NCBI GenBank assembly: GCA_016214785.1
Contig: JACRNV010000055.1
Span: 1-64,000, forward strand
Reading direction: 5' to 3'
Length of the DNA stretch: 64,000 bases
From: Methanobacteriota archaeon
GTDB lineage: Archaea; Thermoplasmatota; Thermoplasmata; SG8-5; JACRNV01
Both the position numbers and the translations under genes were made by a program. A model generated the notes under the pieces. That model did no database searches, was not told where the DNA came from, and saw only the letters and a program-made list of their open reading frames with translations. Shown piece after piece: positions 1 through 64,000 of this stretch (the stretch's first letter is position 1; every line of letters starts with the position of its first letter).

Positions 1-135
1 CAATGCAATAAGGAGATCAAAAAACCGCTGCATAATAAGTACTTCAAGTCTGTGCCTGCCATACGGCAGGCAGTCCGACGGTTCCTTAAGAATGATTTTT
101 TTATGCCCAAAATGTTTACTTATTTATGTCCTTAG
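1..135 (+). mobile_element. 3' end of an IS630-like transposase gene (partial)
   Basis: Frame 1 is open from the window edge to a TAG at 133-135 and encodes 44 residues. The segment KKPLHNKYFKSV followed by AIRQAVRRFL resembles the C-terminal tail of DDE transposases of the IS630/Tc1 group, where a K-x-P-L-H-N-K-Y-F-like stretch precedes a basic helix. Only the tail is visible, so catalytic residues and terminal repeats cannot be checked. Its stop codon overlaps the 3' end of the leftward gene at 132-446, which suggests the insertion sequence landed in or beside that gene. Assigned by resemblance alone. Confidence 0.45.
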
Positions 136-446
136 CTATTAACATTAGGATTGCTCTTATATTTATTTGCCAATTCTAATTTTCTAGTATCGTCCATGTA
201 ATATAAACACAAAACATACTCTTTTCCTTTTTTATGTTTGTCTGTGTTTATTTTGGCATGAGGGAAACCACCGAATTCTAGTTCGTTAATGGCAATCTTT
301 TCCAACTCGCCTTTATTCTCAGAGAAAAAGAGATATTTTCCAGAGATTCTAGGCTCTGATTTTGATTGTCTAAAATAATAATGCCAGTCTTCACTATCTC
401 CTCTAAATACATTAGCGGAGACTTTTATAATGGTCTCATGTTCCAT
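132..446 (-). CDS. Small hypothetical protein, first visible gene-cassette-like ORF
   Basis: A 104-residue protein of unknown function with no signal peptide or membrane segment. The middle part (SGKYLFFSENKGELEKIA, then KEYVLCLYYMDD) recalls small proteins annotated with a putative phosphothreonine lyase domain, but I would not assign a function. Those proteins usually continue past the NPNV near the end, so this copy may be cut short by the transposase-bearing insertion at 1-135. The gene is AT-rich, unlike the core genome. It has a strong bacterial-style Shine-Dalgarno (AGGAGGG, 7 nt before the ATG). It starts about 45 bp beyond an attC-like site, the position expected for an integron cassette gene. 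Confidence 0.6.
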   Translation of the reverse strand: MEHETIIKVSANVFRGDSEDWHYYFRQSKSEPRISGKYLFFSENKGELEKIAINELEFGGFPHAKINTDKHKKGKEYVLCLYYMDDTRKLELANKYKSNPNVNS

Positions 447-489
447 ATCATACCCTCCTTCTCTTTAATCGCCCGAAGTCCACGATTTC

Positions 490-569
490 ACTTAACGTTT
501 TGCGGATAAAAGAAGTTGCCGAAGGCAATTTGGGGAAATCTTTGATTTCCCTTTTATCCGCTGTTAGGC
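490..569. other. attC-like (59-base element) recombination site
   Basis: An 80-bp imperfect palindrome has the layout of an integron attC site. On the plus strand it begins with ACTTAAC (fits RYYYAAC) and ends with GTTAGGC (fits GTTRRRY). Inside are the inverted arms GCGGATAAAAG (502-512) and CTTTTATCCGC (551-561). The central part folds into two small hairpins (TTGCC-GAA-GGCAA and GAAATC-TTT-GATTTC), like the variable terminal structure of attC sites. It lies 23 bp after the stop of the leftward gene at 593-1033 and before the next leftward gene, as in a cassette array. Spacing between core box and arm is uneven (1 nt versus 5 nt). Confidence 0.7.
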
Positions 570-592
570 GCCGTGCCGTCACATTGTTTTCT

Positions 593-1033
593 TCATGCCT
601 GTGAGGGTACATAGATCTTTCTCCCGCTTGCCCAGCTATCCCACCACTCTATCTTCTTAGGGTTGATCCTCAGCAAGCAAAACTCTTCAGACTCTGGACC
701 ATTTGGGAAGTGTTCTGTCAAGTTAAAAGTTGCAAGATTCCATACCCTCTTTTTCGCCTCTACAGGTTCTACAATCTCAGCATCACCTGTTACTGTTGCA
801 GTTTTATCTCCAGAAGGATACTGAACAAACGCTAAACTGATTTTGGAGTTTTGTTTAATTTGTTTCACCTTTTTGGAGTTGGCAAAAGTTGTCACCCAGA
901 TAGACATATCATCCTCAATAATGGGTGAAACAGGACGGACTTGCGGCTGGTCACCATCACAAGTTGCTAAAAATGCTAGAAGACAGTTTTCTTTCATTAT
1001 GGCAACTATCTTTTCCTTTTCAGATTGGTTCAT
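593..1033 (-). CDS. Pyridoxamine 5'-phosphate oxidase-family protein (cassette gene)
   Basis: This 146-residue protein has the split-barrel flavin-binding fold of the PNPOx-like/general stress protein 26 group. Family signs are the N-terminal helix and strand (CLLAFLATCDGDQPQVRPV), the SKKVKQIKQNSKISLAF stretch, and a C-terminal strand with the KKIEWWDSW motif. Such proteins bind FMN, F420 or haem; which one cannot be told here, and a true PNP oxidase role is unlikely. The gene is AT-rich. It carries AGGAG 8 nt before its ATG and is bracketed by attC-like sites at 490-569 and 1062-1106, giving a unit of about 575 bp, the usual size of an integron cassette. Confidence 0.85.
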   Translation of the reverse strand: MNQSEKEKIVAIMKENCLLAFLATCDGDQPQVRPVSPIIEDDMSIWVTTFANSKKVKQIKQNSKISLAFVQYPSGDKTATVTGDAEIVEPVEAKKRVWNLATFNLTEHFPNGPESEEFCLLRINPKKIEWWDSWASGRKIYVPSQA

Positions 1034-1061
1034 GTTTGCATCTCCTTACTTACGGCATGTC

Positions 1062-1106
1062 GCCTAACTCGTTATTTAACGTAGTCTTACTTCGTTTAAT
1101 AACGAG
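1062..1106. other. Second attC/attI-like recombination site next to the recombinase
   Basis: The plus strand reads GCCTAAC (1062-1068), so the minus strand carries the core box GTTAGGC. The 14-bp arms at 1068-1081 and 1093-1106 are inverted repeats with one mismatch. On the minus strand the GTTAGGC box lies 28 bp before the start codon of the gene at 593-1033, as at a cassette boundary. The far side (about 1107-1113) has no good second core box. The site is therefore either a decayed attC or the array-proximal attI-type site. It sits in the divergent region between the leftward cassettes and the rightward recombinase. Confidence 0.55.
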
Positions 1107-1125
1107 ATTCCGATGCAAAGCGAAG

Positions 1126-1135
1126 TTTTTATATG
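1126..1135 (+). promoter_or_regulatory. TATA-like box of the tyrosine recombinase gene
   Basis: TTTTTATATG is centred about 31 bp before the ATG at 1162, the usual distance for an archaeal leaderless transcript. It supports 1162 as the start and shows an archaeal-type promoter, in contrast to the Shine-Dalgarno-led genes on the other side. Confidence 0.5.
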
Positions 1136-1161
1136 CCGTGGAGTCATGCCTCCGCACCTGC

Positions 1162-1968
1162 ATGACCGTATCGGCTAATAAACCTGACGCAGCGGAGCGC
1201 TACCGTCTGATTGGCGAGCTCATCATGGAGATTAAGCTGCGCAAGTACTCGTTCCAGACCGGGAAGCTGTACATCTCGATTGTCAAACGCTACCTCGAGT
1301 CCGGCCTGTCCCCGAGGGACTTCCTGCTGGCGCAATCGGACAACAGCCGCTCGACGATGCGCACGTCGTACTTCGCTCTGAAGTTCTTCCACGAGAGCGT
1401 GCTGGGGGAACGCTTCGAGGGGGAGATACCGCTCGCGAAGAAGGCGCAACGGCTTCCGGTCGTCCTGGGCAGGGAAGAAGTCCACAAAATGCTTGGCTCC
1501 ACCTACAACCTCAAGCATCGCGTCGCCCTGATGCTCCTCTACTATGCCGGGTTGCGCCTTAACGAGGCGGCGAGCCTACGCTGGGAGGACGTGGACTTCA
1601 GCAGGGAGACTGTCCACCTGAAGGTTGCCAAGGGAGGGAAGGAGCGCGTCGTCTTCCTGCACCCGAGGCTGGCCGAAGGGCTGAGGCTGCTCGGCGAGGG
1701 GAAGGGATTGATCCTCGTCTCTAACAGGGGAGGGAAGTACAGCCCGAGATCCATCCAGCTCGTCGTCGACAAGGTGGCGAAGAAGGCGGGAATGAAAAAG
1801 AAGGTCACACCGCACGTCCTCAGGCACTCGTTCGCCACGCACTTGCTGGAAGGCGGGGCGGACATCCGCCACATCCAGGAGCTGCTCGGCCACAAGAACC
1901 TCAGGACCACGATGCTCTACACCCATGTGAGCAAGGACGGCGCGAAGGCGCTCGCAAAGCTCCTCTAG
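1162..1968 (+). CDS. Tyrosine recombinase/integrase (XerA-like), divergent to the cassette genes
   Basis: This 268-residue protein has a SAM-like DNA-binding domain (about 10-95) and a catalytic domain (about 100-268). Catalytic residues are visible: R132 in GLRLNEAASLRW, a lysine in the KGGKER turn, H218 and R221 in PHVLRHSF, H244 in LLGHKN, and Y253 in MLYTH. The N-terminal pattern (KYSFQTGKLYISIVKRY, then RLPVVLGREEV) is shared by archaeal XerA-like enzymes and integron integrases. The extra helix that IntI proteins carry before the H-x-x-R motif is absent. The reading frame is open upstream, but the ATG at 1162 is chosen for its TATA-like box. The gene is GC-rich, unlike the cassettes, and ends 2 bp before a duplicated top6A fragment. 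Confidence 0.9.
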   Translation: MTVSANKPDAAERYRLIGELIMEIKLRKYSFQTGKLYISIVKRYLESGLSPRDFLLAQSDNSRSTMRTSYFALKFFHESVLGERFEGEIPLAKKAQRLPVVLGREEVHKMLGSTYNLKHRVALMLLYYAGLRLNEAASLRWEDVDFSRETVHLKVAKGGKERVVFLHPRLAEGLRLLGEGKGLILVSNRGGKYSPRSIQLVVDKVAKKAGMKKKVTPHVLRHSFATHLLEGGADIRHIQELLGHKNLRTTMLYTHVSKDGAKALAKLL

Positions 1969-1970
1969 CC

Positions 1971-2159
1971 CTACAGCGCTCCCAGCTCCGTCAGCTTCTC
2001 CTGCAGGTAGGTGTCGGAGACGTAGTCCAGCCCGTACTTGGCCAGCGCTTGCTGCTCGGCCTTCTTGCCTATATCGAGCATGATCTCTATCTCGTCCTTC
2101 CAGAACCTGTCGTTGAAGCGCGGGTCCGTCATCTCGGCACGCATGGGCTCAACCAGCAA
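1971..2159 (-). pseudogene. Duplicated 3' fragment of top6A
   Basis: The 62-codon frame repeats the last ~55 codons of the intact top6A at 2793-3887. It carries [30 protein letters not shown] and EKLTELG, with about 88% nucleotide identity over roughly 165 bp. Several substitutions (K/D, T/S, P/Q) show it is not recent. The reading frame is intact, but the catalytic Toprim and winged-helix parts are missing, so it cannot be a topoisomerase. It abuts the recombinase stop codon on one side and the PIN module on the other. Probably a scar of a duplication or insertion at the 3' end of top6A. Confidence 0.85.
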
Positions 2160-2280
2160 TCCTGTACTTCTTCCTCACGCGCGAGAGTTCTTCCTCTTCC
2201 AGATTGGGGTCTTTATAGGCCTGGCTCAGCTTGTCTCGTATCTCGCGCATCATCCTGACGCTGTCAAACCGTTTCTTCAT
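2149..2280 (-). CDS. 43-residue partner of the PIN-domain protein (probable antitoxin)
   Basis: The minus strand from the ATG at 2280 encodes a 43-residue basic peptide beginning [21 protein letters not shown] short protein with an F-D-S-V-x-M-M-R-E-I-R-D-K motif regularly follows this type of archaeal PIN gene. The start overlaps the end of the PIN gene by 17 bp, indicating translational coupling. The 3' end overlaps the top6A fragment by 11 bp. The antitoxin role is inferred from gene order and the motif; no DNA-binding domain is visible. Confidence 0.7.
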
Positions 2281-2731
2281 GGCGCACGACCTCACGGGGG
2301 CTCCTGATCTCTATTAGCGGGTATCCGTATTTAAGATTTACTGCGTTGTAAAGCCTAATCCTCTTTAAATTAACGATGTGCCCGAAGTTCCAGCTCCCGA
2401 GAACGTCCACGCGCTTGGTCGTGGCGATGGCTATGTGCTGAGCGTCCACCAGATGGCGCGCGCTTACCGCGCCCTCTTTGATATAATAGGCTGCCAATTG
2501 CCTTGCCTCTTCGCTCAGCACTACGAATTCCAGGTTCTTATCGGGCAATCCCTCGACGACCTTCTTTACCTTTTCCGGGGCGATGTCGAGCTCTCTCATC
2601 GTAAGGTCCGATATGACCAACGTGATTTTACCGGCCATGCATTCTTCAATTAGACGCCCCGACCATTCCTTGAATTCGGGGTCGTAAATCCCACCGATGA
2701 CCGATGTATCCACATAAACGCGCAGCTTCAT
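2264..2731 (-). CDS. PIN-domain ribonuclease (VapC-like toxin)
   Basis: This 155-residue protein has the acidic residues of a PIN nuclease: D8 in VYVDTSVIGG, E47 in MRELDIA and D96 in HLVDAQHIAIA, followed by NFGHIVN at 115-121. PIN toxins cleave RNA with bound Mg2+ or Mn2+. The gene is first in a two-gene unit with the overlapping 43-codon ORF. A TATA-like TTTTAAATCC at about 2762-2771 precedes it. The whole module lies between the intact top6A and its duplicated 3' fragment, so it looks inserted. Target RNA unknown. Confidence 0.85.
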   Translation of the reverse strand: MKLRVYVDTSVIGGIYDPEFKEWSGRLIEECMAGKITLVISDLTMRELDIAPEKVKKVVEGLPDKNLEFVVLSEEARQLAAYYIKEGAVSARHLVDAQHIAIATTKRVDVLGSWNFGHIVNLKRIRLYNAVNLKYGYPLIEIRSPREVVRHEETV

Positions 2732-2792
2732 TCGAGTCCTGCGATAATATGTTCGTTCGGGATTTAAAACCTACCTTCCGAGAGTCGCGGCC

Positions 2793-3887
2793 TCACAGCA
2801 CTCCCAGCTCCGTCAGCTTCTCCGGCAGGTACTTATCGGTGACGTAATCCAAGCCATACTTGGCCAGCGCTTGCTGCTCGGCCTTCTTTCCTATCTTGAG
2901 CATGAGCTCTATCTCGTCCTTCCAGAACCTGTCGTTGAAGCGCGGGTCGCTCAGTTCGGCGTTCAGCGCGCCGATGTCCTTGTCGTTCAGCTTATCTGTT
3001 GGCAATTCGTAATTCAGAATGTCCGAGGCCGTGATGCCGCAGAACATCGACGTCGGCGTCGCCAGGTACTCGGAGATGTGCGCGGTCTTTATTGCGCCGA
3101 AGGCTATGGAGGCGTATATCCTGAACGACCACGGATCGCCGTCGGTGAAGCATACGACAGGCAGGCTCATCTCTTCATTCAGGCGCTTTATGAACCTGCG
3201 CGTCGAGCGCGCGGGCTGGCCCTTCAAGTGAACAAGAATCGCTCTGCTCTTGTCGTCGAAGCCGTTCTCTACGAGCCGGTCGAACATTCCGCCTGTCTCG
3301 ATGGCCATGATGAAGTCCGCGTCGTGGTCGAGGAGCTTTATCTTGTCGGCTTCGACGTTGTACGGCAGGCTGTAGCCCGAGTCGCCGACGTCGTCGCGGC
3401 AGTTAATCCTCTTCTTCTCCCCCTTCCTGTTGAACTCCTGGATTGTGACATTGCCCAGCACGCTCGCGCCGTTCTCCTCGGGCCTGAGCTTGAAGTCCTC
3501 GCGCATGCACATCGTCACTATCTCCAGGTCCTCGGCCAGGTTGTTGGACTCGTCCTGCGACGAGAACTTGGCCATGTCCCACCCCTCGCTGATGTAGTAC
3601 ATCTCTCTCAGGGTGGACGATTTCTTCTCCTTTATCATCTGGTTGATGAACTCGAGCATGTAGAGCGTGCGCAGCAGCATGTACGCGCCAGAGAGCTTCT
3701 TCGCGCTCCGCACTCCCATGGCAGAGCCGTACTTCCAGACCATGCTGCGCGGGTGGAACGCGATGTTGCTCTTCGTGCGGAGGGGGATCTTCATGTGCGG
3801 GACCTTCCCGCCGCCGAGTTGCCCGTAGAGCTCCTCGGCGATGTGGTAGAGCTCCTCCACGGCCTTCTCGTGGCGCTCGTCACTCAT
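2793..3887 (-). CDS. top6A: DNA topoisomerase VI subunit A
   Basis: The 364-residue catalytic subunit of type IIB topoisomerase relaxes and decatenates DNA using ATP hydrolysed by subunit B. Family landmarks are the N-terminal winged-helix region with [12 protein letters not shown] (containing the active-site tyrosine pair) and a Toprim domain with the metal-binding FTDGDPW. The long frame extends upstream, but the ATG at 3887 overlaps the top6B stop by 8 bp (ATGAGTGA), so subunit B and A are translationally coupled. The last ~165 bp occur again as a degenerate copy at 1971-2159. Confidence 0.96.
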
Positions 3888-5865
3888 CGGCGACGGCCTC
3901 CTTGGCGCTGTCGTAGTCCACGCCGTTCTCCTCATCGTCGGGCGACGGTTCTTTCTCCTCCTTCTCGGGGGCCGCGACCTTTATCCCCCAGTCGCCGGGC
4001 AGCGGCTCCGCGCCGATGATGCGGGACGGGTCTATGCCCGCCGCGTAGAGCTCGTTCTCGTCGTACATCTCCTTTTCCAGGCCCTCGAGCTCGAACGTGA
4101 GTGTGGTCTTCCCCATGCTCGCAATTCGCTTGAGGTCCCAGAATATCCGCCCCTCCTTGACCTCCTCGGCCTTGGGCTGGACGCTCCCAAACGATAAATG
4201 ACCGTCGGGCACTGTGGCGTAGAACGAAATTTTCTTCCCCGTCTGGGTGTAGTTGTAGATGTCGATGGTGACCTTGTGCCTCTTGCCCGCGAACTCTATC
4301 CTGTCATCGACCCAGACGATGTCCATTATCTTCGTGATGGTCGCCGTCAGGTCGGGCTGAGGCTTGCCGACGATGATGGACGATTTCTCCGCTATCTTGG
4401 GCAGCACCTTCTGCACTATCTCGAACTTCTCGCGCGTCTTGAACCGGCGCGCGTCCTTTGCGAGATGGACCTTCAGGGTACGCCCGCACGTGCGCAGGGC
4501 CTGCTCTATCTCCTCCCTCACCTCGGGGACGTTGGCGATGGCCTCCTTGGCCTCGGATGTGAACGGGACCTTTGTGGATGCGAAGTGAACCAAGACTATC
4601 GCCGGGCCGAACGGTATGCCCTTCCCCCCGCGCTGCTCGAGGCCGTAGTTGCGCCAATCGACGTTCTCGACTGCGGCAGTGATGGCGCAAGCCCCCTGCT
4701 GGTAGAGCAGCGGGACCCTGTTCGCGAAGCGCAGTATCTCCACGGGCTGGTCGGCTGGAATCTCCCCGCCGTAAACGATGCCCACTTCGATCTGGAACGG
4801 GTTGCCCGCGAAGACGCGCGGCTTGCGGGTCACGGGGGGCGCGTAGAACGACGGCTTCAGCCCCTCCAGGACGTTCTTGAGCCCCTTCTTGATGAGGCTG
4901 TCGCCGATTGGCGAGAGGCACGTCGTCTCGGGGGCCATTATCTTCACGCCGGCGATGGCGTCTATGCCCTGCTTGGCCTGCTCTATCGTCAGGTTCGCGG
5001 GCTTGAGCTCCGGCGGTATCTGCGCACTATCGCATATCTCCTTGGCCACGCGGTCGCTGATGCGCGAGAAATCCGACTTGAGGAACGAGCTCATTCGGTT
5101 ACTCTTCGTCGCCTTGGCCATGCGCATGAGCGTGCCCAGCTCAAGGCCCTCCGGATGGGGGCGTATCTCCTCCGTCTTGGGCGGGAGGACGTCGCTCGCG
5201 CGCTTGAACACGTACGTGCTGCCGGACGGGTCCTTGAACGATATCTGCGCATGGGGGTTGACGATGGCCGTCCCCTTGAGGTACTCGAGTATGGACTGCT
5301 TGCCGGTGATGTACCGCCCCTTCATGCATATCGTCACGCGCGTGCCGCTGTGCTTGTCCCATATCGAATAATCCTTCTTGATAATCTGCGGGCGGTTGGC
5401 CTTCGTGTCGAGGATGAGCTCCATGTCCACGGCGACGTTGCTCTCCGCCACCTTCGAGCGCACCCTGGCGGGCTTGGCCGTCGTGAGCTGGCCGTACATG
5501 ACCGCGGCGGAGATGCCTATGCCCTGCTGCCCCCTCGACTGCCGCACCGCATGGAAGCGGGAGCCGAAGAGCAGGCGCGCGAAGACGTTGGGGATGTTGC
5601 GCTCGACGATGCCCGGGCCGTTGTCCTCAACAGAAATTTTATACTCGGTCTTGTCGAGCGCTTCGACCTCGATAATCACTTCAGGGAGGATGCCCGCCTC
5701 CTCGCACGCATCGAGGGAGTTGTCTACCCCCTCTTTCACGGCGGTGATAAGGGACCTTGAAAGGGAGTCGAAGCCCAGTATCTGCTTGTTGCGCTCGAAG
5801 AACTCGGCGACGGAGATGTCCTTCTGCTTCCTCGCGAGTTCCTCTGCTATAGAGTGCGCGCCCAT
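3880..5865 (-). CDS. top6B: DNA topoisomerase VI subunit B
   Basis: The ATPase subunit of topoisomerase VI, 661 residues from the chosen start. It opens with the GHKL Bergerat fold: [16 protein letters not shown] (N box), SVEDNGPGI (G1) and [15 protein letters not shown] (lid/G2), then a transducer and an Ig-like C-terminal part with a charged tail. A longer frame reaches 5955, but its first 30 codons do not look like the family. Homologues begin near [20 protein letters not shown], and a TTTTTAA box lies about 40 bp before 5865. Overlaps top6A downstream by 8 bp. Confidence 0.95.
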
Positions 5866-5965
5866 CCCGATGCCCTCTGGCGGGGGGTGATGCCGGCGCC
5901 GGTTAAAAAGGATTATCCCCCGTTCCGCCGTCAGCTCTTTATCCATTGCGCCCATTCTTCCTTAC

Positions 5966-6814
5966 GTGATTGAAAAGGCATCGCTGCTCTCCAAGGTTAA
6001 GAAAGGCGCACCTTCGCTCGTGAGAAAGTTCTCGCGCCTCGTCTCGATAATCGAGGCGCGCTCCCCATCGATTGTGGCATTCTCCGGCGGCGTCGACAGC
6101 TCACTCCTCGCATATGTAGCTTCGACCGTCGATGGGAAAACGGTCTGCATGACCGCCTCCTCGGAAACTTACACGCCAGCCGAGCTTCAGAAGGCCAAAG
6201 AGTTCGCGAAGGAGCACGGCCTACGTCACATCATCGTAAAAACCCGCGAGCTGGACGACCCGAAATTCCGCTCGAACCCGAAAGACAGGTGCTACCACTG
6301 CAAGCGCGAGATGCTTGCCGTCCTGAATGAAAGAGCCAAGGAATTACGCTGCAATGCAATTCTCATAGGGGAGACGGCCAGCGACGCCAGCGACTACCGC
6401 CCCGGCCACAGGGCCGTCGTCGAGGCTGGCGCGGCCATGCCCCTCGCGGAAGCGGACCTGACCAAAGACGATGTGCGGGAGCTTTCCATGCTCTTCGGTC
6501 TCGACACCTGGGACTTGCCTGCGAACGCCTGCCTGGCATCGAGGTTCGCTTACGGCGAGAAAATCACACCCGATAGATTGAGGGCCATCGCCAAAGCCGA
6601 GCAATTGCTCAAGGACGCGGGCTACAAAATCGTGAGGGTGCGCGCCCACGGACGGACGGCGCGCGTCGAGCTCGGGAGGGACGAGGAGGTCGACCTCGCA
6701 TCCCTCAGGAGAATCGCAAAGAAGATTAGGGCGCTCGGCTTCGCTTACATCACCCTCGACCTCGAAGGATACAGGAGCGGGAGCATGAATGAGACGCTCG
6801 GTAAAAAGCGATAA
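5966..6814 (+). CDS. larE: Sacrificial sulfur transferase LarE
   Basis: LarE adenylates and thiolates the carboxylates of the nickel-pincer nucleotide precursor, giving up its own cysteine sulfur in many members. This 282-residue protein has the PP-loop SGGVDSSLLAYVA near residues 33-45 and the family stretch KDRCYHCKREML with a conserved cysteine. The GTG start has a CTTTATCC box 23-29 bp upstream. larB overlaps its 3' end by 26 bp, so the two are one operon. larA lies separately at 49818. Confidence 0.93.
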   Translation: MIEKASLLSKVKKGAPSLVRKFSRLVSIIEARSPSIVAFSGGVDSSLLAYVASTVDGKTVCMTASSETYTPAELQKAKEFAKEHGLRHIIVKTRELDDPKFRSNPKDRCYHCKREMLAVLNERAKELRCNAILIGETASDASDYRPGHRAVVEAGAAMPLAEADLTKDDVRELSMLFGLDTWDLPANACLASRFAYGEKITPDRLRAIAKAEQLLKDAGYKIVRVRAHGRTARVELGRDEEVDLASLRRIAKKIRALGFAYITLDLEGYRSGSMNETLGKKR

Positions 6815-7481
6815 CCACTGCCTGGACGATGGGCGGGCTTTGCGCACTGGGATACCGGAGGTAGTGTTCGCGCCGTCCAAGAGCGCCCGCGCCCTAATCG
6901 TTTCCGTCAAAGGCCTTGCGAGGCGCCACGACGTGCTCATTACTAAATGCAACGAAGGGCAGTTCGCTCTGCTGAGGAAAGAATTCGGCAAAAAGATAAT
7001 GGTCGCCGACGACGAGTGCGGCGGCATCGTCGTCGAAGGCGCGGGCGCTCCGCTCGAACCCATCGATGCAACAGTCGCTGTCATAAGCGCAGGCAGTTCC
7101 GACCGCTACGTCGCGGAGGAGGCTACGCTGAGCCTCGAGTACCTGGGATTGAAAGCTCTGCGGCTCTACGACCGCGGCGTCGCTGGCATACACAGGACCA
7201 AGAACGCGATGAACGAGTGCGAAAAGGCCCGCGTCGCCGCAGTAATCGCCGTGGCTGGCATGGAGGGGACTCTTCCGTCCGTTATCGCAGGGCTGCTGAG
7301 GCTTCCAGTCATCGCCGTGCCAACGTCCGTCGGTTATGGCACTGGCGCAGGCGGGCTCGCGGCCATGAGCACGATGCTGAACTCCTGCGCGCCCGGCGTC
7401 TTGGTCGTGAACATAGACAACGGGTTCGGGGCCGCGGCCGCGGCGCGCAAATTTCTGTCCTCTGCGATTAACGTTTTATAA
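6789..7481 (+). CDS. larB: Pyridinium-3,5-biscarboxylic acid mononucleotide synthase LarB
   Basis: LarB carboxylates nicotinic acid adenine dinucleotide, the first step to the nickel-pincer cofactor. The 230-residue protein has the AIR-carboxylase-like C-terminal domain, with RTGIPEVVFAPSK near residues 20-32, AVISAGSSD, VAGMEGTLPSVIAGL, AVPTSVGYGTGAGG and NIDNGFGAA, all LarB signatures. It overlaps larE. The third maturation gene, larC, is not seen in this window. Confidence 0.94.
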   Translation: MRRSVKSDNHCLDDGRALRTGIPEVVFAPSKSARALIVSVKGLARRHDVLITKCNEGQFALLRKEFGKKIMVADDECGGIVVEGAGAPLEPIDATVAVISAGSSDRYVAEEATLSLEYLGLKALRLYDRGVAGIHRTKNAMNECEKARVAAVIAVAGMEGTLPSVIAGLLRLPVIAVPTSVGYGTGAGGLAAMSTMLNSCAPGVLVVNIDNGFGAAAAARKFLSSAINVL

Positions 7482-7511
7482 TACGGCCTCATATCGCGCC
7501 CCAGTGATAGA

Positions 7512-8561
7512 ATGGTGAGGCGAGGCGACGTCCTGAGCAAGCCCGTGAAGCAGATAGACCTTGAGAAGATTTCGACGGTCAAGGACCTTATGGAGGCGTT
7601 CAAGGGCGCGTCCATACAGGCGAGGGCGCTGGGCTCCTGCGCCTCTGTATGGGAGCGGATGCTGACTGCCAAGAACAGGCCTACGGTTTTTCTAGGATTG
7701 TCGGGCGCGCTCATCGCCGGCGGCCTGCGGAAGGTCATCCGCGACATGATCGAGTACAACATGGTCGACGTCATTGCATCTACAGGCGCCGTCATGTATC
7801 AGGACTTCTACCAGGCGCGGGGGTTCCAGCACTACGTCGGCCACCCGGCCATGGACGACGTCATGCTCAGGGAGATGGAGATAGACCGCATCTACGATAC
7901 CCTCGTGGACGAGGTGAAGTTCCAGGAGACCGACCGCGCGATAGGCGATATGCTGAATTCCCTCGATCCCAGGCCGTACTCGAGCAGGGAGATACTCGCC
8001 ATGCTCGGTGAGAAGGCCAAAGGGGACAGGAACTCGGTTCTCGGGACTGCGTATAGGCGCGGAGTGCCGATATTCTCGCCGGCGCTCAACGACAGCAGCA
8101 TTGGAATAGGCATGACCATCTACCACTCACAGAAGAAAGGCAGACCCCACGTGAGCCTCGACTCGATAAAGGACAACTACGAGCTCCTCTCGATAATAAA
8201 CAAGTCACGCGAGACCGGAGTAGTCTACATCGGCGGGGGCACGCCGAAGAACTGGATAAACGACGGCGTCGTCATGGCCAACTACGTCTTCGAGCGCGAG
8301 ATAGAGGGCCACACGTACGCCATACAGCTCACGACCGACGCTCCGCACTGGGGCGGACTCAGCGGCTCGACGCTCAAGGAGGCGCAGTCATGGGGGAAGG
8401 TACACAAGGAGGCGAGCAAGGAGATGGCCTTCCTCGAAGCGAGCGTGGGACTGCCGCTCCTCGTCGGATACCTCATGCAGAGCGGCGCGGCCAAGAAGAG
8501 GAAGAGGCTAGGCTTTAAGTGGGACAGGAAAGGGGAGCTGGCGAGCCTAGGTGTGAGATAG
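7512..8561 (+). CDS. dhs: Deoxyhypusine synthase
   Basis: Transfers the butylamine part of spermidine to a lysine of translation factor aIF5A using NAD. The 349-residue protein matches the family throughout: GLSGALIAGGLRKVI, VDVIASTGA, SALN-like PALNDSSIG, IYIGGGTPKN-like VVYIGGGTPKN, and the C-terminal AQSWGKVHKEASK containing the lysine that carries the substrate. The start follows larB by 30 bp. An additional role on agmatine, known in some archaea, cannot be judged. Confidence 0.95.
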   Translation: MVRRGDVLSKPVKQIDLEKISTVKDLMEAFKGASIQARALGSCASVWERMLTAKNRPTVFLGLSGALIAGGLRKVIRDMIEYNMVDVIASTGAVMYQDFYQARGFQHYVGHPAMDDVMLREMEIDRIYDTLVDEVKFQETDRAIGDMLNSLDPRPYSSREILAMLGEKAKGDRNSVLGTAYRRGVPIFSPALNDSSIGIGMTIYHSQKKGRPHVSLDSIKDNYELLSIINKSRETGVVYIGGGTPKNWINDGVVMANYVFEREIEGHTYAIQLTTDAPHWGGLSGSTLKEAQSWGKVHKEASKEMAFLEASVGLPLLVGYLMQSGAAKKRKRLGFKWDRKGELASLGVR

Positions 8562-8564
8562 TCC

Positions 8565-8915
8565 TCACCGCTTTTTCCTGCCTTTCGGGGACGGCGCGGG
8601 TTTTGGTCGCACGACGACCTCGCCGTCATATGTATTTACAGTAGAGCCTTCGCCAGCGCCGAGCGCTGCGGCGTCCCTGGCCATGAGCCTGATGCCGCCC
8701 GCGACGTAAATCGGGTCGCGGTAGGCCTCGACTACGATGCTCTGTTCGGCGTACGACACCGAGATGCGGTCCCCTTGGGAGAGCTGCAGCTCGGCGAAGG
8801 CGTCGCCATTAAGCTTCGCCTTCCCCCGCCCTTCGATCGTGCTGACGATGACCTTCAGCTCGACGCAGTTTGACACGCACTGCGCATCCCCTTGGGCTAT
8901 TAATTGCTTTCCCAC
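8565..8915 (-). CDS. Hypothetical protein, possible double-psi barrel fold
   Basis: A 116-residue protein I do not recognise. The stretch GIRLMARDAAALGAGEGSTVN resembles the 'DAxxLGxxxGDxV' turns of double-psi beta-barrel modules, seen in VAT/Cdc48 N domains and molybdopterin dinucleotide-binding domains. A similar turn, AELQLSQGDRISV, occurs earlier, so the protein may contain a duplicated half-barrel. The C-terminus is a basic, proline-rich tail ending KGRKKR. There are no membrane segments. GTG start at 8915. The gene is convergent with dhs. Confidence 0.6.
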   Translation of the reverse strand: MGKQLIAQGDAQCVSNCVELKVIVSTIEGRGKAKLNGDAFAELQLSQGDRISVSYAEQSIVVEAYRDPIYVAGGIRLMARDAAALGAGEGSTVNTYDGEVVVRPKPAPSPKGRKKR

Positions 8916-8955
8916 GCCCTAAAGGATATCTCCCGCAACGGCATACGCCCCCAGC

Positions 8956-9306
8956 ATGCGCAGGAGGTCCCACGCGCTCTTCGCCATTGCCCTCGCCCTC
9001 GGGAGCGCATACGCAATAGACCATTACGTTGCCAATCTGGAATATTACATCTACGGTCTGGCAATGCTCGAGGCTTTAATCGCCTCCTCGCTCCCCGACA
9101 TCTTCGAGCCGGCCTGGACGAATAAGCACAGGGGCGGGTTCCACAGCCGGCGCGCGCTTGTAGCTGCGCTGGTCATGTGCGCCCTCGGCGTCTATCTGCT
9201 CCTGAATTATACGCCGATTTACTCGCACGTCACGCTCTTCGTCTCTCTGGGATACGCGTCGCACCTGATGCTGGACGCGCTCACACCAGCGGGGCTCCCG
9301 AGATGA
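8956..9306 (+). CDS. YdjM/DUF457-like membrane-bound metal-dependent hydrolase
   Basis: A 116-residue protein with about three hydrophobic helices. The spaced motifs SLPDIFEP, HRGGFHSR and GYASHLMLDALTPAG match the His/Asp metal-site pattern of the YdjM/LexA-regulated membrane hydrolase family. The family is broadly distributed, with an unclear phospholipase-C-like role. It is shorter than most relatives, which have about 150-200 residues. It stands alone between divergent or convergent neighbours. Confidence 0.75.
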   Translation: MRRRSHALFAIALALGSAYAIDHYVANLEYYIYGLAMLEALIASSLPDIFEPAWTNKHRGGFHSRRALVAALVMCALGVYLLLNYTPIYSHVTLFVSLGYASHLMLDALTPAGLPR

Positions 9307-9327
9307 AAATATTCCGAGCGAAAATGC

Positions 9328-10242
9328 TTACGAAAAAGTAGAATCCGGCAGCTCCTCTTGATTTCCCGTCTGCATTTTGGCGGCTTTGACGGTGTTCTTC
9401 ATGAGCATTGCGACCGTCATAGGCCCCACGCCGCCAGGCACCGGGGTGATGGCGTCGGCCTTCTCCTTCGCGGCCTCGAAATCGACGTCGCCGACAAGGC
9501 GGCGCCCGTTCTTCGCGCTCGAATCCGGCACGCTGTTTATGCCGACGTCGATCACAACCGCGCCGCTGCGCACCATGCCGGCAGTGATGTATTTCGGCCT
9601 CCCGATGGCTGATATCAGGATGTCGGCGCTGAGCGTGTGCTTTGCTATGTCCTTCGTGCGCGAGTGGCACAGCGTCACGGTCGCGTCCCCGCCACGCCCT
9701 TTTCGTGTCAAGAGGTTGGCCAGCGGCCTGCCGACGAGGCTGCTGCGCCCGACTATCACAGCGTGCTTGCCCTCCGGTGAATGGCCGCTCCGGACGAGCA
9801 GCTCCTGCACGCCCCATGGCGTGCATGGCAACAGGCAATCTGCGCCCGACATCATCCTGCCGATGTTCAGCGGGTGGAAGCCGTCCACGTCCTTCGCGGG
9901 GTCTATGGCCTCGATGACCCTGGAGCCGTCGATTTGAGAGGGGAGGGGTGTTTGAACGAGAATGCCATGGGCGTCCCTTCTCGCGTTAAGGTCCCCAATG
10001 ATTTTGAGGAGCGAACTCTCGTCTGTCTGTTCCGAGAGCGCGATTGTTTCAGACGATATCCCTGTCTTGGTCGCGGCCTTGCCCTTGTTTTTCACATATG
10101 TTTGAGAGGCAGGGTCGTCCCCTATGAGGATCACGATGAGGCGCGGCGCAACGCCCTTCGCGGCGAGCCTGGCGACATCGGCCCTGACCTCAGTCTCGAT
10201 GGCGTCGGCTATCGCCCGGCCGTCGATTATCCTCGCGCTCAT
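9328..10242 (-). CDS. folD: Methylenetetrahydrofolate dehydrogenase/cyclohydrolase FolD
   Basis: Interconverts methylene-, methenyl- and 10-formyl-tetrahydrofolate. About 304 residues, with the substrate lysine region YVKNKGKAATKTGI, the QTPLPSQID loop (usual QLPLP), and a Rossmann domain with VIVGRSSLVGRPLANLL and DVGINSV. The ATG at 10242 is preferred over the GTG at 10260 because a TTATTTAC box lies about 25 bp upstream. Together with gcvT and purH it points to a folate, rather than purely methanopterin, C1 pool. Confidence 0.95.
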   Translation of the reverse strand: MSARIIDGRAIADAIETEVRADVARLAAKGVAPRLIVILIGDDPASQTYVKNKGKAATKTGISSETIALSEQTDESSLLKIIGDLNARRDAHGILVQTPLPSQIDGSRVIEAIDPAKDVDGFHPLNIGRMMSGADCLLPCTPWGVQELLVRSGHSPEGKHAVIVGRSSLVGRPLANLLTRKGRGGDATVTLCHSRTKDIAKHTLSADILISAIGRPKYITAGMVRSGAVVIDVGINSVPDSSAKNGRRLVGDVDFEAAKEKADAITPVPGGVGPMTVAMLMKNTVKAAKMQTGNQEELPDSTFS

Positions 10243-10282
10243 CGGCAGAGCATCGGTCACGCCGTAAATAATGGTTGCGCAC

Positions 10283-11110
10283 CTACCCCTTGACGGCGCT
10301 GACCCTGATGCTCAGGATGGACGCTCCGAGCCGCTCCAGTTCCTTCTCGGTCAGGCCAGCTTCCTTGCCAATGGCCTTCGCGGATTCGTCGTTCTTCATG
10401 TAACTCACCGGATATTGTGTCTCCCCGACGACCCTCGGGCTCCTGAAACCCGCGCTCCTGATCATCTTGAGGTAATCATCCTTCATGATTGCGCCCGACA
10501 GGCACCCCACGTAGGCGCGGACGGACCCCATGACCTTTTCCGGCAATGGTCTAGTGATGACTATGTCCGAAACCATGAGCCTTCCGCCTGGTTTCAGGAC
10601 TCTGAAAGCCTCGCTGAACACCCTGAGCTTGTCCGGGGCGAGGTTGATGACGCAGTTCGATATTATTACATCGACCGAATTATCGGCGGCGGGCAGGTTC
10701 TCGATTTCCCCCAGGCGGAACTCGACATTCCTATACCCACCTTTCTTCGCATTCATCCGCGATCTGTCTAGCATCTCCGGGGTCATGTCCACGCCAATGA
10801 CCTTGCCATTTTTACCTACCCGGCTCGCCGCGAGGAAGCAGTCGAATCCCCCGCCGGAACCCAGGTCCATGACGACCTCCCCCTTCTTTAGGGATGCCAG
10901 GGCAATGGGGTTGCCGCAGCCGAGGCCGAGGTTGGCGCCCTCTGGCACCTCCCCGATGTCTTTTTCGGAATATCCCAATTCCTTGCTTATGGCCGATGAT
11001 GTGCACTGGGGTCCGCATCCACAGCCGCACCCACCAGAAACCGCCACTTTCGCGTAGCCGTCCCGCACCATCTTCTTCACTTTCGCTTCGTCAATCTTCT
11101 TGCCTTTCAT
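10283..11110 (-). CDS. arsM: Arsenite S-adenosylmethionine methyltransferase
   Basis: Methylates As(III) using SAM. The 275-residue class I methyltransferase has the SAM motif VMDLGSGGGFDCFLAA and three cysteines in the positions typical of ArsM: GLGCGNP, ISNCVINL and YVGCLSGA. The N-terminal CGCGCGPQC cluster is also common in this family. It overlaps the upstream AbrB-type gene by 4 bp (ATGA), so the two are co-expressed. Likely role: arsenic detoxification. Confidence 0.93.
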   Translation of the reverse strand: MKGKKIDEAKVKKMVRDGYAKVAVSGGCGCGCGPQCTSSAISKELGYSEKDIGEVPEGANLGLGCGNPIALASLKKGEVVMDLGSGGGFDCFLAASRVGKNGKVIGVDMTPEMLDRSRMNAKKGGYRNVEFRLGEIENLPAADNSVDVIISNCVINLAPDKLRVFSEAFRVLKPGGRLMVSDIVITRPLPEKVMGSVRAYVGCLSGAIMKDDYLKMIRSAGFRSPRVVGETQYPVSYMKNDESAKAIGKEAGLTEKELERLGASILSIRVSAVKG

Positions 11111-11373
11111 ACGTCACCCTCCTGCAATATCGCCCTCATCGGACCCCGTACCATCCGAGAGAGGTTGTCGATCTTCATGAGGGACATGCAGCATGCCTCC
11201 CCCCCGCTGTCATGGATGATGACGGCCAGCTTGTCGCCGGCGGCGATGCCCAGCCTCCTCCTCACGTCCTTCGGGAGGACCGTTTGCCCCCTTGCGTCCA
11301 CGGCTATGACCGCGGAGACCTTGTAGCAGAGCGGCTCGCCGCACGAGCTTTTCGCCTTGTACTTTTTCGGCAT
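11107..11373 (-). CDS. AbrB-family regulator with cysteine pairs, upstream of arsM
   Basis: An 88-residue protein with an AbrB/MazE swapped-hairpin DNA-binding domain: VIAVDARGQTVLPKDVRRRLGI, then GDKLAVI. Cysteines flank the domain (SSCGEPLCYK before it and EACCMSL after it), enough for a metalloid or metal site. The start at 11373 is chosen because a TATAAATATT box lies about 36 bp upstream. A frame extension to 11499 runs through that promoter. Coupling to arsM suggests an arsenic-responsive regulator of its own operon; this is inference. Confidence 0.8.
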   Translation of the reverse strand: MPKKYKAKSSCGEPLCYKVSAVIAVDARGQTVLPKDVRRRLGIAAGDKLAVIIHDSGGEACCMSLMKIDNLSRMVRGPMRAILQEGDV

Positions 11374-11406
11374 GTCGTATCGCCCGACTACCGGCATATC
11401 GCTCAG

Positions 11407-11434
11407 AATATTTATACTTTTCTGATTTTTCAGA
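11407..11434 (-). promoter_or_regulatory. TATA box and adjoining palindrome of the AbrB-arsM operon
   Basis: Reading the minus strand, the perfect inverted repeat TCTGA-AAAA-TCAGA (11421-11434) is followed directly by the TATA box AGTATAAATATT (11407-11418). A palindrome in the BRE/upstream position is a plausible operator, perhaps for the AbrB-type protein itself. A separate TTATAATT at 11441-11448 on the plus strand probably serves the divergent gatD. Confidence 0.5.
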
Positions 11435-11484
11435 TAATTCTTATAATTGGCGCTCTCGCGCAATCGAAAGCTGTTTATCCAACG

Positions 11485-12804
11485 ATGGCAATCGGCCACC
11501 CGGTCAATATGTCCTACGAGGCAGAGGTCCTAAAGGCGCTCGATGGCATCGGGGCGAGGCCCGGCGATATCGTCCGAATGGAAGGGGGCAGGAAGGGTGC
11601 GGAAGGCGTCCTGATGCCCAGGCACGAGTTCACGTCAAAAGACATAATAGTGGTGAAACTGAAAAACGGCTACAACATCGGCCTCAGGCTTGAGAGGGAT
11701 AGCAAGTTGGTTCTCATGAAGAAGGGGATTGGTTTGCCCGAGCGCTCCGTCCCCAAGGTAGGCATGTCGAAGGAACTGCCGGCGGTCAAGCTCATAGGCA
11801 CCGGCGGAACCATCGCCAGCTACGTCGATTACAAGACCGGCGCCGTCCACCCCGCCCTCAAGGCCGACGAGCTCGTGGCGTCGGCGCCCGAGCTGGCGGA
11901 TATCTGCAACATCGATTCAGAAGTCCTTTACAGCATCCTGAGCGAGGATATGACGGTCGAGTACTGGCAGAACATCGCCGAGCACGCGTTCGAGGCCCTC
12001 AAGGGTGGCGCGGCCGGCGTCGTGATTGCACATGGAACTGACACCATGGCCTTTACCGCGGCAGCCGTCTCGTTCATGCTCCCCGGTCTGAACGCGCCGG
12101 TCGTCCTTACCGGATCGCAGCGCTCATCCGACCGGCCTTCTTCCGATGCTAGGGCCAACCTCCTCTCGGCCGCGAGGCTGGCCGCCTACGGCGACCTAGG
12201 GGAGGTTGCAATTCTCATGCACTCTGGCTCCTCCGACGATTCCGCGATCGTACACAGGGGTACGAGGGCGCGAAAGATGCATTCCACGAGGAGGGATGCC
12301 TTCCGCACGATGGGCGGCGAACCCATAGGAACTGTGGGGGAGGACGGCATCTCGCTCACTGGCGAGCATCGGGGGCGCGGCACCACGTGCCCTGAACTGA
12401 AAAAGGACATGGACGACGCCGTCGGCCTCGTTTACGCCTATCCGGGGATGCACGAAAAGGTGCTGGGCGCGAGCATGGACGGAATGAGAGGCATCGTGAT
12501 CGCAGGCACGGGCCTGGGCCATCTGCCCTCGAAGCTCTTGCCATCAATCGAAAAATTCATCAACGGCGGGGGGCACGCCGTCATGACGACGCAATGCCTC
12601 GGCGGCGCTGTCAATCTCAGCGTCTACAGCAACGGGCGCGCGCTTGCAAGGGCAGGGGTCATCGAAGGCACGGACATGCTCCCCGAAGTTGCCTGGGTTA
12701 AGCTCATGTGGGTATTGGGGCAGAAGGTCTCTGGAGAGAAAGTCGGGGGGCTCATGGCATCGAACCTCGCCGGGGAGATGTCGGAGCGGAGGGTGCTCGA
12801 TTGA
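11485..12804 (+). CDS. gatD: Glutamyl-tRNA(Gln) amidotransferase subunit D
   Basis: The asparaginase-like subunit of archaeal GatDE releases ammonia from glutamine for conversion of Glu-tRNA(Gln) to Gln-tRNA(Gln). About 439 residues, with a small N-terminal barrel and then the amidase domain: LIGTGGTIASYVDYKTGAV (first catalytic Thr), IAHGTDTMAFTAAA (second Thr/Asp) and LTGSQRSSDRPSSDA. ATG at 11485 or 11509 are both possible; the TTATAATT box at 11441 favours 11485. gatE starts on the last codon. Confidence 0.95.
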   Translation: MAIGHPVNMSYEAEVLKALDGIGARPGDIVRMEGGRKGAEGVLMPRHEFTSKDIIVVKLKNGYNIGLRLERDSKLVLMKKGIGLPERSVPKVGMSKELPAVKLIGTGGTIASYVDYKTGAVHPALKADELVASAPELADICNIDSEVLYSILSEDMTVEYWQNIAEHAFEALKGGAAGVVIAHGTDTMAFTAAAVSFMLPGLNAPVVLTGSQRSSDRPSSDARANLLSAARLAAYGDLGEVAILMHSGSSDDSAIVHRGTRARKMHSTRRDAFRTMGGEPIGTVGEDGISLTGEHRGRGTTCPELKKDMDDAVGLVYAYPGMHEKVLGASMDGMRGIVIAGTGLGHLPSKLLPSIEKFINGGGHAVMTTQCLGGAVNLSVYSNGRALARAGVIEGTDMLPEVAWVKLMWVLGQKVSGEKVGGLMASNLAGEMSERRVLD

Positions 12805-14663
12805 ATGGCCCGAGGATAGGGCTCGAGATACACCAGCAGCTCGCGGCCGGGAAGCTCTTCTGCCGCTGTCCTTCGGAATTGCACGAGCGCGTGCGCGGGG
12901 AGTTCGTGCGCCACCTTTCGCCGACGCTCAGCGAACTGGGGGACGTGGACAAGGCCGCGCGGCTCGAATCCGAGAAGGGGATGTCCTTCAGGTACCAGGA
13001 CACGGAATCATCCTGCCTCGTGGAAGCGGACGAGGAGCCGCCGCACCGCCCTGACGAGGATGCGATAGACCTCGCGCTCACCGTCGCGCTCATGCTCGGC
13101 GCCGAGCCCGTGGACGAGATAGAGTTCATGCGCAAGATTGTCCTGGACGGCTCGAACACCACGGGCTTCCAGCGCACGGCGCTGATCGCTCGCGGAGGGG
13201 AGATTCTGGTCGGCGGGGAGCGAGTGAGAATTTCGGCAGTCTGCCTTGAAGAGGACGCCGCCCGGCGCGTCGAATCGGGCGGCTGCGGGGCGACGTTCAG
13301 GCTCGACCGCCTCGGTATACCGCTGGTCGAGGTCGCCACGGAGCCCGACATCGGGGCACCGGACATGGCCCGGGACGCGGCACTGGCGATTGGGCGCCTT
13401 CTGAGAGATACGGGAAAGGCCAGGCGCGGCATCGGGTCCGTGCGCGAGGACATCAACATCTCGGTGCCCGGCGGCGCGAGGGTGGAGATCAAGGGCGTGC
13501 AGGAGCTGGGCATGATATCGTCTTACATCTCCGGCGAGATCGGCAGGCAGGAGCGGCTCATTGGCATCGCGAGAGTCCTGGCGGAGCGAGTCGCCAGCGC
13601 ACCCTCCGGGGAGGCAGCGGACATCACTCATCTATTAAAGGGCACGGGCAGCAAGATGGTTTCCGGCGCTATCGCCAAGGGCGGGAAGGCACTGGCAATC
13701 CGCCTTCCGGGGTTCGCGGGGGCGCTCGGCATTCAGAAAGACGGGGGCAAGGGATTGGGTACGGAACTCGCCCAGCGCGCTAGGACCGTTGGCGTTAAGG
13801 GACTGATGCATTCCGACGAACTCCCTGGCTATGGCATTACTGATGATGAGAAATCGGCAATCGAAAAAGAGCTGCGCTGCGGACCGACCGACGCCTTCCT
13901 CTTCCTCGTCGCCGATGGCGAAAAGGGCAAGGCCGCCATCGCCAGGGTGACCGAAAGGGCCGCGGAAGCGCTGAAGGGCGTGCCCGAGGAGACGCGCGAT
14001 CCGGCGCCCGACGGCGGGAGCACTTACAGCAGACCGCTTCCCGGGGGAGCGAGGATGTACCCCGAGACGGACGTGCCGCCCATCCTTGTGACCGAGGAAA
14101 GGCTGAAGCGGCTCCGCGAGAACCTGCCAAAGAGCGCGGCGGTCAGAAAGAAGGAATTAAAGGAGAGGTATCCGGGCATCGACGAGCAGAGGATAAGCAT
14201 CGCCGTGGACGAGCGGGAGGACGGGCTCATCGGCGAGATATTAGAACGCATCTGCGCCTGCGGCGCACCCGACCCCAAGACGGCGTCCGTTGTGTTCAGC
14301 GCCGTCCTATATACCCCAGAGTCGAAGGCACTTTCGAAGGAAGAGCTGACATCCATCTTCACCGGGCTAGCAGAGGGTAGCTTCTCCAAGGAGGCCGTCC
14401 CCGCGGTCATAGCCCACTATGCAGCGAACCCCGGCGCGACGCTGGCATCGGCATTGGGCGCGATAGGCGCGGGCTCGGTCAGTTCAGGCGAAATGGAGAA
14501 GATAATCAGCGAGGTCGTCGCTGAAAACAAGGATTTGATATCCGCCCGCGGCGAGGGCGCCCTCGCCCCGCTCATGGGTGAGGTCATGAAGCGCCTGCGC
14601 GGCAGAGCCGACGGAAAGCTCGTGAGCGAGGCGCTGAAAAGGGAGATGAAAAAGCTCGTCTGA
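12801..14663 (+). CDS. gatE: Glutamyl-tRNA(Gln) amidotransferase subunit E
   Basis: Kinase/transamidase subunit that activates the tRNA-bound glutamate. About 620 residues, the usual length: the GatB-like cradle begins RIGLEIHQQL and continues with GSNTTGFQRT, GIGSVREDINIS and the AspRS-type insertion. The C-terminus is the YqeY-like helical tail. The start is the TTG at 12801, which overlaps the gatD stop (TTGA) and has GGAGCGGAGGG 8-15 nt upstream. Earlier in-frame codons belong to the gatD region read in another frame. Confidence 0.94.
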   Translation: MNGPRIGLEIHQQLAAGKLFCRCPSELHERVRGEFVRHLSPTLSELGDVDKAARLESEKGMSFRYQDTESSCLVEADEEPPHRPDEDAIDLALTVALMLGAEPVDEIEFMRKIVLDGSNTTGFQRTALIARGGEILVGGERVRISAVCLEEDAARRVESGGCGATFRLDRLGIPLVEVATEPDIGAPDMARDAALAIGRLLRDTGKARRGIGSVREDINISVPGGARVEIKGVQELGMISSYISGEIGRQERLIGIARVLAERVASAPSGEAADITHLLKGTGSKMVSGAIAKGGKALAIRLPGFAGALGIQKDGGKGLGTELAQRARTVGVKGLMHSDELPGYGITDDEKSAIEKELRCGPTDAFLFLVADGEKGKAAIARVTERAAEALKGVPEETRDPAPDGGSTYSRPLPGGARMYPETDVPPILVTEERLKRLRENLPKSAAVRKKELKERYPGIDEQRISIAVDEREDGLIGEILERICACGAPDPKTASVVFSAVLYTPESKALSKEELTSIFTGLAEGSFSKEAVPAVIAHYAANPGATLASALGAIGAGSVSSGEMEKIISEVVAENKDLISARGEGALAPLMGEVMKRLRGRADGKLVSEALKREMKKLV

Positions 14664-14711
14664 TCCCAAACCACCTTGAGCGCGTGGGAAAACGCCGGAA
14701 GTCGATTGCCC

Positions 14712-15254
14712 TCATTCGAACTCGCAGGCAAATATCTTTTCAAAGGGCAGCTTGCGTTCACCAATAACCCTGTAGCCTTCGAAGCCCTCGAGCTTCGTGT
14801 GGTTCGACGCAATGATGATTGCCTTTCCACCTGGCCGGAGATGCTCCTTGTACTTGGCAATGAACCTGCCAATCAGCTCCGCGCCCCCTTCCCCGCCGTC
14901 GATGCTCCTGGGCTCGCCATCGCTTTCATGCGGAAGGTAAGGGGCGTTGAACAGGATGAGGTCGAACCTCCCGCGGATGCCGTCGAAGATGTCCGCCAGA
15001 ACCACATCGACGGAAAAATTATTCGCGCGCGCATTCTCCAAGGCGCACCTCGCTGCCTCGGGGTCGATGTCCGTCGCCACTGCGGCAGCGCCGTCCCTGG
15101 CGCAGTGCAGCGCCGCCACCCCGCTGCCCGTGCCCATATCGAGCACGCGCATGCCCTTCACCACCTCCACAGATTCAATGAACAGCTGGCTGTCCTCGGC
15201 CGGCGGGTAGACTCCCGCGCGAACCTGCCTGACCAGCGAGGGGTCGTACTTCAT
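14712..15254 (-). CDS. HemK2/Mtq2-type protein methyltransferase
   Basis: A 180-residue class I methyltransferase. YPPAEDSQLF near residues 16-25, the SAM motif VLDMGTGSGVAAL and the catalytic NAPYLP (in place of the usual NPPYLP) identify the HemK2/Mtq2 group. In archaea and eukaryotes this group methylates the GGQ glutamine of release factor 1. The Asn-Ala change keeps the Asn and Pro-Tyr. Stands alone, convergent with gatE. Confidence 0.88.
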   Translation of the reverse strand: MKYDPSLVRQVRAGVYPPAEDSQLFIESVEVVKGMRVLDMGTGSGVAALHCARDGAAAVATDIDPEAARCALENARANNFSVDVVLADIFDGIRGRFDLILFNAPYLPHESDGEPRSIDGGEGGAELIGRFIAKYKEHLRPGGKAIIIASNHTKLEGFEGYRVIGERKLPFEKIFACEFE

Positions 15255-15361
15255 CGCGCGCCCATCCCCTCGCTGTTATAAGGTTTTAGGGGCACCTCCT
15301 GATACGTGGATTTGATGGAATCGTCGCCCGATAATTTTATGGGAGGGGTTAAGAAGGTCCG

Positions 15362-16273
15362 ATGCAATCGACGCCCGGTGCGCGCGTGCTCCTTTACCTC
15401 GTCATCTTCGTGATACTGGCGTTCCTTCCGTACGTGCTGGCTATTGCCAAGCACGGGTGGTTCGTCCAGTTCCTGCTCATCCTCAACATCGTCACCTTCT
15501 GCTTCATGCTTGCCCTCTCTGTCCTGGATTATGCGGGGCTCGATTCCCTCTATCTGGACACGGTCTTTGACACCTCCCTTGCCCTGGACCCGCTGTCGTG
15601 GCACAGGGCATTCTGGTCGATGGCCATACACGCCGGGCCCATGCATCTAATCGGCAACATGCTCGTCCTCTTCTTCATCGGCGTCCCCCTGGAGGAGCGG
15701 GTGGGCACTTGGCGCACGATGGCCATCTACGTCGCCGCAGGCTTCATGGGCGCCCTGGCGTTCGCGCTCTTCCATCTAGGAGAGCAGGCGCTGGTAGTCG
15801 GGGCGTCGGGGGCCATCTTCGGCCTCATGGGCGCGCTGCTGGTTCTTTACCCCAAAGACAAGATTGCGATGTTCGTCGGCCCGATCTTCATGTCCCGCGT
15901 CCCTGTGTACATCGCCGTTGGCGCGGCCATCGCCATTGAGACCGTCTTCGTGGCCGTAAGCGTCCGGGACGGCACCGCCCACATCGCCCACGTGGGCGGG
16001 TTCGCCGCAGGGGCGATACTCGCCCCGATTCTAATGCAGATTGGAAGGACCGGGAGGAAAAAAACGGAGATTTCCTATTCGTCCTTGGAACGCCTCGCCA
16101 CGACGCCCGAGCTGCGCGAGTTGCTGGAAAAGGTCAAGAATGAGGACATCAAGGACGTTCGGGATGCGTGGCTCGGGCGCTTCCTCGAGCTTGCGGAGTG
16201 CGCGAAGTGCGGCGGCGCAGTCCGGAAATCGGGCAATGGGGGGGCGTGCCAGGCCTGCGGTAAGAAATACTAG
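15362..16273 (+). CDS. Rhomboid-family intramembrane serine protease with C-terminal zinc ribbon
   Basis: A 303-residue membrane protein with six or seven hydrophobic helices. The catalytic pair is S149 in VVGASGAIFGLMG and H210 in IAHVGGFAAG; HLIGN at 95-99 gives the helper His/Asn. After the membrane domain (to about 225) a soluble tail ends in a four-cysteine zinc ribbon (CAKCGG, then CQACGKKY). Substrates are unknown. Start ATG at 15362. Confidence 0.92.
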   Translation: MQSTPGARVLLYLVIFVILAFLPYVLAIAKHGWFVQFLLILNIVTFCFMLALSVLDYAGLDSLYLDTVFDTSLALDPLSWHRAFWSMAIHAGPMHLIGNMLVLFFIGVPLEERVGTWRTMAIYVAAGFMGALAFALFHLGEQALVVGASGAIFGLMGALLVLYPKDKIAMFVGPIFMSRVPVYIAVGAAIAIETVFVAVSVRDGTAHIAHVGGFAAGAILAPILMQIGRTGRKKTEISYSSLERLATTPELRELLEKVKNEDIKDVRDAWLGRFLELAECAKCGGAVRKSGNGGACQACGKKY

Positions 16274-16274
16274 C

Positions 16275-17390
16275 CTACTTCACGGCCGCAGAGCCAAGTA
16301 TCACAACTGCTGCGATGGCATAGGCGATGCTGACGGCCAACGCGCTCCCTCCGAGCGTGAAGAGCACTGCAACGACCGTTCCCGCGCCCAGCATTCTCCC
16401 GCCGTTCAGCAGCAGCTCCCTTGTCAGGACGGCGCTCGGCTTGTCCTTCTCCATCCTGTCCATTGCGAGGGCGAAGAGGAATATCGGGACGAGGGTGAGG
16501 GCGACGTTCACGGCGCTGTTGGCGACTGTGTATATCTGTAGCGACGGCGCAAAGGCCGCAAGGAGAATGAACGGGGCCGAGAGCAGCGCGCCGATTCTGA
16601 CATACCGCGCCCTCTCTCCCTTCTTATCGGAAATGCGCCCCACCCACAGCGACGCCAGGCCTCCGACCAGAGCGAATAGGGCGAAGAGCGTGCCGAGGGC
16701 CATCTCTCCCGTGGCGAACTGCATGGCCAGCAGGGGCGTGGCCGTGAAGAACACTCCTTCCTGGGCGCCCTCGAAGAAGAGCGCGGCCGAGAGCCTTTTC
16801 CCTAGCGTGCCTGTGGATGGCTTCGGTGCCAGCGGCGGGGAGCGCGTGGCGTTGCCCAGCAATATCAGGAAGATGTTCGTCATGAGCGCCAGAGCCGCGC
16901 AGAGGAATATGACCCAGTAGGCGACGCTGGTGGCGATGTACGCGCCCAGGAGAGGGGAGAAGACGCCTATGACCGGGAAGACGAGGAATACCACGCACGA
17001 CACGAACCCGCGGTTCTCCTTCGTCGTCTGCTCCATGTAGAGGACGTTGAACGGCACCCAGAACCCCACGATGTAAGGGGCGAAGAATAGCGGCGCGACG
17101 AAGAGGAGTGCGCGCCCGCCCAGGAATATGAACGAGAGGTAGAAGCAGCAGAGCGAGGCCATCGCCCCGGCCATCCAGAGCCTTGGGCGCTTCAAGCCTA
17201 TCCTGAACGCCAGCAAGCAGGCTATCGTGGTGGCGATGAACGCCTCGAAATAGAAGAGGCTCGCCTCCTGCGCGGGAATGGTGCGCACCAGAAAAACGAT
17301 GCTGAAGACGCCCGCTATCTGTCCCGCGAGGGTGACCAGGGACTCGATGGCCAGGAGCTGGGAGAGACGGGCGCGCTCGGCGGGCTTCAC
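16275..17390 (-). CDS. Major facilitator superfamily transporter
   Basis: A 371-residue integral membrane protein with about 11-12 predicted helices in two halves around a loop near residues 185-205 (PPLAPKPSTGTLGKR). The second half carries the MFS-like cytoplasmic loop WVGRISDKKGERAR (G-x3-D-x2-G-x-R/K type). Substrate cannot be told from sequence. It is convergent with the rhomboid gene, one base between them. Confidence 0.85.
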   Translation of the reverse strand: MKPAERARLSQLLAIESLVTLAGQIAGVFSIVFLVRTIPAQEASLFYFEAFIATTIACLLAFRIGLKRPRLWMAGAMASLCCFYLSFIFLGGRALLFVAPLFFAPYIVGFWVPFNVLYMEQTTKENRGFVSCVVFLVFPVIGVFSPLLGAYIATSVAYWVIFLCAALALMTNIFLILLGNATRSPPLAPKPSTGTLGKRLSAALFFEGAQEGVFFTATPLLAMQFATGEMALGTLFALFALVGGLASLWVGRISDKKGERARYVRIGALLSAPFILLAAFAPSLQIYTVANSAVNVALTLVPIFLFALAMDRMEKDKPSAVLTRELLLNGGRMLGAGTVVAVLFTLGGSALAVSIAYAIAAVVILGSAAVK

Positions 17391-17430
17391 GGTGCGGAGG
17401 AAGCCTCGACGATAGATAAGGCTTGCCTAA

Positions 17431-17961
17431 TCAGAATTCTACGCCCTCACGTCCAAGCGTCCCTCGCTGGTAGGGGTGCTTTATCTCCTTCATCTCGGTC
17501 ACGAGGTCGGCCATTTCTATAATTTCCTTGGGCGCATACCTGCCGGTGATTATCACCTCGACGTCTTTAGGCCGGTCGTGCAGCATCTCCAGCACTTCAG
17601 CGAGCGACACGAGCTTCCATTCAATGGCGACGTTGAGCTCGTCAAGAACGACAACATCGTGCTTGCGCTCCAAGAGGATCTTCTTGGAGAACTCGAGGCC
17701 TTCCAGCGCCATTTGAACATCGACTGGATCGGGGCTCTCCTTGCTCACGAAGCTCGCCCTGCCGAACTGATGTATCTCCATGCCCGGGATTCGTTTCGCG
17801 GACTCGAGCTCGCCGTAGTTTATCTGCCCCTTCATGAACTGGATGACGATGACCTTGCGCCCGTGGCCGGCCGCGCGCATGGCAAGCCCCAGCGCGGCTG
17901 TGGTCTTCCCCTTGCCGTCGCCGGTGTAGACGTGCAGCATCCCCAGGTCATCTTGGGACAT
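17431..17961 (-). CDS. cobO: ATP:cob(I)alamin adenosyltransferase (CobO/CobA type)
   Basis: Forms adenosylcobalamin from corrinoids. The 176-residue P-loop protein starts with MLHVYTGDGKGKTTAALGLA, has VIVIQFMKGQINYGE and VVLDELNVAIEWKLV, and ends with KHPYQRGTLGREGVEF, all typical for the CobA/CobO/BtuR group. No other cobalamin gene is adjacent. A role in salvage is likely. Confidence 0.93.
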   Translation of the reverse strand: MSQDDLGMLHVYTGDGKGKTTAALGLAMRAAGHGRKVIVIQFMKGQINYGELESAKRIPGMEIHQFGRASFVSKESPDPVDVQMALEGLEFSKKILLERKHDVVVLDELNVAIEWKLVSLAEVLEMLHDRPKDVEVIITGRYAPKEIIEMADLVTEMKEIKHPYQRGTLGREGVEF

Positions 17962-18016
17962 GGGCCTTCATAGAAGATTTATAATATATTAATCTATACT
18001 CTGCGCCGGTGAGAGC

Positions 18017-18313
18017 GTGGTATACGCCATCTTCCAGTACAAGAAGGCGGACGGGCAGAAGGTCGAGGCCGTCCTAGCGGACGACATAGTCAGCAGGCAG
18101 AGCATCGTCCTCAGGGACGGGGACGCCGTCGGCAAGGACAAGGAGCACAAATTCATGCTCGTCGAGGGGAGCGAGGAGGCTATAAAACGCGCTGAGGAAC
18201 TGGTGAAGGTCTCTGGCGGAGCGCGAGTGACCGAGGGCGCGGAAACCCTCCATGCGACGATAAAGGCGCAGGATGACGAAGCAGCGTCGGGCATGGGCAT
18301 GATATTCGGTTAG
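18017..18313 (+). CDS. Hypothetical protein
   Basis: A 98-residue soluble protein I do not recognise. It is charged, with a beta-rich first half (MVYAIFQYKKADGQKVEAVL), a helix around EEAIKRAEELVKV and a glycine-rich end (SGMGMIFG). GTG start. It is divergent from cobO, with a short AT-rich promoter region between them. No functional hint from neighbours. Confidence 0.65.
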   Translation: MVYAIFQYKKADGQKVEAVLADDIVSRQSIVLRDGDAVGKDKEHKFMLVEGSEEAIKRAEELVKVSGGARVTEGAETLHATIKAQDDEAASGMGMIFG

Positions 18314-18421
18314 GACTGCACGAGGAGCCATCCAACCGTCTAAATTATCCCATCACGCTTGAAAATTATATAAGGATATTTATGCGATTTTAACGGATTT
18401 ATGCAGTAGAGACGGTTTTAT

Positions 18422-19045
18422 CTATTTCCTCCCTCGCTTCTCTAGATGTTCGACTACTGCCTTTAAGACCTGGACGTTGCTCTCTATGTTGTACCTCTCC
18501 TTTAGCAGCGTGCAAAGGTCTTTGGGATCCTTCTGGTCGTAGGTGAGCTTGCCTATGAGGTTGTTCAGGTCCTCCTTGAAGTTCCAAGGGAAGATGAACC
18601 AGCGCCACTCCTCCTTCGGTACCTCCGCTCCGTAGTAGTCCGGCACCACCTTCGAATGCGTTATGTGAAGGAGCGTTGCCGTCTTCAGCTTCTTTGGCTT
18701 CTTCGATCTCACATGCCTGATCGAGAGCGCGAGGCTGTCCCCCGTGTCTGTGATGTCGTCCACCATCAGGACCTTCTTTCCTTTCACATCGATGGCGAGC
18801 TCCTGCGTGAGCTTCGCCTTCATGTCAGTCCGAGCAGTGATGCCCCAGTGCTCGACCTTGATGGAATAGAGGTTCTTGCAGACGAGCTGGTCGCACAGTA
18901 TGCGCGCGGGCACCCAGCCCCCCCTGGTGAGCCCTATGACAATGTCGGGCTTGAATCCCGAGGCTTCCATCTTCCTCGCGACCTTGTCCGTCCATTCGGT
19001 GATGTCTTCCCACGTGACGAGCCTGCACTTGATGTCCTCGGCCAT
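18422..19045 (-). CDS. Phosphoribosyltransferase (xanthine/guanine type)
   Basis: A 207-residue type I PRTase. Motifs: IVIGLTRGGWVPARILCD near residues 36-53 and the PRPP loop KVLMVDDITDTGDSL near 91-105. The C-terminal WRWFIFPWNFKEDL matches the hood of archaeal xanthine/guanine PRTase-like proteins. The exact base is uncertain. A convergent AT-rich gap of about 110 bp, with T-runs suited to transcript ends, separates it from 18313. Confidence 0.85.
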   Translation of the reverse strand: MAEDIKCRLVTWEDITEWTDKVARKMEASGFKPDIVIGLTRGGWVPARILCDQLVCKNLYSIKVEHWGITARTDMKAKLTQELAIDVKGKKVLMVDDITDTGDSLALSIRHVRSKKPKKLKTATLLHITHSKVVPDYYGAEVPKEEWRWFIFPWNFKEDLNNLIGKLTYDQKDPKDLCTLLKERYNIESNVQVLKAVVEHLEKRGRK

Positions 19046-19165
19046 GTTTCCGTCTCCATTCGGCGGACTGGTAATCGCGCCAGGCGATTTAATTCTAATG
19101 ACGCGCCTGAGCCCAACCCTTTTACCTCCTTAACGCATTGCCCCGCCCCGCGGCGGAGGCCTGGT

Positions 19166-19723
19166 TTGTTAAAAAGAGTCAAGGAAACGTTGAGGGATGC
19201 GCCGGTCGTGAAGTTCGGCGATTACATGTATTTCGTACATCCTGTCACTGACGGAGTGCCCGAGATGACTCCTACCCTCCTCGAAGAGATAGTCGACGAG
19301 ATCGTCAAGATCGCCGACCTGGACTGCGACAGGCTCATCACCGCCGAGGCCATGGGCATCCCTGTCACGACCGCGCTCTCCCTGAAGACCGGGCTGCCGT
19401 TCTCGATAATCCGCAAGAGGGAGTACCGTCTGCCGGGGGAGTTCAAGGTCGACCAGCAGACAGGGTACTCCAACGGGACGATGAGCATCAACGGAGTCCG
19501 GAAGGGCGACAGGGTCGTATTCATCGACGTCGTCCTCAGCACTGGCGGCACGCTTCGGGCTATAGTAAAAGCGCTTCGCTCGATTGGCGCGGTGCTGAAG
19601 GACGTCATCATTGTGGTCGAGAAAGGTGAGGGGAAGGCTGCGTTGGAAAAGGAACTGGGCGTATGCATCAAGACGCTGGTGAAAGTAGATATCGTTGATG
19701 GGAAGGTATGGATTATTGGTTAA
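19166..19723 (+). CDS. hpt: Hypoxanthine/guanine phosphoribosyltransferase
   Basis: Salvage enzyme making IMP or GMP from PRPP. About 185 residues; ITAEAMGIPVTTALSL, FSIIRKREYRLPGE, TGYSNGTMSING and the PRPP loop VVFIDVVLSTGGT match archaeal Hpt proteins. The start is a TTG at 19166 with GGAGG (19154-19158) 7 nt before it. The frame is open further upstream, but those codons do not resemble the family. Divergent from the other PRTase. Confidence 0.9.
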   Translation: MLKRVKETLRDAPVVKFGDYMYFVHPVTDGVPEMTPTLLEEIVDEIVKIADLDCDRLITAEAMGIPVTTALSLKTGLPFSIIRKREYRLPGEFKVDQQTGYSNGTMSINGVRKGDRVVFIDVVLSTGGTLRAIVKALRSIGAVLKDVIIVVEKGEGKAALEKELGVCIKTLVKVDIVDGKVWIIG

Positions 19724-19762
19724 GACGCGCCGATTCCAAGAAGGGCGGTTTGAGGCGGGAGG

Positions 19763-20638
19763 TCAATACCCTGTTGTCATGTCTATGAGCCCTTTCTTCC
19801 TTGCCATGTAATCGCCGAACCTGAAGATGACGAAAGACAGCGCGATGAATATCAGCGTGCTCACGGTGAGTATCAGCAGCCCTTGCATGATGTCATAGCC
19901 GGCCAGCATCGCGTCGTAGGATGCCACGCCCGAGCCGAGCCCGAAGAACGCCACGCGCATGACGTAGAGCCAGTACGTTATGGGCAGCACCGATGCAAGG
20001 GGCCATGACCACGAAGGCAGGACCGTTATCGGAAAGATTGCGCCGCAGAAGAGGTAGAAGATGCCCGCGATGCCCTCGTTCATGCCGCCGGCGTGCCTGG
20101 CGGTGAGGAACGAGACGCCGGCGAGCGCCAGGCCGAACGCTATGATACACGCGAGGCCGATGGACATCCCGAGGAGCATCAATGGCCAGCTGATGTTCGA
20201 GAGGGGCATCTGGATGCCCAGCGCCGTGACGCCGAAGATTATCGTGACTATCACGCCGATTGTCGTCACCGCTATCTTGCTCACGCTGCGGCCGAGGATG
20301 TAGACGTAGAAGTTCGCCGGCGAGATGTAGATGTACTTCAGCGTCTGGTAGTGCTCCCTGTCGTCGTGTATGACCCACGTGACCCCGAAGAGGACCTGCG
20401 CCACGTACATGAAGAGCGCGTTCCCCAGGTACATGTAGCCGAAGAGGCTGGGGTTCGTCGGCCCTCCCCCTCCGGCGTACGAGAGGAAGATATACATGAA
20501 GACCAGGATGAGCGTCCCTGCGATTGGCTTGACTATCGAGTAGATGGCGAAGAGGTATGGGTCGGCCCAGTTGCTCTCCATCTGCCAGCCGAGCCAGGCC
20601 GAGTTCTTGAAGGTGCGCCAGAGGTTTCTCATTGCCAT
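19763..20638 (-). CDS. ABC-2 type transporter permease (second of pair)
   Basis: About 291 residues with six hydrophobic helices and the ABC-2 membrane fold. The conserved segment around LTARHAGGMNEGIAGIFYLFCGAIFPITVLPSW is the usual helix 5 region. The ATG at 20638 overlaps the end of the first permease by 10 bp. With the ATPase at 21452 it forms an exporter of DrrAB/NodIJ type, probably a heterodimeric membrane unit. Substrate unknown. Confidence 0.88.
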   Translation of the reverse strand: MAMRNLWRTFKNSAWLGWQMESNWADPYLFAIYSIVKPIAGTLILVFMYIFLSYAGGGGPTNPSLFGYMYLGNALFMYVAQVLFGVTWVIHDDREHYQTLKYIYISPANFYVYILGRSVSKIAVTTIGVIVTIIFGVTALGIQMPLSNISWPLMLLGMSIGLACIIAFGLALAGVSFLTARHAGGMNEGIAGIFYLFCGAIFPITVLPSWSWPLASVLPITYWLYVMRVAFFGLGSGVASYDAMLAGYDIMQGLLILTVSTLIFIALSFVIFRFGDYMARKKGLIDMTTGY

Positions 20639-21474
20639 CTCATCGTCAGCCTCCCCTCGCGCTTGCCGAGCTTCTCCATGTAGGCGAGCATGTACTTGGC
20701 CAGGACGATGAAGACCAGGCTGAGCACGATGAGGACGACGAGCTCCATCCATACCGGAAGGAAGCCCGTGTTCACGTTGGCGAAGAGCGTCTGGCGCATC
20801 CCGTCCAGCCCAAGCGTTATCGGTATGAACGACGCCGCGGCAGCCATGAAGAACCCGAAGTACTTCACAGGGAAGTAGAACCCCGAGACGAGGTAGATGG
20901 GCTCGGTGAGGAGGTTCGATGTGTGCCACGCCTCCCTCCCCCAGAGCATGTAGAGCGACGCGAACATCATCCCCATGCCGTAGAGGGCGAATATCGTGAA
21001 GGCGAATACCAGCACGAGCAGGATGTGGTCGACGATGACGAAGGTGACGTTGAATATCACGAGCCCGATGATGATCGTGCTCACAGCTCTGACAGTAGTT
21101 GCGAACATCCCGCCCAGCGCCATCCCACCCAGGATGGACATGCGCGAAATCGGGGCCATCATGTACAGCTCCAGGTTGCCCATCTCTTTCTCCCAGTAGA
21201 ACTGCGCGGCCATAGACCACAGCACGTTCAGCCAGTAGGCCGTCATCGCGCCGCCGATGATGACGTAGCCCATGTAGTAGTCGGGCGCGCCCATGGCCTT
21301 GTAGATGTAGACGTACGCCGCGATCCCCAGGATGGGCAGGACGGTCTCGAAGAATATCCAGCTCGGCTCCCTGTAGGCGCCGATGACCCTGGGGAGCGAG
21401 CGCCCGAAGACGGCCTGGACGTTCATCCTGATCCACGAGGGCCGCTTGTAATCAAGGCTGGTTATCGTTGTCAT
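20629..21474 (-). CDS. ABC-2 type transporter permease (first of pair)
   Basis: A 281-residue permease with six helices. The motif WEKEMGNLELYMMAPISR is the coupling-helix region of ABC-2 exporters. It overlaps the ATPase gene by 23 bp upstream and the second permease by 10 bp downstream. The three genes form one operon. Confidence 0.9.
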   Translation of the reverse strand: MTTITSLDYKRPSWIRMNVQAVFGRSLPRVIGAYREPSWIFFETVLPILGIAAYVYIYKAMGAPDYYMGYVIIGGAMTAYWLNVLWSMAAQFYWEKEMGNLELYMMAPISRMSILGGMALGGMFATTVRAVSTIIIGLVIFNVTFVIVDHILLVLVFAFTIFALYGMGMMFASLYMLWGREAWHTSNLLTEPIYLVSGFYFPVKYFGFFMAAAASFIPITLGLDGMRQTLFANVNTGFLPVWMELVVLIVLSLVFIVLAKYMLAYMEKLGKREGRLTMRWQ

Positions 21475-22459
21475 TCTCCAGCCCCCTGCCGACCAGGGTT
21501 ATGAACACGTCCTCGAGCGTGGGGTCGGTCTTCTGCATCGCCTGTATCCTTCCTCCGCCCTTGGTTATGGCCGAGAGTATGTCCGAGATGGCGCTCTCCT
21601 CGTCGAGGATAAGGCTGATCGTCGTGACGCCCTTTGCCGGGTCCGTGATCGCGTTGAAGGCGTGGATGCCCTTTATCCCCGAGACGGGCTTGGCATCTCC
21701 CATCCCCGTTACCTCGATCCTCAGGACCGACTCGCGCTTGACCCTGCGCTTGAGGTTCTCGGGCGTGTCGCATGCCAGAACCGTCCCCTTGTCTATGATG
21801 GCGATGCGGTCGCACAGTTCGTCGGCCTCCATCATGTAATGGGTCGTGAGCAGAACGGTCCTGTCAGTCTCTGCCTTGACCCACTCCTTGACGAACAGCC
21901 GTATCTGGCGGCTCGTTGTGACATCTAGCCCCAGCGTGGGCTCGTCGAGGAATATGATGGCCGGGTCGGTCATGAAGCCGCGCACCATGTTCATCTTCTG
22001 CCTCATTCCCGTCGATAGGGTTCGGACCTTGGCGTCGCCCTTGTCCTGGAGGTTCATGACGCCCAGCAGCTCGTCTATCCTGCCCTTGGCCAGCTTGCTC
22101 GGTATGCCGTAGAACTGCGAGAACATCCAGAGGTTCTCGCGCACCGTCAGCAGGCCGTAGCCCGAGCTCTCGCCGCCGCAGACCATGTTGATGTGGTAGC
22201 GTATCTTGTGGGACTCTGTCTTTACGCTATGTCCGTGGACGAACGCCTCTCCCTTAGTCGGGAGGAGTAGAGTGGAGAGAATCTTGATAAGCGTCGTCTT
22301 GCCCGCGCCGTTGGGCCCTAGGACGCCGAAGAGCTCCCCCGGCTTCACCGTGAGGTTGGCGTTCTCCAGGGCGTTCACTACCTTCTTAGGCTCGCCGCGC
22401 TTCTCTTTCGAGGTGAAGGTGCGGCACAGTTCTCTTGTCTCCACGGCATAGCTTGTCAT
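21452..22459 (-). CDS. ABC transporter ATP-binding protein (DrrA-like)
   Basis: A 335-residue ATPase. Walker A GPNGAGKTTLIK near residues 49-60, signature LSTGMRQKMNM, Walker B IIFLDEPTLGLD, then the H-loop TTHYMMEADELCDRI. The C-terminal ~100 residues after the nucleotide-binding domain are the accessory domain usual in DrrA-type exporters. Drives the two ABC-2 permeases encoded next. Confidence 0.92.
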   Translation of the reverse strand: MTSYAVETRELCRTFTSKEKRGEPKKVVNALENANLTVKPGELFGVLGPNGAGKTTLIKILSTLLLPTKGEAFVHGHSVKTESHKIRYHINMVCGGESSGYGLLTVRENLWMFSQFYGIPSKLAKGRIDELLGVMNLQDKGDAKVRTLSTGMRQKMNMVRGFMTDPAIIFLDEPTLGLDVTTSRQIRLFVKEWVKAETDRTVLLTTHYMMEADELCDRIAIIDKGTVLACDTPENLKRRVKRESVLRIEVTGMGDAKPVSGIKGIHAFNAITDPAKGVTTISLILDEESAISDILSAITKGGGRIQAMQKTDPTLEDVFITLVGRGLENDNDNQP

Positions 22460-22515
22460 GGTGTCTCCGACACTATATCGTCGCGGGAATAATCATGGCA
22501 ACGCCCAGCAGGCCC

Positions 22516-22713
22516 TCAGTTCTGCTTGTTGAACCTCTGGACGTACCTCGTCACGTAGCCGGCGATCTTGTTCCTCATCGCCTTGATGGTCACGTCGGTC
22601 AGCTCGTCGACCTTCTCCTTGTTGTGCTGGAAGTCCAGAGTGAACTGGTCCGGATAGCGCTTGACTAGCTCAACTGCGACGCGCTTTATGTAAGTGGGGC
22701 GTATGTTACCCAT
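22516..22713 (-). CDS. rps17e: 30S ribosomal protein S17e
   Basis: A 65-residue protein matching archaeal/eukaryotic S17e: [20 protein letters not shown], then the helix [26 protein letters not shown]. Found only in Archaea and Eukarya, so it helps place the genome. Single gene with its own short upstream region. Confidence 0.95.
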
Positions 22714-22920
22714 GCGATCACGCTGTCCAAGGTGAAAGGGTGGGCGTTAAAAAGCTTTCCGATAGAGCCATTCAGAAGGTTTATACTAAAGATGGCCAAG
22801 CGAGCAGGCGAGGTCTGAGCTTTTGGATGGCGAACCTTTTCCCGAAGACCGAGCCGGCGCAGCGAGGCTGGAAAAGGCTCGCAGAAAGGATTATATTTAG
22901 TTCCACTCTGACAGAGGGCG

Positions 22921-24588
22921 ATGCCTGTCATAGAAATCGACGTGCGTGACCTGAAGTCCCTCCTCGGGAAAGACGTCTCGCTCGAACGCATCACCGAGGC
23001 CATACCGCTCATGGGGGCCGAGATGGAGGAGGTCGGTGACACCAAGATTCGGGTCGAGTTCTTCCCCAATAGGCCGGACCTTTACTCGGTCGAGGGCGTC
23101 GCGCGAGCCTTGAAGGGCCTCCTGGGCCTCGAGAAGGGCGCGCCCGACTGCCCCTGCTCGCCTTCCGGGATAGATGTCAAGGTCGACCCGTCCGTGAACG
23201 ATGTCAGGCCTTTCATAGTATGCGGCGTCGTAAAGAATGTGGGAGTTTCCGACCCGCTCATCCGCTCGCTCATGGACCTCCAGGAGAAGCTCCACCTCAC
23301 CCTAGGCCGGAAACGGAGGAAGGTCGCAATCGGCGTGCACGACATGGCGCGGCTCAAGGCGCCGTTCGTGTACAGGGGCGCCGCGCCGGACGAGGTGAGG
23401 TTCGTGCCGCTCGGAAAATCCGAGGCGATGAGTCTGCACGAAATTCTGCAGAGGCACGAGAAGGGGGTGGACTACGCATCCATCCTGGCGGGCTTCCCCA
23501 GGTATCCGGTCATCGAGGATGCGAACGGCCAGGTCCTCTCGTTCCCGCCTATCATCAACGGCACGCTCACCGAGGTCAACGAGAGCACCAGGGACATATT
23601 CCTCGACGTCACGGGCACCAACATGCGCGCCCTGGACGTGGCCCTGAACGTCCTGACCTACGTTCTGAAAGACAGGGGCGGTAGCGTCGAGAGCGTGAAC
23701 GTGTCGTATCCTGACAGAGCGATAGTGCGCCCAGACCTCTCGACGCCCGAGATGCGCCTGAGCCTTCCATGGGCGCTCGGAATCATCGGCATGCATGCAG
23801 ATGCCAGGGCGGCGCAGAACGCGCTCGAGCGAATGCGATACGGCGCTGAGATTCAAGGGGATGAAATAACAGTCTGGATTCCCCCGTATCGCAGCGACAT
23901 ACTGCATCCCATAGACATCGTCGAGGACCTTGCAATCGGCCTGGGGTATGGCAGACTGCCATCCTTATTGCTAACGGCGAGCACCTTCGGCTCCGTTCGT
24001 GGCATCGAGCAGCTGTCAGACATGGCTGTCGCGGCTCTGATTGGCTACGGATACCTCGAGGTCACTACCCTGACACTCTCCAATGAAATAGAACAGGCGC
24101 GCGCTCCCAGATTCGGCTGCAACGCCCTCACGAAGATAACGAACCCCGCCTCAGAGGAGAGCGACTGTCTCAGGATATCGCTCCTCCCGAGCCTCATGGG
24201 CGTCTTGAAGGGGAACAAGCACCGCCACCTGCCGCAGCGCCTGTTCGAGGTCGGCGACGTGGCCAGGGACCACCTCAATACACGGCTTTGCGCCGGTGTC
24301 TCGATGCACCCGGAGGCCAGTTTCACTGAGGGGAAGGCGCTGGTGCTCGGGCTTGCGCGCGACCTCGGGCTCGGGCCCATGGAGCTGAAGAAGAGGAGCG
24401 AGCCGATGTTCATGGACGGCAGGTGCGCCTCCATCCTAGTGTCAGGCTTCGAAGCGGGCGTGATCGGAGAGGCGAACCCCGAGGTCATCTCCGGCTACGG
24501 CTTGTCGAATCCCATCGTCGCCTTCGAGCTCGACCTCTCGGGTGTCAATAAATTCATATCCAAGCACATGGATACGAGTAAAACCTGA
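22921..24588 (+). CDS. pheT: Phenylalanyl-tRNA synthetase beta subunit (archaeal type)
   Basis: A 555-residue beta subunit of the alpha2-beta2 PheRS. It starts MPVIEIDVRDLKSLLGKD and has the B3/B4 editing region (about 100-270), the B5 domain (PEMRLSLPWALGIIG onward) and the catalytic-like domain with TLSNEIEQ and EVGDVARD. The length fits the shorter archaeal/eukaryotic form lacking the bacterial tRNA-binding and FDX domains. A TATATTT box at about 22890 precedes the ATG by about 30 bp. pheS is not in the window. Confidence 0.94.
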   Translation: MPVIEIDVRDLKSLLGKDVSLERITEAIPLMGAEMEEVGDTKIRVEFFPNRPDLYSVEGVARALKGLLGLEKGAPDCPCSPSGIDVKVDPSVNDVRPFIVCGVVKNVGVSDPLIRSLMDLQEKLHLTLGRKRRKVAIGVHDMARLKAPFVYRGAAPDEVRFVPLGKSEAMSLHEILQRHEKGVDYASILAGFPRYPVIEDANGQVLSFPPIINGTLTEVNESTRDIFLDVTGTNMRALDVALNVLTYVLKDRGGSVESVNVSYPDRAIVRPDLSTPEMRLSLPWALGIIGMHADARAAQNALERMRYGAEIQGDEITVWIPPYRSDILHPIDIVEDLAIGLGYGRLPSLLLTASTFGSVRGIEQLSDMAVAALIGYGYLEVTTLTLSNEIEQARAPRFGCNALTKITNPASEESDCLRISLLPSLMGVLKGNKHRHLPQRLFEVGDVARDHLNTRLCAGVSMHPEASFTEGKALVLGLARDLGLGPMELKKRSEPMFMDGRCASILVSGFEAGVIGEANPEVISGYGLSNPIVAFELDLSGVNKFISKHMDTSKT

Positions 24589-24590
24589 GG

Positions 24591-24706
24591 TGCCGAGGTA
24601 GCGCGGGATGCGACGAAAGTCGCAGACCGCACGGACGAACCGAACAATCGCTTTGGGTTCGTCCAGTGAAGCCCGGTTTAAACCGACTTAGCTTCCGAGG
24701 CTAACC
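24591..24706 (+). ncRNA. Candidate structured RNA upstream of tRNA-Ser
   Basis: Directly after pheT there is a run of stable hairpins with no ORF. Stem GCGG/CCGC (24603-24630) encloses a GCGAC-GAAA-GTCGC tetraloop hairpin with a G-A-T/A-G-A internal loop (tandem G-A pairs). Next is a 9-bp hairpin GGACGAACC...GGTTCGTCC (24633-24664), the 12-nt palindrome CGGTTTAAACCG (24673-24684), and TTAGC...GCTAA (24688-24704). It starts with TGCCGAGGTAGC and contains AAGCCCGGTTTA, both also found in the adjacent tRNA-Ser. It does not fold as a tRNA. Identity unknown. Confidence 0.4.
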
Positions 24707-24722
24707 CATTAAAATCGCAAAT

Positions 24723-24830
24723 GCCGAGGTAGCTAAGCCCGGTTTACGGCGCCAGCCTCGAGTGCCGGGACGACGGCCTTGAAAGCTGGTGGCAGTCTCT
24801 GCCGCGGGAGTTCAAATCTCCCCCTCGGCG
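24723..24830 (+). tRNA. tRNA-Ser(CGA) with a short intron
   Basis: Acceptor GCCGAGG pairs with CCTCGGC (24823-24829), discriminator G. T-arm GGGAG-TTCAAAT-CTCCC and a long variable arm GGCAG-TCT-CTGCC mark a class II tRNA. The anticodon stem CCAGC (24752-24756) pairs with GCTGG (24785-24789). The loop reads C-T-C-G-A-G, then a 21-nt insertion (about 24763-24783), then A. The insertion lies at the canonical 37/38 position and contains GCCG...CGGC, so it can form a bulge-helix-bulge-like structure. Spliced anticodon CGA reads UCG codons. Confidence 0.85.
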
Positions 24831-24853
24831 CTTCTATTCTGTTTCTAATCGCT

Positions 24854-24912
24854 CCGAGGGGTTGCGGTGGCAAGAATGGATGTTTGTAGTCCTTGCCACC
24901 GCTCCCCCTCGG
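24854..24912 (+). other. Long hairpin downstream of tRNA-Ser
   Basis: CCGAGGGG (24854-24861) pairs with CCCCTCGG (24905-24912), and GCGGTGGCAAG (24864-24874) pairs perfectly with CTTGCCACCGC (24892-24902), leaving a 17-nt loop. The 3' arm and following bases (CCCCCTCGGC, then CGCTTCTATT) repeat the 3' end and flank of the tRNA-Ser, so this may be a tRNA-end duplication, a processing signal or an RNA gene. No coding potential; the rest of the gap to 24998 holds only the OsmC-gene promoter region. Confidence 0.45.
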
Positions 24913-24998
24913 CTTCGCTTCTATTTGCTACGGGCTAGGTGGCACTCCCTCGATTAGTAAAATGATTTAACCATCATCCCCATGCCTGGTCGATCACC

Positions 24999-25415
24999 AT
25001 GACAGCTATCGTGAAGTGGGCGGGAGGGCTCTCCTTCCTCGGACGGGCGAACACAAACCACTGGGTGCCAATGGATGTCGCGAAGGAGGTCGGAGGGACC
25101 GCCGCAGCATCCAGTCCGATGGAGCTCGTGCTCATCGGGCTCGGCGGATGTACCGCGATGGATATCGTCTCGATATTGAAGAAAAAGAAGGTCAAGATAG
25201 AAGATTTTTGGATTGAGCTTGACGCCGTGAAGGCGGACGACTACCCGAAGGTCTTCACCCAAATCAAGCTCAAGTACGTCGTCGTAGGCAAGGATGTTCC
25301 CAAGGATGCTGTGGAGCGTGCCGTCCGGCTCTCCGAGGGAAAGTATTGTTCGGTAGGTGCGATGCTCCGCAAGACCGCGAAAATCGAGTACGAGACAGAG
25401 GTGCGCGCGCCATAG
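24999..25415 (+). CDS. OsmC-family peroxiredoxin-like protein
   Basis: A 138-residue OsmC/Ohr-type protein. The two reactive cysteines are in IGLGGCTAMDIVSIL and KYCSVGAML. This family reduces organic peroxides or handles sulfur species as a dimer. Length is standard. It stands alone, with a TATA-like AATGATTTAA (24961-24970) about 30-38 bp before the ATG. Confidence 0.9.
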   Translation: MTAIVKWAGGLSFLGRANTNHWVPMDVAKEVGGTAAASSPMELVLIGLGGCTAMDIVSILKKKKVKIEDFWIELDAVKADDYPKVFTQIKLKYVVVGKDVPKDAVERAVRLSEGKYCSVGAMLRKTAKIEYETEVRAP

Positions 25416-25485
25416 CCCGGCGCACCCGGATTTAACAATCGTTAATAATAAATACATCAAGCGCTATAATTAACAGCGTGAAGAG

Positions 25486-25833
25486 ATGAAGGCCCCATGC
25501 GAAACGTCCATGTGGTACGTGCTTCCGCTCGTTCGAAAGGCACTGGTTCGCGCGCTCATCGAGGAGCACGGCCATACCCAATCCCAGGCCGCCCGGCGCC
25601 TGGGCCTGACCAGCGCGGCGGTGTCCCAATACATCGCCGGAAAGAGGGGGGGCTTAGAGCTTCGGGACAGGCGCGCTCTCAAAAAGATTAAAGGCGCGGC
25701 GAAGCGTGTCGCGAACGCCGATGACGAGACAGCGGTCCAGGAGGAGATTTGCCGGCTCTGCAAGCGCATTACGGCGATGGGCGTGGCCGAGGAACTCGCC
25801 AGGCGCACGCATGGGTGCTCCAGATGCCTGTGA
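25486..25833 (+). CDS. Helix-turn-helix regulator with C-terminal cysteines
   Basis: A 115-residue protein. The HTH is near residues 25-52: HTQSQAARRLGLTSAAVSQY, followed by IAGKRGG, an XRE/Fis-like recognition helix. The C-terminal part has CRLCKR and GCSRCL, four cysteines that could hold a metal or iron-sulfur cluster. This architecture is common in archaea. It overlaps the sulfur-carrier gene by 10 bp and heads the four-gene sulfur operon. A TTAATAATAAATAC box lies about 35 bp upstream. Confidence 0.8.
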   Translation: MKAPCETSMWYVLPLVRKALVRALIEEHGHTQSQAARRLGLTSAAVSQYIAGKRGGLELRDRRALKKIKGAAKRVANADDETAVQEEICRLCKRITAMGVAEELARRTHGCSRCL

Positions 25834-26057
25834 CGCACCGCGCGCGGAGAGGCGCCATCATCGTTAAGGCACTCATATGCGGAAAAATGCAGGTCGTGCA
25901 ATTGCGCGAGGGTGCGACGCTCTCCAATCTCCTGATTGAGATGAGCCTGCCTTTGACATCGTGCATCGCCGTCAGGGATGACGTGCCGATACCCAGCGAT
26001 GAGCCCCTTCACGACGGCGACAGAATCGCGCTGCTCGAGACCTTCTCGGGGGGCTGA
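25824..26057 (+). CDS. ThiS/MoaD-type sulfur carrier protein
   Basis: About 77 residues with a ubiquitin-like beta-grasp pattern: VKALICGKMQVVQLREGATLSNLLIEM, VRDDVPIPSDEPLHDGDRI and the diagnostic C-terminal TFSGG. The terminal Gly-Gly is normally adenylated and thiocarboxylated by an E1-like enzyme, which is not encoded here. It ends 1 bp before the ThiI-like gene, suggesting direct cooperation in tRNA or cofactor thiolation. The ATG at 25824 lies inside the upstream gene; a shorter start is possible. Confidence 0.8.
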   Translation: MPVTHRARRGAIIVKALICGKMQVVQLREGATLSNLLIEMSLPLTSCIAVRDDVPIPSDEPLHDGDRIALLETFSGG

Positions 26058-26058
26058 G

Positions 26059-26682
26059 ATGAAGGGCGTCCTCCTTCTCTCCGGCGGCATCGACTCCCCC
26101 GTCGCCGGGCTGATGATGCTCGACCGCGGCATGGACCTCGTCCTCCTGCACATGGACAACCGGCCCTTCACCGATGACAGGCAGATGCTGAAGGTGCGGA
26201 GCCTGGCCGACGCCCTGTCGAAGCGCGCTGGGAAGCCGTTGCCGACCTTCGTCGCGCCGCACGGTAAGGCGCAGGCGCGGATCGCCAAGTCGTGCGACAG
26301 GCACGTGCATTGCATACTCTGCAGGCGCATGATGCTCCGCGTGGCGCAGGCCATCGGCGAGCGCGAGGGCGCCTCCTGCATCGTGACCGGAGAGTCGCTG
26401 GGGCAGGTCGCCTCGCAGACGATGGCCAACATCGCGGTCGAGGAGGAGGCTACGACGATGCCGATGCTCAGGCCCCTCATCGGGCTGGACAAGGAGGAGG
26501 TCGTCGTCCGGGCGAGGGCGCTCGGCACTTTCCAGGTATCGACGGCGCCAGGGCTCTGCTGCACGATAGTGCCTGAAAAGCCGTCTACGGGGGCGCGACT
26601 CTCGCGTATATTAGGCGAGGAGGCGAAGCTGGACGTCGGGGGCCTCGTCGCGGAGCTCGTGAGCGGGGCGGTGCGCCTGTGA
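26059..26682 (+). CDS. ThiI-like PP-loop sulfurtransferase lacking the THUMP domain
   Basis: A 207-residue protein that starts directly with the PP-loop LLSGGIDSPVAGLMML. It has CILCRRMMLRVAQAI, VTGESLGQVASQT and MLRPLIGLDKEEVV, as in the C-terminal adenylation domain of ThiI. The N-terminal ferredoxin-like/THUMP half of full ThiI is missing, and so is a rhodanese tail, so tRNA recognition must differ or come from a partner. Cysteines near residue 91-94 and at GLCCTIV may be catalytic. Tightly packed with the neighbouring sulfur carrier and an 89-residue protein. Confidence 0.85.
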   Translation: MKGVLLLSGGIDSPVAGLMMLDRGMDLVLLHMDNRPFTDDRQMLKVRSLADALSKRAGKPLPTFVAPHGKAQARIAKSCDRHVHCILCRRMMLRVAQAIGEREGASCIVTGESLGQVASQTMANIAVEEEATTMPMLRPLIGLDKEEVVVRARALGTFQVSTAPGLCCTIVPEKPSTGARLSRILGEEAKLDVGGLVAELVSGAVRL

Positions 26683-26948
26683 GCGCGCGATTCTCGCTGG
26701 TCAAGACATGCAGCGCCGACGCCTTCGACGCGATTCCGAGGAGGCTGACCAGCGTCGATATTTCCAGAGCCGTGGAATCCCTAAAGCGTGCCGGCTACTC
26801 CATCGTCGCCGACGCGGGAAGGCTCTGCGTCGTGGAAAAGGACGGCCGCGAGATGACCCTCTATTCCAGCGGCAGGGTGCTTGTCAAGACCGGCGACGAG
26901 GAGGAGGCGCGGCGAGCGGCGGAAGAACTATACGCCTGCATCGGATGA
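26679..26948 (+). CDS. Hypothetical protein of the sulfur-relay operon
   Basis: An 89-residue soluble protein overlapping the ThiI-like gene by 4 bp (GTGA). It has alternating strands and helices, ending REMTLYSSGRVLVKTGDEEE and an alanine-rich helix. The strand pair resembles half of a TBP-like or small RNA-binding alpha/beta fold. It may supply RNA binding to the THUMP-less ThiI-like enzyme; that is speculation. Function unknown. Confidence 0.65.
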   Translation: MSARFSLVKTCSADAFDAIPRRLTSVDISRAVESLKRAGYSIVADAGRLCVVEKDGREMTLYSSGRVLVKTGDEEEARRAAEELYACIG

Positions 26949-27032
26949 GATGAGCGGCACAACCGCGCCGCGCAATGGTTGTTCGGAAGAGAGTCCCCTT
27001 TCGCTGCGGGCAATGCGGATTATGCCTGACGC

Positions 27033-28097
27033 TCACTCCCTGGATATCTCTCTCAACGACGCTTCAAGCAGCTTCGGAAGGTTCAAGACGTCCCGGATAT
27101 GCACCATCTCGGTCGGGGAGTGCGTGTACCTCATCGGTATCCCGATTGGCGCCGACGACACACCGGCCTCCTGGAGGGCCGCACCGTCCGTCGAGCCCCC
27201 GGTCACGCCGATCTGCAGCGGGATTCTCGCGCGCTTGGCTGCGTTCTCGATTATCCTGCGCATCTCCGGCGAAGCCAGCGCCCTCGTGTCGACCATCCTC
27301 AGCACCGGCCCCTTGCCGAGCATCACCGGCGCGTAGAACTTGTCGTAGCCCGGGGCGTCCGTCGTGGTGTAGGTGTCCACGGCGATGACGTAATCCAGTG
27401 GCAGGGTGCGGGAGACGACGACTGCACCCCTAAGGCCTATCTCCTCCTGGACCGTCCAGACGACGTAGAATGTTCCCTTCGGGCGGCTTTTGGCCAGCCC
27501 CCTGAGGGCCTGCAGCGCCGCCCAGCAGCCTATGCGGTTGTCGAGGCCGTGCGAGCAGACATACCCCCCGTTGATGATCTCGAACCCTTTGTCTATCGTG
27601 ACGGGGTCGAGCATGCGGATGCCCATCCTCTCTGCTTCTCTCCTGCTGCGAGCGCCGACGTCGATGCACAGGCGCTCCCAGGCAGTCGTCTTGGCTCCCT
27701 CGTCCCTGTCAATGGTAAGGTGCAGGGCCTTGAGCCCGAGGACGCCGTTGACGACGCTGTCTTTTGTATGGATGCGCACGACCCTGCCGACGAGCGTGCG
27801 GTCGTCGATGCCGCCCATCTTCCTGAACTTCAAAGTGCCGTTCTCGTCGATGTTCGTGACTATGAGGCCGACCTCGTCCATGTGGGCGACGAGCCCGACC
27901 CTCGGGTTGCCGTCGCCGACCTGGGCGAAGAGGTTGCCCATCCTGTCGACCCGCACCTTGGCCAGCTTCGCGGCCTCGGCGCGCAGGAAGTCCCGGACGG
28001 CGCCCTCGTAGCCCGTAACCCCCGGCAGCATGACGAGCGCTCTCAATTCGTCTGGAACATTCGACTTTCCGCCCCCTCTCGCGATTTTCTCTGCCAT
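27033..28097 (-). CDS. M42-family aminopeptidase (TET-like)
   Basis: A 354-residue metallopeptidase of the M42 family, which forms tetrahedral dodecamers that degrade peptides. Metal ligands and catalytic residues appear in LVAHMDEVG, GLDNRIGCW, VQEEIGLRGA, AVDTYTT and PMRYTHSPTEM. Length and motif order are typical. Single gene ahead of gcvT on the same strand. Confidence 0.92.
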   Translation of the reverse strand: MAEKIARGGGKSNVPDELRALVMLPGVTGYEGAVRDFLRAEAAKLAKVRVDRMGNLFAQVGDGNPRVGLVAHMDEVGLIVTNIDENGTLKFRKMGGIDDRTLVGRVVRIHTKDSVVNGVLGLKALHLTIDRDEGAKTTAWERLCIDVGARSRREAERMGIRMLDPVTIDKGFEIINGGYVCSHGLDNRIGCWAALQALRGLAKSRPKGTFYVVWTVQEEIGLRGAVVVSRTLPLDYVIAVDTYTTTDAPGYDKFYAPVMLGKGPVLRMVDTRALASPEMRRIIENAAKRARIPLQIGVTGGSTDGAALQEAGVSSAPIGIPMRYTHSPTEMVHIRDVLNLPKLLEASLREISRE

Positions 28098-28127
28098 TTG
28101 ATCACCTTCGGATGATTATTCCTGTCT

Positions 28128-29273
28128 TCACTTCTTCCTGACGAACGGCGGTTTCACGACCTTCGCCGCGCTGCGCGCCCCCCTTATATCGATTGTCAGC
28201 GCCTTGCCCGGCGCAGCGGCCGCAGCATCTACGTATCCGAGCGCTATTCCCTGCTTCAGTGTCGGGGACTGCGTGCCGCTCGTGACCGTGCCCACGACGC
28301 TCCCGCCGTCCATTATCTTGTAGCCGTTGCGCGGGACCTTCTGCCCCTCGACTGTCAGGCCCACGAATCTCTGGTAGTTCCCGGCGGCCTTCTGCGCCTC
28401 CAGCGCATGCCGGCCGACGAAGTCGTGGTCCCACTTTATGACCCAGTCGTAGCCCGTCTCCAGTGTCGTCCTGTCGCCGTGGAAGTCCTGGCCCGAGAGG
28501 AGGTACCCCATCTCCAGCCTGAGGGTGTCGCGCGCGCCCAGGCCGATCGGCGCCGCACGGGGCTCGCCCTTCTTTATCGCCTCGTACCATAGAGCGGGCG
28601 CTGCGCGGAAGGGGATGATTATCTCGAAGCCCTCCTCGCCCGTGTAGCCCGTCCTAGAAACGAAAACGTAATCGCCCGATTCGATGTGCTGGTAGGCGAC
28701 CCCGTGGCCGCCGCCCTCCGCGCCGTTCGTGACCTTCCACTCCTTTTTGATCTCGACGAATTTCGTCCAGAAAGGCTTCAGTTCGACCGCGCCGTCTCCG
28801 AATATCCGTGACACGATTTCCCTGCTCTTGGGGCCCTGTATTGCGATGGCCGCGCAGTGCATGGAGATGTCTTCGACCGCGCCTTCGGGCCCTAGCGCGC
28901 GCAAGACGTCCGACACTGGCTTCCTCATCGAGGCGTTTGCCACGCAGAGAAATTCGTCATCGGTAATGCGCGTGACAATCATGTCATCGAGGATGTGCCC
29001 CTTCTCGGTGAGCATGTGCGTGTACTTGGCTTTTCCCAGCTCGGAGCGGTGGATGTCGTTCGTGAAGGCGCGCGAGACCATCTCGACGGCGTTCGGTCCG
29101 CGGATGACTATGTTGGCCATGTGGGAGACATCGAACGCGCCCGCCGAGGCGCGGACGGCCTCGTGCTCCGACACTATGCCTGAAAACGATAATGGCATCT
29201 CCCAGCCCGCGAATTCCACGAGGTGCGCACCCATCGTGACGTGCTCTTGGTACAGCGGTGTTCGGTGCAGCAT
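28128..29273 (-). CDS. gcvT: Aminomethyltransferase (glycine cleavage T protein)
   Basis: Releases ammonia and passes the methylene group from the H-protein to tetrahydrofolate. About 381 residues; HLVEFAGWEMPLSFSG, FDVSHMANIVIRGPNA and RDTLRLEMGYLLSGQD match GcvT. The start at 29273 follows a GTTTATCT box by about 30 bp and GGAGAC closely; the frame extension upstream lies in the promoter. No gcvH or gcvP is adjacent. Confidence 0.9.
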   Translation of the reverse strand: MLHRTPLYQEHVTMGAHLVEFAGWEMPLSFSGIVSEHEAVRASAGAFDVSHMANIVIRGPNAVEMVSRAFTNDIHRSELGKAKYTHMLTEKGHILDDMIVTRITDDEFLCVANASMRKPVSDVLRALGPEGAVEDISMHCAAIAIQGPKSREIVSRIFGDGAVELKPFWTKFVEIKKEWKVTNGAEGGGHGVAYQHIESGDYVFVSRTGYTGEEGFEIIIPFRAAPALWYEAIKKGEPRAAPIGLGARDTLRLEMGYLLSGQDFHGDRTTLETGYDWVIKWDHDFVGRHALEAQKAAGNYQRFVGLTVEGQKVPRNGYKIMDGGSVVGTVTSGTQSPTLKQGIALGYVDAAAAAPGKALTIDIRGARSAAKVVKPPFVRKK

Positions 29274-29359
29274 GTCTCCGCCACCGCCACAGTGCATCAA
29301 CAGATAAACGTTTCGGGGTAACGAAAAACTTTTAGTGTCCGCGACATTGTGGTGGAGCC

Positions 29360-29764
29360 ATGGCAAAAGGCGGACCCTCGTTCAGCATCGACCGGTGGCT
29401 CAGGCTCAACGCAATGTGGCTGCTCCCGGCGCTGGTAGCGCTCTCCGTCGCCGCTTCGGTCATAGGTGTGTTGGGCGCGTGGGTGGTCGCCTACGATTCG
29501 CCAGTGGAGCTGCTCTTCCTCAAGCCCCTTGACGGATGGGGCTACTGGATGCTATTCCTAGGTGCGCTGGCTGCGCTCGTCCTTGGCTTCTATCTCGCCG
29601 AGCGCATCTCGATGCAGAGGGAGCTTAATGGCTACCTGACGTCTGCGAGCAAAGCCAAATTCCTCGCCAACCTCGACCGCATCGAGGAGCTCGGATGGCG
29701 TCTCGGTGGGGCTTACGAGAAACGCGTCATCGCCAAGAAGGGCGAGTTCAAGTTGAAGTGGTAA
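29360..29764 (+). CDS. Two-helix membrane protein, DUF3198-like
   Basis: A 134-residue protein with two membrane helices (about 20-43 and 60-82) and a soluble C-terminal domain with a predicted winged-helix-like segment (SKAKFLANLDRIEELGWRLG). This layout resembles DUF3198 proteins known from Thermoplasma relatives. No function known. It lies between gcvT (divergent) and the cdc6 promoter/origin region. Confidence 0.7.
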   Translation: MAKGGPSFSIDRWLRLNAMWLLPALVALSVAASVIGVLGAWVVAYDSPVELLFLKPLDGWGYWMLFLGALAALVLGFYLAERISMQRELNGYLTSASKAKFLANLDRIEELGWRLGGAYEKRVIAKKGEFKLKW

Positions 29765-29777
29765 CGGCAGACAGGCG

Positions 29778-29802
29778 CCCCCCATTTCTTCTACTGGAAA
29801 AG
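29778..29802 (-). other. Origin recognition box-like sequence upstream of cdc6
   Basis: On the minus strand the sequence CTTTTCCAGTAGAAG is followed by AAATGGGGGG. This fits the archaeal ORB layout: a TTCCAGTGGAAAC-like dyad followed by AAnGGGGG. It lies in the gene-free 215-bp stretch before orc1/cdc6, where archaeal origins are often found. Only one clear copy is seen, so the call is tentative. A TATA box, AAATTTATAC (about 29881-29890), follows and probably serves cdc6. Confidence 0.5.
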
Positions 29803-29980
29803 TTGGTGGGGATGTGCGCTGCAGGCGCACAGCGCAATAGACGATTGGTCCTGCATGGCTCTCTCTTCTCACCTTCCAATAAATTTATACAGTGATATAG
29901 ATTCGTGCAACAACCTTTTTGTATGCAAGCGTAATCCACCCCCTCCTGCCGCGGCTTTTCGACAGTTTGCGGCGGAGCCC

Positions 29981-31300
29981 GTGGCCTCTCGTACGTGCCA
30001 AGGGGGGGTAACAACGCCGGAAAGCAACATATTCGAGAAGTACCTCAATAGAGGTACGGTCTTCCAGGACAAGAGCGTGCTCACATCGTCCTATGTTCCG
30101 CCGATTCTCAAGCACAGAGACTCACAGATCAACGACATCGCCAACATACTCTCTCCCCTATTGAACGGAGAGGGCGCTTCCAATGTCCTGCTCTGGGGCA
30201 ATACCGGAACTGGAAAGACCGTGACGGCAAAATATCTCGGTAACCAGCTCAAAACAATACTCGAGTGCGAGAGAGAGGGCATTTTGATTAACTACATTTA
30301 TGTTAATTGCCAAACCGCTGATACGCATTATGGCGTACTCTACGGAATATCGACACATCTTTATTCTAAGGAAGAAGTCGATACAGGGATTGCCCCACCT
30401 CCAACGGGGTGGTCGCTCGATCGTGTTCATCAGGCACTCAAGAAACGGCTTGGCGATTCAAAGCGGGTCACGGTCATCATTCTTGACGAGATGGACATGT
30501 TCATCACGAAGAGTGGCGACGACGCCCTTTATTCAATCATGAAGCTCAACGAGTCCGACTCACCTCACGGAGGAAAGGACATACAATCACCCCCCAGGGT
30601 GTCGATAATCGGAATAGCCAATGATATCTCATTCGTAGACCTGCTCGATTCAAGGGTTAAGAGCCGGTTCAGCAACGAAAAAGTGCATTTCACGCCATAT
30701 ATAACTGATAATTTGCAGGACATACTCTCACAACGAGCGAAGCTAGCGTTCAGGGAGGGCGCGATCGACGACTCTGTGATAAATCTGTGTGCATCGACCG
30801 AGGCGAGGGTCGGCGGCGACGCGAGAAAGGCTATCGAGATCCTGAGGATATCTGGTGAGATCGCAGATCGCATCGGCGAAAAGTCCATCAATACCGACAT
30901 TGTGAAGAAAGCATATAATGCCATAGAAAGAGATTACGTCACGGAATCGATTCGGGCATTGCCCGCGCAATCGAAGCACATTTTGATGAGCGTCGCGTTG
31001 AACGCAGAGGCGGGTATTGAAAGACAAACAACCGGAGACGTATATGAAACCTACCAGCAGCTCTGCCGAAAGACTGGATTATCGCCATTATCCCAACGAA
31101 GGGTGACTGATCTGATATCCGAGATGGATACGCAGGGCCTTGTGAACGCTAGGGTGCGATCCTTTGGGAGGGGGGGCCGGACAAAAGAGATAGCTCTAGC
31201 ATTACCCAACATCACAAATGTGAAGAATGTGCTCGAATGTGATGAATTTCTATCTTCCATGAACGGGTTCAAGGTAAAGCACCAAACAACACTTGTGTAA
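29981..31300 (+). CDS. cdc6: Orc1/Cdc6 replication initiator
   Basis: An AAA+ ATPase that binds origin boxes and loads MCM. About 439 residues from a GTG at 29981. Walker A LLWGNTGTGKTVTAKYL, Walker B VIILDEMDMF, sensor 1 IIGIANDISF, arginine-finger region SRVKSRFSNEKV, sensor 2 GGDARKAIEILR, then a C-terminal winged helix (from about PLSQRRVTDLISEMD). The true start is uncertain: no ATG lies just before NIFEKYLNRGTVF, where homologues begin. Confidence 0.9.
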   Translation: MASRTCQGGVTTPESNIFEKYLNRGTVFQDKSVLTSSYVPPILKHRDSQINDIANILSPLLNGEGASNVLLWGNTGTGKTVTAKYLGNQLKTILECEREGILINYIYVNCQTADTHYGVLYGISTHLYSKEEVDTGIAPPPTGWSLDRVHQALKKRLGDSKRVTVIILDEMDMFITKSGDDALYSIMKLNESDSPHGGKDIQSPPRVSIIGIANDISFVDLLDSRVKSRFSNEKVHFTPYITDNLQDILSQRAKLAFREGAIDDSVINLCASTEARVGGDARKAIEILRISGEIADRIGEKSINTDIVKKAYNAIERDYVTESIRALPAQSKHILMSVALNAEAGIERQTTGDVYETYQQLCRKTGLSPLSQRRVTDLISEMDTQGLVNARVRSFGRGGRTKEIALALPNITNVKNVLECDEFLSSMNGFKVKHQTTLV

Positions 31301-31314
31301 AGAGATGGCAATTT

Positions 31315-32583
31315 ATGAAATTGTACTACGAGGCGTATGGCTGCGCGCTCAACCGAGGCGAAACCGAGGTCGCTATTGGAAAAGTCAAGAGCATCCGAAT
31401 CATAAGGAATTTGCGGGATGCGCAACTCTTGCTCATCTCAACCTGCGTGGTCATTGAGTATACGGAATTGAAAATGAGAAAAAGGATAGCGGCCCTGAAT
31501 GCCTTGAAAAAGCCTTTGATCATTACAGGGTGTTACGTTTCCGCATTTCCACAGGAAACCGAGGGGGGTGGGGCGCGGATTAAATATATATCTCCGGGCA
31601 ATTCCGACGAATTGGCCGCAGCCATCCGAGGATTTGCAGTGGAAAAGAAGGGCGAGCGCACGAAAGGGGCGAACCGACTCCTCGCTCCCCCCATGAAAAA
31701 CGCAGTCGGCATCGTTCCTATCTCGAGCGGCTGCCTGGGCTCCTGCACATATTGCATCACGCGCCTGGCCAGGGGCGGACTGGCCAGCCGTCCCATCGAG
31801 GCAATCACCAGGGACATCAAAGCGCTCGCGGCCCGCGGCGCTTGCGAGATCGACCTAGCATCACAGGATTCGGCCATATTCGGGAAGGATATTGGGAGCA
31901 GTCTCCCATCCCTGATGTCAAAAACTTCTTCCATCGAGGGTGATTTCGTGGTCCGCATCGGCATGATGAACCCCGAAGGAGTTCTCCCCATTCTCGGGGA
32001 CATCATATCGGCATACAAGGACGATAAGATGTTCAAGTTCCTCCATCTACCCGTCCAAAGCGGTTCCGACAGAGTTCTAAAGGCTATGGGGCGCAGGTAC
32101 TCTGTGGGGAACGCGCTCACGATTGTTGCGGAATTCAGGAAAGCCTTCCCAGGGATAACCATTTCCACCGACGTAATCGTCGGTTTCCCAGGGGAAACGG
32201 GCAGGGACCACGCTTTGACGATAAAGGCGCTCGAAAAGATGTCCCCCGACATAGTAAACGTCACCCGCTTCTCGGCGCGCCCGGGCACTCCCGCGGCTGC
32301 GATGCCCGGCGCCGTCCATGGGCGGATAGCGAAGGCGCGCTCGCGTGAGCTGACGGCGCTGCGCCTCCGACTCGGCAAGGAGCGCAACGAACGTTACATT
32401 GGTGAAATTGTGAGGTGCATCGCGACCGAAAGGGGCAAGCGCGGGACAACGGTCGCGCGTACCGTCGAATACAAGCCAGTCATTTTGCCCGGCAGGGTGA
32501 GGCTCGGCACGTGGCACTCCGTCGAGATAGTATCGGCGACGGCCGTCGATTTGCGCGCGAAAATGGCGAAAAGAAGGGTTTGA
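31315..32583 (+). CDS. Threonylcarbamoyladenosine tRNA methylthiotransferase (MtaB/CDKAL1-like)
   Basis: A radical SAM enzyme that adds a methylthio group to t6A37 of tRNA. 422 residues: the N-terminal MTTase domain has cysteines in YEAYGCALN, ISTCVVIEYTE and IITGCYVSAF for the second cluster. The radical SAM motif is GCLGSCTYCITR. FLHLPVQSGSDRVLKAMGRRY and STDVIVGFPGET are family signatures. A TRAM domain ends the protein. It follows cdc6 by 14 bp. Confidence 0.92.
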   Translation: MKLYYEAYGCALNRGETEVAIGKVKSIRIIRNLRDAQLLLISTCVVIEYTELKMRKRIAALNALKKPLIITGCYVSAFPQETEGGGARIKYISPGNSDELAAAIRGFAVEKKGERTKGANRLLAPPMKNAVGIVPISSGCLGSCTYCITRLARGGLASRPIEAITRDIKALAARGACEIDLASQDSAIFGKDIGSSLPSLMSKTSSIEGDFVVRIGMMNPEGVLPILGDIISAYKDDKMFKFLHLPVQSGSDRVLKAMGRRYSVGNALTIVAEFRKAFPGITISTDVIVGFPGETGRDHALTIKALEKMSPDIVNVTRFSARPGTPAAAMPGAVHGRIAKARSRELTALRLRLGKERNERYIGEIVRCIATERGKRGTTVARTVEYKPVILPGRVRLGTWHSVEIVSATAVDLRAKMAKRRV

Positions 32584-32602
32584 AAGGGGTTTGGCCAGTT
32601 CC

Positions 32603-33487
32603 TCAATCGATGCCGTACATCTTGCACTTCTCGTCTACTTCCTTCTGTATCTTCTCGATGAGATCTGGCTTGTCGACGAGGTGCTTGAACCGGGACTGGA
32701 CCTTCAGGTAGTCCAGCACGGGCTTGCGCGGCTTCGGAGGCAGCTTCGTTATCTTGATGTTCTTGAAGTCCGCGCCCTCGAGATCCCAGAGTATGAAGAC
32801 GCCGGTCTCGATTGCGAGCCTGGCTATCTCCATCGACTTCTCGCTCGGTATCCCCCAGCCCGGCACGCACGGGCACATGACCTGTATGAACGACGGCCCG
32901 TCGACCGACAGGGCCTTCTTGACTTTCTTCTCCAGATCGAGCGGGTAGGCGATGTTGGCCGTCGCCGTGTAGGGTATGTCGTGGGCGGCCACGATGGCAG
33001 CAATTGGCTTCTTGCGCTGCGTCTTCCCCGGGATTACCGAGCCCGCCGGCGACGTGGTCGTCGACGCGCCGAACGGCGTGGAAGCGCTCCTCTGTATGCC
33101 CGTGTTCATGTACGCCTCGTTGTCGTAGCAGACGTAGCATATCTTGTGCCCCCTCTCCAGCATGCCGGACAGGGCCTGTATCCCAATGTCAAAAGTGCCA
33201 CCATCTCCGGCGAAGGCAAAGAGATTGACGCCCTCGCGCCTGCCCCGCGCCTTCAGCCCGGCCTCGACGCCCGACGCTACCGCGGCAGCGTTCTCGAACG
33301 CAGCGTGGATCCACGGCACTTCCCATGCGCTCTCGGGATAGCCCGTGGTCATAACTTCGAGGCAGCCCGTGGCATTGGCCACTATGGTGTTCGGCCCGGC
33401 GGCATTGAGAATGGTCCTGACGGCCGAGGCCATGCCGCAGCCCGCGCAACCCCTGTGCCCCGACGCGAAGTACTCCTTGTCGGCCAT
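32603..33487 (-). CDS. porB: Pyruvate:ferredoxin oxidoreductase beta subunit
   Basis: Thiamine diphosphate-binding subunit, 294 residues. CAGCGMASAVRTIL at the N-terminus supplies cluster cysteines; FAGDGGTFDIGIQALSGMLERG and CYDNEAYMNTGIQRS form the ThDP/Mg2+ site. ATG at 33487 shares its A with the porA stop (TGATG). Last gene of porCDAB, converting pyruvate and CoA to acetyl-CoA, CO2 and reduced ferredoxin, or the reverse. Confidence 0.94.
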   Translation of the reverse strand: MADKEYFASGHRGCAGCGMASAVRTILNAAGPNTIVANATGCLEVMTTGYPESAWEVPWIHAAFENAAAVASGVEAGLKARGRREGVNLFAFAGDGGTFDIGIQALSGMLERGHKICYVCYDNEAYMNTGIQRSASTPFGASTTTSPAGSVIPGKTQRKKPIAAIVAAHDIPYTATANIAYPLDLEKKVKKALSVDGPSFIQVMCPCVPGWGIPSEKSMEIARLAIETGVFILWDLEGADFKNIKITKLPPKPRKPVLDYLKVQSRFKHLVDKPDLIEKIQKEVDEKCKMYGID

Positions 33488-34689
33488 CACAGCCCCTCCG
33501 CTTCTTTGACCGCCTCTTCGTTCACGTTGATCCACTCCACCCGCATTCGAGCCTTTCCCGTTTCCATGGAGGGCTTGACCTTGTCGTAGATTGTCTCAAA
33601 GTCCTTCGGCACTATGTCCCGTCCGCCGAGCCCGATGATGTAATTGAGCATCATCGGCTTCTTCTCCATGTTGTAGAATGCGCCGGAGACGTCTGCAAAT
33701 AGCGGGCCTCCATGGCCGTAAGAATACGCCCTTTCGACGATTGCCACGACCTTGGCGCTCTTAACCAGGGCGTAGAGCTCCTTGGTGGGGAACGGGCGGT
33801 AAACGGTCATCTTGACCAGGCCCGCCTTTATGCCCTTCTTCCTGAGATTGTCGACCGCGGCCTTCGCCGTGCCGAACATCGAGCCAATCATGACCATGAT
33901 GACGTCAGCGTCCTCGGTCTTGTACCCCACGACCTTCTGGTACTTGCGCCCGAAGCGCTTCTCGAAGTCCTCGAATACCTCGTCGATGACTGCCGACGAG
34001 CGCTCCATGGCCATTTCCTCGGCCAGCTTGAACTCCATGTAGTATTCGGGCGTGGCGAACGAGCCTATCGTCATGGGCCTCGCCGGATCGAGCCAGCAGT
34101 ACGGGGATTCGTACTTCGGCAGGAAGGCATCTACTTTATCCTGCTCAGGAACGTCCACGGGTTCCATGGTGTGGGTGAGGACGAAGGCATCGAGCCCAAT
34201 CATCGACGGAAGGAGGACCTTCTTGTTCTCCGAGACTTTGAAGGCTACGAGCGTCAGGTCGATGCACTCCTGGTTCGTCTGGGCGTAGAAGTGCAGCCAG
34301 CCAACGTCGCGCTCGGCCATCGTGTCCGAGTGGTCGCCCCAGATGTTGATGGGAGCGCTGAGCGCGCGATTGGCCACGGGCATGACGATGGGCAGCCTCA
34401 TCCCCGAGGCTATGAAGAGCATCTCGTGCATGAGCGCCAGCCCCTGCGATGACGTTGCCGTGCACGTGCGCACGCCGCACGCGGCCGCGCCTATGCACGC
34501 GCTCATGGCGCTGTGCTCGCTCTCCACCGGAATGTACTCGCACTTCATCTCGCCGTTGTTCACGAACTCGGATATCTGTTCCGGGAATAGGGTCGAGGGC
34601 GTTATCGGGTACGCTGGTATCACTTCGGCCCTCGCGAGCTTGGCCGCCACGGCCGTCGCAAAGTTCCCCTTAATGACTTCCTTGACCAT
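33487..34689 (-). CDS. porA: Pyruvate:ferredoxin oxidoreductase alpha subunit
   Basis: A 400-residue subunit with the pyrimidine-binding domain: VIPAYPITPSTLFPEQISEFV, SEHSAMSACIGAAACGVRTCTATSS-type core and IVMPVANRALSAP. The length and the presence of NIWGDHSDTM fit pyruvate-type rather than 2-oxoglutarate-type alpha subunits. Packed between porD and porB. Confidence 0.94.
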   Translation of the reverse strand: MVKEVIKGNFATAVAAKLARAEVIPAYPITPSTLFPEQISEFVNNGEMKCEYIPVESEHSAMSACIGAAACGVRTCTATSSQGLALMHEMLFIASGMRLPIVMPVANRALSAPINIWGDHSDTMAERDVGWLHFYAQTNQECIDLTLVAFKVSENKKVLLPSMIGLDAFVLTHTMEPVDVPEQDKVDAFLPKYESPYCWLDPARPMTIGSFATPEYYMEFKLAEEMAMERSSAVIDEVFEDFEKRFGRKYQKVVGYKTEDADVIMVMIGSMFGTAKAAVDNLRKKGIKAGLVKMTVYRPFPTKELYALVKSAKVVAIVERAYSYGHGGPLFADVSGAFYNMEKKPMMLNYIIGLGGRDIVPKDFETIYDKVKPSMETGKARMRVEWINVNEEAVKEAEGL

Positions 34690-34693
34690 GGTA

Positions 34694-35005
34694 TCACTTC
34701 TCCTCTGTGACCATCGTTATGGCCTTTTTGTCCGTCTTCTCTTTGTCGGCCTTCTTGTTCTGCGGGCACTCGTAGGCGCAGATGCCGCACCCCTTGCAGT
34801 AGTCGAGGTTGATCTCGATGCGCTTCTTGCCGTCGGTTATCCTGATTATAGATGAGTCTGGGCAATACCTGTAGCACGTCCAGCAGCCGATGCAGTGCTC
34901 TGGATGCAGCACGGGCCTCATCGAGCGCCATGTGCCGGTCTTGTAGTTCTTCGAGCTCCCCGCGACGGGGTTCACGCCACCGACAGAAATCTTCTTCTTC
35001 GCCAT
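34694..35005 (-). CDS. porD: Pyruvate:ferredoxin oxidoreductase delta subunit (2x[4Fe-4S])
   Basis: A 103-residue ferredoxin-like subunit. Two CxxCxxCxxxCP motifs are seen: CIGCWTCYRYCPD and CKGCGICAYECPQ. The N-terminal GGVNPVAGSSKNYKTGTWRSMRP is typical of PorD. ATG at 35005, 2 bp after the porC stop; a much longer frame in this phase runs across porC and is not real. Confidence 0.93.
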   Translation of the reverse strand: MAKKKISVGGVNPVAGSSKNYKTGTWRSMRPVLHPEHCIGCWTCYRYCPDSSIIRITDGKKRIEINLDYCKGCGICAYECPQNKKADKEKTDKKAITMVTEEK

Positions 35006-35007
35006 CC

Positions 35008-35556
35008 TCAGACCCCCTTCACGCGATCGTAGGCATGCTTCGCCGCCTTCTTGTTTTCCTCTTGCTTCACGGGCGCCGTATCGTCTATGGCTGCCTCGAT
35101 GGCCTTCATGCCGACGTTGCCGGCGACCTTCGAGAGGGCACCGAGTATGGCCGTGTTCACGATGGGGTTGGTCCTGCTCCCGAGCCTGTTCTCGATGGCG
35201 ATGCTCGTCGCGTCGACCGTGTAGACCTTCCCGACTTTGAGATGGAACTCCTTCGGGTCCTTCTTCGAGTTGATTATAACTATCCCTGTCGACTTCAGGC
35301 CGCTCGTGACGTCCACGACGTCCATGAGCGTCGGGTCCAGGACCACGACGGCATCGGGTTCGTATATCTGGCACTTGATGTCGATCGGCCTCTCGTCGAT
35401 CCTCGTGAAGGCCGCGACGGGCGCCCCCCGTCGTTCGACACCGAACATCGGGAACGACTGCACGTCCTTGCCCTCCTTGAAGGCCGCCACCGCGAGCACG
35501 TTCGCGGCCGTGACCGCGCCCTGCCCTCCCCTGCCATGGAAACGAACTTCGTACAT
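35008..35556 (-). CDS. porC: Pyruvate:ferredoxin oxidoreductase gamma subunit
   Basis: A 182-residue gamma subunit: [41 protein letters not shown] and [19 protein letters not shown] are family hallmarks of the CoA-binding domain. First gene of the por operon. Start ATG at 35556. Confidence 0.94.
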
Positions 35557-35658
35557 ACATTGCCTCCTGATTGCTTGGCGCCACTGGAAAAGGCTTGTGC
35601 GAGATAAAGTTTATTGCGATCTAACTGAAAAAGCGGTTGGCCAGGGTGTAATAAGCGG

Positions 35659-36177
35659 TTAATCCAACCACTCTTTCGTAATTTCGAACAGGCTCCTTCT
35701 TTCGCTCACCTGGTCGTAACGGCAGTGAGCGGCTTCGGCCGCGCCCCTGTCCCGCTCGTGGTCGCCGACGAATAGTACCTCATCAGGACTCAGTTTGAAA
35801 TCGCGCATCGCGCGCTCCAGCAGCTCAGCGCGCGGCTTGCGGCAGGCGCACCCCTCGTCCGGCCTGTGGGGGCACATGTAGACTGCGTCGAGCTTGCCGC
35901 CGGCGCGCTCGATTTCCGCGAGCATGCACTTGTGAATGTCGTCCACATTCTCTTTCGGTACCAGGTTGCGGTTGATGCACGACTGGTTGGTTATCAGGAC
36001 GGCCAACAGCCCCTTCTTCTTAATGTGAGCCAAGGCTTCAAGGCTGTCTGGCAGGAACTCGAAGAGCCGCCACTCGGTCACGTAGCCCTTGTCGATGTTG
36101 CGGTTGATGACGCCGTCCCTGTCCAAAAAGACGGCCTTGAGAACATTACCTTTTCCCGGGCCTTCATTTTTCGGCAT
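35659..36177 (-). CDS. gmhB: D-glycero-D-manno-heptose 1,7-bisphosphate phosphatase
   Basis: A 172-residue HAD phosphatase of the GmhB/HisB-N group. VFLDRDGVINRN holds the nucleophile Asp and acid Asp, TNQS is motif II, CPHRPDEGCACRKP is the zinc-binding loop typical of GmhB, and FVGDHERD is motif IV. Removes the 7-phosphate in nucleotide-heptose synthesis. Last gene of the heptose operon, 4 bp after gmhA. Confidence 0.9.
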   Translation of the reverse strand: MPKNEGPGKGNVLKAVFLDRDGVINRNIDKGYVTEWRLFEFLPDSLEALAHIKKKGLLAVLITNQSCINRNLVPKENVDDIHKCMLAEIERAGGKLDAVYMCPHRPDEGCACRKPRAELLERAMRDFKLSPDEVLFVGDHERDRGAAEAAHCRYDQVSERRSLFEITKEWLD

Positions 36178-36181
36178 TCTC

Positions 36182-36790
36182 TCAGCAGCCGCCGGACGGC
36201 TTCCCCTGCCTGTGCAATGACTCCTCGCGGATCGCGGAAGTTATCATGTGCTCGACGAGAAGGTGGATGTCCTCTATCTGCTGCATGTAGTGGAGGGGTA
36301 TCACGTAAGCGATTTCGGCGGCCGTGGCCAGCTTCCCGCCCTTGAAGCCAGATAGGCCCATCGTCATCGCGCCGTTCTCGCGCGCCCAATCTACTGCTTT
36401 GAGAACGTTCGGCGAGTTGCCGCTGCCGCTGATTCCTATGACCACGTCGCCGGGGCGCATGAGGTTCTTCAGCTGCTCGACGAAGATGTCGTCATACGAG
36501 GAGTCGTTGCCCCATGCCGTCATGAGCGGGATGTTGTCTGTGAGCGCGATGGCCCGGAACCGCGCCTCGTTCTCGACGATGGTCCCCTTAGCCAGGTCGC
36601 TGACGAAGTGCGAGGCCGTGGAGGCGCTCCCGCCGTTGCCGGTGATGAACACCGTCGCCCCCCTCTTCCGGGCTTCGAGCAGGATGTCCGCAATCCTGTC
36701 GAAGGTCTCGGCGTCGGCCCGCATCTTGTGCAGCGACTCGACGATCTCATCCAGATACTTCCTCATGAACTTCTTCCTGTAATCGCTCAT
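36182..36790 (-). CDS. gmhA: Phosphoheptose isomerase (sedoheptulose 7-phosphate isomerase)
   Basis: About 202 residues with one SIS domain: FITGNGGSASTASHFVSDLAKG, LTDNIPLMTAWGNDSSYDDIF and GISGSGNSPNVLKAVDWA. These match GmhA, which turns sedoheptulose 7-phosphate into D-glycero-D-manno-heptose 7-phosphate. ATG at 36790, 2 bp after the kinase gene; a longer frame upstream lies inside the kinase gene. Confidence 0.92.
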   Translation of the reverse strand: MSDYRKKFMRKYLDEIVESLHKMRADAETFDRIADILLEARKRGATVFITGNGGSASTASHFVSDLAKGTIVENEARFRAIALTDNIPLMTAWGNDSSYDDIFVEQLKNLMRPGDVVIGISGSGNSPNVLKAVDWARENGAMTMGLSGFKGGKLATAAEIAYVIPLHYMQQIEDIHLLVEHMITSAIREESLHRQGKPSGGC

Positions 36791-36792
36791 CC

Positions 36793-37800
36793 TCAATCTC
36801 CTCCTATTATCTTCGCGCCGTGCATATCGAACTTGAAGTCCATCTGCTTGAGCCCCTGCGCGGAGAGCGCGTCGCGCACGGCCTTCTGGTGCGGCTTCTC
36901 GCAGAAGAGCATGAGGAATCCGCCGCCGCCGGCGCCCGTGAGCTTGGCCCCTATCGCGCCGTTGTCCATGGCGGTATTGTAGAACCTGTCGATGCGCTCG
37001 TTGGATATGCCCTTCGCCAGCCTCTTCTTGTTCTCCCACGCCCGAGCCATGAGCTTGCCGAACTTCCTGAGGTCCCCCTCGGAGATGGCGTCCTTTATCT
37101 CGAAGCCCAGGCTCTTGATGTTGTGCAGGGACTGGACGACCTCCTCCCTGTCCTCCTTACCCCCCCTGTCCTGGGAGAAGAGGATGTTGGACGAGTCCCT
37201 CGTGCGACCTGTGAAGAAGAGCATGATGTCCTCCTCCAGGCGCTTGCGTATCTCGTGGCTGAGCTCCAGGGGCTCGACCTTGACCCCCTCCTTCGTGAAG
37301 TGGAACACGTTCAGGCCGCCGAAGCTCGCCGCGTACTCGTCCTGCTTGCCTATCGGCATGCCGAGGTCATCGTGGCCTATCTTGTACGCCGTCTCGGCTA
37401 TCTGCTGCTTGGACATCTTCATGTGCTCGAGCTCGTTGAAGAGATTGACGAGGTTCACGCAAACGGTACCCGAGGAGCCCAGGCCGGTGCCGGGCGGCAC
37501 CTCCGAAGCCATGAAGAGGTTCATCCCGCGCTGGATGTTGAAGTGCTTGATGACCGATACCGGTATGTCGAGCCCCTGGCCGAGCCTGAGGTCGTAGAAA
37601 TCGCGGACGGTCTGGCTGAGCTGGAGGTCGGACGATATTATCTGAATGCGGTCGTCCTCGCGCATCTCCAGTATCGTATAGAAGTACTTGTTGATGGAGG
37701 CGCTGATTACCATCCCGCCGTGCCTCTCGTAGTACGAGGCAAGGTCCGTGCCCCCGCCACCGAAGCTTATGCGCACCGGCGCCCGGCTAATCAGCGTCAT
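36793..37800 (-). CDS. hddA: D-glycero-D-manno-heptose 7-phosphate kinase (GHMP family)
   Basis: A 335-residue GHMP kinase. RISFGGGGTDLASYYERHGG at the N-terminus, the ATP loop VPPGTGLGSSGTVCVNLVN near 110-128, and the C-terminal GAKLTGAGGGGFLMLF. The GGGGTDL start is typical of HddA-like kinases, giving heptose 1,7-bisphosphate. Overlaps the nucleotidyltransferase gene upstream by 14 bp. Confidence 0.9.
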   Translation of the reverse strand: MTLISRAPVRISFGGGGTDLASYYERHGGMVISASINKYFYTILEMREDDRIQIISSDLQLSQTVRDFYDLRLGQGLDIPVSVIKHFNIQRGMNLFMASEVPPGTGLGSSGTVCVNLVNLFNELEHMKMSKQQIAETAYKIGHDDLGMPIGKQDEYAASFGGLNVFHFTKEGVKVEPLELSHEIRKRLEEDIMLFFTGRTRDSSNILFSQDRGGKEDREEVVQSLHNIKSLGFEIKDAISEGDLRKFGKLMARAWENKKRLAKGISNERIDRFYNTAMDNGAIGAKLTGAGGGGFLMLFCEKPHQKAVRDALSAQGLKQMDFKFDMHGAKIIGGD

Positions 37801-38491
37801 GCAGTATCCCCCGCGCCTCCTCCAGGCCCTCGGGCGTGCCGATGTCCCAGAAGCGCGCGCCTGTCATCCACCCCAAAAGCTCCCCCCTTTTTATCAGTTT
37901 TGGAAAGACCGTTTCCTCGAGCGAGAACTTCCCCGTCGGGCAGCCGGCAAGCGCATCCTTCCTCAGGAAGAAGACCCCCGCCTCGACGCCGCTCATCCCC
38001 GGGCTCTCCTCCTTTTTACGGTAATTCAGGACCAGCCCCGCATCGTCGAGCGCAACGTTGTTCCTGGCGATGCGGGGGTTATTGCTATAGACGGTGATGA
38101 GCCCCGTTTTGCCGGACTTCTCGAACATGGCCATCGGCTCTGCGTATTCGATTGGTAAATAGCTGTCCCCGTAAAGGACCATGAAACCGTCCTCAAGGAG
38201 CGGCTCGGCCTGCTTGAGCGCGCCCCCGGTCCCGAGGAGATCCTTCTCGATGGAATATTTCACCCGGATACCGAACTTGGAGCCGTCACCGAAATGCTCG
38301 TGAATCTGCTCTCCGAGATGGCCAATCAACATGATGGCCTCATCGAAACCGCGCCTTTTCATGCGCTTTACAAGCAGCTCGAGGAAAGGCACGCCATCGA
38401 CCAGGGCCATGGGCTTTGGAATCGTATGGGTTATCGGGCGCAGGCGCGTCCCCAGGCCTCCCGCAAGCACGACCGCCTGCTTCACTGACAA
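37787..38491 (-). CDS. Sugar-phosphate nucleotidyltransferase (HddC-like)
   Basis: A 234-residue NTP transferase: VLAGGLGTRLRPITHTIPKPMA at the N-terminus, then LYGDSYLPI and the C-terminal FWDIGTPEGLEEA. With gmhA, hddA and gmhB beside it, the likely reaction is activation of heptose 1-phosphate with GTP (HddC type). A mannose-1-phosphate role is the alternative. Confidence 0.8.
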   Translation of the reverse strand: MSVKQAVVLAGGLGTRLRPITHTIPKPMALVDGVPFLELLVKRMKRRGFDEAIMLIGHLGEQIHEHFGDGSKFGIRVKYSIEKDLLGTGGALKQAEPLLEDGFMVLYGDSYLPIEYAEPMAMFEKSGKTGLITVYSNNPRIARNNVALDDAGLVLNYRKKEESPGMSGVEAGVFFLRKDALAGCPTGKFSLEETVFPKLIKRGELLGWMTGARFWDIGTPEGLEEARGILHDAD

Positions 38492-38494
38492 TGC

Positions 38495-39454
38495 TTACCT
38501 CCGCTTATCGTATATCCACTTGTTCGCCAGGAGCCACCGGGCCGTGCGCCTGATCCCCTCCTCGACGCCTATTTTAGGCTCCCAGCCCAGAACCCTCAGC
38601 CGCTGTATGGACAGGTGGACGACGGGCGCGTCCCCTATCCAGCCCCTGTCACCGCCGGTGTAGTTGAACCTCACTCCTTTCAGCCCCATCTCCTCGACGA
38701 TGATGTCGGCCACCCTGCTCACCGTGATAGTGTCGACGTTGCCGATGTTGAAGACATTCACCTTCCCCTTTGCGTGCTTGTGGGCGTGCATGAAGCCGTC
38801 GACGCAGTCCTGGACGTGCAGGAAGGACTTGCGCTGCCTCCCGTCACCGAATATTTCCAGCTCCCTGGGGTTCGCCAGGAGCTTCTTGACAAAGTCGTAC
38901 GTGACGCCATGTGGGTGCCTCTCTCCGACGACGGAGACGAACCTGAACATCCAGCTGCGCATCCCGTAGGCCTCGCAGAAGGCCTCGATGAACGCCTCGC
39001 AGGAGAGCTTGGATGCACCGTAGAACGACGTCTGTGTCTTCGGCGCGTCCTCGGGCGTTGGGAAGGTCTTCTGGTCGCCGTAGACGGCCGCCGACGACGC
39101 GAAGACGATGTCCTTGACATCATGTTTCCTCATCGATTCGAGCACGTTGTAGGTCGTGATGACGTTCCTCTCGAGGTCCCTGAAGGTATCATCGAGCCCG
39201 CGCCTGATGTCGGCGTTGGCGGCGAAGTGGAAGACGGTATCGCAGCCGGCCATTGCGCCCTCGACCTTGGCCAGGTCCTTGAGGTCGAAGTAGTGGTTCT
39301 TCAGGCTCTTGTTGCCATCGTGATGTGCCACGTACTCCTTCACGCCGGTGGCGAGGCTGTCGACGTTGGACACAGAGCAGCCGTCGGCGAGCAGCCTGTC
39401 TATGAGGTGGCTGCCGATGAAGCCGCAGCCCCCAGTGACGAACGCATCCTTCAT
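38495..39454 (-). CDS. NAD-dependent sugar epimerase/dehydratase (extended SDR)
   Basis: A 319-residue extended SDR. FVTGGCGFIGSHLIDRLL is the NAD loop; the active site is the S-x24-Y-x3-K set, with SSAAVYGDQ and YGASKLSCEAF. RFVSVVGERHPHGVTYDFV fits UDP-glucose 4-epimerase/NDP-sugar epimerase members. A TTTATATAC box lies about 20-30 bp upstream of the ATG. First gene of the heptose nucleotide operon. Confidence 0.88.
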   Translation of the reverse strand: MKDAFVTGGCGFIGSHLIDRLLADGCSVSNVDSLATGVKEYVAHHDGNKSLKNHYFDLKDLAKVEGAMAGCDTVFHFAANADIRRGLDDTFRDLERNVITTYNVLESMRKHDVKDIVFASSAAVYGDQKTFPTPEDAPKTQTSFYGASKLSCEAFIEAFCEAYGMRSWMFRFVSVVGERHPHGVTYDFVKKLLANPRELEIFGDGRQRKSFLHVQDCVDGFMHAHKHAKGKVNVFNIGNVDTITVSRVADIIVEEMGLKGVRFNYTGGDRGWIGDAPVVHLSIQRLRVLGWEPKIGVEEGIRRTARWLLANKWIYDKRR

Positions 39455-39493
39455 GCCAACCCCTTCATATTATTTAGTATATAAATGATATCA

Positions 39494-40621
39494 TCAGCGC
39501 GACAGAACGAGTTTATATGCGTCCAGAAGGCGCTTTCGCATCTTGCCCCAGTTGTATTTCTCAGAGAAGGCGCGCCTGGCGTAGGCGCCGACATCCCCGT
39601 GCTTTCCATCTCTCAAATTCTTTACAACGTTCGCCAATGCATCCGCGTTTCCGTATTCGATAGCCACGCCGCACTTCTCTTCCTCAGCCACCCGCGCCGC
39701 ATACGTCCCCTTCGCGACGATGGAAGGCTTCCCCGCTGCCATGGCCTCGAAGAGCTTGTTCGGGGCGCCGTCCCTGTTGTTCCTGTTTCGCGGGTCGAAG
39801 CAGACCAGGACGGCATCGGCGGCCATCGTGTGGGGGATGACCATTTCCGAAGGTACGCGGTCCAGCACTTTTACATTCTCGAGTCCGACGGCCCTCCTCT
39901 TCAAATCCCCGCTAAGCGAGCCGAAGCCCCCGAGAACGAGGAAGAACTCGTCCTTTGGAAGGCTCTTGAAAGCCTCGATTGCCTCTGCGAGGCTGCGTTC
40001 CGGCTCCAGCACGCCTATGTAGATGACAGTGAAGCGGCTGCCAATGCCGAGTTCCTCGCGGATTTTGGAAGGCTTCGCATCGACCGGGTCCTGGCAGTTC
40101 ATCACGGCGACTGGGTTTCGCGCCCCCTTCTTCCTGTAATTCTCGACAAAGACATCGTTGACTGTGATGAACGCCGATGCCTTCCTCAGTAGCACCTCCT
40201 CAAGCCATTCGATGAACCTGATGGCGATGTTTGGCAGGCTCCCGGCGACCATGTCCGAGTAGCGCTCGTGGGCGTCGTAGACGAGCGGCACGCCCCTGAG
40301 CCACGAGACCGCGGCTCCCAGCGGCAGCGTGTCGAAGTCATGGGCATGCACTATGTCGAACCTTTCGCGCGCCGCAGCCCAGATAGCCCTCTTCCAGAAC
40401 AGGGGGAGCTTGAGAACCATGTCCAGCGGTGATGTATAGCCCGCCCGGGGGCCGAGCCGCACGACCTTGACAGGACCGTCTTTGTGGCTCGAACGCAGCC
40501 CTTCCCTGTCCCACGAAAGGATGGTGACCGAATGCCCGACTCCGACGAGCGCGAGGGCCTCCCTCTGCACCCTGGGATCGGGTCTGTAAGGATTCGACAG
40601 GAGCATCAGCGCCTTCGCCAT
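39494..40621 (-). CDS. Family 4-type glycosyltransferase
   Basis: About 375 residues with a GT-B fold. N-terminal domain MLLSNPYRPDPRVQREALAL; C-terminal donor site IYIGVLEPERSLAEAIEAF and NKLFEAMAAGKPSIVAKG. The ATG at 40621 is preferred over 40639 because a GTTTTATCT box lies about 25 bp upstream. It precedes the heptose operon on the same strand and may transfer the heptose to a surface glycan; acceptor and donor are not proven. Confidence 0.88.
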   Translation of the reverse strand: MAKALMLLSNPYRPDPRVQREALALVGVGHSVTILSWDREGLRSSHKDGPVKVVRLGPRAGYTSPLDMVLKLPLFWKRAIWAAARERFDIVHAHDFDTLPLGAAVSWLRGVPLVYDAHERYSDMVAGSLPNIAIRFIEWLEEVLLRKASAFITVNDVFVENYRKKGARNPVAVMNCQDPVDAKPSKIREELGIGSRFTVIYIGVLEPERSLAEAIEAFKSLPKDEFFLVLGGFGSLSGDLKRRAVGLENVKVLDRVPSEMVIPHTMAADAVLVCFDPRNRNNRDGAPNKLFEAMAAGKPSIVAKGTYAARVAEEEKCGVAIEYGNADALANVVKNLRDGKHGDVGAYARRAFSEKYNWGKMRKRLLDAYKLVLSR

Positions 40622-40689
40622 GTACGCGCGCAATGCCATTGAGTAGATAAAACGTTTGCGAAGGCAAAGTCTATAACCCCCGCCACGAT

Positions 40690-41211
40690 TTGCAGAGCGT
40701 GTTGATAGCCATCACCGGGACGCCGGGCACGGGGAAGACCGCGGTAGCAGGGGTTTTGCGCAGGCGCGGCTATGCCATCGAAAGCCTAGCCGAGCTGGCT
40801 GTGCGCATGGGCGCGTCCATGAAGGGAAAGGACGAGGCTGTCATAGACACAGCGGCAATGTCGAAGAAGCTCCACGGGCGCAGGGGGCGGCTCATAGTCG
40901 AAGGGCACCTGAGCCACTGGCTCGGCCCGGACCTGTGCATCGTGTTGCGCTGCTCTCCAAAAAGGCTGAGGCAAAGGCTGGCTGCGCGAGAATATTCCAA
41001 AGCGAAAGTCCAGGCGAATGTCGAAGCCGAGGCCATCGACGCCATCCTTGTCGAATCCCTGGAGAATTGCGATGATGTGCGGGAAATTGACACAACCTCC
41101 CGCAAGGCTGTGAATGTCGCTGATTGCGTCGAGGAGATTATCAGCGATGGCGGGGAAGGCTACCTTCCGGGCTCCGTAGACTGGTCGAAGGAGGTGCTCG
41201 CGTGGTTCTAG
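40690..41211 (+). CDS. AK6/Fap7-type adenylate kinase
   Basis: A 173-residue small P-loop kinase: IAITGTPGTGKTAVAGVLRRRG, then LIVEGHLSHWL and LRCSPKRLRQRLAAREYSKAKVQANVEAE. This pattern marks the AK6/Fap7 family, an adenylate kinase that takes part in small ribosomal subunit maturation in Archaea and Eukarya. TTG start at 40690. Overlaps the next gene by 10 bp. Confidence 0.88.
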   Translation: MQSVLIAITGTPGTGKTAVAGVLRRRGYAIESLAELAVRMGASMKGKDEAVIDTAAMSKKLHGRRGRLIVEGHLSHWLGPDLCIVLRCSPKRLRQRLAAREYSKAKVQANVEAEAIDAILVESLENCDDVREIDTTSRKAVNVADCVEEIISDGGEGYLPGSVDWSKEVLAWF

Positions 41212-41840
41212 ACGAGTACCGCGAGGACGCCGATGCAGTTCTGGACCCCGTCGCCAAGCAGATGCTGGACACGCACCCCGACACGCTGACATGGACCTCT
41301 CTCTTCTGCGCAATCCTCGCCGGGGCGTTCTTCGCCCTCAGCATGTATGGCGAATGGCTCCTTGGGCTTGGCGCCATATTTGTCTTCCTGAACGGCGTGC
41401 TGGATGCCCTGGACGGCAAGATAGCCAAGATGTCGGGCAGGGCCTCGAAGCGCGGGGACATGCTCGACCACGTCGTCGACCGCTATGCGGACTTCTTCAT
41501 GATTGGCGGCATCATGCTCAGCCCCTACTCGCGCCACATGATAATCGGGCTGGCGGCGCTGCTTGGCGTCTTCATGACCAGCTACATGGGCACGCAGGCG
41601 CAGGCCGTAGGCGCGAAGCGTGACTACTCGGGCGTGCTGGGGCGCGCCGACAGGCTCGCGCTCTTAATCGCCATGCCGCTCATACAGCTGATGCTCATAA
41701 CGCTCCTGCTGCCGTCGGAGATACCGCTGCCGGCGCCGTTCCAGCTCAACCTCATCGAGATAATGCTCATATGGTTCGCGATAGCGGGGAATTTGACGGC
41801 GGTGCAGCGCGGGCTGAGGGCGTGGAGATCGCTGAAGTAA
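41202..41840 (+). CDS. CDP-alcohol phosphatidyltransferase (archaetidylinositol phosphate synthase-like)
   Basis: A 212-residue membrane enzyme with about six helices. The catalytic motif is DALDGKIAKMSG, then GDMLDHVVD: all four Asp and both Gly of the CDP-alcohol signature are present, while the usual Arg of AR is Lys. Such archaeal proteins join CDP-archaeol with inositol phosphate or a similar alcohol. The GTG start at 41202 follows GGAGGTG by 5 nt; an upstream frame extension lies in the kinase gene. Confidence 0.88.
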   Translation: MVLDEYREDADAVLDPVAKQMLDTHPDTLTWTSLFCAILAGAFFALSMYGEWLLGLGAIFVFLNGVLDALDGKIAKMSGRASKRGDMLDHVVDRYADFFMIGGIMLSPYSRHMIIGLAALLGVFMTSYMGTQAQAVGAKRDYSGVLGRADRLALLIAMPLIQLMLITLLLPSEIPLPAPFQLNLIEIMLIWFAIAGNLTAVQRGLRAWRSLK

Positions 41841-41856
41841 ATCATCCTTGTTCGCA

Positions 41857-42339
41857 TCAATCGTAATGATATGCAGATAATGAGACTAAACTACCTACTA
41901 AAGTCATCAAACTACCGATTAAATAATCATCAGCTACCCTGACCTCAAATCGCCATAAATATGCTCCAGGTATTATACTCGGCCCGACCATACAGGCAAT
42001 CATCGCTGCGGGGATTGGCAATAAAAGTGCTAATGGGACGACTATTGCAGCGCGTTTGATAAATCTGCCCATTAAATATCCTCCAACAAACGCAATTACT
42101 CCAGCTACGACGCCGCCAATAATTGATGGTGAGATGTAAAGAGATCCATCCCAGATGTTGACTTTTTTCTCACTCCAATGAAGGATTAAACCTCCGATTA
42201 AGGTAATAAAGTATAGAAGTATGGTTATTATGGCGATTTTATATGGAATTTCCATCATCTTCGATGTGTCGCATTTTTCATCGATATCCTTTTGATAATC
42301 TTCCCAATGAGAAACAGCAGTTTCATCTACCTTTTCCAT
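41857..42339 (-). CDS. Low-GC four-helix membrane protein of unknown function
   Basis: About 160 residues: a short charged N-terminus (HWEDYQKDIDEKCD) and four hydrophobic helices (about 40-60, 75-98, 102-124, 136-156). I do not recognise the family. The ATG at 42339 is chosen because TTTATAAA (42361-42368) lies 22-29 bp upstream. Much more AT-rich than both neighbours, which suggests recent acquisition. The reading frame continues upstream through priL, but that part is not coding. Confidence 0.7.
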   Translation of the reverse strand: MEKVDETAVSHWEDYQKDIDEKCDTSKMMEIPYKIAIITILLYFITLIGGLILHWSEKKVNIWDGSLYISPSIIGGVVAGVIAFVGGYLMGRFIKRAAIVVPLALLLPIPAAMIACMVGPSIIPGAYLWRFEVRVADDYLIGSLMTLVGSLVSLSAYHYD

Positions 42340-42383
42340 GATATAGGATGTATTCATGTGTTTATAAAGTTTGGGGGCAATGA

Positions 42384-43433
42384 TTATTTCTCTGCGCCCT
42401 CTTTCTTCGCCCGCTGCCCCATCGGCTCCCTCTTCTTCCCCTTCACCCTGTAGTATGTCAGCGGGTGCTTCATCCAGTCCCTGGCGCACAGGTCGTCCGG
42501 GCTGACGCAGATGCCGTAGCTCTTCATCGTCGAGCACTCGGGCGGCAGGTATTCGACACCGGAAGACTCGCCGGTCACGTGTGCTATCTGGTACCGGGCC
42601 ATCTGCTCGTTGAAGTCCGGCGACGTGGAGAAGAGCGCCAGTATGTCGTCGTTGCCCATGCCGACGGCATGCAGGAAGCTCGTGAGAGCGAACCTCGCGC
42701 TGTGCGGGAGGTTGCCCGTGCTCTCGAGTGACTTGATGAATTCGCGCATGCAGGGCGGCATCCTCAATATGCTCACCTCCCCCATCTCCTTTGGCTTTAT
42801 CTGCGCGCGCTTCTCGGCGAGGACTGCCCTTATCCTTCCAATCTGGGGGGCGAACGCAGCATTCATCACGTCTGTGATAGGTATCGGGAGATCCGACTCT
42901 ATCCTCTCCTGCAGGGCCTGCTGGACGAGCCTCGACAGGCGGTCCCTGGACACCCGCACATAGCCGCGCCTGACGTCCTGGTTCACCAGCTTCCAGTCGG
43001 GGCTGCGCATGCCGCTGGAATACCTCAGGAAGTCCCCCATGTGGACCGAGAGACCCTCCTTCGCGTCCATATCGAGGTCTTTGCACGCAGTCAGCAGGAC
43101 GCCTGAATCGTCAAGGCGCAGCTGGTCGCCCGCGCACACCCCCTCGGCGAGGGCGTACCTTGTAATTAAATAGGAATCCGCAACGCAGGAGACGAGCATT
43201 CGCGCGATGGGGTACGAATAAATCTCGATTATGGCATCAGTCTCGGACGCGACGGCACCGGGCCTGACCTTCCCCTCTTCAAGAGCGCTCATCACCCGCC
43301 GCTCCGCGGCCTCGCGCGCCCGCCCGAAGGCCGCGCCGCGCACGAGCTCGTTGAGGTCCGCGCCTCCGGACTCGAGCATCCACTTCCTCGCCTCCTTCAG
43401 GAAGGGGTACTTGCAAAGGACCCTTACGTCCAC
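42384..43433 (-). CDS. priL: DNA primase large subunit
   Basis: About 349 residues. Cysteines in RMPPCMREF, LPPECSTMKSYGICV and DDLCARDW provide the conserved [4Fe-4S] site of PriL. The alpha-helical N-terminal half starts DVRVLCKYPFLKEARKW, as in homologues. A GTG at 43433 preceded by a CGTTATCTTT box 28-37 bp upstream is the likely start; the 23 extra codons upstream do not fit the family. Partner PriS is not in the window. Confidence 0.92.
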   Translation of the reverse strand: MDVRVLCKYPFLKEARKWMLESGGADLNELVRGAAFGRAREAAERRVMSALEEGKVRPGAVASETDAIIEIYSYPIARMLVSCVADSYLITRYALAEGVCAGDQLRLDDSGVLLTACKDLDMDAKEGLSVHMGDFLRYSSGMRSPDWKLVNQDVRRGYVRVSRDRLSRLVQQALQERIESDLPIPITDVMNAAFAPQIGRIRAVLAEKRAQIKPKEMGEVSILRMPPCMREFIKSLESTGNLPHSARFALTSFLHAVGMGNDDILALFSTSPDFNEQMARYQIAHVTGESSGVEYLPPECSTMKSYGICVSPDDLCARDWMKHPLTYYRVKGKKREPMGQRAKKEGAEK

Positions 43434-43632
43434 GGTGAGAGAATAGCGCGAGGTGAAAGATAACGGTTTGCATTGCGTGCCCTCGGGGAAAAGGCTCGCC
43501 ATCCAACAGCCTCGGGCTCGTCGAAGGTGACGCGACCACCGAGATGCAGGCCATCACCAATTGCTAAGGAGGTCTAGCGCCTGCTCGCTCGGATATTCTC
43601 CCAAGCACTGCCATCTCGTATGCCTTAAGTAC

Positions 43633-44316
43633 ATGGCGCGGGATTCCGTGTGCATGGTCGATATCCCCGTGAAGGGCGGCGGCGCGATCCGCCCCGGCAA
43701 ACTCATCTGCCTTCTGCGCAACTACGTCGAGCACGCGGAGGAGATGAAGTCCCTCCCCCCGGACGAGCCGCTATTCTTCCTCAAGCCATCGACTTCCATT
43801 GTTTTGGACGGCTCGGTTATAACCATACCTCGCGGCGTGGGACACATCCACCACGAGGTCGAACTCGCGGCGGTAATCGGCGACGAGTGCAAGAACGTGC
43901 GGGGGGAGGACGCTCTCTCTCATGTCATGGGCTACGCGACGATGATCGATGTCACAGCCAGGGACGTGCAGGCGAAGGCGAAGAAGGAGGGCCTCCCTTG
44001 GTCGATCGCGAAAGGATACGACACATTCGCGCCCATCTCGGCGATCGCGCCGACGAGCGATGTCCCCGACCCTCACAACCTGAAGATATGGCTCAAGGTC
44101 AACGGCGCGGTGAGGCAGAACTCCTACACGTCGCTGATGATTCACAGGCTCGACGAGGTGATTTCTTACTCGTCGTCCATAATGACCCTCGAGAGAGGGG
44201 ACATCATAGCCACTGGCACTCCCAAAGGCGTCGGGCCACTGTTCCATTCGGATACCGTCGAAGCGTGCGTCGAGGGCGTGGGCGCCGTCACGGTGAAGGT
44301 CGCGGACGCAGCCTAG
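43633..44316 (+). CDS. Fumarylacetoacetate hydrolase-family protein (acylpyruvase-like)
   Basis: About 227 residues. Metal ligands and catalytic residues fit the FAH fold: LLRNYVEHAEEM, FLKPSTSIVLDG, HHEVELAAVIG (E-x-E metal pair), GYATMIDVTARDVQ, KGYDTFAPISAI and TGTPKGVGPLF. Members hydrolyse acylpyruvates or decarboxylate oxaloacetate; the substrate is open. A second in-frame ATG at 43654 is better placed relative to a TTAAGTA box. The 3' end overlaps the convergent MFS gene by 29 bp. Confidence 0.88.
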   Translation: MARDSVCMVDIPVKGGGAIRPGKLICLLRNYVEHAEEMKSLPPDEPLFFLKPSTSIVLDGSVITIPRGVGHIHHEVELAAVIGDECKNVRGEDALSHVMGYATMIDVTARDVQAKAKKEGLPWSIAKGYDTFAPISAIAPTSDVPDPHNLKIWLKVNGAVRQNSYTSLMIHRLDEVISYSSSIMTLERGDIIATGTPKGVGPLFHSDTVEACVEGVGAVTVKVADAA

Positions 44317-45454
44317 CCAGATAGTACGAGGCGAAGCAGAGCGCGGCCAGGGCTATTATCCCCAGTATCAGGAACGGCGTCTTGATTCCGTAAATATCGG
44401 AGACGACGCCGCAGACGTACGAGAGAATGAACCCGCCCGTAAGCTGGGCGGTGAAGACGATGCCGAAGGCCTTCTCCGAGCGCTTGCCGCCCGTGAGCTC
44501 CGTCACGTAGGAGAAGAGCGCCGGGTACGTCATGAAGAGCCCTGCGCCGAGCATGAGCATCGCTACCACGGCTGCCCACAGCGGCGTCAAGAACCAGACC
44601 AGGAAACCGGCGGCGATTATGAGGAGATAGGACGTCACTATCGCCCTCCCCCTGCCGAAGCGCGTGCTTATCCTGCCGAAGACGAGGGTGAACACGGCGC
44701 CCACCCCCACCCACATGGCTATGATGGCCGTGTACTCGCCGATGCCAAGGCCGTAGGCGTCGCCGAACATCAGGGGCGCGTAGTTAACTATTATATTGTA
44801 TCCCGCACCGCCGATTGTCAGGGGAACGATGAGCGGCGCCACCCTGCGGAAGGTCCACGACCATGATGGCTCGCTGCCCAGTCCGACGCGCGGGCGCTCC
44901 TCCGAGGCAATCCCCAGCCCGAGCCCCGTAAGGGCAGCGGCAAGGCATATCGCCCCCCAGAGGACGAACGCGCTCTGCCACCCGAGGAGCGCGCCCAGCA
45001 GGCCAGTTGTGACGAACGCCATGAAGACGCCGATGTCGCCGGCGCTGCTCTGGACACCCATCGCCATGTCTATGCGCTCTCCGCTGAAGCGGTGGGCGAC
45101 GAGGGCGACCCCGAGCGGGTGGTAGGCCGCTGCGCCGAGCCTCATGCCTATGACGAACACCAGCAGCGAGGCGTAGCTCGTGACAAACGCCATCATGACC
45201 GAGAAGAGCGCGAGGACGGCCATGCCCAGCGTCAGGGCCTTGGCCGCGCTGAACCTGTGTGCGAACTGGCACACGGCCAATTGCATTAGAAGCGTGGCGA
45301 TGAGCCCCGTGGCCGTCAGGATGCCGATCTGCGTGTAGGTCATCGGGACGAACGCGCGGATGACCGGCAGCAGGAGCGGCAGCACTGTCAGCGAGCCGTC
45401 GTTGGCCAGGTGGTACATGCCCACAGCGGCCAGCAGGCGCGAGCCGGGCCTCAT
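44288..45454 (-). CDS. Major facilitator superfamily transporter
   Basis: A 388-residue protein with 12 predicted helices. The first half has QFAHRFSAAKALTLG in the loop between helices 2 and 3; the second half has FGRISTRFGRGRAIV at the same place, the classic MFS repeat. Substrate unknown; the motif pattern resembles fosmidomycin/organic-acid type permeases. Convergent with the FAH-family gene. Confidence 0.85.
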   Translation of the reverse strand: MRPGSRLLAAVGMYHLANDGSLTVLPLLLPVIRAFVPMTYTQIGILTATGLIATLLMQLAVCQFAHRFSAAKALTLGMAVLALFSVMMAFVTSYASLLVFVIGMRLGAAAYHPLGVALVAHRFSGERIDMAMGVQSSAGDIGVFMAFVTTGLLGALLGWQSAFVLWGAICLAAALTGLGLGIASEERPRVGLGSEPSWSWTFRRVAPLIVPLTIGGAGYNIIVNYAPLMFGDAYGLGIGEYTAIIAMWVGVGAVFTLVFGRISTRFGRGRAIVTSYLLIIAAGFLVWFLTPLWAAVVAMLMLGAGLFMTYPALFSYVTELTGGKRSEKAFGIVFTAQLTGGFILSYVCGVVSDIYGIKTPFLILGIIALAALCFASYYLARLRPRPSP

Positions 45455-45535
45455 CGCGCCGGCATGGGGCCTGGATATTAAAAGGGGAGCTTAGAATTGG
45501 CAATGTTTATATGTAATTGTATAATCCCCCAATGG

Positions 45536-47512
45536 ATGATGTATAGAAAGAGAAAGGTCGCATTTACATTCAACATTCTTTTGGTATGCCTTTTCATTCT
45601 ATCGTCTGGAATAACTATTGTAAATGTACGTGGATCACCAGTTAACTGGAGGGAGAGCATTATCAAGGACGCCTCGGCATATGTAATTTATAGCGGCAAT
45701 GGTGACGTCGATAATGATGGTTATATAGAGGTCGTTATGGGTCTGTTCGACAATAGTTATTATGTCAGCGCTTTCCAGTTCGAAAACAATCAATGGATTG
45801 AAGATAGGATCACAAATGCTCCCGCGAATCATCCTGCGATATCGATCGGTGATGCCGACAATGATGGTAAAAACGAGGTTGTAATCATTGGTGAGGAATA
45901 TTCCTCAATGTTATTGTATAAAAAAGTAAATAATGTTTGGAATAAAGAAATCATTCAAAATTTTTCAGTATGGCCTCGGGCAATTTCTATTGGAGATGCA
46001 GATAATGACGGAAGAAATGAAATTGTAGTCGGTCTAAGTGATACGACAAACGAAGTTCGACTATATAAGAAAAATAGTAATGCATGGAGGGAGACTAACA
46101 TTACAGACGTGCCGAATTCTATTTATTCGTTAGCTATTGGAGACGCGAACAATGATAATAAAAATGAAATTGTCCTCGGTGCCGGGGATACAATTGTTTC
46201 CTTGAGAATGTATCAATATCTGGCCGGGAGTTGGATTGAGAATAACGTAACCTACATACCGACTTCAATAATCAAATCAATAGTAATCAGCGATGTCGAT
46301 AATGATAATAAAAATGAAATAATTGTCGGATCAACTTCAGTCAGGTCTTATAAAAACATAGATAATTCATGGTTCGAGTTTATCATATATAATGGTGCGG
46401 TGGAATCAATTGCGGTCGGAGATGTCGATTACGACAATAAAAACGAGGTAATCACCGGGCTTTCTGGGCCATCTTCGATAAGATTGTTTAAATTACTTGG
46501 TAATTCTTGGAATGGTGAGATTGTTAGGGATATCCTTCCATGTTGGTCTGTTTCTATTGGAGACCTAAACAATGATTCTAAGAATGAAATTTACGCGGGT
46601 ACTAGCCCGGGTTTACGTACGTATAGTTATATTCCGCCTACAGTGCCGACACCTCCACAAGGGTTGACTGCATCCGCTGTGCTAGAATCAGATGGACGAC
46701 AATATGTTGAGTTAAGATGGTCTGGGTCACTTAACGACGGGGGAACAGCTATAACGAACTACTCGCTTTACAGAGGGACTACCCCCAATGGCGAAACCTT
46801 ACTCTATACATTCCACTTTGAATTTTTCTATAAAGACTACGCAATTATTCCCGGTCAGACATATTATTATAAAGTTAGTGCCAACAATTCGGTCGGGGAG
46901 AGCAGTTTATCCAGCGAAACCGTTGTAAATGTGCCTCCTGTAAGTCCTTCTCCACCGCTGAATGTGACCGGTACGAGCAATGGTCTTCAAGCACACATCA
47001 CATGGTCGCCGCCATCTTCGGATGGAGGCTCGCCCGTCATAAAATATAAGATTTATCGAGGACTGAAGACTGGTTTATCCGATAACTTTACGATATTGGG
47101 AAACGTATTGAATTATACTGATACAATTTTAACGTACAATGGAACATACTACTATAAAATTTCAGCGCTCAATACCATTGGAGAAGGCACCCCCTCCGGT
47201 GAGATTTCCGTATCTTTTTCTCTGCTCACAAACGATTCAGATACGGACAGTCTTCCGGATGACTGGGAAATGTTGAATTTCAATTCGTTAAATTATTCGG
47301 GCGCGGACGATTCTGATGGCGATGGCTACACAAACATCCAAGAGTACCAAAACAACACTAACCCGAGGAGTTCGAGCAGTGTACCTGGAACAACAACGTC
47401 GTATACCCCGTCTTTTATCGAGAAAAATCTTTGGCTGATTATTGTAATTGTTATAATACTAGCATGTGTCGTCATTGCTGGCTATTTCATGGTTCGTAAA
47501 AGAAAATCCTGA
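45536..47512 (+). CDS. Large low-GC surface protein with FG-GAP/VCBS repeats and two Fn3 domains
   Basis: About 658 residues. A signal sequence (VAFTFNILLVCLFILSSGITIV) is followed by seven or so repeats with Asp-rich turns such as IGDADNDGKNEVV, IGDANNDNKNEIV and ISDVDNDNKNEII (FG-GAP/VCBS-type, calcium-binding propeller blades, about 45-370). Then come two fibronectin type III domains (about 380-580), a calcium-binding DSDTDSLPDDWEM...DGDGYTNIQEY segment, and a C-terminal membrane helix with a KRKS tail. TTTATATGT about 30 bp upstream supports the ATG at 45536. Very AT-rich compared with neighbours. Confidence 0.85.
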   Translation: MMYRKRKVAFTFNILLVCLFILSSGITIVNVRGSPVNWRESIIKDASAYVIYSGNGDVDNDGYIEVVMGLFDNSYYVSAFQFENNQWIEDRITNAPANHPAISIGDADNDGKNEVVIIGEEYSSMLLYKKVNNVWNKEIIQNFSVWPRAISIGDADNDGRNEIVVGLSDTTNEVRLYKKNSNAWRETNITDVPNSIYSLAIGDANNDNKNEIVLGAGDTIVSLRMYQYLAGSWIENNVTYIPTSIIKSIVISDVDNDNKNEIIVGSTSVRSYKNIDNSWFEFIIYNGAVESIAVGDVDYDNKNEVITGLSGPSSIRLFKLLGNSWNGEIVRDILPCWSVSIGDLNNDSKNEIYAGTSPGLRTYSYIPPTVPTPPQGLTASAVLESDGRQYVELRWSGSLNDGGTAITNYSLYRGTTPNGETLLYTFHFEFFYKDYAIIPGQTYYYKVSANNSVGESSLSSETVVNVPPVSPSPPLNVTGTSNGLQAHITWSPPSSDGGSPVIKYKIYRGLKTGLSDNFTILGNVLNYTDTILTYNGTYYYKISALNTIGEGTPSGEISVSFSLLTNDSDTDSLPDDWEMLNFNSLNYSGADDSDGDGYTNIQEYQNNTNPRSSSSVPGTTTSYTPSFIEKNLWLIIVIVIILACVVIAGYFMVRKRKS

Positions 47513-47516
47513 GTGT

Positions 47517-47690
47517 CCCTCGGCACTAACAGACCGCTTCACGGCAAGCTTCGCTCCCTCTGCGGACTTAACCCTATGCCGAGGGTTTGTTGGACGCCCG
47601 GGTTGTCATCGCGTCATTGCTGGACGACACGTCCGGCTCCCCGAGGGACCCATGGGGCGCCCGTGCCCCCGTCTTGCGGTCTGCGTATTA
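47517..47690. other. GC-rich non-coding element with terminal 9-bp stem
   Basis: Between two coding genes lies a GC-rich stretch that encodes nothing recognisable. CCCTCGGCA (47517-47525) and TGCCGAGGG (47577-47585) are perfect inverted repeats 51 nt apart, giving a 69-nt unit of tRNA size but without a T-loop. A GGACG...CGTCC pair and GGGGCgcccgtGCCCC follow. It contrasts sharply with the AT-rich gene before it. The remainder to 47805 holds the acs promoter (TTATATAG at about 47747). Confidence 0.4.
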
Positions 47691-47805
47691 ATAATTTGCT
47701 ATGGTGCCAGTTACATGAGATAAGCTAATCATTGTCAATAAGGGGTTATATAGATTCTTGTCATTCTTTGTCGCGACCCGATTCAAGCTGGACGGGGGGG
47801 TCAAC

Positions 47806-49779
47806 GTGTCTACCGAACCAAAGATTATTACGTCGATGATGGATGAGAAGCGAAAGTTCGAGCCCTCAAAGGAGTTCAGCGAGAGAGCTCGCATCAAGGG
47901 CATGGGCGAATACCAGACGCTCTACAAGGAGTCTATAAAGGACCCGGCAAAGTTCTGGGAGAAGCAGGCCGAAGAGCTCGAGTGGTTCTCGAAGAAATGG
48001 GACAAAGTGTTCGACTGGTACGACCAGGACAACGCCAAGTTCACATGGTTCAAGGGCGGCAAGCTCAACGCCTCGTACAACTGCATCGACAGGCACCTCA
48101 AGACCTGGCGAAAGAACAAGGCCGCGATCATCTGGCAGGGCGAGCCCGAAGGAGAGGTCCGCACCCTCACGTACCAGCAGCTCCACAACGAGGTCTGCAA
48201 GTTCGCCAACGTCCTCCGGGGCATGGGCGTGAAGAAGGGCGATAGGGTCTCCATCTACATGCCTATGATACCAGAGCTGCCCGTGGCCATGCTGGCCTGC
48301 GCGCGCCTCGGCGCCATGCACAGCATCGTCTTCGGCGGCTTCAGCGCCGACTCCCTCAGGGACCGCATCAACGACAGCACGTGCAAGGTTCTCATCACCG
48401 CGGACGGATATTACCGCTCGGGCAAGACCATAAACGCCAAGGTGAACGCAGACGCCGCGGTCGCGCAGTGCCAGTCCATCGAGAAGGTCGTAGTCGTCAA
48501 GAGGCTCGGCATAGACGTGCCATTCCTCGATGGCAGGGACGTCTGGTACCACGAGGAGATGGCCAAGGCCTCGGGCGTGTGCGAGCCGGAACAGCTCGAC
48601 GCCGAGGACCCTCTCTTCCTGCTATACACGAGTGGCTCGACGGGAAAGCCCAAGGGAGTGATGCACACGACCGGCGGCTATATGCTCTATACCACCGTGA
48701 CCTTCAAATGGATATTCGACTACCGGGACGAGGATACGTACTGGTGCACGGCCGACATCGGCTGGGTTACCGGCCACTCGTACATCGTCTACGGGCCGCT
48801 GAGCGCGGGCGCGACGACGCTCATGTTCGAGGGCGTGCCCACGTATCCTGGCCCTGACAGGTTCTGGCACATCGTCGAGAAGTTCAGGATAAACATCCTC
48901 TACACCGCCCCGACGGCCATACGCGCGCTGATGAGGGAGGGCGAGAAGTGGCCGCGGGCCCACGACCTCTCATCGCTGAGGCTCCTCGGCACTGTCGGCG
49001 AGCCAATCAACCCGGAGGCATGGATATGGTACCACAGGAACATCGGCCACGAGAAGTGCCCGATCGTGGACACCTGGTGGCAGACCGAGACCGGCGGCGT
49101 CTGCATAACGCCCCTGCCCGGCGCCATCCCGACCAAGCCCGGCTCCGCGACCCTGCCGTTCCCGGGAATCGAGGCCAAGATACTCAGGGAAGACGGCACA
49201 GAAGCCGGCCCGAACGAGGGCGGCTACCTCTGCATAATGAAGCCGTGGCCGGGCCTGATGAGGGGCGTCTACGGCCAGCCCGAGAGGTTCAGGGAGACCT
49301 ATTGGTCACGGTTCAAGCACATCTACTTCGCCGGCGACAGCTCGAGATGCGACGAGGACGGCTACTTCTGGATAATGGGCCGCGTAGATGATGTAATCAA
49401 GGTCAGCGGCCACAGGCTAGGCACGGCGGAGGTCGAGTCCGCCCTGGTTTCGCACCCAAAGGTGGCCGAGGCCGCAGTCGTCCCGATGCCGCACGAGATA
49501 AAGGGCGAGGCAATCTATGCATACGTGATACTCAAGACTGGCGTCGAAAAGAGCGATGACCTGAAGAAGGAGCTGTCGATGCACGTGCGTAAGACCATGG
49601 GACCGATAGCCGTGCCGGACAAGATACAGCTCACTGACGGCCTGCCGAAGACCCGCAGCGGGAAGATCATGCGCCGCATACTGAAGAACATCGCGGTCGG
49701 CAAAGTCGATCAGCTCGGCGACGTGACGACGCTCGCGGATCCATCAGTCGTGCAGGACATCGTCAGGAACAGGATATAG
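47806..49779 (+). CDS. acs: Acetyl-CoA synthetase (AMP-forming)
   Basis: A 657-residue enzyme making acetyl-CoA from acetate, ATP and CoA. Motifs: [17 protein letters not shown] (A3), [10 protein letters not shown] (A5), [20 protein letters not shown] and [19 protein letters not shown] (A8 hinge), and the catalytic lysine in [12 protein letters not shown]. The GTG at 47806 is chosen; the upstream TTG is only about 12 bp from the TATA box. It may also accept propionate. Confidence 0.95.
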
Positions 49780-49817
49780 GCGGGAAAATTATTAACACCT
49801 GGAGGCATGGGGCGCCG

Positions 49818-51077
49818 ATGCGCCTCGACCTCCACTACGGCAATGATAGGCAGTGCGTCAGCGTGGATGCCACCTGCACAGTGCTCTCGCCACCCGATGC
49901 AAAATCATGCGATGGAGTGGGCGCGCTGGCGGCGGCGCTCAGCAAGCCACTCGGCAAGGGGCGGTTGGAGGACTTCCTCAACGGGGCTAAGGATCTCGTC
50001 GTCATAGTCAACGATGCGGCGCGCTCGACTCCCACCAGCCAGGTCATCGAGGCCCTCTACCCCTCAATCTCCAAGGTCGCAGAGCTGAAGTTCATCGTCG
50101 CGTGCGGGACGCACGAGCCCCCGGGCGAACAGGGGCTCTCCACAATATTCGGCGAGCGACTGGAAAAATTCCGAGGAATGGTCTGCTTTCACGATTCAAA
50201 ATCGGACAAAAGCCTTCAGAGGATGGGCAAAACATCTCGCGGCACGGAAGTGGCGTTCAATAGGCTCGTCGCCGAAGCTCGGAAGGTCCTGTCGATAGGG
50301 GGCATCGAGCCGCACTATTTCGCCGGATATTCCGGAGGCAGGAAGGCTTTCCTGCCAGGGACATCGGCATACCATACCGTTGAGCAGAATCACCGCCACG
50401 CAATCAGCCCCGATTCCCTCCCCCTCAGGCTCGGGGGCAACCCCGTGCACGAGGACATGGCCGAGGCCGCGCAGATGCTTGACCAGGACAGAATCTTCTC
50501 TGTTCAAACCGTTAAGGCCCCTTCGGGCGGCATCCATTCGGCGGCGTGCGGGGATTTGGTCTCTTCTTTCCACGCACTGACGGACAAGGCCGATGGCCTC
50601 TACTGCTGCCCCATAAAGGAAAAGGTCGACATTGTCGTTGCTTGCGCCACGCACCCGAAGGACAGGACGCTCTACCAGGCGCAGCACGTCCTCGAGAACG
50701 GCAAGCTGGCGCTCAAGGACGGCGGCACGATTATTTGGGTCGCAAAATGTGTGGACGGTATCGGGAGCGACTCTTTCATGCGCTTGCTGAGGGAATACAA
50801 GGATTGCGGAGCGCTCCTGCAGGCCATGGAGAGGCATTACAAACTCGGGTACCACAAGGCCGTGCGCATCCGGCAGCTTCAGGAGATGGCGGAGGTCGTG
50901 GTGGTCAGCGACCTGCCGCCAAAAACCCTTGAGAGCGCGGGGCTGAAACATTCCCCGGGCATCCAGAAAGCCATTGACGGCGCCATTGCCCGGAGGCGCG
51001 AAGGAATCGGAGAGCCCACGGTCATCGTCATGCCGCAGGGCGAGCTGACGATACCGAAATTGAGAGGGTGCAAATAG
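49818..51077 (+). CDS. larA: Nickel-dependent lactate racemase-family protein
   Basis: A 419-residue LarA-type racemase/epimerase using the nickel-pincer cofactor. IVNDAARSTPT, VACGTHEPPG (His), GGIEPHYFAGYSGGRKAFLPG (His and the lysine that binds the cofactor), NPVHEDMAEAA and VACATHPKDRTLYQ are family motifs. The relatives act on various 2-hydroxy acids, so lactate is not certain. The maturation genes larE and larB lie about 43 kb away in this window. Confidence 0.9.
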   Translation: MRLDLHYGNDRQCVSVDATCTVLSPPDAKSCDGVGALAAALSKPLGKGRLEDFLNGAKDLVVIVNDAARSTPTSQVIEALYPSISKVAELKFIVACGTHEPPGEQGLSTIFGERLEKFRGMVCFHDSKSDKSLQRMGKTSRGTEVAFNRLVAEARKVLSIGGIEPHYFAGYSGGRKAFLPGTSAYHTVEQNHRHAISPDSLPLRLGGNPVHEDMAEAAQMLDQDRIFSVQTVKAPSGGIHSAACGDLVSSFHALTDKADGLYCCPIKEKVDIVVACATHPKDRTLYQAQHVLENGKLALKDGGTIIWVAKCVDGIGSDSFMRLLREYKDCGALLQAMERHYKLGYHKAVRIRQLQEMAEVVVVSDLPPKTLESAGLKHSPGIQKAIDGAIARRREGIGEPTVIVMPQGELTIPKLRGCK

Positions 51078-51183
51078 CCGTCCAAATGTTGGGATTTGTG
51101 ATGCCCTCCTCATGTTCTGGTTAAAAAACTTAATATAGCCATGCCCCTCTATCTTCGAAACCCTAACAGGAAAATGACACGGT

Positions 51184-51254
51184 GCCGAGGTGACAGAGCG
51201 GCCATGTGGCGGACTGCAGATCCGTACACGGGAGTTCAAATCTCCCCCTCGGCC
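51184..51254 (+). tRNA. tRNA-Cys(GCA)
   Basis: Acceptor GCCGAGG pairs with CCTCGGC (51247-51253). The anticodon loop CTGCAGA lies between GCGGA and TCCGT, giving anticodon GCA. T-arm GGGAG-TTCAAAT-CTCCC is the same as in the tRNA-Ser. Short variable loop, no intron. The T-rich sequence after it may end transcription. Confidence 0.9.
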
Positions 51255-51350
51255 TATATTTTTACATTGAACGAACGAGGGGACACCCCTCTCGGCCCTT
51301 TTCTTTTATAGTAAATGTTAAACTCAACCTCGCCATTCTCCCTCGGTCAC

Positions 51351-52901
51351 ATGGCCAATGGTAAAAAGAGGGCGCTCATCAGCGTCCACGACAAGACCGG
51401 CATCGTCGACCTCGCGCGCGAGCTCATCGCCAGGGGATATGACATCGTCTCCAGCGGCGGCACGTACAAGGCGCTGATTGCCGCAGGAGTCAAGGTCGTT
51501 TCCGTCGAGGACGTGACGGGCTTTCCCGAGATGCTTGACGGTCGGGTGAAGACATTGCACCCCAAAATCCATGCGGGCATCCTCGCGCGCGGCACCGAAG
51601 AGCACATGGCCCAGATGGCGGGGCAGGGCATCGGAACCTTCGACATCGTCGTCGTCAACCTCTACCCGTTCGAGGAGGCCGTATCGGACAACGCCGTCCC
51701 GATCGAGGTCGCTGTCGAGAACATCGATATCGGCGGCCCATCGATGATCCGCTCCGCGGCGAAGAACCACGAGCGCGTGGCCGTCGTCGTCTCGCCCGAT
51801 CAGTACCCGCTCGTGCTCTCCGAGCTTAGGGAAAGGGGAGCGCTCTCCGCCGAAACCCGGAGGCGCCTGGCCGTCGAGGCCTTCGAGTGCACGGCAACGT
51901 ACGAGGCGGCGATTTTCGCCTTCCTGCACGGAAGATTTCTGCCGAACGAAAGATTCCCGCGCACTCTGGTGCCGGTCTTCCGCAAGGTCGAGGAGATGCG
52001 CTACGGCGAGAACCCTCACCAGGGCGGGGCGTTCTACAGGGAGGCTCGGCTGACGGAGCCTTCGGTGACCTCGGCCAAGGTCCTCCATGGTAAGCAGCTC
52101 TCCTACAACAACATTCTCGACGCGAACGATGCCCTGGAGCTGGTCAAGGACTTCGAGAGGCCTACGGTCACGGCAGTGAAGCACACGAACCCCTGCGGCG
52201 TGGCGTCGGCCGACACCATAGAGGAGGCGTTCAGGCGCGCGATGGAGGTCGACCCGCTTTCTGCCTACGGCGGGGTGCTGGCCCTCAACAGACCGTTCTC
52301 CCTGCCCATCGCAGATGGGCTGAAGAAGGTCTTCCTCGAGATAATCATCGCTCCGTCGTACGATCCGGCCGCGCTCGAGCAGATGAGGAAGAAGAAGAAC
52401 CTCCGCATCCTCGAGGTCGGGGAGCTCGGGCGCAAGGATGCAAGTGGAAGAGAATTGCGCTCCGTCGTCGGCGGCCTGCTCGTCCAGGACAGGAACCTAA
52501 AGCGCCTCGACCCGTCGATGTGCCAGGTCGTCTCGAAGCGCGCCCCGACTCCGGAGGAGATGGCGTCTCTGGAGTTCGGCTACAGGGTCGTCAAGCACGT
52601 GAAGTCCAACTCCATCGTCCTCGCGAAGGGGGAGGTGACCGTGGGCATTGGCGCGGGGCAGATGAGCCGCGTGGACGCGGTCAAGCTCGCGGTCATGAAG
52701 TCGCACGGGAAGAGCGCGGGCTCGGCTATGGTCTCGGACGCGTTCTTCCCCTTCAGGGACGGCATTGACGAGGCGGCGAAGGGCGGCGTCACCGCCGTTG
52801 CCCACCCCGGCGGGTCGATAAGGGACCAGGACTCAATTGATGCCGCAAACGAGCACGGCATGGCGATGATATTCACCGGCCTGCGGGAATTCAAGCACTA
52901 G
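51351..52901 (+). CDS. purH: Bifunctional AICAR transformylase/IMP cyclohydrolase
   Basis: Last two steps of IMP synthesis, using 10-formyl-tetrahydrofolate. About 516 residues. The N-terminal cyclohydrolase domain has ALISVHDKTGIVDLAREL, SSGGTYKAL and DGRVKTLHPKIHAGIL; the C-terminal transformylase has AVKHTNPCGVASADT, GAGQMSRVDAVKLA and SDAFFPFRDGIDEA. The ATG at 51351 is chosen because the TTTTATAG box (51303-51310) leaves too little space for 51315. Many archaea use PurP/PurO instead. Confidence 0.94.
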   Translation: MANGKKRALISVHDKTGIVDLARELIARGYDIVSSGGTYKALIAAGVKVVSVEDVTGFPEMLDGRVKTLHPKIHAGILARGTEEHMAQMAGQGIGTFDIVVVNLYPFEEAVSDNAVPIEVAVENIDIGGPSMIRSAAKNHERVAVVVSPDQYPLVLSELRERGALSAETRRRLAVEAFECTATYEAAIFAFLHGRFLPNERFPRTLVPVFRKVEEMRYGENPHQGGAFYREARLTEPSVTSAKVLHGKQLSYNNILDANDALELVKDFERPTVTAVKHTNPCGVASADTIEEAFRRAMEVDPLSAYGGVLALNRPFSLPIADGLKKVFLEIIIAPSYDPAALEQMRKKKNLRILEVGELGRKDASGRELRSVVGGLLVQDRNLKRLDPSMCQVVSKRAPTPEEMASLEFGYRVVKHVKSNSIVLAKGEVTVGIGAGQMSRVDAVKLAVMKSHGKSAGSAMVSDAFFPFRDGIDEAAKGGVTAVAHPGGSIRDQDSIDAANEHGMAMIFTGLREFKH

Positions 52902-53266
52902 GTGCATTCTCCCGCCGGAAAATGTTGGGAATTGAATTCCCCTAGGACCCCGGACGAAGTATGTTTATCGGGCATTCCCAGATGAAATAGGCATGGAGTC
53001 GAATGCCCTTAGTTTGTAAATCCTTTCCAGGGGTTCAAAGGGGGATCGGCGCTAAGGATAATCTTCACTTAATAATCACTATAATCGATTCTCCTTAGCA
53101 CCTCCCAAAGTTGGACACATCCGCTCTCCGTGATGAAATCCTTTCCGCCGCGGGGGTCAAGGGGGTTTGCGATCAAACCCCTTGAGCAGAATCGTAAAAA
53201 GTTGCGTTTTAGCGATAGTCTATTATACCAATGCCGATTTGAGGCCTATACGGAGGAAAAGGGCGC
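52902..53266. other. Gene-free region with ORB-like boxes, AT-rich core and hairpin
   Basis: No ORF is supported here. TTTCCAGGGGTTCAAAGGGGG (53024-53044, split here as TTTCCAGGGG + TTCAAAGGGGG) resembles an archaeal origin recognition box. A second similar box begins CTTTCCGCCGCGGGGG and ends at 53165. Between them an AT-rich stretch is framed by GCTAAGGA (53051-53058) and TCCTTAGC (53092-53099). A hairpin follows: TCAAGGGGGTTTG (53157-53169) with CAAACCCCTTGA (53174-53185). A TATTATACC box at 53221-53229 serves the next gene. Confidence 0.4.
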
Positions 53267-54613
53267 TTGAACCCCGAAAACGGTGACCAGAAAAAGGGCG
53301 GCTCCAGCCTCGGCGTCGAGCTCGAGACGATGCTCGAGCGCGAGGTGGGCTTCATGGGGAAACACATACTCAGGAAGCAATGCCAGGACATGGACATAAA
53401 GCTCGAAGAAATTGGAGCCAGCAACCTCAAGCCCCTCTCCACGCGCATCTCCAAGGCCATCATCCCCCTCACCGGGGAGAAGAGGGCGCTCGAAATCCAG
53501 AAAGGCATCCTAGAGTACGTCAAGGCGCTCGAGACATCCGCCGCGCCGAGCGCGACCCGGGTGGAAGAATCCACACAAGTCGAGGCCGAGCTCACCATCG
53601 CCGAGAAGAAGCTCGCCATCGGCCGGACTAGGGAGGCCGAGGCCGCTGCAAGGCGAGCCATGGATATCGTCAAGCAGGGGGGCAAGAGCGTCGACCTCAT
53701 CACGCAGGCAAGGACGGCGCGGCTTCTCGCCAGGGTCCTCAGCTCCATGAGCAAGGGGCACGGCGAGGCCAAGGCAATGTACGACGAGGCCATCGCCGAG
53801 AGATCGGGGGACAGATACGAGCTCGCCCTCTGCTGGAACGGCCTCGGCTCGCTTTCGTGGCGCACAGGCGAGCACAAGACCGCGCTCGAGCAGTACCAGC
53901 GCGCCCTCAAGATACTCGCCGGCATCCAGGCCGTATCCAAGGGGGAGAAGGTCCGCCTCGACACCGCACGGGCGACAATACACTCAGGCCTGGGGAACGT
54001 CTACCTGGATCTCGTGGACACGCGCTCGGCCATCGAGCATAACGAGCGCGCCCTGGAGATATTCCGCAACATGGAGAATTGGCCCGAGTCCGGGCGCGTC
54101 TACAACAACCTGGCCCGCGTCTACGAGGAGATGCGCGATTTCAGGAAGGCCATTGACTCGTACGAAAGAGGCATACAGTTCTGCCAGAAGGGCAAGGCCG
54201 CGCGCATGGAGGGATGGACGCTGACGAACCTGGCCAGCGCACTAACCGACAGCGGCCATGCCGACGACGCGCGCAAGCACCTGGACAGGGCCGAGCGCAT
54301 CCTGTCTGACTTCTCGGACCCGGTCGCGCACTCCAAGCTTGACTGCATGTGGGGCAAGTACCACCGGGAGAGAAGGGAATGGCAGATGAGCATCGAGCGC
54401 TTCAAGCGCAGCATCGCCGTCCTCGCGGGGCAGAGCGCCCCCGACTACCTGGCCACAACCCAGGAGGAGTTCGGCACCCTCTACCAGAAGAAGGGCGACA
54501 CCGAGAGCGCCATCACGTTGTTGAAGGAAGCCCTGGAATGGCAGCGCAAGAAGGGCGACAAGTACAGGATTACAAAGATAGAGGGACAGCTGCGCGAGAT
54601 GGGAAAGATGTGA
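53267..54613 (+). CDS. TPR-repeat protein
   Basis: A 448-residue soluble protein. After a helical N-terminal part, about seven tetratricopeptide repeats run from about residue 105 to 440; examples are ALCWNGLGSLSWRTGEHKTA, HSGLGNVYLDLVDTRSAIEH, YNNLARVYEEMRDFRKAIDS and FGTLYQKKGDTESAITLL. Such proteins are protein-protein scaffolds. The TTG start at 53267 has GGAGG 10 nt upstream and a TATA-like box at 53221. Partner unknown. Confidence 0.88.
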   Translation: MNPENGDQKKGGSSLGVELETMLEREVGFMGKHILRKQCQDMDIKLEEIGASNLKPLSTRISKAIIPLTGEKRALEIQKGILEYVKALETSAAPSATRVEESTQVEAELTIAEKKLAIGRTREAEAAARRAMDIVKQGGKSVDLITQARTARLLARVLSSMSKGHGEAKAMYDEAIAERSGDRYELALCWNGLGSLSWRTGEHKTALEQYQRALKILAGIQAVSKGEKVRLDTARATIHSGLGNVYLDLVDTRSAIEHNERALEIFRNMENWPESGRVYNNLARVYEEMRDFRKAIDSYERGIQFCQKGKAARMEGWTLTNLASALTDSGHADDARKHLDRAERILSDFSDPVAHSKLDCMWGKYHRERREWQMSIERFKRSIAVLAGQSAPDYLATTQEEFGTLYQKKGDTESAITLLKEALEWQRKKGDKYRITKIEGQLREMGKM

Positions 54614-54662
54614 GCGCCCCTTACCAGAAGTTTCTTATTCGCCACGTCCGATAAGGGCACGA

Positions 54663-54746
54663 GCGAGGGTTGCCAAGCCTGGTCAAAGGCGATGGACTCA
54701 AGATCCATTCCTTAGTGGTTCACCGGTTCAAATCCGGTCCCTCGCA
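54663..54746 (+). tRNA. tRNA-Leu(CAA)
   Basis: Acceptor GCGAGGG pairs with CCCTCGC (54739-54745), discriminator A. The anticodon loop CTCAAGA between ATGGA and TCCAT gives CAA, reading UUG. T-arm ACCGG-TTCAAAT-CCGGT, class II variable arm around CCTTAGTGG. No intron. Confidence 0.92.
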
Positions 54747-54773
54747 TCGCATTGTTTTGGACGGAGAGAGGGA

Positions 54774-54833
54774 CCGGACAAGACCACCTCATAGCTGACC
54801 AATTAAGCTGCTATCCAAGTGGTCGCGGTCTGG
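54774..54833. ncRNA. Candidate structured RNA after tRNA-Leu
   Basis: A long interrupted hairpin without coding potential. CCGGAC (54774-54779) pairs with GTCTGG (54828-54833, one G-U), CCAC pairs with GTGG, and ATAGC pairs with GCTAT around an AT-rich loop. It may be a small RNA or a processing/termination structure of the tRNA. Nothing else is seen up to the TATA-like TTATATCT at 54919-54926. Confidence 0.3.
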
Positions 54834-54953
54834 TTTGTGTATCTGTCATCTTGGAAGCAGAACACATCACTCTAAGCTCTAACATAGGAAAGTAGGAATG
54901 CCCCCCGCCTTCCCAATTATTATATCTCCGTATATCAATTGGTAGCCGGCGAG

Positions 54954-55637
54954 TTGAAGTTGACGCGCATCATGTCCCTGGACGAGTCTCTGCTAAAGGG
55001 CTTCGAGTACCCGGTCGCGCTCGTCGTCGAGGTCACGAAGAAGGGGGTCATCCTCTCCAAGCTCAGGTACCTGAAGGCGCTGGGCCAAGTGGTGAACGAG
55101 ACGATACGATGCCCGAGCATCGAGGTCTACGCGCACATGGACGATTACAAGGATTCGTACCTCGAGCAGCGGGGCGGCCGACCGATAGGCATCGACTGGG
55201 TATTCCGCTTCGGCCTGGACGGCAGGCTCTTCAACGACACGCTTACGCTGATCCGCAAGGGGGAGCTGAACCTGAACTTAAACAATCCTCAGATATTCAA
55301 GTTCGGCAAGCGCCTGCTCGAACGATTGGACAGGAAAGGCGGACTCAGCTTCCGGAGGCTCGACCCCGTCGAGCAGGGGATGCTCATCGAGCCCTACTGC
55401 AACCTGGCCTTCCAGCGCGCGGGGGACGGGCGCCGCCTGGTCCTCCAGAACGTCGAGGTGATGAACACCGAACCGTCGCTCAGGACGCGCTCCCGAGGCA
55501 TAGACATGATATACACGCCGGAGCCGGCGCCGCACATGGAGATAGACCTCCTGGTCATCACGGAGATATCGACGCTGCGCTCTATCCTCGATGGCATTAG
55601 GGGCTTCGGTTTCGCCCACGACAGGGGCACTCCATAA
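54954..55637 (+). CDS. Hypothetical protein
   Basis: About 227 residues, soluble, no recognised domain. It is strand-rich: FEYPVALVVEVTKKGVILSK, a middle region with IGIDWVFRFGLDGRLFNDTL, and a C-terminal HMEIDLLVITEISTLRSIL. The start is uncertain. TTG codons at 54939 and 54954 and ATG at 54972 are in frame; a TTATATCT box at 54919-54926 fits a leaderless start near 54954. Isolated between tRNA-Leu and the hdr operon. Confidence 0.65.
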   Translation: MKLTRIMSLDESLLKGFEYPVALVVEVTKKGVILSKLRYLKALGQVVNETIRCPSIEVYAHMDDYKDSYLEQRGGRPIGIDWVFRFGLDGRLFNDTLTLIRKGELNLNLNNPQIFKFGKRLLERLDRKGGLSFRRLDPVEQGMLIEPYCNLAFQRAGDGRRLVLQNVEVMNTEPSLRTRSRGIDMIYTPEPAPHMEIDLLVITEISTLRSILDGIRGFGFAHDRGTP

Positions 55638-55870
55638 CGATTATGGTATGAGGCCGTATATATTGTATCCGTAGTGGGTTGCGAGATGTTTAAGCCTCGC
55701 TCACATCCCCCACAGGCGCGTCTTTAAGACATCTGGATAAAATACCCTAGGCTTAAAACTTATATATGGTTATGCTATACGTGGTATTTAGTTGGCTGCC
55801 TCACTTGTCCAAACAGTATTTATCAGGCCAAATGATGGATGCGGGGCAGGAACCAGGATTAGGGGTGACA

Positions 55871-56305
55871 ATGGAGGCGGTGTCCAAGGGCAAGCATCGG
55901 GCGACCCGTGCGGAAGTGGCTGTGGCGTCCGACAGCAAGCTCACAGACGAGATTGCCGATTTGTGCGATGAAAACATCTTCGGATGCTACCAATGCGGGA
56001 CATGCGCGGCCGGATGCCCCTTCATCGAGGACATGGACGTCACCCCCGACGAGGTCATAAGGTTCGTGGTCCTGAACAAGAAGGAGGTATTGGACTCGAA
56101 GACGATATGGCTCTGCGCGTCCTGCTACATATGCGCGGAGAGATGCCCGAGGAACCTGAACATCACAAAGATAATGGAGGCGCTTCGCCAGATAGTCCTC
56201 CGAAAGAATATCGACGAGACGGATATATACGGTCTGACAGAGGAAGAGAAGGGGACGATACCGCAACTGGCATTTGTGTGCCTTTTCAGGAAGAACATAG
56301 GTTGA
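55871..56305 (+). CDS. hdrC: Heterodisulfide reductase subunit C-like iron-sulfur protein
   Basis: About 144 residues with two [4Fe-4S] motifs, CYQCGTCAAGCPF and CASCYICAERCPRN, in the spacing of HdrC. It passes electrons between an HdrA-type flavoprotein and the HdrB catalytic subunit. Start choices: ATG at 55871 after GGGGTGA, or 55832. TTATATAT at 55757 and ATTTATC at about 55817 are the TATA-like boxes. First gene of the nine-gene hdr-frd-kor operon. Confidence 0.88.
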   Translation: MEAVSKGKHRATRAEVAVASDSKLTDEIADLCDENIFGCYQCGTCAAGCPFIEDMDVTPDEVIRFVVLNKKEVLDSKTIWLCASCYICAERCPRNLNITKIMEALRQIVLRKNIDETDIYGLTEEEKGTIPQLAFVCLFRKNIG

Positions 56306-56309
56306 TTTG

Positions 56310-57191
56310 ATGAACGAGCTCCTCTATTTCCCCGGGTGCACCATGAAAACGGCGGCGAAGAACCTGGAAGTTTCTGCATTCGCAGTCGCGGAGGCGCTGG
56401 GCTATAGGATGATTGAGATGGAGGAATGGAACTGCTGCGGCGTAGTGGCATCCCTGACGGATGACGACCTGATGCACCACATTGCCCCCCTCAGGAATTT
56501 GATCAACGTTGAGAATGCCGGGCAACAGAATGTGACCACCCTCTGCGACATGTGCGCGAACACGCTGAAGCAAACCAACCTCCGGGTCAAGGACAATCCC
56601 GCGAACCTGAAGACCTTGAACGACTTTTTAGACACGGAGAACGATTATAGAAACACCGTCAAGGTGACCCATTTCCTGGAGTTTCTGCGGGACACCGTCG
56701 GTTTCTCCACGTTGAAAAAGAAAGCAAAGCGCCCGTTGAAAGGTCTTAAGGTAATGCCGTACTACGGTTGCACGATGCTCCGTCCCCGCGAGGTGGCGAT
56801 CGACGATGCCGAGGAACCTACAATCCTTGCCAATCTCATGAAGGCGTTGGGCGCACATGTCGTGGACAACCCTTACAAGATCGAGTGCTGCGGCTCTTAC
56901 CACACCATCGATCAACGGGAGATGACATCCAAAAGGGCGCACCGCATCTCCAATCTCGCCAGGGAGCGCGCCGCGGATGCTATCGTGCTATCTTGCCCGC
57001 TCTGCAAGTTCAACCTAGACGTTCGGGGCAAGGGCGCCGAGGGGCTCTTCAAGGGATACAGGCAGATGCCGGTGTTCTATTACACCCAATTGACCGCCAT
57101 CGCCCTTGGGTTGGGGACAGAGCACTGCGGGTTCGATTCCCATTCCGTAGATCCGATGCCATTGCTGAAGGAGAGGGGACTGGTGAAATGA
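56310..57191 (+). CDS. hdrB: Heterodisulfide reductase subunit B-like protein
   Basis: A 293-residue protein with two CCG domains: FPGCTMKTAAKN, WNCCGVVAS and LCDMCANTL in the first; YYGCTMLRPRE, ECCGSYHTI and SCPLCKFNLD in the second. In HdrB these hold two noncubane [4Fe-4S] clusters that split disulfides; related modules serve fumarate/succinate enzymes. The position between hdrC and the fumarate-reductase pair leaves both roles open. Confidence 0.9.
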   Translation: MNELLYFPGCTMKTAAKNLEVSAFAVAEALGYRMIEMEEWNCCGVVASLTDDDLMHHIAPLRNLINVENAGQQNVTTLCDMCANTLKQTNLRVKDNPANLKTLNDFLDTENDYRNTVKVTHFLEFLRDTVGFSTLKKKAKRPLKGLKVMPYYGCTMLRPREVAIDDAEEPTILANLMKALGAHVVDNPYKIECCGSYHTIDQREMTSKRAHRISNLARERAADAIVLSCPLCKFNLDVRGKGAEGLFKGYRQMPVFYYTQLTAIALGLGTEHCGFDSHSVDPMPLLKERGLVK

Positions 57192-57210
57192 GAATCGGTG
57201 GGGTGTGTAC

Positions 57211-57972
57211 ATGACCAAGGTTGAGGGATCCAGCGCCAAACCAAGCCAGATTAAGCGCGAGAAGTCCGAGGACGCGGATGAGAAGGCTAGGACATACGAT
57301 ATCTACGTGATGGGAAAGAGGTACAAAGTGCCTATAGGGCTGACTATCATGAGGGCCATCGAATATGCCGGCTACCAATTCATAAGGGGGTGCGGGTGCA
57401 GGGCCGGCTTCTGTGGCGCGTGCGCGACGGTCTACCGCAAGGAAGGAACGCAGAAGCTCCAGTTCACCCTCGCATGCCAGACCCTGGTGGAGGATGGCAT
57501 GCATCTCGTGCAGATACCATTCGTGCCGGCGGAGAAGGCGAAATACGACATCGACACACTGAGGCCAGGGGAGAACACGATTCTTTCGATATATCCGGAG
57601 ATCGCCCGTTGCGTTGCCTGCAACACATGCACGAAGTCGTGCCCGCAGAACATAAAGGTGATGCAGTACATCCAGAATTCGCTGAGGGGAAACATAGAGA
57701 GGGCGGCGGAGCTGTCATTCGATTGCATCCAGTGCGGGTTGTGCGCCATGAGATGCCCTGCCGACCTGAAGCACTACCACGTTGGGCAGCTTGCGCGAAG
57801 ACTCAGAGGAAAATACATCGATAAGAAGTCAGAGAACCTGCGGAAGCGGCTGGAGGAATTGAAGGGGGGGAAGTACGCCCCGGAGATCGAAGAGATGATG
57901 AAGCTGCCTGTACAGGAACTCAGGAAGAGATACAAGGACAGGAAAATCGAGGCGCAGGGGGAAGGGGGATGA
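57211..57972 (+). CDS. Fumarate reductase/succinate dehydrogenase iron-sulfur subunit (TfrB N-terminal type)
   Basis: About 253 residues. An N-terminal plant-type [2Fe-2S] site (RGCGCRAGFCGACATVY) is followed by two full [4Fe-4S] motifs, CVACNTCTKSCPQN and CIQCGLCAMRCPAD. Standard SdhB has one 3Fe-4S cluster and a different third motif. The layout therefore matches the N-terminal half of methanogen thiol:fumarate reductase TfrB, whose HdrB-like half is here encoded separately by hdrB. ATG at 57211, after GGTGGGG. Confidence 0.85.
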   Translation: MTKVEGSSAKPSQIKREKSEDADEKARTYDIYVMGKRYKVPIGLTIMRAIEYAGYQFIRGCGCRAGFCGACATVYRKEGTQKLQFTLACQTLVEDGMHLVQIPFVPAEKAKYDIDTLRPGENTILSIYPEIARCVACNTCTKSCPQNIKVMQYIQNSLRGNIERAAELSFDCIQCGLCAMRCPADLKHYHVGQLARRLRGKYIDKKSENLRKRLEELKGGKYAPEIEEMMKLPVQELRKRYKDRKIEAQGEGG

Positions 57973-57994
57973 CGCGCGACGGCAGGGTGATGCG

Positions 57995-59644
57995 ATGAAA
58001 CTGATCGAGGGTTATCCAGACTACATGTGGGAATCGATACAGAAGGTGCACGAAACAAGGCCCAGCAGGGTCGGCGTCATCCCGAAGGCGATGTCGCTGG
58101 AAGAACGCGAGGAGGTCCTTAGAAAATTCCACCCCGATTTCATGGAAGGCACGAGGCGGGAGGTGAGGTTCGGGGCGAACAAGGGGGAGCAGATTTACAA
58201 CGAGATAGTGGCCCTCCTGGAGGCGCGGCCGATAATAGACCCCAAGGACATCGATCTGAGCAAGGTCGACTACGATGTCGACGTCCTCGTGGTCGGCGGC
58301 GGTGGGGCCGGGACCGTCGCGGCGTTCTTCGCGCAGGAATCGGGCGTCCCCAGGGACAAGATTCTGATATGCACCAAGCTCAGGCACGGCGACTCCAACT
58401 CGATGATGGCTCAGGGGGGTATCCAGGCCGCGGACAGGCCGGAGGACAACCCGGTGATGCATTACCTGGACATCTACGGTGGCGGGCATTTCACCAACAA
58501 GCCCGAGCTCGCCAGGGCCTTGGCATTGGACGCACCCGAGTTAATCCGGTGGCACGAGGAGCTCGGCGTGATGTACGACCGCGACGACGATGGGAATTTC
58601 GTGGAGCTCTCCGGTGGGGGCACGTCCCGGAACAGGATGCACTCCGCGAAGGACTACACGGGCATGGAACTGATGAGGACGATCCGTGACCATACGAGGA
58701 ACCTCGATATCCCGGTCTTGGAGTTCGCACCGGTCGTGGAGCTATTGATGGACGACTCCGGCACGGTCTCGGGGGGCGTGGCCGTGAACTTGGAAACCCA
58801 GGAGTATTACGTGATCGGGGCGAAGGTCACGATCCTCGCGACCGGGGGGAGCGGACGCCTTCACATGGCAAACTACCCCACGACGAACCATTACGGCGCC
58901 ACTGGCGACGGGCTGGTAATGGCATATCACGCTGGTGCGCACCTCCGGGACTTGGACACGGCACAGATACATCCGACTGGCGCGGCATACCCCGAGGCGA
59001 TTGTCGGCTCCCTATGCACCGAGAAGATAAGGGGCCTGGGTGGGCAGCCAGTGAACAAGGACGGGGAGCAGTTCGTGTTCCCCCTGGAGCCCAGGGACGT
59101 GGAATCGGCCGCATTCCTCAGGGAATGCAAGGAACGTAAGAAAGGGCTGGTCACTCCGACGGGAATGCCGGGGATATGGCTCGACACCCCGATGATAGAC
59201 GTCCTTCACGGGAAGGGGACGATCGAGAAGGCGCTGGCCGCGATGGTGAGGCAGTTCAAGAAGGTGAACATCGACATGGTCAATCACCCGATATTCGTCT
59301 ATCCGACGCTGCACTACCAGAACGGGGGCGTGGAGATCGACGATAAATGCGAGACCGGAGTGCCCGGTCTCCTTGCAGCCGGCGAAGTGACGGGTGGCGT
59401 CCACGGCAAGAACCGACTGATGGGGAACTCCCTGTTGGACTACAATGTCTTCGGCCGCAGGGCCGGGATTCGTGCGGCGGACCAGGTCAAGAAGCGCCAC
59501 ATCGGTGCTCTCACCTTGAGCCACTTGGATAAATACCGCAGGATGCTCGACCAAGCTAAGATCCACGCAAAGGGGAAAGCTCCGATAATCCTGCCCGAGT
59601 ACAGGGGAAAGGAGGCATTGGCCCGTGCCCTGGACATGCTCTAG
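57995..59644 (+). CDS. Fumarate reductase/succinate dehydrogenase-type flavoprotein
   Basis: A 549-residue FAD protein: VLVVGGGGAGTVAAFFAQ (Rossmann), HGDSNSMMAQGGIQAA, HPTGAAYPEAIVGSLCTEKIRG (substrate-site Arg), YPTLHYQNGGVEIDD and GLLAAGEVTGGVHGKNRLMGNS. The motif around the usual covalent FAD histidine reads S-N-S rather than S-H-T, so FAD may be non-covalent. No membrane anchor gene is present; with the iron-sulfur subunit and HdrBC it looks like a soluble TfrAB-type enzyme. Confidence 0.88.
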   Translation: MKLIEGYPDYMWESIQKVHETRPSRVGVIPKAMSLEEREEVLRKFHPDFMEGTRREVRFGANKGEQIYNEIVALLEARPIIDPKDIDLSKVDYDVDVLVVGGGGAGTVAAFFAQESGVPRDKILICTKLRHGDSNSMMAQGGIQAADRPEDNPVMHYLDIYGGGHFTNKPELARALALDAPELIRWHEELGVMYDRDDDGNFVELSGGGTSRNRMHSAKDYTGMELMRTIRDHTRNLDIPVLEFAPVVELLMDDSGTVSGGVAVNLETQEYYVIGAKVTILATGGSGRLHMANYPTTNHYGATGDGLVMAYHAGAHLRDLDTAQIHPTGAAYPEAIVGSLCTEKIRGLGGQPVNKDGEQFVFPLEPRDVESAAFLRECKERKKGLVTPTGMPGIWLDTPMIDVLHGKGTIEKALAAMVRQFKKVNIDMVNHPIFVYPTLHYQNGGVEIDDKCETGVPGLLAAGEVTGGVHGKNRLMGNSLLDYNVFGRRAGIRAADQVKKRHIGALTLSHLDKYRRMLDQAKIHAKGKAPIILPEYRGKEALARALDML

Positions 59645-59665
59645 CCGAGAATGGGGAGGAGAACG

Positions 59666-59929
59666 ATGATATTGGTGCTGGAAGACTGGTGCAAGGGCTG
59701 CGAGATATGCGTCAAGCGCTGCCCGCTCAACGCGCTGGAGCTCTCGGACAAGCTGAACAAGCGCGGAGTATATCCGCCAAAGCTCAAGGCGGAGAACGAA
59801 TGCAACTCGTGCAAGCTCTGCGAGCTGATATGCCCGGACTTCGCCGTCACAGTGACACTCGACGAGGAAAAGAAGTCAAAGGAGCCGAAGAGCAGGCTCA
59901 TAATCGGAGGGATTGTGAATGAGGTATGA
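59666..59929 (+). CDS. korD: 2-oxoglutarate:ferredoxin oxidoreductase delta subunit
   Basis: An 87-residue ferredoxin with CKGCEICVKRCPLNAL and CNSCKLCELICPDFAV. The start WCKGC close to the N-terminus is typical of KorD. The ATG at 59666 follows GGGGAGGAG by 4 nt; another ATG at 59651 is possible. Overlaps korA by 11 bp. Confidence 0.88.
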   Translation: MILVLEDWCKGCEICVKRCPLNALELSDKLNKRGVYPPKLKAENECNSCKLCELICPDFAVTVTLDEEKKSKEPKSRLIIGGIVNEV

Positions 59930-61103
59930 GCGCGATCCTGCGAGGATCCGTAAGGTCTTGGGAGACAAGGTGCAGTTCGTCCAGGGCGACATGGCCGCCG
60001 CCTACGGCGGCCTGCTCGCCGGTTGCTCGTTCTTTGGAGGATACCCGATAACCCCGGCGTCCGAGGTCGCGGAGGGGATCGCGCGGATGCTGCCCCGGGT
60101 CAAGGGAACGTTCATCCAGATGGAAGACGAGATAGGCAGCCTTGCTGCTGTTATCGGCGCAGCCTGGGGTGGCGCGAAGGCGATGACGTCCACGTCCGGC
60201 CCTGGTTTCTCGCTGATGATGGAGAACTACGGCTACGCGATCATGACGGAAACCCCCTGCGTCATAGTGAACGTCCAGCGCACGGGCCCTTCCACCGGGC
60301 AGCCCACGCTGGGCGCGCAGGGGGACATGATGCAGGTCCGCTGGGGCACCCACGGGGACGTCGAGGCAATAGCCCTCGCGCCGAGCACCGTTCAGGAATG
60401 CCTGGACCTCACGATCGAGGCATTCAACCTCTCGGAGAAGTACCGCCACCCGGTGTGCCTCATGGCCGACGGAGAGATAGGGCACTTGAGGGAAAAGCTG
60501 GTGATACCGGACGAGGACGAGATGACGCTCATCGAAAGGGTCCCGGCTACGATAGACAAGGACAAGTTCCTGCCGTTCGGCAATTCCCAAACGAGGGACA
60601 ACAAGGTGCCCGACTTCCCGACGTTCGGCACAGGATACAGGACCTACGTGACGGGGCTCACGCACAACAAGAAGGGCTTCCCGGCCACCGACAAACAGAG
60701 GGACCATGAAGAGCTCATCACGAGGCTCGTGACCAAGATCTCGGACGACAGAGAAAAGCTGACAAATGTCGAGCGCGTGGAGCTGGACGACGCCGAGACC
60801 GCGTTCGTGACCTATGGCGCGTCCGCCAGGCCCACGGAGAGCGCCGTGGCCACGGCCAGGAAGAACGGCATGAAGGTCGGGATGCTGCGGCTCAAGACGG
60901 TCTGGCCGTTCCCGAGGCGCACAATCGAGGAGCTGTCCAAGAAGGTCAATAAGATAATAGTGCCAGAGATGAACCTCGGGCAGATCGTCCATTCCGTCAG
61001 GGAGTATTCATGCGACGGATGCGAGGTAACGCTCGCGCCCAAGGTCGGCGGCGAGATGCACCTTCCCGACGAACTCTTCGGCTACCTGGAGGCGAGGAAA
61101 TGA
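59919..61103 (+). CDS. korA: 2-oxoglutarate:ferredoxin oxidoreductase alpha subunit
   Basis: A 394-residue alpha subunit: FVQGDMAAAYGGLLAGCSFFGGYPITPASEV, MEDEIGSLAAVIGAAWGGAK and TSTSGPGFSLMMENYG, then VNVQRTGPSTGQPT, which is characteristic of KorA rather than PorA. Converts 2-oxoglutarate to succinyl-CoA or runs in reverse. Overlaps korB by 4 bp. Confidence 0.92.
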   Translation: MRYERDPARIRKVLGDKVQFVQGDMAAAYGGLLAGCSFFGGYPITPASEVAEGIARMLPRVKGTFIQMEDEIGSLAAVIGAAWGGAKAMTSTSGPGFSLMMENYGYAIMTETPCVIVNVQRTGPSTGQPTLGAQGDMMQVRWGTHGDVEAIALAPSTVQECLDLTIEAFNLSEKYRHPVCLMADGEIGHLREKLVIPDEDEMTLIERVPATIDKDKFLPFGNSQTRDNKVPDFPTFGTGYRTYVTGLTHNKKGFPATDKQRDHEELITRLVTKISDDREKLTNVERVELDDAETAFVTYGASARPTESAVATARKNGMKVGMLRLKTVWPFPRRTIEELSKKVNKIIVPEMNLGQIVHSVREYSCDGCEVTLAPKVGGEMHLPDELFGYLEARK

Positions 61104-61982
61104 CGGCAATGATAGACGCTGAAAGACTCCGCAAGAAGTATCTCCGGGACGGGATGCTGCCGACCATATTCTGCAACGGCTGCGGCCACGGCGCGGCCTT
61201 CGACTACGCCTTCCGAGCCTTCGAGGAACTCGGGCTGGACATGGACAAGGTCGCGCTCGCGTCGGGGATAGGGTGCTCTTCGAGGATACCGGGATACATA
61301 AATGCAGACGGTCTCCACACCGCCCACGGGCGCGCGCTCGCATTCGCCACCGGCATAAAGGCGGCGAACCCCGACCTGACGATCGTGGTCTTCACCGGGG
61401 ACGGCGATTGCACCGGCATCGGCGGGAACCACTTCATACACGCGGCCCGGAGGAACATCGACATGACGGTGATACTGCTAAACAATTTCATCTACGGCAT
61501 GACCGGCGGCCAGCTCGCGCCGACCGCCCCTATCGGCAGCATCTCGACGACCTCCCCCTACGGCAACATCGAGCAGGCGTTCAACATCTGCGAGCTGGCC
61601 AAGGCGCTGGGGGCAGCATACGTCGCGCGCTGGCCCATCTTCCATCCGTACCAGCCGATCAAGTCCATCAAGGAGGGCATACAGAACAAGGGATTCTCCC
61701 TCATCGAGCTCCTCTCCCCGTGCCCCACGGCCTACGGCCGGAGGAACAAGCTGGGCGAGATAGACTCCCTCTGGAAATGGTACGAGGACAACACCATCCT
61801 CATCGAGGACTACGAGAAGGCGATGGACTACGGCACGGAGGAGGAGAAAGAGGCCGTCAGGGGGAAGTTCCAGGTCGGCGTGTTCCAGAACGTCCAGAAA
61901 CCGGGTTTCTTCGAGGAGTATGATAAGCTGGTGCAGAGGATAATCGCGAAAGAGGATGAGAGGAAGGGGGGAGCTGAATGAA
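61100..61982 (+). CDS. korB: 2-oxoglutarate:ferredoxin oxidoreductase beta subunit
   Basis: About 293 residues ending at 61981. FCNGCGHGAAFDYAFRA provides cluster and ThDP contacts, GIGCSSRIPGY, HTAHGRALAFATGIK and FTGDGDCTGIGGNHFIHA the ThDP/Mg2+ site, and NNFIYGMTGGQLAPT the substrate loop of 2-oxoacid oxidoreductases of the Kor type. ATG at 61100 overlaps the korA stop (ATGA). Confidence 0.92.
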
Positions 61983-62517
61983 GAAATCGATAAGGATCGG
62001 CGGTTTCGGGGGGCAAGGGGTCATCCTGGCGGGTTTCATCCTGGGCAAGGCGGCGTGCGTCTTCTCGGATTACAATGCGGTGCAGAGCCAGTCATACGGG
62101 CCAGAGGCGCGCGGCGGCGCGGCCAGGGCTGAGGTGATTGTCTCGGACGAGAAGATAGGCTATCCGCGGCCGACGACGATAGACCTGTTCGTGGCGATGG
62201 CGCAGGAGGCCTTCGACACATATCGGAAGGACATAAGGGACGACACGGTGGTGATTGTGGACTCCGACCTCGTGCCGCGCAATGACATCGGCAGACCAAT
62301 TTACAAGGTCCGTGCGCAGAAGATCGCGCAGGACCTGGGAAACAAGATGGTGACCAACATAGCCATGGTCGGCGTAATAACGGGGGTGTACGATATGCTC
62401 TCCCCCGATGCAGTCAAGAAGGCGGTGATGGACAGCGTCCCTAAGCGCTTCCGAGATCTGAACGTCAAGGCCTTTGAGATGGGGCTCGAGGCGGGTAAAA
62501 ATGCAAGACCAGAGTGA
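61978..62517 (+). CDS. korC: 2-oxoglutarate:ferredoxin oxidoreductase gamma subunit
   Basis: A 179-residue gamma subunit: IRIGGFGGQGVILAGFILGKAA, QSQSYGPEARGGAARAEVIVSD and NKMVTNIAMVGVITGVY. Overlaps korB by 4 bp and hdrA by 17 bp, so the two complexes are encoded on one transcript. Confidence 0.92.
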   Translation: MKKSIRIGGFGGQGVILAGFILGKAACVFSDYNAVQSQSYGPEARGGAARAEVIVSDEKIGYPRPTTIDLFVAMAQEAFDTYRKDIRDDTVVIVDSDLVPRNDIGRPIYKVRAQKIAQDLGNKMVTNIAMVGVITGVYDMLSPDAVKKAVMDSVPKRFRDLNVKAFEMGLEAGKNARPE

Positions 62518-64000
62518 CATCATCAGGCAGTATTACGAGGAGGTTCCAATTCAGGACGATTACCTGATCAAAGTGCCCGAGCTCGTCATGATGGACGATG
62601 AAGCGCCCGACCTGGGCAGCGCCGCCAAGATAGTGGCGGAGATGGCGGTGAGGAAGTGGAAGGCGACGGTGGAAGGCGACGTGCTCATCGTCGGCGCGGG
62701 GATAACCGGGATGCAGGCGGCCCTCGACATCGCGGAGAAGGGGTACAGGGTCGTGCTGGTGGAGAAGTCGTCCACCATCGGCGGGAACATGGTCAAGCTT
62801 GACAAGACCTTCCCGACCAACGACTGCTCGATATGCACGGCCGCGCCGAAGATGGTGGAGGTATCGCGCCATCCGAACATCAAGCTCCTTACGTATTCGG
62901 AGGTGACCAGGCTCGATGGCGAGAAGGGGGACTTCACGGCCCACGTCTACAGGAAGAGCAAGTACGTTGACCCGACGAAGTGCACGGGATGCGACGACTG
63001 CACCGCCGTGTGTCCGGTCGAGGTGGTGAACCCGTTCGACGAGAAGCTGTCGAGGCGAAAGGCTATATACATAGAGTTCCCGCAGGCCGTGCCCATAATC
63101 TACACGATAGATTACGAACATTGCGTGGGCTGCGGCGCGTGCGAGCGCGCCTGCGAGCCGCAGGCGATATCTTTCTTGGAGAAGTCCGAGGACATCGAGG
63201 TAAAGGCCGGAAGCGTGATTGTCGCGTCGGGCTTCGAGCTCTTCGAGCCACTGGAGATGAGGAAGGAATACGGGTACGGCAAGTACCCGAACGTCATCAC
63301 CGCGATGCAGTTCGAGCGCCTGCTCTCCTCGTTCGGGCCGACTGAGGGGAAACCTCGTCGCCCCTCGGACGGAAAGAAACCCAAATCCATCGCGTGGATA
63401 CAGTGCGTGGGCTCAAGGAGCAAGCAGCTCGGCTTTCCGTACTGCTCGAGGGTCTGCTGCATGTACGCCACCAAGGAGGCGTCTATCATCAAGGAGGCGG
63501 AGCCCGACTTGGACATAACGATATTCTACATGGACATCCGCGCCTACGGAAAGGACTTCCAGCAGTACTACGAGAAGGCGATGGGGCTCGGCGTCAACTA
63601 CGTGCGGGCGCGCCCCTCGTCAGTGTATCAGAACGAGGACAAGAGCATCACTGTGAAGTACATGGACACGCACTCCCGGAAGGTGGGGGAGAAGACCGTC
63701 GACCTGCTCGTCCTCTCGACCGCCATTATCCCATCCAAGGAGAACAAGAGGCTGGCGCAGAAGCTGGGGTTGGAAGCGGACGACTGTGGCTTCTTCAGGT
63801 CGGAATCGGTCCTTTCGAATCCGATACAATCCTCTCGTTCCGGCGTCTATCTCGCGGGATGCAATCAGGGGCCCAAAGACATACCGGACTGCGTTTCCAT
63901 GGGGTGCGGAGCGGCTGCGAAAGCGGTGGTCCCCATCAAGGACAGGAAGAAGGTCCGCCCCGCCGAGCCTCCCGCTGAAAAGGATGTGGCGGGCAAGGAG
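62501..64000 (+). CDS. hdrA: Heterodisulfide reductase subunit A-like flavoprotein (partial, runs off the window)
   Basis: 500 codons are visible from the ATG at 62501 and no stop is reached. An N-terminal extension leads to the FAD loop VLIVGAGITGMQAALDIAEKG and STIGGNMVKLDK. Next come NDCSICTAAPKMVEV (HdrA-specific cysteines), two [4Fe-4S] motifs CTGCDDCTAVCPVEV and CVGCGACERACEPQA, and CVGSRSKQLGFPYCSRVCCMYA. This is the HdrA layout, the flavin centre of Hdr complexes that can bifurcate electrons. Overlap with korC suggests it couples to ferredoxin from Kor. Confidence 0.92.
   Translation, partial: MQDQSDIIRQYYEEVPIQDDYLIKVPELVMMDDEAPDLGSAAKIVAEMAVRKWKATVEGDVLIVGAGITGMQAALDIAEKGYRVVLVEKSSTIGGNMVKLDKTFPTNDCSICTAAPKMVEVSRHPNIKLLTYSEVTRLDGEKGDFTAHVYRKSKYVDPTKCTGCDDCTAVCPVEVVNPFDEKLSRRKAIYIEFPQAVPIIYTIDYEHCVGCGACERACEPQAISFLEKSEDIEVKAGSVIVASGFELFEPLEMRKEYGYGKYPNVITAMQFERLLSSFGPTEGKPRRPSDGKKPKSIAWIQCVGSRSKQLGFPYCSRVCCMYATKEASIIKEAEPDLDITIFYMDIRAYGKDFQQYYEKAMGLGVNYVRARPSSVYQNEDKSITVKYMDTHSRKVGEKTVDLLVLSTAIIPSKENKRLAQKLGLEADDCGFFRSESVLSNPIQSSRSGVYLAGCNQGPKDIPDCVSMGCGAAAKAVVPIKDRKKVRPAEPPAEKDVAGKE

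Follow-up and report, generated by a model that had tools for sequence, protein, structure and literature searches.

Judging from its sequence, the 64,000-nucleotide stretch of DNA analysed here (the window) very probably carries the recombinase-proximal end of a distinct type of archaeal integron, the candidate integrase of which is a compact Xer-type tyrosine recombinase without an IntI domain. Array and recombinase are located at the start of contig C55 of an archaeal genome (2.18 Mb, 67 contigs), next to the genes for both topoisomerase VI subunits, and the GC content of the array is 39% as compared to 59% in the remaining window. As the start of the window is the end of the contig, the array is cut there. 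A preliminary description of this DNA had suggested that an archaeal chromosome carries gene cassettes in an integron-like array, a suggestion supported by covariation within the attC sites, by the complementarity of R'' and R' boxes and by breakpoints at GTT; the archaeal setting stands as well, although it is not unprecedented, archaeal integrons having been reported already in 2022 (PMC9668308).

Read on the minus strand from the recombinase, the array comprises a palindromic GTTAGGC site, a gene for 146 amino acids, an attC of 80 bp and a gene for 104 amino acids, followed by the contig end. The recombinase (1162-1968, plus strand; 268 aa; Pfam PF00589, 1.4e-38), a member of what we term the 'arcInt' clade, begins with its ATG at 1162 and is transcribed away from the array, just as initially described. 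Cassette 1 (496-1067, minus strand) starts with TTAGGC and runs as far as the G of the attC that belongs to it. The GTTAGGC at its 5' end and the R'' box GCCTAAC are exact reverse complements, i.e. as in canonical integrons the 5' end of the cassette is complementary to its own R'' (1/1 in the window). Its gene (593-1033, minus strand) encodes a split-barrel flavoprotein of the PPOX/FMN- or F420-binding type (Pfam PF01243, 3.4e-16), for which no homologue was found at E<=1e-15 among the 292 other genomes of the phylum. The preliminary description had credited this gene with its own Shine-Dalgarno sequence, found here as AAGGAG upstream of the ATG, and with spacings of 28 bp and 23 bp, which are confirmed, the exact length of the unit being 572 bp (1067 to 496). 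Cassette 2 (1-495, minus strand) begins with TTAAGT and is cut by the contig end; its gene (132-446, minus strand; 104 aa) has the position and the orientation, shared with the cassette 1 gene, that had been given for it, and no family was found for the encoded protein.

The site at 1062-1106 had been listed as the second site of the array. GTTAGGC and the inverted arms are indeed present, and the site folds well (z -4.7 versus shuffles), but an R'' box is absent, so that it qualifies as attI of the recombinase and not as attC. The complete attI (1062-1133, minus strand) consists of a promoter-like TATAAA box (1133-1128), a direct-repeat-like TTCGCTTT (1124-1117), inverted arms at 1103-1093 and 1081-1071, and GTTAGGC (1068-1062) with the insertion point between G(1068) and T(1067), so that, as in canonical integrons, an attI with a G|TT insertion point lies beside the integrase candidate. 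The same layout with the same spacing is found upstream of 27 clade members: a TATA-like box directed toward the cassettes is located at about -66 in 24 of them, and in most a repeat resembling TTCGCTTT follows near -57 and the inverted arms end in TCGCTTAATAG or a variant directly before G|TT. The window elements occupy -66, -57 and the position immediately before GTTAGGC. From +13 onward the information in the attI alignment is only ~0.1 bit per column, and G282 and G227, two genomes of the same genus, share 95% identity over the 115 bases that end with the G, whereas beyond it their identity is 45% (shuffled 47%). Moreover, contigs break within 1.5 kb upstream of the clade gene in 13 members and downstream in 2 (p=0.007), as expected of variable arrays. 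Reading the palindromic attI as a dif-like resolvase site was dropped, XerA being encoded separately.

The palindrome at 490-569, the coordinates of which hold, is the attC of cassette 1 and reads GCCTAAC-AGCGGATAAAAG...CTTTTATCCGC-AAAAC-GTTAAGT on the minus strand (569-490), i.e. the consensus boxes R'' (GCCTAAC) and R' (GTTAAGT) flank a stem of 10-11 bp that encloses two inner hairpins around CCCAAAT. It is the sole match in the 64 kb to a strict search for boxes and stem, and its folding differs clearly from that of dinucleotide shuffles (z -4.7, 0/200). An Rfam search gave no match to an attC family. A strict search for RYYYAAC...GTTRRRY in the relatives returned almost no sites, since it misses boxes such as ATATAAC, and a relaxed search recovered sites. 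We seeded an attC covariance model with 12 sites (the window site and 11 others), which match it by construction. According to this alignment, in which 91.8% of the cells pair, the class is Y-shaped with invariant CCCAAAT and ACTTC, and its covariation is 0.57 as compared to 0.14 for shuffled and at most 0.12 for slid alignments; just as in canonical attCs, R'' and R' boxes border a paired stem that is conserved more in structure than in sequence. In one paired column each of the 12 bottom strands has G-T, corresponding to A-C in the top strand; this is compatible with folding of the bottom strand of attC without proving it.

The preliminary description had proposed a covariance model as a check, and the model derived from related sites scores also outside its seed set, with 41 matches in 34 clade loci, including more than 20 non-seed matches with E<1e-6. 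The palindromes are strong hairpins that adjoin genes, and one might take them for terminators or regulatory structures of ordinary small genes, a reading with next to no probability, as the boxes are fixed outside the stem, the junction motif is conserved, successive sites exhibit R''/R' complementarity, which contradicts a mere hairpin, and the model finds nothing (0 matches) in 61 loci that surround other recombinases and served as controls. Furthermore, the same attC occurs with other outer boxes in other genomes, e.g. nearly unchanged in G060:C143 (L130 11022-11100).

The attC class was found in 47 of the 293 genomes of the phylum and in 14 of 19 genomes of clade relatives, where a Nanohalarchaeota MAG has the highest number (34). 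Three further attCs are present in the genome of the window, on contigs C38 and C67, one of them after an HNH-like and ParB-like gene pair (names read from the sequence without family search). Direct contiguity of C38 and C55 was considered but is not supported, as the R'' of the C38 attC is GCCTAAC, whereas the R' of the window would require ACTTAAC. These additional sites of the same class on other contigs of the bin argue against an assembly chimera, in which a fragment of a bacterial integron would have been joined to an archaeal contig. Although the position of the array at the extreme end of a MAG contig and its deviating GC content would be in line with such an artefact, we consider it very improbable: the window attI matches the attI of archaeal relatives, the unit of the window recurs in G034 and G068, archaeal genomes that each consist of one contig, and only 1 of 50 bacterial control genomes is positive for the attC class. 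This lone bacterial match, in a Thermoanaerobacterales MAG (L194 1501-1591, G348:C94), is strong and reflects either cross-domain transfer or a binning error.

Cassette logic can be followed along the arrays. When the three variable bases of R'' were compared with the box preceding its cassette, exact match being required, R'' was the reverse complement of the preceding R' in 40 of 61 pairs of neighbouring attCs, with a permutation mean of 5.4 and a maximum of 14 (10,000 permutations). Among relatives, content differs exactly at the GTT points, the comparison that had been put forward at the outset. The single-contig genome G068 contains two copies of one attI-cassette-attC unit at a distance of 84 kb (L203 at ~533 kb, L207 at ~617 kb). 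One of these platforms lies beside a decayed recombinase of which only the two ends are left, the first cassette is common to both, and the copies stop being identical within the R' box of their attC, which reads GTTAAGT in one and GTTATGG in the other.

Where clade loci contain attCs, the array is located upstream of the recombinase and points away from it in 13/13 cases. Within the phylum, 9 of 12 genomes with a clade member and 38 of 281 genomes without one contain attCs (p=5e-6), and when the genomes that provided seeds are left out the relation is 4/7 versus 38/281 (p=0.01). The 38 attC-positive genomes without detected clade member imply a contribution of further enzymes or of contigs that the MAGs lack. 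The model finds no match in three of the 12 clade genomes (G034, G135, G091): G034 looks like an empty integron, and in G135 the contig is cut 267 bp upstream. Upstream of its clade recombinase, G091 (L126 7049-8429) has four palindromic sites in tandem, spaced by 330-580 bp, all of which lack CCCAAAT; by eye, their outer boxes follow the R''/R' rule, and they form a second attC class.

An additional domain near patch III is specific for IntI and is regarded as defining and necessary for an integron integrase, and surveys identify integrases by it. This domain is missing in the window recombinase, which is not an IntI. It scores 175.9 bits against the IntI profile TIGR02249 (cut-off 265), slightly fewer than against the archaeal XerA profile, the match to IntI being in two pieces with profile positions 175-239 unmatched, a gap that recurs in the clade relatives. 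IntI4 (2a3v) has 64 residues at the IntI-specific stretch, the window recombinase 22, and between the KGxK motif of the catalytic lysine and HxLRH the clade has 62-63 residues, compared with 65-69 for XerA-type relatives and 107 for IntI1. The catalytic residues R132, K157, H218, R221, H244 and Y253 are invariant across 16 relatives. The AlphaFold model, which is of moderate confidence (mean pLDDT 78, pTM 0.58), is nearest to XerA and then to IntI4. Profile searches found no canonical IntI above cut-off in the genome of the window and none above the NCBI cut-off across the 293 genomes of the phylum.

Clade relatives are 50-65% identical to the window recombinase and come from Pacearchaeota, Woesearchaeota, Aenigmatarchaeota, Diapherotrites, Altiarchaeales, an Archaeoglobaceae MAG and others, and 11 further genomes of the phylum to which the window belongs contain clade members; beyond this group identity falls sharply to <=42%. 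No close viral relative was found in viral contigs (best 39%). The clade has support of 100/99 and 100/100 in two trees, where it is separate from XerA and from IntI1, and in the second tree IntI1 and the IntI of Candidatus Argoarchaeum join with 100/99 apart from it. Long branches make the placement of the clade relative to IntI tentative. The clade is an archaeal recombinase family apparently new to the literature, with members in Thermoplasmatota-like and DPANN genomes as well as in those of Altiarchaeales and Archaeoglobaceae.

The array might instead resemble a CALIN, caught by an IntI that acted in trans or has since been lost, with the XerA dimer resolvase of the host next to it by chance. 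Such CALINs are common among archaeal MAGs (PMC9668308), attC-positive genomes without clade member exist, and the recombinase has its best matches in the archaeal XerA family (NCBIfam XerA_Arch, 184 bits, cut-off 220) and in XerA structures (PDB 4a8e and 5hxy). We nevertheless regard this explanation as unlikely. Not only is IntI absent from the searches described above, but the recombinase lies outside the archaeal XerA clade, the split having 100% support, and the genomes G034, G068, G227, G282 and G060 each contain a clade member plus a second recombinase at 38-42% identity, which falls into the XerA clade in the first four. Moreover, attI and array are conserved together with the clade gene across phyla, and whereas a CALIN has no integrase nearby, the window recombinase is 592 bp from the attC in a conserved arrangement.

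Our preferred reading is an integron with a compact Xer-type integrase. The recombinase is transcribed away from its own attI, where circular cassettes would insert at G|TT through recombination with the folded attC, probably in its bottom-strand form, and would stack up one behind another. The recombinase would catalyse this recombination by acting on single-stranded attC, and a putative promoter adjoining attI would read into the first cassette. More generally, we think it rather probable that archaea have a second kind of integron with an Xer-type integrase lacking the IntI domain, its own palindromic attI and its own attC class, that this enzyme was recruited independently of IntI or keeps a pre-IntI state and recombines folded cassettes by another structural solution, and that it stands behind many arrays listed as integrase-less.

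The system shares its layout, the divergently oriented integrase, G|TT insertion, an attI with L/R and direct-repeat-like boxes, folded attCs and the R''/R' rule with bacterial integrons (IntI/attI/attC, e.g. class 1 of R388). It differs in that the clade attI is strongly palindromic in many members and in that attC has invariant CCCAAAT and ACTTC, the model giving no match to the class 1 attCs of R388. With XerA/dif of archaea it has recombinase fold and size in common, but the recombinase is linked to attI and cassette arrays. Thus, integron architecture and cassette logic are kept while the defining domain of the integrase is lacking, i.e. this is not an IntI integron.

Ghaly et al. 2022 (PMC9668308) described integrons from 75 MAGs of archaea, in which only six IntIs were identified, by means of their IntI domain, and the IntegronFinder 2.0 paper (PMC9024848) reported no integron for the archaeal genomes contained in its own database. 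The arrays of Ghaly et al. 2022 (PMC9668308) resemble ours in being attC cassette arrays of archaea, mostly MAGs, with small cassettes and mostly without recognised integrase; however, their attI is downstream of intI instead of upstream of the recombinase, their archaeal IntIs carry the IntI-specific domain, and they were found in MAGs only, whereas here the unit together with attCs is also present in G068, the genome of which is a single contig. A literature search, with subscription papers and preprints outside its reach, yielded only PMC9668308 on archaeal integrons and no paper on such an integron enzyme without IntI domain. Integrons in archaea are thus already known; a non-IntI Xer-type enzyme conserved with attI and arrays across archaeal phyla is new. 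If our reading is true, a widespread archaeal clade that runs cassette logic without the IntI domain would change the definition of integrons, provide candidate enzymes for archaeal arrays without apparent integrase, imply that integrons are more frequent in archaea than known so far, given the attC counts in a single phylum, and offer a test of the origin of integrons from Xer recombinases. The lack of the defining domain may be why most archaeal integrons seemed enzymeless.

In a whole-genome search of the 19 clade-relative genomes one canonical IntI was found, in Candidatus Argoarchaeum G311 (L294, G311:C41), which combines this IntI and its IntI domain with a degenerate clade member (L030) and 15 attCs of the class described here on other contigs; the 10 kb around the IntI contain no attC of the present class. 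Other Xer-like recombinases without IntI domain, ~39% identical to that of the window (L175 12769-13596, G310:C78; L130 8543-9583, G060:C143), adjoin arrays or single attCs of the present class, the attC in L130 being downstream of the recombinase and in the same direction; in G310 such a recombinase, the second Xer-like one of this genome, is located at a distance of 0.3 kb from another array. A second group of attC-associated recombinases may thus exist. Finally, the 3' end of top6A is duplicated in the window as a direct repeat of ~190 bp (1971-2159 and 2793-2985), and a small PIN-like gene (2264-2731) is located between the copies, just downstream of the recombinase; the repeat may have been left behind when an insertion or a duplication occurred at top6A.
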